Assembly (NCBI GenBank): GCA_030040775.1
Contig: JASHTB010000021.1
Coordinates: forward strand, 1-35,988
DNA from: Thermoplasmata archaeon
GTDB taxonomy: Archaea > Thermoplasmatota > Thermoplasmata > Lutacidiplasmatales > UBA184
Length of the DNA stretch: 35,988 nucleotides
Direction of reading: 5' to 3'
Part shown: positions 1-35,988 of the stretch, one piece after another
Layout: each line of letters begins with the position of its first letter
How positions within the stretch are numbered: the first letter of the stretch is position 1
The notes under the pieces: model-generated
Told to the model about the DNA's origin: nothing
The model's database searches: none
Seen by the model: the letters and a program-made list of their open reading frames with translations, nothing else
Translations under genes and position numbers: made by a program

Positions 1-785
1 TTCCGTTCAAGAACCCGCAGGTCTACCGGCACATCGGGATCGAACCGCCCCGCGGGATCTTGCTCTACGGACCGCCGGGCGTGGGGAAGACCCTGCTCGC
101 CAAAGCGGCCGCCACCGAGAGCCAGGCGAACTTCATCTCGGTGAAAGGGCCCGAAGTGATGAGCAAGTGGGTGGGCGAGAGCGAGAAGGCGGTCCGGATG
201 ATCTTCAAGAAGGCCCGCCAGGCGTCGCCCTCGATCGTCTTCATCGATGAGATCGATTCGATCGCGCCCCGCCGCGGACTCCAGACGTCCAGCGGGGTCA
301 CGGAACGGATCGTCAACCAGCTCCTCACCTCCATCGACGGCCTCGAGAGCCTGGAGCGCGTGCTGGTCATCGCGGCGACGAACCGCCCGGACATCGTGGA
401 CGAGGCGTTGCTACGGACCGGCCGGTTCGACCGGCTCCTCTACGTCGAACCTCCCGGCGTCCTTGGCCGACTCGAGATCCTGAAAGTGCACACGCGCAAG
501 ATGCCCCTCGCGGAGGACGTCGACCTGGCCGAGCTCGCCCGGCGGACGGAGGGGTACGTCGGGAGCGACCTCGCGGCGCTTTGCCGCGAAGCCGGCCTCA
601 GCGCGATCCGCGAGAATCTGAAGGCGGCGAAGGTGACGAAGGCGCACTTCGACGTCGCCTTGAAGCAGGTCCACGCCTCGTGCGACGCGGAGAGCCTGAA
701 GTTCTACGAAGACTTCGAGCGGCACCTCGCGCGCGAGAGGGCGGCCCGGCGCCGTGAGGAACCGGTCGAGGCGATCTACCGCTGA
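1..785 (+). CDS. Cdc48/VCP-family AAA+ ATPase, C-terminal part (5' truncated by window edge)
   Basis: In-frame coding continues upstream of the listed start to the window edge ([30 protein letters not shown]); Walker A GPPGVGKT, Walker B IVFIDEID, sensor AATNRPD, RTGRFDR; C-terminus ...VEAIYR. Confidence 0.93.
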
Positions 786-823
786 GCGCGCTCCCGCCTC
801 CGAGCGACGCCCGCGTTGAAGCA

Positions 824-833
824 AGCTATATGT
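824..833 (+). promoter_or_regulatory. TATA-like element upstream of the surface protein
   Basis: AT-rich 'gctatatgta' in a GC-rich intergenic region about 60 nt before the start codon. Confidence 0.4.
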
Positions 834-889
834 AGTAAGGCAAAGTTCGGCGCGCCGCCCCCCGATAGGGGGAAGACCCGACGGGAGAA

Positions 890-3800
890 GTGAAACAGTT
901 GGTCCGCCCCTTGCGCCGAGCCGCGCTGGCGGCCCTGGTCTTGGTCGTGCTGGCGAGCTCGATGGCCGTGCTCCCGGGCGCCCTGGCGGCTTCGCCGAAC
1001 TATACCCTGACCGGCTACGTCAAACAGCCCAACCACGCGAGCGCGCCCGCGGGGGTGCAGGTTGACCTAGTCTCTCAGGCGACCGGCGTGGTCTACACCG
1101 CCACGACCTCGTCCGGCGGCGCCTTCTCGTTCACGTCCTCGTCCACGTCGGGCGCCCTCGTGCCCGGCTACTGGGGACTGTACGTTCCTGACCAGACGAA
1201 CGTCACGACAATTGCCGGTTGTACTGCGCGGGCGCCCTGCGCGGCGCTCTCCGTCGCCCAGAGCCCGACGTTCGTCTTCGAGAACGCGACCGCGCTCACG
1301 ACGTCGCTCTACAACCCCTCGATCTCGAACGTCGAGATCCTGTACTACAACGCGACCCTCACCGGGACGGTCAACGAGGGCGGAAGCCCACTCCCGGGAG
1401 CGGCGGTCCGGCTCCTTGCCCCTACCTACAACGATGTCGTCCTCTACAACGCGACGAGCAACTACACTACCGGGACGTACAGCGTGAAGGCACCGCTCGG
1501 GACCTGGGTCCTCCAGTCGACCGCGCCGGGCCCGGCTCCGAACGCGGTCAACACCACCGGGGTATCCATCACGAGCCGCTCGCCTCCCGCGGTGAACCCG
1601 AACATCCAGCCGTATCTCGTTTCGGGAGCGGTCGACCAAGCCTCGACCGGCACGCCCATCCCGAGTTCGGGGAACGCGACGCTGTTTGACCCGGCGAACG
1701 GGGACATCTTCTCGACCGCGATCGCTCCGGGCGGGTACTACCAGCTCGGCACCTACGGCGCGAATTTCGGCAGCGGCACCCACACCCTGGACGTCTTCCT
1801 CGCGACGGTCGGCTATGCCACGACCTGGTTCCCGCTCAGCGTCTCGGGCCCGACCTCGACCACGCGCAACGTCGCGGTCCCGACGGTCGCCTCGGCCCAG
1901 CTCGGGAACTACCTGACGACGCTCGACCTCTCGGGTTTCGCCGTGAGCCGCGGGACCGGAACGCTCTACGTCAACACGACGGCGAGCCTCGGCAACGACA
2001 CGGTCGTGCCGAACCTCCCGAACGTCACGGTCGGCCAGCTGTGGACGCAGCTCGGCCTCGACTTCGACCACTCGGCGAACTTCGCCTCGACGTCGCTCGG
2101 GGCTGTCTACAGCTGGGTCAACTCGACCGGTCCGTTCTTCCCCGCGGTCCAGGCCGTCACGACGATCAACGGTACCGGGTTCCTCGGACCCTCCGCGCCC
2201 CAGACGCTTTCGAGCGAGTCGTCGACCTGCAGCGGGACGTGCAACGCCTCGAGCCCCGCGACCCTGACGCTCGGTTGGGCCGATTCCTACGCGCTCAACG
2301 GGACGCTCTACAAGAACAGCTCGACGTACTCCCTCTCGTTCAACTTCAAGCACCCGGTCAGCGCGGACGTGTACAACTACACCGTCGAGCTGCCCACGGG
2401 TTACGTGCTGAAGGCCGGCACGAGTGCTCCGTCGGACTCAAAGCTCGTCCCGCTCGGCCCCGACAAGACGTGGACGAAGTTCTCGCTGGTCTCCGAGCCC
2501 AGCCCCACCGCGGGGGGCACGTTCTCGTTCACGATTGTTCGGTACACCACGACGACCGCGATCGTCAACGCGACCGTGTCGAACTTCGCGTTCTCGAGCC
2601 ACAACGTGCTCAACTCGACCAACGGCAACTACACCGTGCTCGTCGGCCTCGGGGAGAACGTCACGTTCAGTGCGCTCAACTCCCTCTACCCGGCGGGCCT
2701 CAACGGCTCGAAGTTCGCCTGGCAGTTCGGCGACGGAGGCTCGGTCACGGTCTACTACAACGCGACGACCTACCACTACTACACGACCGCGAGCGGCTCG
2801 ACGCCCTACACCGGAAGCCTCACGGTGACAAGCTCGGGCGGCCAGGTCAACGCGACGACGTTCCACGTATGGGTCTCGTCGGCCACGCCGAGCGCCGCCC
2901 TGGCCTGGAATGCGACCGCGGCGGAGAACCGGTCGGTCGCCGGCACGACCTACGTCTACGTCAACTGGAGCACGACCCTCCACTTCAACGCCACTCGGAG
3001 CGTCGCGACGATCTCTCCGACCGCGCCGATCCCGGGCAACATCTCGGTCGCGTCGTACACCCTCGCGGCGTGGAGCGGGTTCAAGACGATCGTCGCGAAC
3101 TATTCCGTCTCCCTGGGAAGCTCGCACCTCGCGTTCTCGAACCTCACCTACCAGTTCCTCGGCGCGGGTGCCTACCTCTCGAGCGGCCGGGTAAGCGGGA
3201 ACGCGGTCGAGTTCAAAGGCTGGCAATACAACCTCACGCTGACGGTCTGGTCGAGCACGGGTCAGTCGGCCAGCACGACGCTCGTCATCCTAGTCAACGA
3301 CACCGAGGCGCCGGTTTCGGCGTTCGAGCTCCTGACCCCGTCGGGGAAGCCCGTCTCGGGAACCGGGATCGTCGCGGGTTCGAACCTCTCCGCCAAAGTG
3401 CTCTTCAACGGCGCGAACGCAACCGACCCGCACAACGGCTCGATCAGCCGGTACTACTGGCTCGTCACGAACTCCGCCAACTCCTCGGTCCACTTCGGGG
3501 TCAACATGACGGTGGTCAAGCCGTACCCATCGGTCTGGCTCCGCGTGAGCAATACCGCCTACACGGTCAACCTGACCGTCTGGGACCTCAACAAGAACCA
3601 CGCCTACACGAAGCAGTCGCTCACGGTCTCGGCCAACGCGACAACCACCCCGATCATGAGCTCGGAGAACCTTACCGGACCTACGACGCTGACGGCCGGG
3701 ACGTCGTACACGTTCTGGGTGAACGTCACGGCCGGGGGAGGGAAGAGCTCGACCGCGTTGAACGTCGAAGTCGACTGGTACACGACCGGCCTCTCGAGCA

Positions 3801-4240
3801 CGACCGAAAACCCGATCGCCGGCGCGCCGAACTCGGTCCTCTTCTACAACTACACCTCGCCCGGGGTCGTGAACACGGTACCGTTCGCCACCGGTAAGGT
3901 CTCCTCGCTCGCCTACAACACGACGGTCCGGGCCGTGATCACGTGGAAGCCGGTCCGAACCGGGAACTTCTACCTCTACGCGAACGCGACCGCGACCAAC
4001 GAGTTCACTGCGACCTCGGTCTTTCCCGGCGTCTCCAAGACGACGATCACCGTCAACGCGAGCCCCACGACCGTCTACCTCGAGTACGGGGCGGTGGCGG
4101 CGGCCGCGGTCATCGTCATCCTTGCCCTCATCGTCTGGGCCCGGCGGCGCGGCCGCTCGGCTCAGGGAAGGACGACCTCCGGCCGTCGCGGCCTCGAGCG
4201 CGGGCGCAAGGAAGAGGAAGAAGAGGACGAGAATCCGTAG
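890..4240 (+). CDS. Large secreted/membrane-anchored surface protein with carboxypeptidase-regulatory-like and PKD-like domains, C-terminal TM and charged tail
   Basis: GTG start; signal-like N-terminus (MKQLVRPLRRAALAALVLVVLASSMAVLPGALA); repeated N-x-S/T sequons; PKD-like FAWQFGDGGSVTVYYNATTYHYYTTASG; C-terminal AVAAAAVIVILALIVWARRRGR TM and EEEEEDENP tail. Confidence 0.85.
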   Translation: MKQLVRPLRRAALAALVLVVLASSMAVLPGALAASPNYTLTGYVKQPNHASAPAGVQVDLVSQATGVVYTATTSSGGAFSFTSSSTSGALVPGYWGLYVPDQTNVTTIAGCTARAPCAALSVAQSPTFVFENATALTTSLYNPSISNVEILYYNATLTGTVNEGGSPLPGAAVRLLAPTYNDVVLYNATSNYTTGTYSVKAPLGTWVLQSTAPGPAPNAVNTTGVSITSRSPPAVNPNIQPYLVSGAVDQASTGTPIPSSGNATLFDPANGDIFSTAIAPGGYYQLGTYGANFGSGTHTLDVFLATVGYATTWFPLSVSGPTSTTRNVAVPTVASAQLGNYLTTLDLSGFAVSRGTGTLYVNTTASLGNDTVVPNLPNVTVGQLWTQLGLDFDHSANFASTSLGAVYSWVNSTGPFFPAVQAVTTINGTGFLGPSAPQTLSSESSTCSGTCNASSPATLTLGWADSYALNGTLYKNSSTYSLSFNFKHPVSADVYNYTVELPTGYVLKAGTSAPSDSKLVPLGPDKTWTKFSLVSEPSPTAGGTFSFTIVRYTTTTAIVNATVSNFAFSSHNVLNSTNGNYTVLVGLGENVTFSALNSLYPAGLNGSKFAWQFGDGGSVTVYYNATTYHYYTTASGSTPYTGSLTVTSSGGQVNATTFHVWVSSATPSAALAWNATAAENRSVAGTTYVYVNWSTTLHFNATRSVATISPTAPIPGNISVASYTLAAWSGFKTIVANYSVSLGSSHLAFSNLTYQFLGAGAYLSSGRVSGNAVEFKGWQYNLTLTVWSSTGQSASTTLVILVNDTEAPVSAFELLTPSGKPVSGTGIVAGSNLSAKVLFNGANATDPHNGSISRYYWLVTNSANSSVHFGVNMTVVKPYPSVWLRVSNTAYTVNLTVWDLNKNHAYTKQSLTVSANATTTPIMSSENLTGPTTLTAGTSYTFWVNVTAGGGKSSTALNVEVDWYTTGLSSTTENPIAGAPNSVLFYNYTSPGVVNTVPFATGKVSSLAYNTTVRAVITWKPVRTGNFYLYANATATNEFTATSVFPGVSKTTITVNASPTTVYLEYGAVAAAAVIVILALIVWARRRGRSAQGRTTSGRRGLERGRKEEEEEDENP

Positions 4241-4303
4241 GCCCCGCGCCTACGGCCGGACCCTCTCGAGCTCGACCGGCCGTCCGTTTCCGAACCCGGC
4301 CCT

Positions 4304-4501
4304 TCAGCCGTACGGTCCGACCTCGTCCAAAAGGTCGACGTGCGTGAGCAGCATGCGACGGCAGCAGTACCGTTGAAGGCCGAGCGCGTCGAGCACCTGC
4401 CCCGCCGACTCGCCGCGCGAGGTCCGCTCCCGGTACTCGTCCCAGTACTGGCCGATCACGGCGCCGCAGGTGAAGCAGCGCACGGGTACCATCATCGTCA
4501 T
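4304..4501 (-). CDS. rpoN: DNA-directed RNA polymerase subunit N (Rpb10-like)
   Basis: VPVRCFTCGAVIGQYWDEY...GLQRYCCRRMLLTHVDLLDEVGPYG, the characteristic CFTCG/YCCRRM family signature. Confidence 0.97.
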   Translation of the reverse strand: MTMMVPVRCFTCGAVIGQYWDEYRERTSRGESAGQVLDALGLQRYCCRRMLLTHVDLLDEVGPYG

Positions 4502-4523
4502 CGCATCGGGTCCTCCGTACTTC

Positions 4524-4931
4524 CTAACGGTACGACTTCTGTCGTCGCTTGCGCGCCCCTCGGCCGCCCGGGCGCTTCGGGAGCTTGCGACGGGGGTCGT
4601 TCACGAGCAGCGATCGGTCGTAGTGCTTGAACCGCTCTCGGAGTTCCGAGTCCTTGAGCCAGGCGAGGAGTCCCCGCGCGACCGCCGTTCGGGCCGCCGA
4701 GGCCTGGCCCATGATCCCTCCCCCCTGCACCTCAACGGTGATGTCGAGGTTCTTCGCGCGGTCCCCGACCATGAGGAGGGGCTCCTGAATCTTCTGGCGG
4801 ACGAGCTCGGGCTCGACCAGCTCGAGCGGCCGGTCGTTGAGATGCACGAGCCCGACCCCCTTGCGCAGGGTCGCCCGGGCGACGGCCGCCTTGCGCTTTC
4901 CGGTCGTGAGCACTACCTGCGGCGTCTTCAC
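4524..4931 (-). CDS. rps9: 30S ribosomal protein S9 (uS9)
   Basis: TTGKRKAAVARATLRKG...VQGGGIMGQASAARTAVARGL...DRSLLVNDPRRKLPKRPGGRGARKRRQKSYR; GTG start overlapping the uL13 stop. Confidence 0.97.
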   Translation of the reverse strand: MKTPQVVLTTGKRKAAVARATLRKGVGLVHLNDRPLELVEPELVRQKIQEPLLMVGDRAKNLDITVEVQGGGIMGQASAARTAVARGLLAWLKDSELRERFKHYDRSLLVNDPRRKLPKRPGGRGARKRRQKSYR

Positions 4932-5371
4932 AGACGGGCTCCGAGGAGGCGCGTGACCTCTTCTAGGGTCGTGGGAGGACGGGTGGTCGGACGGGCCTTC
5001 GCGTCCTCGAGCGTCGTGGCGGTGACCCCCCGGAGTTCCGGAGGGACGCCGATGTGTACCACGAGAAGCCGGAACGCGGCCTTCCCCCGGGACTTAAGGT
5101 GGGGGAGCATCCCCCGGACGGTCCGACGGAAGATCCGGTCCGGATACCGAGGGAAGTGCGGTCCGGTCCGCTTCGAACCGCGGGCCCGGGCCGCGGTGTA
5201 CTGGGCGAGCACCGCCGTACGACTTCCCGAGATCACGCTCTTCTCCGCGTTGACGACCACGATCGACTCACCCGAGAGCAGACGCTTCGCGATCAGGCTC
5301 GCCGCCCGTCCTAGGACGAGCCCGCTCGCGTCGACGACCGTGAACGGCGGGGTCGGGGCGGGTTCAGGCAA
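4928..5371 (-). CDS. rpl13: 50S ribosomal protein L13 (uL13)
   Basis: VVDASGLVLGRAASLIAKRLLSGESIVVVNAEK...RYPDRIFRRTVRGMLPHLKSRGKAAFRLLVVHIGVP; operon context. Confidence 0.96.
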   Translation of the reverse strand: MPEPAPTPPFTVVDASGLVLGRAASLIAKRLLSGESIVVVNAEKSVISGSRTAVLAQYTAARARGSKRTGPHFPRYPDRIFRRTVRGMLPHLKSRGKAAFRLLVVHIGVPPELRGVTATTLEDAKARPTTRPPTTLEEVTRLLGARL

Positions 5372-5729
5372 CGAGCCGCACCCCCGTTCCGTCGGGATGA
5401 GATCTCAGGAGCTCCTCGAGGGAGAACGCCGAGCCTCCGGCGGCCCGGATCTTCGTCCGCGCCTCCTGCGAGAAGGCGAAGGCGCCGACCGTCAGCCGTT
5501 TCGTGAGAGGGCCCTCGGCCAGCAGCTTTCCCGGAACGACGACGGTCTCTTCGGGTCGAGCGAGGCGCTCGAGATGCCCGACGTTGACCGGCGTTGTCTG
5601 ATGGCGCGGCCGCTCGAGCCGGTCCGCCACCGAGCTCCAGATCGGAGCGTGCTCTTTGCGCGCCGCGCGGCGAAGCGCGTGGATGACGCGTACGAGCTCG
5701 CTGTTCTCCTTTCGAACGGCGTGGGGCAT
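5364..5729 (-). CDS. rpl18e: 50S ribosomal protein L18e (eL18)
   Basis: MPHAVRKENSELVRVIHALRRAARKEHAPIWSSVADRLERPRHQTTPVNVGHLERLA...; first gene of the archaeal eL18-uL13-uS9-RpoN order; TATA ~31 nt upstream of this ATG. Confidence 0.94.
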   Translation of the reverse strand: MPHAVRKENSELVRVIHALRRAARKEHAPIWSSVADRLERPRHQTTPVNVGHLERLARPEETVVVPGKLLAEGPLTKRLTVGAFAFSQEARTKIRAAGGSAFSLEELLRSHPDGTGVRLVA

Positions 5730-5755
5730 GGCGGACCGCCTCCGACCCGGGTGCG

Positions 5756-5764
5756 TGATATAAG
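5756..5764 (-). promoter_or_regulatory. TATA box for the eL18-uL13-uS9-rpoN operon (leaderless geometry)
   Basis: 'gcttatatca' on minus strand, centred ~31 nt before the ATG at 5729. Confidence 0.55.
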
Positions 5765-5895
5765 CATTGCCCGAAGAGGGGCGCTCGTCGCGGAGCCGGG
5801 GATCCACCGGCGAGCCGGAGCGCACGCGACGAGCTTCCAATAACCGCCAACGATTAAATACGGCCCCCCGCCATGCGCGCTCGAGGCCGCTCCCC

Positions 5896-6138
5896 ATGCG
5901 CAAGTTCCTCACCGAGCTCCGAGGCAAGACCGTGATGACGAACGACGGACAGATCCTCGGACTGATCGACAACTTCGTGGTCGACACCCTCACCGGCGGG
6001 ATCGCGCACGTCCTCGTCACGCCGAGCGAGGACGTTGAGCAGCGCCTCTTTCAGAGCGACGCGTCGGGCCGGCTCGTGCTTCCCTTCAAGAGCATGCGCG
6101 CGGTGAAGGACGTCGTCGTGATGGACATTGGGAAGTGA
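5896..6138 (+). CDS. Stand-alone PRC-barrel domain protein (CdpB-like candidate)
   Basis: MRKFLTELRGKTVMTNDGQILGLIDNFVVDTLTGGIAHVLVTPSEDVEQRLFQSDASGRLVLPFKSMRAVKDVVVMDIGK: 80-aa single PRC-barrel; upstream 'gattaaata' TATA-like motif. Confidence 0.85.
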   Translation: MRKFLTELRGKTVMTNDGQILGLIDNFVVDTLTGGIAHVLVTPSEDVEQRLFQSDASGRLVLPFKSMRAVKDVVVMDIGK

Positions 6139-6970
6139 GAACGACCGCGCTCGTCTGATCTCGGTCGTCATAACCGTCCGTAACGAGGAACATCACCTCA
6201 CCCAGCTCCTCGAAAGCCTCCGGGTTCAGGAAGCCCCGTTCGAGGTCGTCGTCGTCGATTCGGAGAGCCGGGACCGGACCTTCGAAATCGCCCAGGCGTT
6301 CGCCCGGAGGGAGCCCGGACAGTTCCGGGTCCTGGAGCAGGCGGGGTCGCGAGGGATCGGTCGGAACGCCGGGGTCCGGGCCGCGCGAGGAGGGTCGGTC
6401 GCCTTCATCGACGGAGACTGCTTCGCCGACTCGAACTGGCTGGCCCGCCTGCGCGCGGCCCTGGGGGCCTCGGGAGTCGTCGCGGGCCGGACCGTGAACG
6501 TCGGAAAACCCCGGTACGGTCAACTCGAGCGGGTCGAGCTGTTCCAGAGCGGCTACGACGTGACGTATCCTTCCGCGAACCTCGCCTACCACCGGGACCT
6601 CTTCGAGCAGCTCGGCGGCTTCGACCCGCGGTTCATCACGGCGGAGGACATCGACCTGAACCTGCGAGCGGTGCGCACGGGCGCCTCGATCCGCTACGTT
6701 CCCGAAGCGGTCGTCTATCACCACATGCGGACGACGTTCGTCCGGTTCCTCTATCAGGCGTTCTGGAACGGATACGGACGCAAGCAGCTCACCGAGAAGC
6801 ATGGGAGCCTCTGGGGGCGCTACCGGGTCTTACGCCTCATCGAGGGGCAGCGCGGAGCGGTCGCGTGGGCCCGGCTCTCGGCCGCCTTTGCGGGTTATAC
6901 GGCACGGGTTCTGACCGGCCGGCGGCGCCGGCTCGGCCCCGGGGTCGGAGAGTCCCTCGAATCGGCCTAG
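6128..6970 (+). CDS. Family 2 glycosyltransferase
   Basis: SVVITVRNEEHHLTQLLESLRVQ...VVVVDSESRDRT...GIGRNAGVRAARGGSVAFIDGDC...TAEDIDLNLRAVRTG; TTG start overlapping the PRC-barrel gene by 11 nt. Confidence 0.88.
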   Translation: MGSENDRARLISVVITVRNEEHHLTQLLESLRVQEAPFEVVVVDSESRDRTFEIAQAFARREPGQFRVLEQAGSRGIGRNAGVRAARGGSVAFIDGDCFADSNWLARLRAALGASGVVAGRTVNVGKPRYGQLERVELFQSGYDVTYPSANLAYHRDLFEQLGGFDPRFITAEDIDLNLRAVRTGASIRYVPEAVVYHHMRTTFVRFLYQAFWNGYGRKQLTEKHGSLWGRYRVLRLIEGQRGAVAWARLSAAFAGYTARVLTGRRRRLGPGVGESLESA

Positions 6971-7326
6971 TTCGCCTTCAGGAGGTCCGCGACCTTCACG
7001 ACCTCGCCGAGAACCTTGGGGATGTCGGCCGACTGGTCGACCACGGCGACCAGGAGGGCCTTCTTGCCACTCCCCACGATGATCGTCTTCGAGTCGTTCC
7101 CCTCGATCAGGATCCGCTCGGGCGGGGCCCGGTTGAGCTCGGTGTTCGCGGTCGCGGCCGCGCCGAGGATCGTGGCGCACATGATGGCGAACGTCTCGGT
7201 GTACACTCCGGCCGGCACGTCCGCGTAGAGGACGAGGCCGTCCCGGGAGACGAGCGCGGCGGCGATCCCGCCAATCCTCGTCTTCAGGTCCTTAATGACC
7301 GCCCCGACGTTCCCCGTGGCCATCAT
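6967..7326 (-). CDS. Roadblock/LC7 domain protein (MglB-like small-GTPase regulator family)
   Basis: MMATGNVGAVIKDLKTRIGGIAAALVSRDGLVLYADVPAGVYTETFAIMCATILGAAATANTELNRAPPERILIEGNDSKTIIVGSGKKALLVAVV, typical Roadblock/LC7 pattern. Confidence 0.88.
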   Translation of the reverse strand: MMATGNVGAVIKDLKTRIGGIAAALVSRDGLVLYADVPAGVYTETFAIMCATILGAAATANTELNRAPPERILIEGNDSKTIIVGSGKKALLVAVVDQSADIPKVLGEVVKVADLLKAN

Positions 7327-7341
7327 CGTTCCCGACCCCCC

Positions 7342-7743
7342 TCACATGTCCTCGACACGGAATCGGCACTCGGCGTGGCCGGTGCTGGCACACATCTCTT
7401 CGGTACATTTAACACGGCCCCCCTTAAAACGTTCGTAGAACTCGCGTAGCATCCCTCGGAGACGGTGGCAGGTGGGGATGTCGCTCGGAGCGACCTCGAT
7501 CGAGCCGCGCGCGACGACCTCGTGGTCGCTGAAGGATATCTCCTCGACCCAGCCGCGCTCCTTCAGGATGTGGCCGACCCGGTCGAAATACTTCGACCGG
7601 TCCTTGAGCGCCTCTTCCGCCATTCCCGAGCCGATGACCGAGCCTTCCTTGAAGAACAGTCCGTGACAGGCGTGCGACATCACGCCTTCGTAGAGCTCCT
7701 TGATTTGCCGGAGCTCTGCCTGGTCGATCTTGACCGACCGCAT
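7342..7743 (-). CDS. V4R (4-vinyl-reductase-like, Bet3-related) domain protein
   Basis: C-terminal part of ORF 7342..8760 from MRSVKIDQAELRQIKELYEGVMSHACHGLFFKEGSVIGSGMAEEAL... to KCTEEMCASTGHAECRFRVEDM; conserved glycine and Cys cluster typical of V4R; TATA at 7771-7780. Confidence 0.82.
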   Translation of the reverse strand: MRSVKIDQAELRQIKELYEGVMSHACHGLFFKEGSVIGSGMAEEALKDRSKYFDRVGHILKERGWVEEISFSDHEVVARGSIEVAPSDIPTCHRLRGMLREFYERFKGGRVKCTEEMCASTGHAECRFRVEDM

Positions 7744-7770
7744 GAGCCGGGTCGGGCACCGCCGGTCGAG

Positions 7771-7780
7771 GTATATAAGT
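7771..7780 (-). promoter_or_regulatory. TATA box for the V4R-Roadblock operon
   Basis: 'acttatatac' on minus strand centred ~32 nt before the ATG at 7743. Confidence 0.6.
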
Positions 7781-7829
7781 ATGCATCTCGGGACCGTCTC
7801 TCGGCCCGAATGGAAAGCGAGGACGGTCG

Positions 7830-8585
7830 TTACGGCGGGCTCGTCTCTTCGGACGAGGTCGGCGCGTCTCCGGCGGCCAGGGTCGCCTCGAACGCGTCCA
7901 AGCTCGTCAGTCGGCCAGCCTGGACCTTCGGCCACGCGTCGTAGCGGTCGAGGAGGAGGGCCGCGAGGCCCGCCCGCGCGGCGGCCCGGACGTCGCTCCA
8001 GAAGAGGTCCCCGACGAAGGCGGTGCGCTCGAGAGGAGCGCCCAACTTCTCCGCGGCCGCTCGGAACGCGGCGCGGTCCGGAACCGACGGTCCGGGAGGG
8101 TCGCCGGTGCCGACGAGCGACGACTCCGGGATCCCACTGCGGTGAAGGAACCATCGAGCCGACTCGGCGGGTAGCGGGGTCGCGATACCCCAGCGAGTCC
8201 CGCCGGACCCGAGCCGTTCGATAAGACGCATCGCGTCCGCGTATCGCTCGACTTCGCCGGCGGGGCGGAGCATGCGTCGCACCACCGCGTCGCTCTCTTG
8301 GGGTGGGAGGGGATGGCCGGCGATCGCCACCAGGTTCTCGGCGAGATGCTCGCGCAGCGCGTCGAGGTCGGCGGGCGGTAGTTTCCCCGTGAGCCCCTGC
8401 CAGCGCCGTCGGTCCCAGGCCCTGAGCGACCGCCGCAGCGCGGCATGGACCCGTCGTTCCCCGAGAACGGGGCCCTGCGGGTGCCAGGCCCACTGCCACA
8501 TCGCGGTCGAGTGCAACGGCACGAGGACGTCGTCGAGGTCGAAGAGGACCGCGTCTACCTCGCGAGAGCCGAACCGAAGCGTCAC
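7830..8585 (-). CDS. HAD-superfamily hydrolase
   Basis: DAVLFDLDDVLVPLHS (motif I DxD), WGIATPLPAES (motif II region), FVGDLFWSDVRAAARAGLAALLL (motif IV region). Confidence 0.85.
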   Translation of the reverse strand: MTLRFGSREVDAVLFDLDDVLVPLHSTAMWQWAWHPQGPVLGERRVHAALRRSLRAWDRRRWQGLTGKLPPADLDALREHLAENLVAIAGHPLPPQESDAVVRRMLRPAGEVERYADAMRLIERLGSGGTRWGIATPLPAESARWFLHRSGIPESSLVGTGDPPGPSVPDRAAFRAAAEKLGAPLERTAFVGDLFWSDVRAAARAGLAALLLDRYDAWPKVQAGRLTSLDAFEATLAAGDAPTSSEETSPP

Positions 8586-8596
8586 GGGTCTCGGGG

Positions 8597-9460
8597 TCAG
8601 CCGCGCCCGCTCTTCTGGAGCTCGAGGAGGTCCTCGGTCGAGACCTTCTCACCCTTCTTGAGGCGGGCGAGGACGTCCTCCTCGCGCGGGGCCTCGGCCT
8701 CGCCCCAGGCCGCGGGCGCGCGGGCACCGCGGGTCGCGTAGAGAAGCTTCTCGATGTCACGCACCTCCTCGATCGCGGCGATGTGGGCGCGATGGGCCTC
8801 GTCCGCCTGGCCCTTGACCTCGAGGAGCTTCGCCTGGACCTCGTCCGCCTTACGACGGAGCTCGTCGACCGACTCGTAGAGCGCTACCATCGCCTCGTGC
8901 TCGCGCTGCGCTTCCTCAGCAAACTGGCCGACGGCGGCGTGGTGCTTCTCGGCCTCCTCCCGTGCCTCGGCGAACGCCTTCATCGTCTCCTCGACCACGG
9001 GGTCCTGTCGCAGCTGGTCGTCCTGCTCGCGGATGGCGGCCTCGAGCCGCTTCAGCTCTTCGATCAGGCGCTTTTCTTGCTCGCCGGTGAGGGCGGTGGT
9101 CATGTGGCGGAACTCGAGCTCCTTGAGCTCCTTGCGAAGCCTCCAGACCGGGACGGCCCCGGGACGCGGAGTCCGGGCTCGCCGTAGTTCCTGGACCTTG
9201 TCCCCGAGCTCCTGGAGCTTCGAGTTCCACTCCTCTCTCAGGTGCTTCTCCTCGCGAACCTGCGCATTCAGCGTGTCCCGGAGTCGGCGATGTTCCTGCG
9301 CCTCGGCGCTTTTGTCGTGGAGCTCGTCCAGGATCCGCGCCCGCTCCTCTGCGGTCCCCCGGGCTTCTGCGTTCAACCGGTCTCGACGCGCCCGAGACTC
9401 GTCGGCCCGGGCGTTCGACTCCGCCCGCTTCCGTTCAAGGTCCTCGGTCGCGTCGCTCAA
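8597..9460 (-). CDS. Archaeal coiled-coil protein (COG1340-like)
   Basis: Near-continuous heptad, Glu/Lys/Arg-rich coiled coil with WRLRKELKELEFRHMTTALTGEQEKRLIEELKRLEAAI core. Confidence 0.75.
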   Translation of the reverse strand: MSDATEDLERKRAESNARADESRARRDRLNAEARGTAEERARILDELHDKSAEAQEHRRLRDTLNAQVREEKHLREEWNSKLQELGDKVQELRRARTPRPGAVPVWRLRKELKELEFRHMTTALTGEQEKRLIEELKRLEAAIREQDDQLRQDPVVEETMKAFAEAREEAEKHHAAVGQFAEEAQREHEAMVALYESVDELRRKADEVQAKLLEVKGQADEAHRAHIAAIEEVRDIEKLLYATRGARAPAAWGEAEAPREEDVLARLKKGEKVSTEDLLELQKSGRG

Positions 9461-10055
9461 GACGGCCTCGTCGCACGGCGGAATTTCTCTCCACCGCGGG
9501 GCTGTTCACGAGACGGGCCCGATATAAAGGCTTCCGCCGCGCGAGTCGTCTCTTACGCCGAGGAAGGGGACCGTCGCCGCCGGCGATCTTCTCGAGCGGC
9601 GAAAGCCGGTCGCGAAGGAAGGAAGCGCTTCGAAGCCGAGAGAGTCGCTCCGCGCCCCCTCGAGCCTCCGGCCTCCCCGAAGACCCGACTTACGAGCGTC
9701 TTTCGAGAGTCCGGGTTCTCCGTGCAGCGGGCACCACTCGAGTTCTGCGTCTCGCAGGAGTCACGAGAGCCGTGGCGACGGACCTCGGTCTTCGCCGACC
9801 GCAGCCGCTGGCCGCGCTCGCGCGCAGGCCTCGTCCCTGAGGACGAGCGAGCGGTCCGGCCCAAGCTCGAGGGGTGGAGAAGGACGCACTTCCCCCACGA
9901 CCGGTCGGTCTCGCGTTGGCACGTCCTCTCGCTCGAACCGAATAAGAGAGAGGAGGACGCTCCCGCTTCACGGCCTCCATCCGGGCGACCTCGCAGGGGA
10001 CTCGGTTTCGTCTGCCACGTCACACTAATATGGCGAACGCTCGATGAATCGCGGC

Positions 10056-11504
10056 GTGGAAGAGGTCGGCCGCATCTTCGGCGACGTGGGGCTGGGCCAG
10101 TTCCACGTCAGTCTTTCCCGCCCGGTTGAGCGGGGGGACTACCTCGCGGTCGACGACGAGATGCACGGTCGGGTCCTCTGCCAGCTGGACGACCTCAAGC
10201 GAAAGAGCGACTTCGACCTCGAACGCGCGGGAGCCCTCGGGCCGACCGATACCGCCGCCATCCACGAGAGCCTGCTCGGCCTCGCGAGGATCGTCGGTTA
10301 CCGGGACGAGCAGGGTCTCGTCAAGTGTCCCACGATTCCGTTCCGACCGGGCTCCCACGTCTTCCGGGCGGAGGAGCCGCTGATCGCGGACGTCCTCGGC
10401 CTCAAACACCGGGCCAACAGCGGGGCGTACGTCGGCCTTCTGCGAAACCACAACTTGCGGGTCGAGCTCGACATCAACCAGCTCGTCCAACGCCACGTGA
10501 GCGTGCTCGCGAAGACCGGGGGCGGGAAGAGCTACCTGCTGGGGGTCCTGATCGAAGAGCTGCTGCGACACAGGGTCACGTGCGTCATCATCGACCCGCA
10601 CGGAGAGTACGGGTCGCTGCGGTTCCCCGCCGAGAAGAACGGGGGCCACGCCCGCTTCGGCGTCGAGTCGCAAGGGTTCGCCCGGCAGGTCCAGGAGTAC
10701 TCCCCGGACCCCTCGCTCAACCCGACCGCGAAGCCGCTGACCTTTTCGCTCCGACATCTCGACCCGCGCGACCTGCTCGTGTTCATGGGCCTCACCAGCG
10801 TCAAGACGTTTCTCGCTCCGCTGAAACAACTGGTCGAGCGCGTGGGAGCGTCGAGCCCGGAGTACACCGTCCATGACCTCGTCCGCGCCGCGGAGGGAGG
10901 CGAAGGGGCGATCGCGGAGACGCTGCACGAGCGGCTCGAATACGTCGAGCAGACGAAGCTCCTAGGGCCGGTCGGCACGAGCCTGAGCGAGCTCGTCAAG
11001 AAGGGCGACGCGACGCTGATCAACCTCCGAGGGGTCGCCCCGGACGTCCAGGAACTCGTCGTCGCTCGGATCGCCTCCACGCTCTTCGATGCTCGCAAGA
11101 AGGACAAGATCCCGCCGCTCTTCCTCGTGGTCGAGGAAGCTCACAACTTCGCCCCGCAGCAGGGGTCGGCCGCGTGCTCCCGGGTGATGAAGGCGATCGC
11201 GAGCGAGGGCCGCAAGTTCGGTCTCGGGCTCTGCTGCGTGACGCAACGCGCGGCCCGGATCGATAAAAGCGTCCTCTCCCAGTGCAACACGCAGCTGATC
11301 CTCCAGGTCACGAACCCGCTCGACCTGAAGGCGATCGCCCAGTCGATCGAGGGGCTCACCGCGGGGATGACCGAGATGATCCAGTCGCTCCCGGTCGGGA
11401 CCGCCCTCATCACCGGCGGCGGATACCACACCCCGCTCTTCTGCGAGGTCCGCCCCCGGGCGACCCGGCACGGCGGAGAGAGCGTCCAGATCGTCGCGGC
11501 CTGA
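10056..11504 (+). CDS. herA: HerA-like DNA helicase/translocase ATPase (start re-assigned from ATG 10044 to GTG 10056)
   Basis: VSVLAKTGGGKSYLLGVLIEELL (Walker A), CVIIDPHGEYG, PPLFLVVEEAHNFAPQ (Walker B), GLGLCCVTQRAARIDKSVLSQCNTQLILQVTNPLDLKAI; TATA-like 'actaatat' centred 28 nt before GTG 10056 but only 16 nt before ATG 10044. Confidence 0.88.
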   Translation: MEEVGRIFGDVGLGQFHVSLSRPVERGDYLAVDDEMHGRVLCQLDDLKRKSDFDLERAGALGPTDTAAIHESLLGLARIVGYRDEQGLVKCPTIPFRPGSHVFRAEEPLIADVLGLKHRANSGAYVGLLRNHNLRVELDINQLVQRHVSVLAKTGGGKSYLLGVLIEELLRHRVTCVIIDPHGEYGSLRFPAEKNGGHARFGVESQGFARQVQEYSPDPSLNPTAKPLTFSLRHLDPRDLLVFMGLTSVKTFLAPLKQLVERVGASSPEYTVHDLVRAAEGGEGAIAETLHERLEYVEQTKLLGPVGTSLSELVKKGDATLINLRGVAPDVQELVVARIASTLFDARKKDKIPPLFLVVEEAHNFAPQQGSAACSRVMKAIASEGRKFGLGLCCVTQRAARIDKSVLSQCNTQLILQVTNPLDLKAIAQSIEGLTAGMTEMIQSLPVGTALITGGGYHTPLFCEVRPRATRHGGESVQIVAA

Positions 11505-11519
11505 CCGGACCGAAACGGC

Positions 11520-13073
11520 TCAGCTGCGAGCGGAGTCGATGAGATACCGGGTCACGAGCCGCACGCCGAAGCCGACCGCCCCGAGGTTCTGGTACGGCGG
11601 CTGGTACTTCCGCGTCTCCTTCGTCGTGTAGGCCGGCCCGGCGATGTCGAGGTGAGCCCAGGGGGTCGACCCGACGAACGTCTCGAGGAACGCGGCGGCG
11701 GTAAGCATGCCGGCGACCGTGATCTCGATCGAGTTCCGGACGTCCGCGACCTCGCTCTTGACGAGCTCCCGGTGGTAGTCCGAGAGCGGCATCCGCCAGA
11801 GCGGCTCGCCGGTGGCGGCGGAGGCCGCGAGCAGCCCCTGGGCGAGCGCGTTGTCGGTGGTGACGAGGCCGGCGGTGTCGTCCCCGAGCGCGACGACCTC
11901 GGCCCCCGTGAGCGTGGCGAGGTCGATCACCTCGTCCGGTCGGTAATGCGCGACCGCGTAGCCGAGCCCGTCCGCGAGGACGACCCGGCCTTCCGCGTCC
12001 GTGTTCAGCACTTCGATCGTCTTGCCGTTGTACGTGCGCACCACGTCGCCCGGCCGGTACGCGGTTCCGCTCGGGAGGTTCTCGGCACAGCAGAGGACCC
12101 CGACGACCCTCGGGGGGACCTTGAGGGTCGCCGCGGCCCGGAGGATTCCGAGGACGGCGACCGCCCCGGATTTGTCGAACTTCATGTTCGACATGGCGAG
12201 CCCCGGTTTCAAGGAGATCCCGCCGGAATCGAACGTGATCCCCTTCCCGACGATCGCGACCGTCCGGCCCCGCTTCGAGCCGCCGGGGTACTCGAGGACG
12301 ATGAGGCGGGGAGGATGGACGGAGCCCATTCCTACCGCGAGGATCCCGCCGCAGCGCATCTCGGCGAGCTTCTTCTCGTCGAACACGGTTACCTTGAGGC
12401 CGAACTCCTTTCCCAGAGCCCGCGCCTCCTCGGCGAGCCGCTCGGGGGTGGCGGTGTCCGCCGGAAGGTTCGCGACCTCCCGGGTCCAGACGACCGTCTC
12501 GGCGAGGTCGTACTCCTCCGCCACCGCCTTCTTCACGCCCGCCTCCTCGCGGGCGAGCTCCTCCCCGAGCGCGATCGTGACCTCCTCGACCCCGCCCTCG
12601 GTCTTCGTCTGGTACTTGGAGAACTCATAGGCTCCGAGGACGGCCCCGTCGGTCAGGGCTCGGGCCGCGGCCTCCGCGCTGACTCCGTCCCCCACGAACG
12701 AAGACAGGCGGAAGGCGAGCGTGCGGGCTCCCCGCCCCTTGAGACCCTTCACGACGCTCGCGGCGGCGCGGCGAACCGACTCGGCCTGGAACTGCTCGCG
12801 GGGCCCGAGACCGACGAGGACCAGCCGGCCCCGGCCGTCGGGTCGGTGCACGACGGTGAGTTCGGCCCCGACGTGGGGGTTCGCCGGATCCGCCTTCCTT
12901 CCGCGAACCTCCCTCCTCTCCCACGCGGCGCGGACGAGCCCTTTCGTCGCCCGGTCCTCCGCCTCGAGCGAGTGGGGAAACCCCTCACTCTTCTCGGAGC
13001 GCTCGAAGACCGCGCTCGCGCTCGCGTCGGCGAGAGCCGTGAGGCCGTCGCGGCGGTCGACTAGGACCTTCAT
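11520..13073 (-). CDS. pepA: Leucyl aminopeptidase, M17 family
   Basis: VAIVGKGITFDSGGISLKPGLAMSNMKFDKSGAVAVLG and NTDAEGRVVLADGLGYA metal-binding/active-site motifs. Confidence 0.93.
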   Translation of the reverse strand: MKVLVDRRDGLTALADASASAVFERSEKSEGFPHSLEAEDRATKGLVRAAWERREVRGRKADPANPHVGAELTVVHRPDGRGRLVLVGLGPREQFQAESVRRAAASVVKGLKGRGARTLAFRLSSFVGDGVSAEAAARALTDGAVLGAYEFSKYQTKTEGGVEEVTIALGEELAREEAGVKKAVAEEYDLAETVVWTREVANLPADTATPERLAEEARALGKEFGLKVTVFDEKKLAEMRCGGILAVGMGSVHPPRLIVLEYPGGSKRGRTVAIVGKGITFDSGGISLKPGLAMSNMKFDKSGAVAVLGILRAAATLKVPPRVVGVLCCAENLPSGTAYRPGDVVRTYNGKTIEVLNTDAEGRVVLADGLGYAVAHYRPDEVIDLATLTGAEVVALGDDTAGLVTTDNALAQGLLAASAATGEPLWRMPLSDYHRELVKSEVADVRNSIEITVAGMLTAAAFLETFVGSTPWAHLDIAGPAYTTKETRKYQPPYQNLGAVGFGVRLVTRYLIDSARS

Positions 13074-13088
13074 GCGGCCTGCGGCCGC

Positions 13089-13469
13089 CTAGAACGACGG
13101 ACGGATCTTCTGCCGGTCAATGCGGACGCCCGCGGGGGTGATCGCGAGCAGGTTCTTGGCGATTCCCGCGACGTCCCCTCCGGTGTCCTTCGCGATGTTC
13201 TTCAAGTCGATGCTCATCCGCTTGACGGCGACCTGGTCGTTCGCGATCGACGTGTAGTCGAGCAGGACGATGTCGCCCTGGTAGGCGAGCTTCGAGACCT
13301 GGTGGAGGTCCTCGAACCGAATGATCTCGGCGAGCCGGACGGTCCCGTGCTGGCCGGCGAGAGCCCCGGCCTCGTCCTCGAACTGCATCGAACCCAGGTC
13401 GAGGAACGACCCTTCTTCCAACGTGTCGGACCCGTGGTGTCGCCGGAGAAGCCCGCTTTTCTTCATCAT
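13089..13469 (-). CDS. sepF: SepF-like cell division protein
   Basis: C-terminal part of ORF 13089..14234: MMKKSGLLRRHHGSDTLEEGSFLDLGSMQF...VRLAEIIRFEDLHQVSKLAYQGDIVLLDYTSIANDQVAVKRMSIDLKNIAKDTGGDVAGIAKNLLAITPAGVRIDR, archaeal SepF pattern. Confidence 0.88.
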   Translation of the reverse strand: MMKKSGLLRRHHGSDTLEEGSFLDLGSMQFEDEAGALAGQHGTVRLAEIIRFEDLHQVSKLAYQGDIVLLDYTSIANDQVAVKRMSIDLKNIAKDTGGDVAGIAKNLLAITPAGVRIDRQKIRPSF

Positions 13470-13519
13470 GAGAAACGCCCCGCTCTCGAAGGCCTCGACG
13501 CAAGGTTCGATTCTTAAGT

Positions 13520-14305
13520 CTATTGCTCCATTTCCGCGGGCGCCGCCGTCGAGGGGGAACTCGCTCGAGCATCGACGGTCCGCGGAAACCTCAGGCAAAA
13601 CGTTACCCGGTAGACCTCGCGGCCGTTCTTGCGCCCCGCGAGGCTGGACGACTCCGTCAGCGACGCCCCGATCCGTTCCTTCGCGAGCTTCGCGAGCGAG
13701 CGGGCCGGCAGGGTCTCCGTGAAGTAACAGTCCCACCCTTCGGGCCGCTCTTCGGTCCACGACAGCGCCTTTCGGGAGTCCGGTCGCGCCTCCCGCAGGA
13801 GCTCCTTCCAGACCTCTTCGAGGCGGGCCCGGCGCTCGGCCGCACGCTCCGACCGGTCGTCGGCGCCCCCCCGTAGCTGGAGGATGGCCGTGTAGTACCG
13901 GCCGCTCTTCCGACTGCAGTCGGGGCAGCTCTTCGAGACGAGGCGGACGGTGAGCGGGACCTCGACGTCCCGAGGAATTCCACGGAAGACCAGATGCGCT
14001 TGGCCCCGCAGCTCCCTTAGGTTCGGCGTCGCCGCCGTCTCCTCCCAGCGTATCCGACGAAGACCCACCTCGGGGTGAAACTCCAGGAACGGGAGAAGGT
14101 CCTCCGAGGTGAGGACCGTGCTCGACCCCGACCGCTCCCAGTGGGAACGGACCTCCCGGGCTCCGCAGTGAGGGCAGATCGTGACCGACCCCTGTCGTCG
14201 GGCCCAGACGAGGCGCGTCCGGTCGGCGGCGCACGGAGCGCAGACCCCGTCGATGAGGGGCCGACCCGTAGCCCCGCAGACGACGCAGAACTCCTCCTCG
14301 ACCAT
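13520..14305 (-). CDS. nmd3: NMD3-family protein (zinc-binding, ribosome-associated)
   Basis: EFCVVCGATGRPLIDGVCAPC, CPHCGAREVRSHW, VSKSCPDCSRKSGRYYTAILQLRG, the NMD3 zinc-motif arrangement. Confidence 0.87.
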   Translation of the reverse strand: MVEEEFCVVCGATGRPLIDGVCAPCAADRTRLVWARRQGSVTICPHCGAREVRSHWERSGSSTVLTSEDLLPFLEFHPEVGLRRIRWEETAATPNLRELRGQAHLVFRGIPRDVEVPLTVRLVSKSCPDCSRKSGRYYTAILQLRGGADDRSERAAERRARLEEVWKELLREARPDSRKALSWTEERPEGWDCYFTETLPARSLAKLAKERIGASLTESSSLAGRKNGREVYRVTFCLRFPRTVDARASSPSTAAPAEMEQ

Positions 14306-14324
14306 CGCGGCGACGCCCCTCGGG

Positions 14325-14642
14325 TCAACCGACCAGCGCGAAGATCTCGGCGTGCGGCACGCCGCCCAGGCTCCCTGAACTGCCCGGGGCGATGAACCCG
14401 CCCTCCTCGGCGAGGCGGAGGACCCGTTCCCCGAGGAGGTTCGCGATCGTCGCCCGCTCGAGCGCCCAGAGGAGCTCCTCGCGGGACACCCGCCGCTCGC
14501 CGTAGAAGTGGGCGGAGACCTTCACCGTGCGGCCGGCACTGCCCACCGGGAGGTCCCGGCCGAGGAGCTCGGCATCGCACGCGGCGACGACGAACTCCGC
14601 GCGGACCCGATGCACGCGCATGACGAACCCGTCCTCAGACAT
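14325..14642 (-). CDS. DUF424 family protein
   Basis: FVMRVHRVRAEFVVAACDAELLGRDL...VSAHFYGERRVSREELLWALERATIANLLGERVLRLAEEGGFI; neighbour of nmd3. Confidence 0.78.
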   Translation of the reverse strand: MSEDGFVMRVHRVRAEFVVAACDAELLGRDLPVGSAGRTVKVSAHFYGERRVSREELLWALERATIANLLGERVLRLAEEGGFIAPGSSGSLGGVPHAEIFALVG

Positions 14643-14702
14643 CGACCGCGTCCCGTGGGCTAGAGGGACGCACGAAAGATAAAGAACTCCGGCCGGCCTC
14701 GT

Positions 14703-16826
14703 TCAGAAGCGAACGAGCTGGAGCTGGTTCGGCCTCGGTTCGATGATCTCGCCCTGGTTCCGCAACGACTGGACGAGGGCCTCCGCCTTGGGGATTGGGA
14801 TCCCGGCCTTCTCGGCGGCCTCGCGGAACTGCTCCATCGTGAAGTGCCCTTCGTGCTCGTCCTGAAGTTCGCGCATGATCCGCATGACGATGTCGAGCCG
14901 CTCGCGCTGGCTGTGGCTGACGCCCGACTGGGTGAGGTCGATGTCGAGCTTGCCCTCCTCGGTCATCGACACCCGGCGGAGGAACGTCTCCATGATGTGG
15001 ATCGCCCGCCGGGCGTCCACGACCTCCACGACCTCGGAGAGCCGGGCCCGGGCCGCGGCCTCGCTCAGGCGGACGAGCGCCTCGAGCTGACGGGCCGTGA
15101 TCGGGACCGGCGCGTTCGGCTCCTCGCCCTGACGGCGGACCTTGACGTAGAAGTCCTCGAGGGCGTCGAGGGCATCCTGGGAGAGGGAGGGCCGGATGTT
15201 CCGGCGGGCGTAGGCGATGTACTTCTTCAGAAGGTCCGGGGGGAACGGGGGAGCCAGCGACCCTCCCGGACCGGGAGACTCGCCCCGCATCTCTGCCTCG
15301 ATGTCGCGGTGAGAGGCCAGAATGCGGCTTGCGAGCCGGCGGTCGCGTTCCTGGTCGGGAAGGTCCTTGATGGAGTAGATGACGTCGAACCGTGACAGCA
15401 GCGTGGGCGGCAGGTCGATCTGTTCGGAGATCGTCCGGTCTCCCGTGAACCGTCCCCACTTCGGGTTGGCCGCGGCGAGCACCGGGCAGCGGGCGTTGAG
15501 CGTGGAGGTGATCCCCGCCTTCGAGATGCTGACGGTCTGCTGTTCGAGCACCTCGTGCATCGCCGACCGGTCCTCGGCGTTCATCTTGTCGAGCTCATCG
15601 ATGATCGCCATGCCACCGTCCGCGAGGACGAGCATCCCGGCCTCGAGCACCCACCGGCCCCCGGCGAAGTCGTCCTTGACCGCAGCCGCCGTGAGTCCGG
15701 CCGCCGTCGCTCCCTTCCCGCTCGTGTAGATTCCGCGGGGTGCCACGTCGGCCACATAGCGCAGGAGCTGGCTTTTGGCCGTTCCCGGGTCGCCCACGAT
15801 GAGGCAGTGCACGTCGCCGCGGACCCGGACCCCGTCCGAGTGACGTTTCACGACACCGCCGAAGAGCTGGAGGGCGATCGCCTCCTTCTCCTCTTCCATT
15901 CCTTTGATCGTGGGCGCCAGCGACATCACGATCTTGTCGACGACGGTGGGGTCCCTTCGGAACCCTTCGATCACCGCTGCCTCCTCGGGCGAGATCTCGA
16001 TCTCGTCGTACTCCCGTGCCTTCGTTTCGAACGAATTGCCGATCAGCATGAGGTCGAACGTCGTGTTCCGTACGACACCCTGCCGGGACGCGCTCGCCCG
16101 CTGGAAGCTCTTCAGCACCCCGTTGAGCGTGACCCGATTGCCCGGAAGCACCTCTCCCGTCAGGTCCTCGGTGAGGAGGACGGTCAGTCCCTGCGGGTGG
16201 GCGCCGTGCCGCAGCGTCTCGGGATGTTCCTGGATCTCGATCCGCTGCGCGTCGACGTAGGACGATTCCTCGGCGACCAGCCGGAACCGGGTGCGTCCCT
16301 GGGTCTTCCCGCAGCCGCCCTGGGATTCGGGGCATTCGAGCGGCTCGCGAAAGACGAGGGACGCCTCGTCCTGCGGCTCGTGGAACTTCGTCCGGCAGGC
16401 GACGCACTCGAACACCGCGTCCCGGATCTGAGGCCGGACCTCGCTCACCCGGCGGACGATGCCCTCGAGGGCGAGGAATCGGTTGAGGTCGCTCTCGCGG
16501 ATCGCCCGCACCTGGCGGTGGGCGGTCGAAGGGAGGCCCACGACCCTTAGGCGCAGCCCCTCGGCCTCGGGGCCGGCGACCGGGAGGAGCTCTCGCATCG
16601 CACGTTCCCCGGCCTCCAGGACCTCCTCGGGGCGCTCGAGCAAAAGGTCGGCGAGCCCGGTGTCCGCCCCGTCGACCGAGGTGAACGGAACCTCGAGGGA
16701 CCTCTCTTCCGGGAATCGGTCGTGCAGCTGGAGGACCGTCGGCCGGAATCCCGACTCCTCGAGGACCGCTGCCCAGCGGCTCTGCAGCTCGGGCGGCGCG
16801 GGGAGGGTCCTCTTGACAGCGACCAT
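14703..16826 (-). CDS. mcm: MCM replicative helicase
   Basis: VGDPGTAKSQLLRYVADVAPRGIYTSGKGATAAGLTAAA, ADGGMAIIDELDKMNAEDRSAMHEVLEQQTVSISKAGI, zinc motif CVACRTKF...CPESQGGCG; start placed at MVAVKRTL because the longer ORF overlaps aspS. Confidence 0.95.
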   Translation of the reverse strand: MVAVKRTLPAPPELQSRWAAVLEESGFRPTVLQLHDRFPEERSLEVPFTSVDGADTGLADLLLERPEEVLEAGERAMRELLPVAGPEAEGLRLRVVGLPSTAHRQVRAIRESDLNRFLALEGIVRRVSEVRPQIRDAVFECVACRTKFHEPQDEASLVFREPLECPESQGGCGKTQGRTRFRLVAEESSYVDAQRIEIQEHPETLRHGAHPQGLTVLLTEDLTGEVLPGNRVTLNGVLKSFQRASASRQGVVRNTTFDLMLIGNSFETKAREYDEIEISPEEAAVIEGFRRDPTVVDKIVMSLAPTIKGMEEEKEAIALQLFGGVVKRHSDGVRVRGDVHCLIVGDPGTAKSQLLRYVADVAPRGIYTSGKGATAAGLTAAAVKDDFAGGRWVLEAGMLVLADGGMAIIDELDKMNAEDRSAMHEVLEQQTVSISKAGITSTLNARCPVLAAANPKWGRFTGDRTISEQIDLPPTLLSRFDVIYSIKDLPDQERDRRLASRILASHRDIEAEMRGESPGPGGSLAPPFPPDLLKKYIAYARRNIRPSLSQDALDALEDFYVKVRRQGEEPNAPVPITARQLEALVRLSEAAARARLSEVVEVVDARRAIHIMETFLRRVSMTEEGKLDIDLTQSGVSHSQRERLDIVMRIMRELQDEHEGHFTMEQFREAAEKAGIPIPKAEALVQSLRNQGEIIEPRPNQLQLVRF

Positions 16827-16840
16827 GGATCCGTCCTCGG

Positions 16841-18151
16841 TTACGGGTCGAGCCGATACCGGTCGCGGGGGAACAGGCGCGCCTCCCGTATATTGGGGAG
16901 CCCTGCCAGCATCTGGACCATCCGGTCCACGCCGAACCCCCAACCGCCGTGCGGCGGCATCCCGAACCGGAACGCTTCGAGGTATCCCGGGAACAGCGCG
17001 GGGTCGAGGCCCGCGGTACGGATGTTCTCCACGAGGCGGTCGTAGCGGTGCTCCCGCGGCCCTCCGCTGGCGATCTCGAGCCCGCGAAAGTCGAGGTCGA
17101 AGTAGCCCGTCAGTCGAGGGTTGTCGTCCTTGCGCTGGGCGTAGAACGTGTGGATCTTGACCCGGGTCGGGAAGTCAATGATGAAGTAGAACGGCGAGCC
17201 GAACTCCCGCACGGCCCGCTCGCCGACCGCCTTCTCGTCCTCGGTACCGAGGTCCGCCTCCGCTCCGGGCCGGCCCAGCCATTCCTCGGCGGTCGAGAAC
17301 GGGATGCGGGGGAACGGCGCCGAGAGCTCGGGCACGTCGCCGGCGAGCGGGTTGCCCCGCTCCTCGAGCTCCCGGCGAACCTGACGGAACGCCTCGACGA
17401 GCACGGTCTCGAGGATCGACCGGAGATCGTCCGCTCCCTCGATGTATCCGACCTCGGCGTCGAGGCTCGTGAACTCCGTGATGTGCCGGACCGTGTCGGA
17501 CGGCTCGGCCCGGAACGCCGGGGCGATCTCCAGGACCCGCTCGAGCCCGGCGCCGATCAGCATCTGCTTGTACAGCTGCGGGCTCTGGGCAAGGAACGCC
17601 CGCTGGTCGAAGTACTCGACGGGAAAGAGGGTCGCCCCGCCCTCGGCTCCCTGCCGCAGGAGCTTCGGCGTCTCGACCTCGAGAAATCCCTGGCGGAGGT
17701 ACGCGGTCCGCAGCGCCTGGAGCAAGCTGCTCCGTAGCTCGAAGATCGCGCGCACCGCGGGCTTCCTCAGGTCGAGGGTCCGGTGGTCGAGGCGCGTGGC
17801 GAGCTCGGCCCCGACCTTGTCGACGACGCCGAGGGGAAGGGGGCTTTCCGCCCGGGAGATCACCCGCGCCGACGTGGGCGTGAGCTCAACGCCGCGGCGG
17901 GACTTCCCGGAGCGGTGGACCGACCCCTCGACCTCGACGACCGATTCGCGCGGAAGGTCCGTGAAGAGCGCGAAGAGCGCCGGGTCGACCGACTCCTTCT
18001 TCAGGGTCACCTGGGTGGTGCCGCTGCCGTCCCGGACGATCGCGAACGCGACCCCGCCGAGGGCCCGGAAATCTTCAAGGTGGCCGGCGATCCGGACGAC
18101 CTGGCCGTCCAGCGCCGGTAGCTCACGCGAGAGCCGGCGCGGGGGCGACAG
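16841..18151 (-). CDS. aspS: Aspartyl-tRNA synthetase, archaeal type; probable CTG start
   Basis: ELRSSLLQALRTAYLRQGFLEVETPKLL, FLAQSPQLYKQMLIGAGLERVLEIAPAFRAE, GWGFGVDRMVQMLAGLPNIREARLFPRDRYRL. In-frame upstream translation LSRELPALDGQVVRIAGHLEDFRALGGVAFAIVRDGSGTTQ completes the OB-fold domain missing from the listed ORF. Confidence 0.92.
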   Translation of the reverse strand: MSPPRRLSRELPALDGQVVRIAGHLEDFRALGGVAFAIVRDGSGTTQVTLKKESVDPALFALFTDLPRESVVEVEGSVHRSGKSRRGVELTPTSARVISRAESPLPLGVVDKVGAELATRLDHRTLDLRKPAVRAIFELRSSLLQALRTAYLRQGFLEVETPKLLRQGAEGGATLFPVEYFDQRAFLAQSPQLYKQMLIGAGLERVLEIAPAFRAEPSDTVRHITEFTSLDAEVGYIEGADDLRSILETVLVEAFRQVRRELEERGNPLAGDVPELSAPFPRIPFSTAEEWLGRPGAEADLGTEDEKAVGERAVREFGSPFYFIIDFPTRVKIHTFYAQRKDDNPRLTGYFDLDFRGLEIASGGPREHRYDRLVENIRTAGLDPALFPGYLEAFRFGMPPHGGWGFGVDRMVQMLAGLPNIREARLFPRDRYRLDP

Positions 18152-19757
18152 GGGTCGCGACCTCCTTGCGAGCGATCGCGGCCCGGACCAGCGCCATGTA
18201 GAGCGGATGGGGGGCCTCGGGGCGGGAGAGGAACTCGGGGTGGAACTGGACCCCGACGAAGAACGGGTGGTTCGGCTCCTCGAGGACCTCGACGCGGCCG
18301 TCGACCGACGTTCCGGTGACGAGGAGTCCGGCCTCGCGGAACCGCTCGAGGTACTGCGGGTTGATCTCGAAGCGGTGACGGTGGCGCTCCCAGACCTCGT
18401 TCTTGCCGTACACGCTCGCGACCTTCGAACCCGGCGTGAGGATGACGCGCTGGGCCCCGAGGCGCATCGTGCCGCCGAGGTCGTTCAGGCCCTTCTGTTC
18501 CTCGAGGAGGCAGACGACCGGGTCCGGTCCTTCGGGGTCGACCTCGGTCGAGTTGGCATGAGGAAGGCCGAGGACGTTCCGCGCGAACTCGACCGCCTGC
18601 ATCTGGAATCCGTAGCAGACGCCAAGATACGGGATCCCCCGCGAACGCGCGGTCTCGATCGAACGGATCTTCCCCTCAACCCCCCGGGGGCCGAACCCGC
18701 CGGGCACGAGGAGAGCGTCGGAGCGCTCCAGGCGGGCGAGGAGGGACGGATTCCTCGGGATGTCCTCCGAGTCGTACCACTGAAGCCGGACCTCCACGCC
18801 GAGATGACCCTGGCAGTGGTGGAACGCCTCCGAATGGGACAGGTAGGCGTCTCGTAGCTCGGTGTACTTGCCGACGATCGCGACCTCGACCGACCCCTCG
18901 CATCGCCGGTAGGTCGTGAGGAACTCCTTCCAGGCGGCGAAATCCGGAGGGCGGTCGGGAAGTCCCAACAGGCGCGTGAGCTGGGCGCCGACCCCCTGAG
19001 CCTCGAGGACGAGCGGTACCTCGTAGATGATCGGCTGGTCCGGCACCGAGATGACCGCCTCGGGAGGGACGTCGCAGAAGAGCGAGATCTTCGCCTTGAT
19101 GTCCGGGGTGAGCGGGGCGGGGCCACGGGCGATGATGAGGTTCGGTCGAATCCCGATCGCCCTCAGCTCGCGGACGGAGTGCTGGGTCGGCTTTGTTTTC
19201 GCTTCGCCGACCGGACCGACGACGGGAACGAGCGTCGTGTGCACGAACGCCATGTGGCCCTCCCCGAGCTCGTAGGAGAGCTCCCGCAGCGCTTCGAGGA
19301 ACGGCATCGACTCGATGTCTCCCACGGTTCCGCCGACCTCGACGAGGATCACCTCGGCCCCGGCGGCCTGGGCGACCTCGCGAATCGTTCGCTTGATCTC
19401 GCCGGTGACGTGCGGGATGATCTGGACCGTGTTTCCGAGGTAGTCGCCGCGCCGTTCCTTTTCGATGACGGCCCGGTAGATCTTGCCGGTGGTCAGATTG
19501 TGCGTTCCGACCAGGCTCTGACCGAGGAACCGCTCGTAGGTCCCGAGGTCGAGGTCGGCCTCGGTCCCGTCGTCGAGCACGAAGACCTCCCCGTGCTGGT
19601 ACGGGTTCATTGTCCCCGCGTCGACGTTGAGGTACGGGTCGATCTTCAGGATCGTGACGGGGACCCCTCGGGCCTTGAGAAGGCGGCCGAGCGAGGAGGT
19701 GGTGATCCCCTTCCCCAGGCCCGAAATCACGCCTCCGCTCACCACCAGGACCTTCAT
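18123..19757 (-). CDS. pyrG: CTP synthase
   Basis: MKVLVVSGGVISGLGKGITTSSLGRLLKARG...KIDPYLNVDAGTMNPYQHGEVFVLDDGTEADLDLGTYERF; glutaminase GVCYGFQ and GVQFHPEF. Confidence 0.97.
   Translation of the reverse strand: MKVLVVSGGVISGLGKGITTSSLGRLLKARGVPVTILKIDPYLNVDAGTMNPYQHGEVFVLDDGTEADLDLGTYERFLGQSLVGTHNLTTGKIYRAVIEKERRGDYLGNTVQIIPHVTGEIKRTIREVAQAAGAEVILVEVGGTVGDIESMPFLEALRELSYELGEGHMAFVHTTLVPVVGPVGEAKTKPTQHSVRELRAIGIRPNLIIARGPAPLTPDIKAKISLFCDVPPEAVISVPDQPIIYEVPLVLEAQGVGAQLTRLLGLPDRPPDFAAWKEFLTTYRRCEGSVEVAIVGKYTELRDAYLSHSEAFHHCQGHLGVEVRLQWYDSEDIPRNPSLLARLERSDALLVPGGFGPRGVEGKIRSIETARSRGIPYLGVCYGFQMQAVEFARNVLGLPHANSTEVDPEGPDPVVCLLEEQKGLNDLGGTMRLGAQRVILTPGSKVASVYGKNEVWERHRHRFEINPQYLERFREAGLLVTGTSVDGRVEVLEEPNHPFFVGVQFHPEFLSRPEAPHPLYMALVRAAIARKEVATPVAPAPALA
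18160..18167 (-). promoter_or_regulatory. Shine-Dalgarno AAGGAGGT for aspS inside the pyrG 3' end
   Basis: Minus strand reads cgcAAGGAGGTcgcgacccCTGtcg; 8-nt spacing to the in-frame CTG at 18151-18149. Confidence 0.65.
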
Positions 19758-19860
19758 CGGCACGCTCCGCGGTCTCGTAGAAGACGGTGGGGATAAAGGC
19801 TGTGGCACGCGACGAAGGATGCGGGACGTCGAGCGTGCCGGAACGGGGTGGGGCAGCGGG

Positions 19861-20637
19861 TCAGAACGGGACCCGGCGTCCCGAGGGATCGCGGTGAAAC
19901 CTCCCGAAGTCCGGCACGCGCGCGAGGAGCTCGGAGGAGAAGACGGGACCGTCGGTACAGACGTGGAAGGGACCGAGGGCGCAGGCATCGCACATCCCGA
20001 GGGAGCACTTCATGTGGCGCTCCATCGAGCAGTAGACCGGCACGTCGCGGGACGCGGCGGCGTCCACCACCTTGCGCATCATCACCTCGGGGCCACACGT
20101 CCAGACGGCATCGAACCGCTCGTTCTCGAGGAGGCGGTCCGCGACGAGAGTGACGAAGCCGTGGACCCCGACCGATCCGTCGTCCGTCGCGACCTCGACC
20201 CGGGCTCCCATTCGTTCGAACCGGTCCCGGAACAAGAGCTCCGGGGCTCGCGTGGCGCCGAGCGCGACGACGACCGACGAACCTCCGAGCCGGGCCGCCT
20301 CGGCCGCCGGCGCCAGGACGGCGGCTCCCGAACCTCCGCCCACGACCAGGATGTGTCGAGGGGTGAGGTCGAACCGATTCCCGTACGGTCCCCGTACTCC
20401 GATCGGGGAGCCGGGGCGGATCGCTTGAACACGGCGGCTCGTGTCCCCCATGGCCTTCACGGTGATCCCCTTCGACGGACCGGTCGTGTAGGAGAGCGAC
20501 ATCGGCAGCTCGTCGTCTCCCGGGAACCATGCCATCACGAACTGGCCGGGCGCGGCGGCCGGCTCGAACGGAAAGCGAAGGGTGACGGTCGAGGGAGTCT
20601 CCTCCACTCGTTCCGTGACCCGGACGACCGTGCGCAC
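19861..20637 (-). CDS. pyrK: Dihydroorotate dehydrogenase electron-transfer subunit
   Basis: PGQFVMAWFPGDDELPMSLSY, HILVVGGGSGAAVLAPAA, CGPEVMMRKV, 2Fe-2S-type CSMERHMKCSLGMCDACALGPFHVCTDGPVF; TATA-like 'gctatatcgc' ~24 nt upstream of GTG 20637. Confidence 0.9.
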   Translation of the reverse strand: MRTVVRVTERVEETPSTVTLRFPFEPAAAPGQFVMAWFPGDDELPMSLSYTTGPSKGITVKAMGDTSRRVQAIRPGSPIGVRGPYGNRFDLTPRHILVVGGGSGAAVLAPAAEAARLGGSSVVVALGATRAPELLFRDRFERMGARVEVATDDGSVGVHGFVTLVADRLLENERFDAVWTCGPEVMMRKVVDAAASRDVPVYCSMERHMKCSLGMCDACALGPFHVCTDGPVFSSELLARVPDFGRFHRDPSGRRVPF

Positions 20638-20692
20638 GGACGGCGCTAGCGGGCCCGCGATATAGCGACTCGGTGGAATGGGCGAAGACCGA

Positions 20693-21622
20693 CTAGGCCG
20701 ATCGGTGCGCGACCCCAACCGCATCCTCGAGCCGCGCGTAGCCTAGGTCGTCCACCAGGCTCGAGAGCTCGCGCGCGAGGCGACCGAAGACCCCGACGCC
20801 TTCGAACGCCACGGCCGTACCGACCTCGACGGCTCGAGCCCCGGCCATGACGTACTGGAGCGCGTCCTCGGCCGTCATGATCCCACCGATCCCAATCACT
20901 GGGATCTTGACCTTCTCGAAGATCTGCCAGACGCAGGCGAGGCCGACCGGCTTGATCGCGGCGCCGCTCAGCCCTCCGATCCCGTGGGAGAGCACCGGGC
21001 GGCGAAGGTGCACGTCGATGGCGATTGCTCGCAGCGTGTTGATCGCGCTGACCGCAGCGGCCCCGGCGCGTTCCGCGGCCTGTGCGAGCGCCGCCGGATC
21101 GGACGTGTTCGGCGTGATCTTCGCAATGACGGGGATCTTAACGGCCCCCGCGACCGCTCGGACGATCTCCTCCACATCCTCCGGCGTCCCCCCGACCTCG
21201 GTGCCGAACCCTTCCGCGTGAGGGCAGCTCAGGTTCAGCTCGACCGCGGAGACTCCGGTTCTCGCCATCTGTGTGGCGAGACGCGCGAACTCCGCAGCGT
21301 CCCCCGCGAACACCGAGCCCACGATCGTGGCCCCGGCCCGCTGGGCTACCTCGATCTCCCGAGGGTACTCCTCGATCCCCGGATTCGGCAGGCCCATCGC
21401 GTTCAGCATCCCCCACCGCTCGTACGTCTCAATGGTAGGGTTCGGGTACCCCGCTCGCGGCAAGGAGCCGATCGACTTCGTGACCACCCCACCCGCGCCG
21501 GCCGCCCACGCGCCGGCGAGCGAGTCCCCGCTCTCACCCCAGATTCCCGAGGCGAGAAGGAACGGGTTCCTGAGCTCGAGTCCGGCGAATCGGACCTTTA
21601 GATCCGCCACGACGCAGCCCAC
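20693..21622 (-). CDS. pyrD: Dihydroorotate dehydrogenase catalytic subunit
   Basis: [78 protein letters not shown]. Exact start among alternative GTG codons uncertain. Confidence 0.93.
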
Positions 21623-21630
21623 GGGGACGA

Positions 21631-21640
21631 AACTTAAATC
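21631..21640 (+). promoter_or_regulatory. TATA box for clpB (leaderless geometry)
   Basis: 'aacttaaatc' centred 30 nt before ATG 21666 in the short divergent pyrD/clpB spacer. Confidence 0.5.
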
Positions 21641-21665
21641 GGCTCGCCCGGATGGTTCTCGTCCG

Positions 21666-24271
<2,606 letters not shown>

Positions 24272-24275
<4 letters not shown>

Positions 24276-25213
24276 GCGCGGTCACGGTCGCCGTCGTCGG
24301 AGCGACCGACATAGCGAAGGAGCTGGGGAAGAAGGGAACCTCTTCCGACCTCACCCTGTTCAACCTGGTGCACGACGACCTTGCGGTCACGCTGGTCGAG
24401 CCGACCCAGTTCCCCGAGAAGATTCCGCCGCTCCTTCAGGCGATCGCGATGGCCGACCAGTGTCTTCTGGTCGTCACCGAGCTCTCCCGCCCCGTTGCGG
24501 AGACGATCGCGACGCTCGAGCTATCGGACGTCCCGACCACGCTCGTCCTCGGACCCGCGGTCGGGGAGACCGAGGTCGCCCGCGTCGTCAAGGGAGGACG
24601 CCTCTCGGCCTCGACACGGGTCCCATTGGACTTCCCTAAGCTCCGCGCCCTGGTCGAGGGGTGGTCCGTTCCGCAGCTCGCCGGACCGGTTCGCGTTCCG
24701 ATCGACCACGGGTTCCCGGTGAAGGGAGTCGGAGCGGTCGCGCTCGGCGTCGTCCGGCAAGGGACCCTAAGGGCCCACGACCGGCTTCGCCTGTACCCTG
24801 CGGCCAAGACGGCCGAGGTCCGCTCTGTCCAAGTCCATGAGGTCGACCGCAAAGAGGCCGTCACGGGGGAGCGCGTCGGAGTCGCCCTGAAGGGGGTGGA
24901 GGCGGACGAGCTGTGCCGGGGGCAGGTCCTCGCTCCCGAGGGCTCCCTCCGGGCAGAGACCGCGCTCGTGCTCGGCTCGTTCGAGCGATGTCGGTACTAC
25001 CGGGGGGACGCGGGGCCGGGAGCCCAGCTCCACCTCTCTCTCGGGCTTCAGGCAACCCCGGTCGTCCTGGACGAGCTCTCTTCGTCGACGACCCGGGTCA
25101 CGGCGGACCGCCCGGTCGCCTTCGGACCCGGAGAGCCGGCGTATCTGCTCGACCTCTCCGTGGGAGCCGGGCCGCGGATCTTCGGCCGGGCCCGGACGCT
25201 TCCTGCGGGGTAG
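24272..25213 (+). CDS. SelB/EF-Tu-like protein with degenerate G domain (aSelBL-like)
   Basis: [28 protein letters not shown]...[34 protein letters not shown] followed by EF-Tu-like beta-barrel [35 protein letters not shown]; no GxxxxGK[ST], DxPG or NKxD; ATGA overlap with clpB. Confidence 0.72.
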
Positions 25214-25254
25214 ACGGCACCGGAATTCGGCGGCGTCCCGGCGGGCCTTCCGGA

Positions 25255-26460
25255 CTAGGCGAACATCGTGACGGATTCCTTGCGGAGCTCTTCCTCGCCG
25301 ATCACCTTCTCGATGGCTCGGTCGAAGTCCGCCGCTGTCACGCTGTCCCGCTCCTCTCGGATCGCCCACATCCCCGCTTCCGTGCAGATCGCGCGGATGT
25401 CGGCCCCGGTGGCTCCCTCGCACCGTCCCGCGAGCGCCTCGAAGTCGACGCTCTCCCGGATCGCCATCCCGCGGGTGTGGATCTTGAAGATCTCCGAACG
25501 GCCCTGGAAGGTCGGCACGGGGACCTCGATGATCCGGTCGAAGCGGCCCGGGCGCAAGAGCGCGTCGTCCAGGATGTCCGGTCGGTTCGTGGCGGCGATG
25601 ATCTTGACGTTCGAGAGCGGCTCGAACCCGTCCATCTCGGCGAGCAACTGCATCAGCGTCCGCTGGACCTCGCGGTCCCCGCTGGTGGCGACCTCGAGTC
25701 GCTTCGCCCCGATCGAGTCGACCTCGTCGATGAAGATGATCGTTGGCGCCTTCTCGCGGGCGAGCTGGAACAGCTCGCGGACCAGACGGGCCCCCTCGCC
25801 GATGTACTTCTGGACGAGCTCGGAGCCGACCAGGCGCACGAACGTCGCGTTCGTGTGATGAGCGACCGCCTTCGCAATCATCGTCTTCCCCGTGCCGGGC
25901 GAGCCGATGAGAAGGACGCCCTTCGGCGGGTCGACCCCAACCTTCTTGTAGAGCTCAGAACGAAGGAGCGGGTACTCGACCGCCTCCCGGATCTCCCGGA
26001 TCTGGTCGGCGAGCCCGCCGATGTCCGGGTAGGAGACGTTTGGCTTGTCGACGATCTCGCTCGCGGTCACGAGCGGGTCGAGCGAGGCCGGGAGAACCCC
26101 CATAACGGCGAGGGTCTGCTTGTTGAGGGCGACGCGACTGCCGACCGTGATCTTGCCGTGCTCGACCGTCTCGGCGGAGTTCACGACGAAGTCGGGACCG
26201 GTCGACGATTTCACAATCACGCGACCGTCGGTCAAAACGTCCCGGACGCTCCCGACGATAAGGGGAGGATAGCGCAGCCGGTCGAGCTCGGTCTTGAGCC
26301 GCTTGACCTCCCGCTGGAGCCGGAGAATCTCGGCCTCCATGTAGTGGCGTTCGCTCTCGACTCGCTTGATCGCTTCCGCGAGCTGGGTGTTCCGTAGCTC
26401 GAGGAAGTTCACCCGGTCGAACGTCTCATGCGACGCCGCAGGCACCTCCGGATCGCTCAT
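25255..26460 (-). CDS. pan: Proteasome-activating nucleotidase (PAN)
   Basis: N-terminal coiled coil, OB domain (VIVKSSTGPDFVVNSAETVEHGKITVGSRVALNKQTLAVMGVLP), VSYPDIGGLADQIREIREAVEYPLL, GSPGTGKTMIAKAVAHHTNATFVRLVGSELVQKYIGEGARLVRELF. Confidence 0.95.
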   Translation of the reverse strand: MSDPEVPAASHETFDRVNFLELRNTQLAEAIKRVESERHYMEAEILRLQREVKRLKTELDRLRYPPLIVGSVRDVLTDGRVIVKSSTGPDFVVNSAETVEHGKITVGSRVALNKQTLAVMGVLPASLDPLVTASEIVDKPNVSYPDIGGLADQIREIREAVEYPLLRSELYKKVGVDPPKGVLLIGSPGTGKTMIAKAVAHHTNATFVRLVGSELVQKYIGEGARLVRELFQLAREKAPTIIFIDEVDSIGAKRLEVATSGDREVQRTLMQLLAEMDGFEPLSNVKIIAATNRPDILDDALLRPGRFDRIIEVPVPTFQGRSEIFKIHTRGMAIRESVDFEALAGRCEGATGADIRAICTEAGMWAIREERDSVTAADFDRAIEKVIGEEELRKESVTMFA

Positions 26461-26554
26461 GCTCTCCAGTACGACCCCCCGGGGCGGAGTGACGGAAATC
26501 TAAGAACATGGCCGCTTATAAGTAATCGTTACTCGAACGGTAACCGAGGCGCCG

Positions 26555-27463
26555 ATGGGGAAGCCGGCCGAGCGGTTCGCTCGCGCCGTCGCGCCCGGCC
26601 ACGTCACCGGGGTCTTCGAGCCACGGTCGACTTCGCGCGACCCCCGGGCTCGGGGTTCGGTAGGAGCCGGTATCGTGCTCGAGCTCGGAGTCCGTGCGAC
26701 CGCACGGTACCGGCCGGGAGGACCACGTCGGCTTCGCCTCTCGAGCGACGTCGGCGTTCCGCTTCCGATTTCGGAGGAGACGGCCCGGCGGCTGTTCTTC
26801 GCGGACGAGGGCACGCTCTCGGTCCACCTTGCGCACGAGCTTCCGATCGGCCAGGGGTTCGGGACGAGCGCGGCCGGGGCGACCGCCACCGCGCTCTCCG
26901 TCGCCTCCCTCTTCCGGATCCCTCGGCGCCGGGCCCTCGAGGTCGCGCACCTCGCCGACCTGTTCGGCGGTGGCGGACTCGGTGGCGTCGCGGCGATTCT
27001 GGGGGGCGGCTTGGAGGTGCGACGTCGACCGGGGATCCCGCCGTTCGGGAGCGTGGTCCACTCCGCGTTCCGTTCGCCGATCTTTGTCGGCTTCGTCACC
27101 GGACCGATTCCCTCCCCCTCTGTCCTGACGAACGACTCGATCCTCCGACGGATTCGGGCGGCCCACTCCGCGTGGGCCCTCCTCGGGGACCGGCCATCGC
27201 CGGAGGCCCTCTTCGGTGCGAGCGAGCGGTTCACGGACCGGGTCGGGCTGAGCTCTCCCCGGCTCCGCGCTACGCTCGCCGGCTTACGTCGCCGGGGAGC
27301 CTGGGCGGCGCAGGCGATGTTCGGGGGGAGTTTCTTCGCTCTTCCCCGGAACAGAGCGGCCCGAACCGCGATCGCGGACTGGCTCGAGTCTCAGCGGGTC
27401 CGCGCGGTCGAACTCCACGCCGCCCGGCACGGCGCCCGGTGCGTACGCGGACGAGGGTCGTGA
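26555..27463 (+). CDS. Pantoate kinase (GHMP family)
   Basis: FARAVAPGHVTGVFEP, GIVLELGVRATARYRP, LPIGQGFGTSAAGATATALSVA (GHMP motif), HLADLFGGGGLGGVAAILGGGLEVRRRPG. Confidence 0.87.
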   Translation: MGKPAERFARAVAPGHVTGVFEPRSTSRDPRARGSVGAGIVLELGVRATARYRPGGPRRLRLSSDVGVPLPISEETARRLFFADEGTLSVHLAHELPIGQGFGTSAAGATATALSVASLFRIPRRRALEVAHLADLFGGGGLGGVAAILGGGLEVRRRPGIPPFGSVVHSAFRSPIFVGFVTGPIPSPSVLTNDSILRRIRAAHSAWALLGDRPSPEALFGASERFTDRVGLSSPRLRATLAGLRRRGAWAAQAMFGGSFFALPRNRAARTAIADWLESQRVRAVELHAARHGARCVRGRGS

Positions 27464-27510
27464 CCCAGTAAGAGCCGGTCATCTTCTCTTACGTCGGTCG
27501 CTCCGCCGCA

Positions 27511-27520
27511 ACGCTTTTAG
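27511..27520 (+). promoter_or_regulatory. TATA box for rpl10e
   Basis: 'acgcttttag' centred 30 nt before ATG 27546. Confidence 0.45.
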
Positions 27521-27545
27521 CGAAGGGGTCGTCTCCGCCGCGCCC

Positions 27546-28052
27546 ATGACACGGAAGCCGGCTCGCATGTACCGCAAGGTCGAGGGCCAGGTCTACACTC
27601 GGCGCGAGTACATGGGCGGGGTCCCGAACTGTCGGATCACGCAATTCGACACGGGGAACCTCAAGGAGGAGTTTCCGCTCACGCTCACCCTCGACACCGA
27701 GGAAGCGGCTCAAGTTCGGGACATCGCGCTCGAGGCCGCACGGGTGAGCGCCGTCCGCGTGCTCGAAAAGAACGCCCCGAACGAGTTCCACCTCAAGGTC
27801 CGGCGCTATCCCCACCAGGTTCTGCGCGAGCACAAGATGGCGATGGGGGCCGGAGCGGACCGTATCTCCGACGGCATGCGGCGGGCCTTCGGTAAGCCGG
27901 TCGGGCATGCCGTTCGCGCCGAGATCGGCACCGCCCTCCTCACGGTCTACACCACCTCCGCTCACCTCGCCGACGCGCGGGAGGCGCTGCGGAAGGCGTC
28001 GCACAAGCTCCCGGTCCCGACGCGGGTTATGGTGACGGAGCGGGCTTCGTAG
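27546..28052 (+). CDS. rpl10e: 50S ribosomal protein L10e/L16 (uL16)
   Basis: MTRKPARMYRKVEGQVYTRREYMGGVPNCRITQFDTGNLKEEFPLTLTL...FHLKVRRYPHQVLREHKMAMGAGADRISDGMRRAFGKPVG. Confidence 0.97.
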   Translation: MTRKPARMYRKVEGQVYTRREYMGGVPNCRITQFDTGNLKEEFPLTLTLDTEEAAQVRDIALEAARVSAVRVLEKNAPNEFHLKVRRYPHQVLREHKMAMGAGADRISDGMRRAFGKPVGHAVRAEIGTALLTVYTTSAHLADAREALRKASHKLPVPTRVMVTERAS

Positions 28053-28500
28053 CCGGCGTCCTCACGACCAGGACCGGACAGGGGGCCCGGTTGATGAGCG
28101 CCGTGGAAACGCTCCCGAGCAGGATCCGTCGGGCCGTCGAGAGCCCTCGCGAACCCACGACAAGCAGGTCGGCGGGATGGCGCTCGAGGTGAGCGAGGAT
28201 CTCGTCGACGACGACCCCCTCGTCGCAGAGACCGGTCACGTTCGATACCCCCGCCTCTTCGGCTCGGTGCACGGCCGCTTCGACGATCTCGCGGTAATGG
28301 CCGATCTCGCTCTGCGGAACGGCCGCCGGGACGTACGGCTCGGTCGTCGAGACGTAGACCGGCGGGAGCGGCGCGATCGCGAGCACGGTGAGGCTCCCGT
28401 CGTAGTGGCGGGCGAGGTCGATCGCGGCGTCCAGGGCCGCGCCGGCGTTCGGTGAGCCGTCGGTCGCGACCGTGACCCGTCGGAACAGGCCCTCGGCCAT
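28027..28500 (-). CDS. Universal stress protein (UspA family)
   Basis: FRRVTVATDGSPNAGAALDAAIDLARHYDGSLTVLAIAPLP...ADLLVVGSRGLSTARRILLGSVSTALINRAPCPVLVVR. Confidence 0.92.
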   Translation of the reverse strand: MAEGLFRRVTVATDGSPNAGAALDAAIDLARHYDGSLTVLAIAPLPPVYVSTTEPYVPAAVPQSEIGHYREIVEAAVHRAEEAGVSNVTGLCDEGVVVDEILAHLERHPADLLVVGSRGLSTARRILLGSVSTALINRAPCPVLVVRTPATKPAPSP

Positions 28501-28588
28501 CGTTCCACGAACCAGCGCACGGTACAAGGAAGTTGTGGCAGCAATGCAATCATTTTTAACCGACAGGCCACCTCTTCACGCTGGACAG

Positions 28589-29140
28589 GTGCTTCCCTTG
28601 GCCCCCGTGTGCAGCAACTGCGGCGCGACCGACTTCGTCTGGGTGAACGAACTCAAGACCGGCACGCTCGGGGGCGGATCCCTCTCGCTCCGGTCCCGAG
28701 GTGAGCTCGCGCTCGGCACCCGCGTCTGCCGATCGTGCGGCCACGCCGACCTGTTCCTCAAAGACCCATCGATCCTGCGGATGCCGCACACCTGGAAGCC
28801 CGGCGAATTCGTCCCGATCCCGGCGCGACCGTCTCCGGTCCCCTCCTCTCCAACCGCCTCCTCTCCCCCTCCTTCCCCCTCGGCCCCCGCCCCGATGACT
28901 CCACCCCCCACACCGAGACCGGCCGCAGCGGTCGAGGCTCCGGCGCCCTCGACGGCCGCGCCCGCACCGTCTCCCCCGGCCCCGAATCCCGGACCGAACG
29001 AGGTCTCCCGACCGACCCCCGAACCGCCGGCCGTCCCGGACGCTGCCTCCGCCTCGCCGGCACCTTCCCCTCCTCCCTCGGCCGCAACACCGGCTGGCGC
29101 GAAGAAATCGACGCGGCGCAAGTCCAGCAAATCGAAGTAG
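28589..29140 (+). CDS. Zinc-ribbon protein with long Pro/Ala/Ser-rich linker and basic C-terminus
   Basis: CSNCGATDFVWVNELKTGTLGGGSLSLRSRGELALGTRVCRSCGHADLFLKDPS zinc ribbon, then PAPSPPPS-type linker, tail KKSTRRKSSKSK. Start at GTG 28589 inferred from a TATA-like 'catttttaac' at 28551-28560 (listed ATG 28544 lies upstream of it). Confidence 0.7.
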   Translation: MLPLAPVCSNCGATDFVWVNELKTGTLGGGSLSLRSRGELALGTRVCRSCGHADLFLKDPSILRMPHTWKPGEFVPIPARPSPVPSSPTASSPPPSPSAPAPMTPPPTPRPAAAVEAPAPSTAAPAPSPPAPNPGPNEVSRPTPEPPAVPDAASASPAPSPPPSAATPAGAKKSTRRKSSKSK

Positions 29141-29297
29141 ACCGTCTGCTCCCGGTCCGACGAACCTCGTCCACCGCCAGGTAGAGAGCGTCTCCCGTCA
29201 CCGTCGACGCGGCTCGGACCTTCCCCCGTCGCACCACCGGTGGCGGCCAGGCGGAAAATTCAGTCCAAATCGTCCGGGGGACCGGCCGCCCCGTGGA

Positions 29298-29400
29298 TAG
29301 CGGGGCATGGATTTGAACCATGGATCTACGGGTTATGAGCCCGTCGGGATTTCAGGACGGCCGGCGCTCCCGGCCGTTTTCCTGACTACCCTACCCCGCT
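29298..29400 (-). tRNA. Initiator tRNA-Met (CAU), intron-containing; CCA not encoded
   Basis: Minus strand AGCGGGG TA GGGTAGTCAGGAA[28-nt insert]ATCCC G ACGGG CTCATAA CCCGT AGATC CATGG TTCAAAT CCATG CCCCGCT A; perfect acceptor, anticodon and T stems; A1-U72 and GGG/CCC anticodon-stem pairs are initiator hallmarks. Confidence 0.95.
29351..29378 (-). other. 28-nt D-loop tRNA intron with bulge-helix-bulge motif
   Basis: CAGG-AAA-ACGGCCGG-gagcg-CCGGCCGT-CCTG-AAA-TCCC: 4-bp central helix (CAGG/CCTG), two 3-nt bulges (AAA/AAA), 8-bp distal helix; excision yields a 75-nt tRNA with a normal D-loop. Confidence 0.85.
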
Positions 29401-29468
29401 GCGGCGCGGCAGAGGAGGACGGATTATTTAGGACCTGTGCCGCGCGCGCTTACCGGCGGACGTCCGGT

Positions 29469-30374
29469 TCAGTGCGGACGGCTCAGGTCCTCGAGCTCGC
29501 GCTGAAGGAGTCGGTCCCAATCGGCCCGCACCTGGCGCTGGACCGTCTCCTCGTCTTCGGTCGTGAAGTGGTGGAATCGTCCCTGGGCGCGAAGGTACTC
29601 GGCCACCGGTTTCAGCTGTCCGCTCTTTCGGGTAATCCTCAACCGGCCTTCCACGATCTCGTAGAGGGGGAAAACGCCGGAGTCGGTCGCCAGACGGCCG
29701 AGCGCGATCGTCTCCGAGGAGTCGAACTTCCACCCCGGCGGACAGGGGGCGAAGATGTCCAGGAACCTCGGGCCGACCAGATCCCGGGCGCGCTCGACCT
29801 TCCGGTCGAAGTCCTCGGGGAACGCCGGATTGAGCGTCGCTGCGTAGACCGGCCGGTGGGCGAGGACGATCGCCATCACGTCCTTCTTCCCCTCCGGCTT
29901 CCCCCGGTGCCCTCCGAGGGTCGGGGTCGTCGTCGTCCACGCGCCCCACGGCGTCGCCCCGCTGCGCTGGATGCCGGTGTTCATGTACGCCTCGTTGTCG
30001 TACATCACGTAGATCGCGTTGGTCCGGCGCTCCAGCATCCCGCTCAGCGCCTGCAGGCCGATGTCCGCGGTCCCTCCGTCTCCGGCGAACCCGACGATCG
30101 TCACGTCCTTCAACCCGAGCGCGTCGGCGGCGGCGCGGAGTCCCGAGATCGACGCGCCGGTCGCCTCGATGGGGTTGTCGAGCATGCCGACTCGCAGTGC
30201 GGTCGTCGGGTACGGCGTAGCGATCACGGTCCAACAACACGCCGGGACCGAGACGATCGTTCGGGGACCGAGGCCTTTCAGGAGGAGGCGCATCGCGAGG
30301 GCCGGGCCACACCCCGGGCACGCCGCGTGTCCTCCGTAGACGAGCTCCTCGGCCGGGATGGTCAGCTTAGCCAT
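29469..30374 (-). CDS. 2-oxoacid:ferredoxin oxidoreductase beta subunit (PorB/VorB-like)
   Basis: GGHAACPGCGPALAMRLLLKGLG, TIVGFAGDGGTADIGLQALSGMLERRTNAIYVMYDNEAYMNTGIQRS (TPP-binding), CPPGWKF; SD AGGAGGT 8 nt upstream of ATG. Confidence 0.93.
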   Translation of the reverse strand: MAKLTIPAEELVYGGHAACPGCGPALAMRLLLKGLGPRTIVSVPACCWTVIATPYPTTALRVGMLDNPIEATGASISGLRAAADALGLKDVTIVGFAGDGGTADIGLQALSGMLERRTNAIYVMYDNEAYMNTGIQRSGATPWGAWTTTTPTLGGHRGKPEGKKDVMAIVLAHRPVYAATLNPAFPEDFDRKVERARDLVGPRFLDIFAPCPPGWKFDSSETIALGRLATDSGVFPLYEIVEGRLRITRKSGQLKPVAEYLRAQGRFHHFTTEDEETVQRQVRADWDRLLQRELEDLSRPH

Positions 30375-31545
30375 GGACCCTCACCTCCTCTTCGAGGTCT
30401 TCCCAGTGAGTGACCGGCGCCGAGCCGCTGAGGAGGGTCTCGAACATCCCGCGTACCTCGTGCGGCGTCACGTCCCGCCCGCCGATTCCGGCGAGGAAGC
30501 TCGTGAGCGTGGGATGGTGCTTCGCGGTGTAGAGCGCCGCGCTCACTTCGGTGGCGGCCGGTCCCATGCGTCCGAACGTGTACGAGCGGTCGACCACGCC
30601 GACGCGGTCGGTGGTCGCGGCCAGCGCTCGGACCTCGTCCTCCGGGAACGGACGGAAGAGCCTCAGTTTCGCGAGTCCGACCTTCTGACCCTCCTGCCTC
30701 AGGTCGTCCACCACGGACCGGGCGGTGGTCGTCGCGGTGCCCATCGTGACGAGGACCGCGTCAGCGTCGTCGGTCCGATACGTGGGAAGAGCGCCTCCGT
30801 GGTGTCGTCCCACCGCGCGCCGATACTCTTCCTCCACCTCGGAAACGACCGTGGGCACCCGCTCCATCGCTTCGGCGACCTGGCGCCGGAACTCGACGTA
30901 GTAGTCGGGGCCAGTGAACGACCCGAGACGGGTCGCCTCGCCCGGCCGGAGGATGGCGTGGGGCTCGCGCGGCGGCAGGAACGCATCGACCACCGCGGGG
31001 TCCGGGACGTCGACCGGCTCGACCGTGTGCGAGAGATAGAACGCGTCCTCGGTCACCATCGCCGGAAGGCGAACGGCCGGATGCTCCGCGATCCGGAACG
31101 CTTCGAGCACGGTGTCGAGCACTTCCTGGTTGCTTTCAGCGTAGAACTGGATCCACCCTGTGTCGCGTTGGCTCATCGTGTCGGCATGGTCGGCCCCGAT
31201 GTTCCACGGCGGCGCGACCGCCCGGTTGACGACCCCCATGACCACGGGGGTCCGCATTCCCGCCGCCCAGTGGAGCAGCTCGTGCATGAGCAGGAGACCC
31301 TGGCTCGACGTCGCGGTGTACGTCCGGGCCCCGAGGGCGGAGGCGCTGACGCAGACCTGGAGCGCGCTGTGCTCCGACTCGACCTGGACGTACTCGGCCT
31401 TCAGCTCGCCCGAGGCGACGAAGTCGCCGATCTTCTCGACGATCGAGGTCTGGGGCGTGATCGGGTACGCCGACACGACCTGGACGCGGGCGAGGAGGGC
31501 CGCGTACGACTGGGCGTAGTTCCCCGAGAGGACCTTTTGCGTCAC
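30367..31545 (-). CDS. 2-oxoacid:ferredoxin oxidoreductase alpha subunit (PorA/VorA-like)
   Basis: VTQKVLSGNYAQSYAALLARVQVVSAYPITPQTSIVEKI...YVQVESEHSALQVCVSASALGARTYTATSSQGLLLMHE; GTG start with SD AGGAGGT 8 nt upstream. Confidence 0.93.
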   Translation of the reverse strand: MTQKVLSGNYAQSYAALLARVQVVSAYPITPQTSIVEKIGDFVASGELKAEYVQVESEHSALQVCVSASALGARTYTATSSQGLLLMHELLHWAAGMRTPVVMGVVNRAVAPPWNIGADHADTMSQRDTGWIQFYAESNQEVLDTVLEAFRIAEHPAVRLPAMVTEDAFYLSHTVEPVDVPDPAVVDAFLPPREPHAILRPGEATRLGSFTGPDYYVEFRRQVAEAMERVPTVVSEVEEEYRRAVGRHHGGALPTYRTDDADAVLVTMGTATTTARSVVDDLRQEGQKVGLAKLRLFRPFPEDEVRALAATTDRVGVVDRSYTFGRMGPAATEVSAALYTAKHHPTLTSFLAGIGGRDVTPHEVRGMFETLLSGSAPVTHWEDLEEEVRVHG

Positions 31546-31558
31546 TGCTCTCGACCTC

Positions 31559-32416
31559 CTATGCCTCCGCTGCCACCATCTCGATCGTCTTCGGCGGGCA
31601 TTCGGCCGCACAGATCCCGCATCCCTTGCAGAACTCGAGCCGGATCGCGGGGTAGCCCTTCGCGTCGAACACGATCGCGTCGTCCGGGCAGAACTTCCAG
31701 CAGAAGTTGCACTTCGTGCATCGCTCAAGGTGGATGACCGGGGTGAACGTCCGCCAGGCCGCGGTCGGGGTCGACTCGCTCGAAACCGAAGCGATCGGTC
31801 CCTCCGGGAGGGGAATCGGGGCAGTCGGAGGTCGGGGGGCGACCGGCGCGGGCAGTGCTCCGGTCTCGACCGTCCTCACGGTCGTGTAGCCTTCCCTCGC
31901 CGCGAGGCGGTTCTCCTCAGGACTCCGAGGCACGAACTCGTCGATCGCTCGGCCGAGCGCCTCGAGGGAGACCACGCCGGTCGCCCGGGCGAGGGCGCCA
32001 AGGAGGGCCGTGTTGACGATCGGGAGCATCGGCGTGCCGAGCCCGTGGGCGAGCGCGATCCGTGTCGCATCGACCGTGCCCCGGCGCACCTCGGCCGGAG
32101 CGACCAGGGATTCGGCGGGCCGCGGCGTGTTGACGAGAAGGAGGCCCCCGGGCCGGATCCCCTCGGTGACGCGGGTCGTCTTGAGGAGCCCCGGGTCGAG
32201 CACGACCACGACGTCCGGAGTGGTGATGGAGGTGCGCACCGGAATCGGTCGGTCGTCGATCCGGGTGTAGGCCGTCACCGGAGCGCCCCGCCGTTCGACC
32301 CCGAAGAACGGGAAGCTCTGCGGCACCCGACCGTCCCGGAAAGCAGCCTGAGCGAGAAGCTCCGACGCGACGACCGCGCCCTGCCCTCCCCGACCGTGAA
32401 ACCGAATCTCGATCAT
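31559..32416 (-). CDS. 2-oxoacid:ferredoxin oxidoreductase gamma-delta fusion (gamma domain + 2x[4Fe-4S] ferredoxin domain)
   Basis: [29 protein letters not shown]...[17 protein letters not shown], linker, then [16 protein letters not shown]...[19 protein letters not shown]. Confidence 0.93.
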
Positions 32417-32523
32417 CGACGGCCCATCCGAAAGAGCCGGTGGAAAGTTGATGAAAGGGGTGTCAGCCCGGGTTGACCACCGCTTACTTTTGCCGGTAGT
32501 TCTTACCGAACCGCGAGGAATCC

Positions 32524-33447
32524 ATGGTCGGCATCCGCGCGCTCCAGAAGATTTGGATGGACGGTCGTCTTGTCGACTGGACTGACGCGAAGGTCCACAT
32601 CCTCACGCACGGCCTCCACTATGGGTACGCGGTGTTCGAAGGGATCCGTTCGCACGACACGGCGCGCGGCCCGGCGATCTTCCGTCTTCCCGAGCACCTC
32701 GACCGATTTTTCAACAGCGCCAAGGTCTATCGGATGACGCTCCCGTACTCCGCCGCCCAGGTCGGCGAAGCGTGCGTCGACCTCGTGCGGGCGAACGGAG
32801 TGCCGACCGTCTACCTTCGGCCGATCGCATTCTCGGGGTACGGAGAGATGGGGCTCGACCCGACCAAGAGCCCGATCCAGGTCGCCGTCGCAGCCTGGGA
32901 ATGGGGTGCCTACCTCGGCCAGGAAGGGGTCGAGAGAGGGGTCAGGGCGACGGTCTCGAGCTGGGTGCGAATGGACTCCCGGTCCCTTCCCCCTCAGGCG
33001 AAGTGCGCCGCGAACTACGCGAACTCGGGCCTCGCGAAGATGGAGGCGGTGGCGGCCGGGTACGACGAGGCGATCCTCCTGAACTCTCAGGGGATGGTCG
33101 CCGAGGGCCCGGGGGAGAACATCTTCCGAGTGAAGAAGGAGGTTGTGAGCACTCCCCCCGCGAGCTCGGGGATCCTGCGGGGGGTCACCCGGGACACGGT
33201 CATCCGATTCCTCTCGGACGAAGGCCTCGTGTTCCAGCGCACCGACTTCACCCGTGAGGAGCTGTTCACGGCGGACGAACTTTTCTACACGGGCACGGCG
33301 GCGGGGATCACGCCGATCCGAGAGGTCGACGGCCGGCGGATCGGGGATGGCGCCTTCCCCATCACCCGGCGGCTGCAGCAGCGGTACGAGGACGCGATCC
33401 ACGGTCGCCGCCCTGCGTACGGCTCCTGGCTCACGTACGTGGGCTAG
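32524..33447 (+). CDS. ilvE: Branched-chain amino acid aminotransferase
   Basis: KIWMDGRLVDWTDAKVHILTHGLHYGYAVFEGIRSHDT, LRPIAFSGYGEMGLDP, AKCAANYANSGLAKMEAVAAGYDEAILLNSQGMVAEGPGENIF. Confidence 0.95.
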   Translation: MVGIRALQKIWMDGRLVDWTDAKVHILTHGLHYGYAVFEGIRSHDTARGPAIFRLPEHLDRFFNSAKVYRMTLPYSAAQVGEACVDLVRANGVPTVYLRPIAFSGYGEMGLDPTKSPIQVAVAAWEWGAYLGQEGVERGVRATVSSWVRMDSRSLPPQAKCAANYANSGLAKMEAVAAGYDEAILLNSQGMVAEGPGENIFRVKKEVVSTPPASSGILRGVTRDTVIRFLSDEGLVFQRTDFTREELFTADELFYTGTAAGITPIREVDGRRIGDGAFPITRRLQQRYEDAIHGRRPAYGSWLTYVG

Positions 33448-33671
33448 CCCGGAGGGCCGCGTCCCCCGTTCCGGGGCCTGCTCAACCGGACGATGAGGCC
33501 GGGTCGACCGGAACCTCGTCGCGGTGGGAGGAGGACCGTCCCGGGTGGCTCAGGCCCATGCCTCAACTCGGATTCACCACGGTCATCGGGAGGGAAAGTA
33601 CCTTGCGCCGCGCGAGAGGATGCGCGCCGCGCGGCACGAGAATTCCGAAGCCAGAGGAACAGAACGGTCGA

Positions 33672-33692
33672 GCCCAGGGCTTTGCCCTGGGC
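33672..33692. terminator. Perfect 9-bp hairpin between convergent ilvE and the membrane-protein gene; terminator candidate
   Basis: GCCCAGGGC-TTT-GCCCTGGGC followed by pyrimidine-rich tctttccttttccttttcgc. Confidence 0.45.
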
Positions 33693-33735
33693 CCGCGGAA
33701 GGGGTTGGCCTCTTTCCTTTTCCTTTTCGCTATTA

Positions 33736-34536
33736 CTACGGTGCGGTCGACGGGCCTCCGCCGAGGTGACCGGGCAGGGTGATGCCGAAGTACCACAGGG
33801 CGGCGATCGCGGCCAGCGCGGCGAACACCGGGAAGAGCAGTAGCAGCGTCTGCACCCAGTACGGAACGTGGAACTTGACCTCCGTCGGGGCCGGCGCGGC
33901 GCTCCCTTCCTTGCCCGCCGCGGCGGCCGCTACGACCGGCTGCACGCCGCGGTTACCGAGCGCTCGCATAATCGGCGCACCGACGACTCGTCCGTGCATC
34001 CACGGGGAGCGCAGGGCGTCCTTCGCCGCGAGGAAGTAGTCCATGATGATCGTCGCGGGGAAGGCGAAGATCCCGGCGAGCCCGAACCCAGCGTAGAGAA
34101 GGAACGTCTCGAACGGGTCCTTCGTGAACGACGCGCCGTACCCAGTGTATCCGTAGAAAACCGTCACCCCTCCTGCGACCAGCGCAAAGAGGCCGATGTA
34201 CTGCATCCGGACCGAGAGGTACGCGGCGATCGCATACGCCGTGGTGACGAGCCCGAAGAGGAGCATCGCGTCAAAGAAAAAGATGTTGTAGCCGCCCATG
34301 CCGTCCGACATAAGGAACGGCCAGGTCATCTCTCCCCAGAGGGCTAACACGGTCGTGGCTACGCCCACCGAGCCGAGCGGGATCGCCATCCCGTGCAGCA
34401 CGTAGCGCAGCTCCTTCGGATTGTTCGTCCGGATCGCCCACCACGACATGACGCCGCCGTAGGCCAGGATCGCGGCCCCGAGCAGGAGGAGCACCTCCAC
34501 CAGCGCGAGGTCGTCAATGAACGGTGTGAACGCCAT
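33736..34536 (-). CDS. Multi-pass membrane protein, DUF981-like
   Basis: About 7 hydrophobic segments (LVEVLLLLGAAILAYGGVMSWWAI, GMAIPLGSVGVATTVLALWG, FFFDAMLLFGLVTTAYAIAAYL, IGLFALVAGGVTVFYGY, FGLAGIFAFPATIIMDYFLAA, YWVQTLLLLFPVFAALAAIAALWYFG); family assignment from memory. Confidence 0.6.
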   Translation of the reverse strand: MAFTPFIDDLALVEVLLLLGAAILAYGGVMSWWAIRTNNPKELRYVLHGMAIPLGSVGVATTVLALWGEMTWPFLMSDGMGGYNIFFFDAMLLFGLVTTAYAIAAYLSVRMQYIGLFALVAGGVTVFYGYTGYGASFTKDPFETFLLYAGFGLAGIFAFPATIIMDYFLAAKDALRSPWMHGRVVGAPIMRALGNRGVQPVVAAAAAGKEGSAAPAPTEVKFHVPYWVQTLLLLFPVFAALAAIAALWYFGITLPGHLGGGPSTAP

Positions 34537-34787
34537 TCTTCGTCTCCTCCGGAGAGGTCAGCCCTCCGGGGGCATGGCGACCGTTAACGTTCGGCGTCCG
34601 GCCTGGTTTCCGTGGCAGGGGTTTTCGTTCGGCATAGGCTCCACTGCGCCGGCTCAGGGGACCGTTGGGTATTTCCGATTACAGTAAAATCGGGTTCACT
34701 TCCGTCCGGCAATCGATCGGTTTCACGCTTTTACGGCCCGTTTTTATCGGCGAGTTCAGCCCTCGACCTGCCGACCCCGGCGGGGTG

Positions 34788-35225
34788 TCATCGATCGTTG
34801 CGCGGGACGACAAACTTGAGTCCCGACCAGGCCCCGGTGAGGGCGCACACCTTGACGTCGACCAAACCCCCGCTCAGTCCTATCTCGCGGACTGACCGAT
34901 CGGTCAGGTCGGACTCGACTCCCGAGCTCCGCTTGGGCCAGACGAGCCAGAGTGAACCCGTCGGCGCCAAGCTCGCCCTCCATCTCCTGAACGATTCCTC
35001 GAGGGCTCGACGTCGGGTTTCGAACAACAGCACGACGTCGACCTGCGTGGTTGGAGCCTGGACGATCTCGCATTGGGAGAGGACCTTCTGTAGCCGTCGC
35101 CGGACCTCGGGGGGAACGCCGGGAAGCCCGAGCGTCATCCCCGGAACGATACCGAGCTTGCGCTCGAGCGTTGTTCGCGACCGACCGGTTCGAGGCCGTG
35201 GGTGCAGAACGGGTGGTTTAGCCAC
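34788..35225 (-). CDS. DUF3052-like protein
   Basis: From VAKPPVLHPRPRTGRSRTTLERKLGIVPGMTLGLPGVPPEV... to SLWLVWPKRSSGVESDLTDRSVREIGLSGGLVDVKVCALTGAWSGLKFVVPR; GTG overlapping the HIT stop. Confidence 0.68.
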   Translation of the reverse strand: MAKPPVLHPRPRTGRSRTTLERKLGIVPGMTLGLPGVPPEVRRRLQKVLSQCEIVQAPTTQVDVVLLFETRRRALEESFRRWRASLAPTGSLWLVWPKRSSGVESDLTDRSVREIGLSGGLVDVKVCALTGAWSGLKFVVPRNDR

Positions 35226-35640
35226 GGATACACTGCGCCAGGGCCTCAAGTTCAGCGTCGTCCGGGTGACGGACCTTCGTCTGCCACCAGTCGTTCCAGC
35301 GTAGGTCGTCGTCGGGGAGCCGGGGAATAACGTGAACATGCAGGTGGAGAACGCTCTGTTCCGACCCGGGACCGCTCGCCACGAGCAGGTTCTCGCCGGT
35401 CGTCCCGAGCCGCCGACGTAGCAGGGCGGCAACCTTTCGGGCAAGCGTCATCACGCCTTCGAGATCCTCGGGGGAGACGTCGGACAGGTCGGTAACGTGG
35501 GCCTTCGGGATGACCAGCGAGTGACCGTAGCGAATGGGATTGATGTCAAGGAAGGCGAGGGCCCGGTCGGATTCAGCGATCCGGAGAGCTATCCGAGCGG
35601 GGGTCCTCACCAGGTTGCAGAAGACGCAGGACGGGTACAC
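35218..35640 (-). CDS. HIT-family nucleotide hydrolase/transferase
   Basis: CVFCNLVRTPARIALRIAESDRALAFLDINPIRYGHSLVIPKAHV...SVLHLHVHVIPRLPDDD (histidine triad). Confidence 0.94.
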   Translation of the reverse strand: MYPSCVFCNLVRTPARIALRIAESDRALAFLDINPIRYGHSLVIPKAHVTDLSDVSPEDLEGVMTLARKVAALLRRRLGTTGENLLVASGPGSEQSVLHLHVHVIPRLPDDDLRWNDWWQTKVRHPDDAELEALAQCIRG

Positions 35641-35741
35641 GCGAGCGGCATGGTCCTCTGTCCTTAACCGTGCTCACGGGGGCCGGGAACGGGCACGTCG
35701 ACCCCGTATCACCGTTTTTGGACGCTCCGAAACCTCTGCCT

Positions 35742-35791
35742 CGAGGCGGTCTGCTCCCGGAACTCAGGGGAGCCGGAAACAAACCGCCCTC
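35742..35791. other. Nested stem-loop in ORF-free DNA
   Basis: GGCGGT-ct-GCTCCC-ggaactcag-GGGAGC-cggaaacaa-ACCGCC, outer stem extendable (GAG/CTC) past a bulged C. Confidence 0.4.
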
Positions 35792-35988
35792 AGCGTATCT
35801 CGAAGACCGTCAAGCCGGTGAGAAAAATCAGCCGCGGAGGTAAGTGAGCTAAGGGTTCAAGTCCCAGAGACGGAGGGAGATCGTCAAGCGTGCGTCTCGC
35901 GCCACCTGCTTCTGGAGCGCGCAAGGTTCGTGGAAGACGGACGGGTGGGCCACCTTGGAGACCCTCGGTCCGTAGTACCCGAACCGCT

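Follow-up and report, generated by a model that had tools for sequence, protein, structure and literature searches.

An aspS gene that almost certainly starts at CTG within the end of pyrG in a family of Lutacidiplasmatales archaea

In a family of the order Lutacidiplasmatales (Thermoplasmatota), the start codon of aspS is almost certainly CTG, and this codon and its Shine-Dalgarno (SD) sequence sit on the minus strand within the final codons of pyrG. In the window (the whole 35,988-nucleotide stretch of DNA analysed), aspS very probably initiates at a genuine CUG, driven by the SD and served by the ordinary initiator Met-tRNA, to give an AspRS of 436 residues. Such an SD-driven CTG start within pyrG had been proposed in a sequence-only reading of the window and is strongly supported by the comparison with relatives: the same junction was recovered from 81 genomes of the family, in which the SD is kept and the start-site codon is CTG in 60, ATG in 11 and GTG in 10. 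The one adjustment to be made is that the CTG start is family-wide and not limited to the genome of the window.

Results

Organization of the pyrG-aspS junction

The source genome has a size of 1.46 Mb and is 82% complete, and the G+C content of the window is 66-69%. On the minus strand, the AspRS frame runs uninterrupted from 18484 to the stop at 16843-16841, the nearest upstream stop being at 18487. As noticed earlier, it lacks a canonical start upstream of 18010: neither ATG, GTG nor TTG occurs between the stop at 18487 and the GTG at 18010, over 158 codons. The sequence elements of the proposed start are all present as described, in the order AAGGAGGT (18160..18167, read from 18167 to 18160), CGCGACCC, then the CTG (18149..18151, minus strand) in the AspRS frame, so that 8 nt separate the SD from the start codon. 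The combination of AAGGAGGT, any eight bases and CTG occurs once in the window and in none of 100 shuffles. The same AGGAGGT motif with 8-nt spacing precedes the porA-like GTG at 31545 and the porB-like ATG at 30374, as had been read from the letters.

The aspS coding sequence predicted from the CTG covers 16841..18151 (minus strand) and pyrG, encoding CTP synthase, covers 18123..19757 on the same strand. The pyrG stop TGA (18123..18125) is embedded in the aspS codons CGT GAG (Arg-Glu), 26 nt past the first base of the start codon, and the two genes overlap by 29 nt (18123..18151), both frames being coding. The listed pyrG ORF, with its ATG at 19988 (minus strand), seems to be about 77 residues too long, since the match to CTP synthase starts at approximately the ATG at 19757 (MKVLVVSGG), which is the likely start. 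Downstream, the listed TTG start of mcm (16943, minus strand) falls within aspS, and the gene probably starts at the ATG at 16826 (MVAVKR, minus strand). This ATG lies about 15 nt past the aspS stop, which suggests a pyrG-aspS-mcm operon.

The AspRS predicted from the CTG

Translation from the CTG gives the 436-residue protein that had been announced, an AspRS of the archaeal, non-discriminating type. Its residues 12-436 match positions 13-438 of the PRK05159 AspRS equivalog profile (438 positions) with a score of 505 bits, the curated cut-off being 353, in agreement with an archaeal-type AspRS over the full length. With the CTG counted as residue 1, residue 12 aligns with the residue of the same number in the 438-residue AspRS of the structures 3nel and 1b8a, which we take to be Thermococcus AspRS, and the numbering of the two proteins matches. 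Full-length membership and numbering are thus shared with the AspRS represented by PRK05159, 3nel and 1b8a, and the start codon is the only difference. The open-frame scan, the family comparison and the structure alignment together leave no canonical start that explains the conserved N-terminus. Three weaker AspRS-like matches in the genome correspond to AsnRS, LysRS and an asparagine synthetase A-like protein, which leaves the aspS product as the only AspRS found in it.

The start codon across the family

The relatives include the Thermoplasmata MAGs AcS4-93, AcS11-62, SubAcS13-64 and SubAcS15-31, which are Lutacidiplasmatales in PMC9287336. Alignment of the junction, suggested earlier as a check, places the ATG and GTG starts of the relatives at the very codon occupied by CTG in the window, except for one genome with an ATG two codons further downstream; nTG is thus found at the site in the other 80 of the 81 genomes. 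TTG was found at the aspS start site in none of the 81. In the genus of the window, which counts 61 genomes after three loci first grouped with it were recognized as belonging to other genera, the codon is CTG in 47 genomes, ATG in 8 and GTG in 6. For the six further genera, CTG is found in 5/5 genomes of one, 5/5 of another and in the single genome of a third; another has GTG in 3/3, another two ATG and one GTG, and the last two CTG and one ATG. On an outgroup-rooted tree the family ancestor carries CTG, and parsimony gives about 12 replacements by ATG or GTG, a count that is only approximate because some deep branches are weakly supported. In the outgroups, aspS starts with ATG at about the same residue and pyrG is not adjacent. 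The pyrG stop is found 26 nt past the first base of the start in 61/61 genomes of the genus and in 76/81 family-wide.

No canonical codon occurs upstream in frame in 44 of the 60 CTG genomes, and the first one downstream is at codon 31 or beyond in 51 of the 60, its position ranging from codon 3 to codon 159. Four CTG genomes are less certain cases because of a possible alternative start, a TTG at codon 3 (G007, G085) or a GTG at codon -3 within the SD (G103, G104). In-frame stops occur upstream in relatives, at codon -8 (L015) and at codon -12 (L014, L023), so that the start is bounded on this side.

Signature of selection at the start codon

The alignment indicates that the CTG codon is where selection on the pyrG frame gives way to selection on the aspS frame: upstream of it the variable positions are pyrG wobble bases, and downstream they are aspS wobble bases. 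The T and G of the start codon show no change on the tree, versus a median of 17 changes (minimum 9) in 18 pyrG wobble columns. The T is itself a pyrG wobble base, and T, which accounts for 4.5% of such bases overall, is found here in 64/64. The PyrG residue overlapping the start codon is free to vary (P, A, R, D, S, H or G). Within aspS, codon 5 encodes Arg in 64/64 and is written with each of the four CGN codons, and the residues of codons 6-11 are nearly invariant in the aspS frame. The first base of the start codon changed 11 times on the tree, among C, A and G only. It is never T, and conserved TTG starts also seem rare in a partial survey of orthologs; C to T is usually the most frequent change.

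Shine-Dalgarno sequence, RNA structure and other CTG starts

The SD core GG(A/G)GG is present in 61/61 members of the genus. A search for the 16S rRNA in the window's own genome did not find it, and the 3' end was taken from four relatives; this end, GGATCACCTCCT, carries the anti-SD CCTCC, and ...GGATCACCTCCTA is complementary to the aspS SD, which has the 8-nt spacing. CTG genomes and ATG or GTG genomes show no significant difference in SD-to-anti-SD energy (p = 0.15), so that a stronger SD as compensation for CTG is not shown. The junction has no special RNA structure (z of 0.12 for the window and a weak consensus) and no credible Rfam family.

In 141 ortholog pairs from parts of two relatives, no gene but aspS combines a CTG in both genomes with an SD-like motif in each, and no second clear case emerged in the genus. 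This survey covered about half of each genome and ORFs of at least 100 codons, with 49 pairs unassigned, and other CTG starts are possible; many other CTG candidates in it were rejected as false, since they came from upstream frames of high GC content or from CTGs internal to genes. Counting which codons follow GGAGG(T) over 400 kb of one relative gave no usable signal over the coding background.

Discussion

The position of the start, its SD, the overlap and the conservation of all of them are read directly from the genomes; the steps of initiation proposed here go beyond this. The strong SD in the last pyrG codons would pair with the 3' end of the 16S rRNA and put the CUG in the ribosomal P site, where the ordinary initiator Met-tRNA (anticodon CAU) would initiate despite a C:U mismatch at the first position. 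The resulting AspRS of 436 residues would begin with Met, which is probably trimmed since residue 2 is nearly always Ser, Pro, Thr or Ala. The start site would lie within a presumed pyrG-aspS mRNA, and we infer this co-transcription as well as the efficiency of initiation and any coupling to the translation of pyrG. The CTG is ancestral to the family and gave way to ATG or GTG about a dozen times.

An altered initiator tRNA as the cause was considered and rejected, the anticodon CAU and the GGG/CCC stem being normal; a standard initiator core with both features was found in the window and in 79 of the 103 family genomes searched. The initiator tRNA-Met of the window (29298-29400, minus strand) has an intron-like insert of about 28 nt, a GC hairpin, in its D-loop; neither ARAGORN nor Rfam detected this tRNA. 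The relatives G018 (L123) and G001 (L162) share the insert, which is absent from two other genera (L209-L214).

Several other explanations of the junction could be issued. GTG 18010 is the first ATG, GTG or TTG in frame, the codon that a gene caller limited to these three would pick, and an AspRS of 389 residues starting there would make the conserved upstream frame a matter of chance. We regard this as very improbable: the majority of the 47 residues that such a start drops can be aligned with the N-terminal part of solved AspRS structures, and the first canonical codon downstream varies in position from one CTG genome to another. The conservation of codons 5-11 in the aspS frame, with the Arg at codon 5 written in all CGN codons, also speaks against it, as does the use of ATG and GTG by relatives at the CTG position itself. 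There is next to no chance that an indel of sequencing or assembly masks a normal start. The GTG at 18126-18124 does overlap the pyrG TGA out of the AspRS frame, by one base, as the sequence-only reading had stated when naming a hidden indel as what would refute the CTG. The phase of the frames is nevertheless the same in 61/61 members of the genus and consistent in the other genomes of the family, all independent assemblies, by which the indel is refuted. The Arg-Glu codons CGT GAG produce this GTG incidentally, and the frame that it opens is mostly 2-44 codons long in the 81 genomes. A programmed frameshift from pyrG to aspS, yielding a PyrG-AspRS fusion with the CTG as an internal codon, could be imagined from the overlap of the two frames and from the upstream aspS frame, open over 112 codons in the window. 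It is hardly credible in view of the in-frame stops at -8 and -12, which leave it little room in several relatives, of the replacement of CTG by ATG or GTG, of the conserved SD spacing and nTG, and of the lack of a special RNA structure.

The last alternative keeps the CTG start but has it used mainly by pyrG ribosomes that terminate and reinitiate, without direct entry at the SD. The nearly invariant overlap (stop at +26 in 76/81 genomes), the location of the SD within pyrG and the fixed gene order in the family are in its favor, and we consider it unlikely. In overlapping, translationally coupled pairs the downstream start also lies within the upstream gene, but these overlaps are of -1, -4 or -8, whereas pyrG and aspS overlap by 29 nt and aspS has its own strong SD (PMC10666635). 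The stop, 26 nt past the start, is outside the usual range of such pairs (-8 to +6; PMC10666635), and the length of the overlap makes classical stop-start coupling less likely. Reinitiation would not need a near-perfect SD either, and the fixed distance between start and stop may only reflect a stop locked into conserved Arg-Glu codons. Of the coupled reinitiation raised in the sequence-only reading, the usual kind, with an overlap of 1-8 nt, is therefore not retained; a coupling through the unwinding of the mRNA by pyrG ribosomes may remain.

With direct SD-driven initiation at CUG as the preferred reading, the reason for which the codon persists can be asked. CUG is a poor initiator in mycobacteria, where CTG was not enriched in a selection (PMC4633059), as well as in E. 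coli and chloroplast reporters (PMC9845219), and bacterial initiation complexes have a lower stability on CUG than on canonical starts (PMC11497404). Selection could have kept CTG precisely for its weakness as a start, to set or regulate the output of AspRS relative to PyrG, possibly through discrimination of start codons by initiation factors or through a dependence on the translation of pyrG; if true, aspS would offer an archaeal case of a regulatory rare start codon that a whole family conserves. We hold this to be unlikely, and the repeated replacement by ATG or GTG argues mildly for a CTG tolerated behind a strong SD. The AUU start of E. coli infC is likewise a rare start on a gene of the translation apparatus, which serves autocontrol by IF3 according to a passage of PMC9845219; for aspS no regulator is known and CTG was swapped for ATG or GTG about 12 times in close relatives.

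Non-AUG starts are already known, and the aspS CTG is a variant of that class. Of 61,358 reconstructed cases, 2 were gains of CUG from AUG, and AUG is favored in conserved genes (PMC5622118); for 69 bacterial genomes, the figure cited in PMC9845219 is 20 ORFs with a CUG start (0.024%). The aspS codon resembles these rare bacterial and archaeal cases (PMC5622118, PMC9845219) in that CUG is read as a start, but they are sporadic, whereas in aspS, a presumably essential gene, it is ancestral and family-wide, despite the selection that generally favors AUG (PMC5622118). No earlier description of an archaeal aminoacyl-tRNA synthetase with a conserved CUG start was found in the open-licence literature.

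Gene callers restricted to ATG, GTG and TTG would truncate AspRS in this family of acid-soil archaea, and the natural series of CTG, ATG and GTG at one fixed site is a ready-made set for the effects of start codons in archaea. CUG is generally regarded as a nearly unused prokaryotic start. Since the sole AspRS gene found keeps its ancestral CUG in dozens of species, a strong SD can evidently sustain CUG initiation of a presumably essential gene over the long term.

What the first reader, a model, noticed from the sequence alone, without database searches (positions are those of the whole stretch)
29298..29400. Initiator tRNA-Met interrupted by a 28-nt D-loop intron with a canonical bulge-helix-bulge
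The minus-strand tRNA is perfect in the acceptor, anticodon and T arms, but 28 extra nt sit in the D-loop. They fold with the flanks as CAGG-AAA-ACGGCCGG-gagcg-CCGGCCGT-CCTG-AAA-TCCC: a 4-bp central helix flanked by two 3-nt bulges on opposite strands, the archaeal splicing endonuclease substrate. Cutting between nt 2 and 3 of each bulge removes 29351-29378 and joins ...GGAA|ATCCC, giving a 75-nt tRNA with a normal initiator D-loop. Most archaeal tRNA introns lie at 37/38. Non-canonical positions are best known from Thermoproteota, so one in the D-loop of initiator tRNA in a euryarchaeal-type genome is unusual. It may also break gene calling or give a falsely missing tRNA-iMet.
Basis: partly seen in the sequence, partly recalled or inferred. 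Interest (0 to 1): 0.85.

Follow-up and report, generated by a model that had tools for sequence, protein, structure and literature searches.

The report
D-loop intron in archaeal initiator tRNA
The start-codon tRNA gene of this soil archaeon is interrupted by a short 28-base intron in an unusual place, shared by at least 60 related species and accompanied by many other oddly placed tRNA introns, although the organism's splicing enzyme is of the type thought to tolerate only ordinary introns.

Summary
Minus strand 29400-29298 is an initiator tRNA-Met gene with a 28-nt insert (29378-29351) in the D-loop. Removing it gives a 75-nt tRNA that differs at 2-3 positions from intron-free iMet genes of relatives. 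The genome belongs to the Thermoplasmata order Lutacidiplasmatales. The same interrupted gene is in 44 of 300 sampled class genomes, only in three genera of one family, and never beside an intact copy. In 45 aligned genes the exons are almost invariant; the intron hairpin shows compensatory changes. It is therefore a real, single-copy, conserved BHB-type tRNA intron. Two corrections: the motif is relaxed (the 3' bulge lies in an internal loop), and the gene is not isolated. In a near-complete sister genome at least 15 of about 40 tRNA genes carry 17 non-canonical introns (13 T-loop, 4 D-loop). Their endonuclease is a fused alpha'2-type EndA without the crenarchaeal or ARMAN loop linked to broad specificity. 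Introns at this D-loop position, with unrelated bodies, also occur in three other Thermoplasmata families. The kind of element is known; the lineage, its intron load and its pairing with this enzyme were not found described. Splicing itself is inferred; no RNA data were available.

The parts
29298..29400 (-). initiator tRNA-Met(CAU) gene, precursor of 103 nt
   Evidence: sequence; A1:U72 pair, GGG/CCC anticodon stem, CTCATAA loop; 65 distinct homologues; spliced form called tRNA-Met(CAT) by ARAGORN
29379..29400 (-). 5' exon (22 nt: acceptor 5' strand, D-stem, D-loop to position 20a)
   Evidence: invariant in 45 genes except position 9 (A or G) and position 22, the last exon base (A, once T)
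29351..29378 (-). 28-nt D-loop intron (20a/21)
   Evidence: absent from iMet genes of sister genera and of the same order; length varies 26-32 nt among relatives
29298..29350 (-). 3' exon (53 nt: A21 to discriminator A73; no encoded CCA)
   Evidence: invariant in 45 genes; no CCA encoded in any of 65
29381..29384 (-). central helix, 5' strand CAGG (exon)
   Evidence: pairs with 29353-29356; invariant in 45 genes; TAGG/CCTA in family f18
29353..29356 (-). central helix, 3' strand CCTG (intron)
   Evidence: as above
29378..29380 (-). 5' bulge AAA, predicted cut 29379|29378
   Evidence: conserved bulge; rule of cleavage between bulge nt 2 and 3 (PMC4307357)
29350..29352 (-). 3' AAA, predicted cut 29351|29350; lies in an internal loop, not a strict bulge
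   Evidence: invariant AAA; fold
29357..29377 (-). intron hairpin: 8-bp inner helix and 5-nt loop
   Evidence: 6 of 8 pairs show changes on both sides, 94.2% of cells paired, 0/500 shuffles as high
29335..29337 (-). anticodon CAT
   Evidence: sequence
29425..29429 (-). TATA-box-like AAATA, 25-29 nt upstream of the mature 5' end
   Evidence: AT-rich block at -29 to -25 conserved over 64 upstream regions

Best explanation
This is a functional, single-copy initiator tRNA-Met gene with a BHB-family archaeal tRNA intron at the non-canonical D-loop position 20a/21. Transcribed from its own TATA box, the precursor folds into the cloverleaf with a hairpin rising from the D-loop. The fused alpha'2-type EndA cuts between nt 2 and 3 of the two AAA stretches, releasing 28 nt, and RtcB joins the exons, restoring the D-loop AGUCAGGAAA. 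The splice signal is a relaxed bulge-helix-internal-loop motif. The intron entered, or was kept, once at the base of three genera of one Lutacidiplasmatales family, and belongs to a genome-wide set of D- and T-loop introns. Shown: gene, structure, conservation, covariation, absence of intact copies, enzyme genes. Inferred: transcription, cutting and joining, and that EndA rather than another enzyme cuts.
For: Exact anatomy. Same gene in 32 of 36 genus relatives and in 44 of 300 class genomes, all in genera g1, g25 and g29 of family f1. Exons nearly invariant while the intron drifts with compensatory changes: 6 pairs changed on both sides, 20 such cells against 5.9 in shuffles, 0/500 as high. 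Intron-free iMet genes of sister genera and order relatives match the spliced product to within 2-3 nt. No intact copy in own or relative genomes. Conserved TATA box. One EndA gene with two PF02778+PF01974 units and one RtcB gene per genome. One origin on the EndA tree, support 99/96. Introns at the same position in families f13, f17 and f18 with unrelated bodies and a compensated central helix.
Against: No RNA evidence. alpha'2 enzymes are described as narrow (PMC6379350, PMC4033280, PMC12397907), although A. fulgidus alpha'2 cuts BHL introns at 37/38 in full pre-tRNA (PMC6379350) and homodimeric EndA is said to cut BHL-like motifs (PMC8707768). Four of 36 genus relatives show no iMet 3' half at all, most simply assembly gaps.
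Confidence: 0.9

Rival explanations
1. The insert is not removed: the mature initiator tRNA carries an enlarged D-loop hairpin.
For: The insert forms a very stable hairpin and is kept by a whole clade.
Against: Inside it mainly splice-motif bases are conserved, the loop is free to vary and length varies 26-32 nt. Position and bulge geometry fit the EndA cutting rule. Sister genera have the normal D-loop.
Confidence: 0.04
2. A decayed or duplicated iMet pseudogene, with the working copy elsewhere.
For: The own genome is only about 82% complete.
Against: Exons are invariant in 45 species, no other copy is found even in relatives of 93-100% estimated completeness, and a promoter-like block is conserved.
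Confidence: 0.02
3. The intron is cut by an enzyme other than EndA, or needs an unknown helper that widens the specificity of the alpha'2 EndA.
For: EndA lacks the CSL/ASL loop, the motif is relaxed, and the D-loop introns examined lack a directly adjacent outer helix.
Against: The fused EndA keeps the catalytic region and is the only one found. Published alpha'2 enzymes can cut BHL substrates in some contexts (PMC6379350, PMC8707768).
Confidence: 0.1

Closest known systems
D-arm introns of crenarchaeal tRNAs (Sulfolobus tokodaii tRNA-Glu, Aeropyrum pernix tRNA-Thr(UGU); PMC4307357)
   Same: BHB-like intron inside the D-arm; cuts between bulge nt 2 and 3; cutting by EndA shown in vitro for these
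   Different: Other tRNAs, Thermoproteota hosts with (alpha-beta)2 EndA; here iMet in Thermoplasmata with alpha'2 EndA and no experiment
Non-canonical tRNA introns of Thermoproteales and Nitrososphaeria (PMC8450103, PMC4090602)
   Same: Many introns per genome at D-, T-loop and other positions; position 20/21 is on the published list; some tRNAs hold two introns
   Different: Those lineages carry heterotetrameric EndA; not reported for Thermoplasmata in the papers read
Atabeyarchaeia and Freyarchaeia tRNA introns (PMC11291895)
   Same: Uncultured soil archaea with very many non-canonical tRNA introns, often several per gene
   Different: Asgard phylum; their EndA was not compared here
Other interrupted archaeal iMet genes: permuted in Thermofilum pendens, split at 37/38 in Nanoarchaeum equitans (PMC3218864)
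   Same: iMet gene disrupted and rebuilt through BHB processing
   Different: Permuted or trans-spliced at other positions; here a plain cis intron at 20a/21
alpha'2-type EndA (Archaeoglobus fulgidus 1RLV, Thermoplasma acidophilum 2OHC, Ferroplasma acidarmanus)
   Same: One gene, two fused units, C-terminal unit catalytic, no CSL/ASL
   Different: Here paired with many non-canonical introns

Membership tests
archaeal BHB-type tRNA intron | removal restores a normal tRNA | tested here: met
   75-nt product, 2-3 differences from intron-free relatives; ARAGORN calls Met(CAT)
archaeal BHB-type tRNA intron | central helix of about 4 bp between 5' exon and intron | tested here: met
   CAGG/CCTG in all 45 aligned genes; TAGG/CCTA in f18
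archaeal BHB-type tRNA intron | strict hBHBh': 3-nt bulges on both sides with outer helix stacked on the central helix (required only of the strict form) | tested here: not met
   5' bulge strict; 3' AAA lies in an internal loop facing U13-U16; the motif is the relaxed variant, which the literature includes in the family (PMC6379350)
archaeal BHB-type tRNA intron | cut by EndA between bulge nt 2 and 3 and exons joined | not testable with these tools
   needs RNA or enzyme; EndA and RtcB genes present
canonical (37/38) tRNA intron | position 37/38 | tested here: not met
   intron at 20a/21 in the D-loop
alpha'2-type EndA | single gene, two fused N+C units, only the C-terminal unit catalytic | tested here: met
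   two PF02778 and two PF01974 stretches in one 354-aa ORF; no further PF01974 match; GFKYG...H...VRK motif in the C-terminal half
broad-specificity EndA with CSL/ASL loop | extra loop with Lys beside the active site of the catalytic unit | tested here: not met
   about 10 residues shorter than A. pernix at the CSL in all 22 genomes aligned

The most novel reading that the evidence does not exclude
Lutacidiplasmatales are an undescribed intron-rich lineage in which a loop-less alpha'2 EndA alone processes at least 17 D- and T-loop introns per genome. That would break the accepted link between EndA architecture and non-canonical introns, and imply a different route to broad specificity.
Probability: 0.5. 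Interest if true: 0.68.

Novelty: new member of a known kind. Interest (0 to 1): 0.5.

Why it matters
Reviews state that euryarchaea with alpha4 or alpha'2 EndA have few introns, only with BHB motifs at the canonical position (PMC4090602), and that broad substrate range came with extra loops (PMC12397907). Here a single-copy, presumably essential tRNA depends on a relaxed non-canonical intron with a loop-less alpha'2 enzyme, in a genome with many such introns. That makes the enzyme-substrate co-evolution model directly testable with one purified protein and one transcript. In practice, initiator and many other tRNA genes of this order can be missed by tools that do not model D- or T-loop introns.

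Tried and rejected
ARAGORN, default and with introns, fails on the precursor. A first strict tRNA finder found few genes and was replaced. Missing iMet genes in some relatives were checked for other introns and are simply absent from the assemblies. Weak Rfam hits to mir-483 and a Moco riboswitch near the gene are below threshold and taken as noise. T-loop pattern hits outside family f1 are mostly without hairpin and near the reversed-pattern background. No structure prediction was run: the EndA type is clear from domains and alignment.

Full report
Observation. The minus strand at 29400-29298 reads AGCGGGG-TA-GGG-UAGU-CAGG-AA|28 nt|A-U-CCC-G-ACGGG-CUCAUAA-CCCGU-AGAUC-CAUGG-UUCAAAU-CCAUG-CCCCGCU-A. 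A1:U72, the three G:C pairs next to the anticodon loop and the CAU anticodon mark an initiator tRNA-Met. The insert is 29378-29351, between positions 20a and 21. The precursor folds at -54.7 kcal/mol against -36.2 +/- 3.4 for shuffles. ARAGORN finds no tRNA in the window, and the Rfam tRNA model stays below its cut-off.

Host. The window is a whole contig of a 1.46-Mb, 82%-complete genome. A scan of named genomes for iMet genes with a D-loop insert gave 75 records. Nearly all are titled 'Thermoplasmata archaeon', and one is 'Candidatus Lutacidiplasma silvani', the type genus of Lutacidiplasmatales (PMC9287336). That paper does not mention introns.

Conservation. Thirty-two of 36 genus relatives hold the interrupted gene. 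In 300 genomes of the class the pattern occurs in 44, all in three genera of family f1. Sixty-five distinct precursors have introns of 26-32 nt, and 28 is commonest. In the 45 genes with a 28-nt intron the exons are invariant but for position 9 and one base at position 22. Inside the intron only the splice-motif bases and a few helix bases are fixed. The inner helix shows changes on both sides in 6 of 8 pairs, with 20 such cells against 5.9 in shuffles and 0 of 500 as high; sliding the partners drops pairing from 98.5% to under 50%. An AT-rich block at -29 to -25 is conserved upstream. This is the signature of a functional gene with a structured, removable intron.

Comparison with intron-free genes. 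Four sister genera of the same family (g24, g26, g27, g28) have iMet without the intron. The spliced window sequence differs from one of them at 2 of 75 positions (both in the D-loop, at 20 and 20a), and from an intron-free gene of the same order (L049) at 3. No genome with the interrupted gene was seen to carry an intact copy beside it, including relative G018, almost all of which was read. On an EndA tree the intron-bearing genera form one clade (support 99/96), so one gain there, or one loss in the sister clade, suffices.

Same site elsewhere. Three further Thermoplasmata families (f13, f17, f18) have iMet introns at the identical position but with unrelated bodies of 31, 48 and 35 nt. In f18 the central helix is TAGG/CCTA instead of CAGG/CCTG, a compensated exon-intron pair. 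Whether this is one old intron or repeated insertion at one site is open. Two Lokiarchaeota and one Bathyarchaeota record also have D-loop inserts in iMet.

Motif type. The 5' one is real. On the 3' side AAA is not opposite a continuous strand: the exon bases U13-A14-G15-U16 lie between D-stem and central helix, and the minimum-energy fold pairs U16 with the first A. The motif is therefore the relaxed BHL/HBh' form.

Wider picture. In G018 (94% complete; all but about 42 kb of contig C5 read) a custom finder together with ARAGORN recovered about 40 tRNA genes. Eleven have 30-35-nt inserts in the T-loop at 59/60: Glu-CTC, Gln-CTG, Ser-GCT, Ser-GGA, Ala-GGC, Asp-GTC, His-GTG, Asn-GTT, Gly-TCC, Arg-TCG, Arg-TCT. 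Arg-GCG has a 33-nt D-loop intron. Lys-TTT and Leu-TAG each have both a D-loop and a T-loop intron, read by eye from the sequence; that version of the search gave no hit on the reversed genome. With iMet that makes 15 genes and 17 non-canonical introns, besides 37/38-type introns in Tyr, elongator Met and Leu-TAA. In the T-loop introns the T-stem is the outer helix and the central helix has mostly 3-4 bp. The own genome shows a T-loop insert in Asn-GTT, although its central helix is weaker in the assumed register. A T-loop signature is common across family f1 and close to background elsewhere.

Enzymes. Each of 22 genomes has two PF01974 matches, in all complete cases within one open frame. 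The own protein is 354 aa with two PF02778 and two PF01974 units, and is similar by sequence to M. kandleri, A. pernix and A. fulgidus EndA. Aligned with A. pernix, all 22 lack the loop DVEKPRGADFEG that holds K44. This is alpha'2 architecture, described as narrow (PMC6379350, PMC4033280) because it lacks the loop (PMC12397907), although BHL cleavage by homodimers has been reported in some contexts (PMC6379350, PMC8707768). RtcB is present.

Mechanism. Most likely: transcription from the TATA box, folding, EndA cuts at 29379|29378 and 29351|29350, RtcB ligation, CCA addition (none encoded in 65 genes). Gene, structure, conservation and enzyme genes are shown. The reaction is inferred from the cutting rule demonstrated for crenarchaeal D-arm introns (PMC4307357).

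Verdict. The element is a new member of a known kind: non-canonical BHB tRNA introns, with 20/21 among the published positions (PMC4090602). What is unexpected is where it sits: a single-copy initiator tRNA of a Thermoplasmata order loaded with D- and T-loop introns and served by a loop-less alpha'2 EndA. I found no description of this in the open papers searched; most subscription papers are not in that library.

Noticed in passing
L361 (G018:C4:11850-12030, -) and L314 4753 (+): tRNA-Leu(TAG) and tRNA-Lys(TTT) of sister genome G018 each carry a D-loop and a T-loop intron.
   Followed up: partly
L323, L325, L326, L328, L334, L344, L345, L357, L361, L296, L312 (G018): Eleven further tRNA genes carry 30-35-nt T-loop introns at 59/60, a genome-wide feature of this lineage.
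   Followed up: yes
L006 (own genome, contig C45): The window's own genome has a tRNA-Asn(GTT) with a 32-nt T-loop insert next to a tRNA(CAT) that resembles tRNA-Ile2.
   Followed up: partly
L110 882-950 and L167 2143-2210: Records titled Acidobacteriaceae bacterium and 'bacterium' hold the Lutacidiplasmatales iMet gene; the L110 gene is the same as in Thermoplasmata MAG L141, so these contigs are probably mis-binned.
   Followed up: partly
L067 (G058, family f11): iMet gene with a 13-nt insert next to the anticodon, apparently a canonical 37/38 intron, in another Thermoplasmata family.
   Followed up: no
L109, L127 (Lokiarchaeota), L165 (Bathyarchaeota): iMet genes of other archaeal phyla with D-loop inserts near the same position.
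   Followed up: partly
window 29469-30374 (-) and 31559-32416 (-): Genes with a TPP-binding domain and with POR plus 4Fe-4S domains lie upstream of the tRNA on the same strand, like parts of a 2-oxoacid:ferredoxin oxidoreductase operon.
   Followed up: partly
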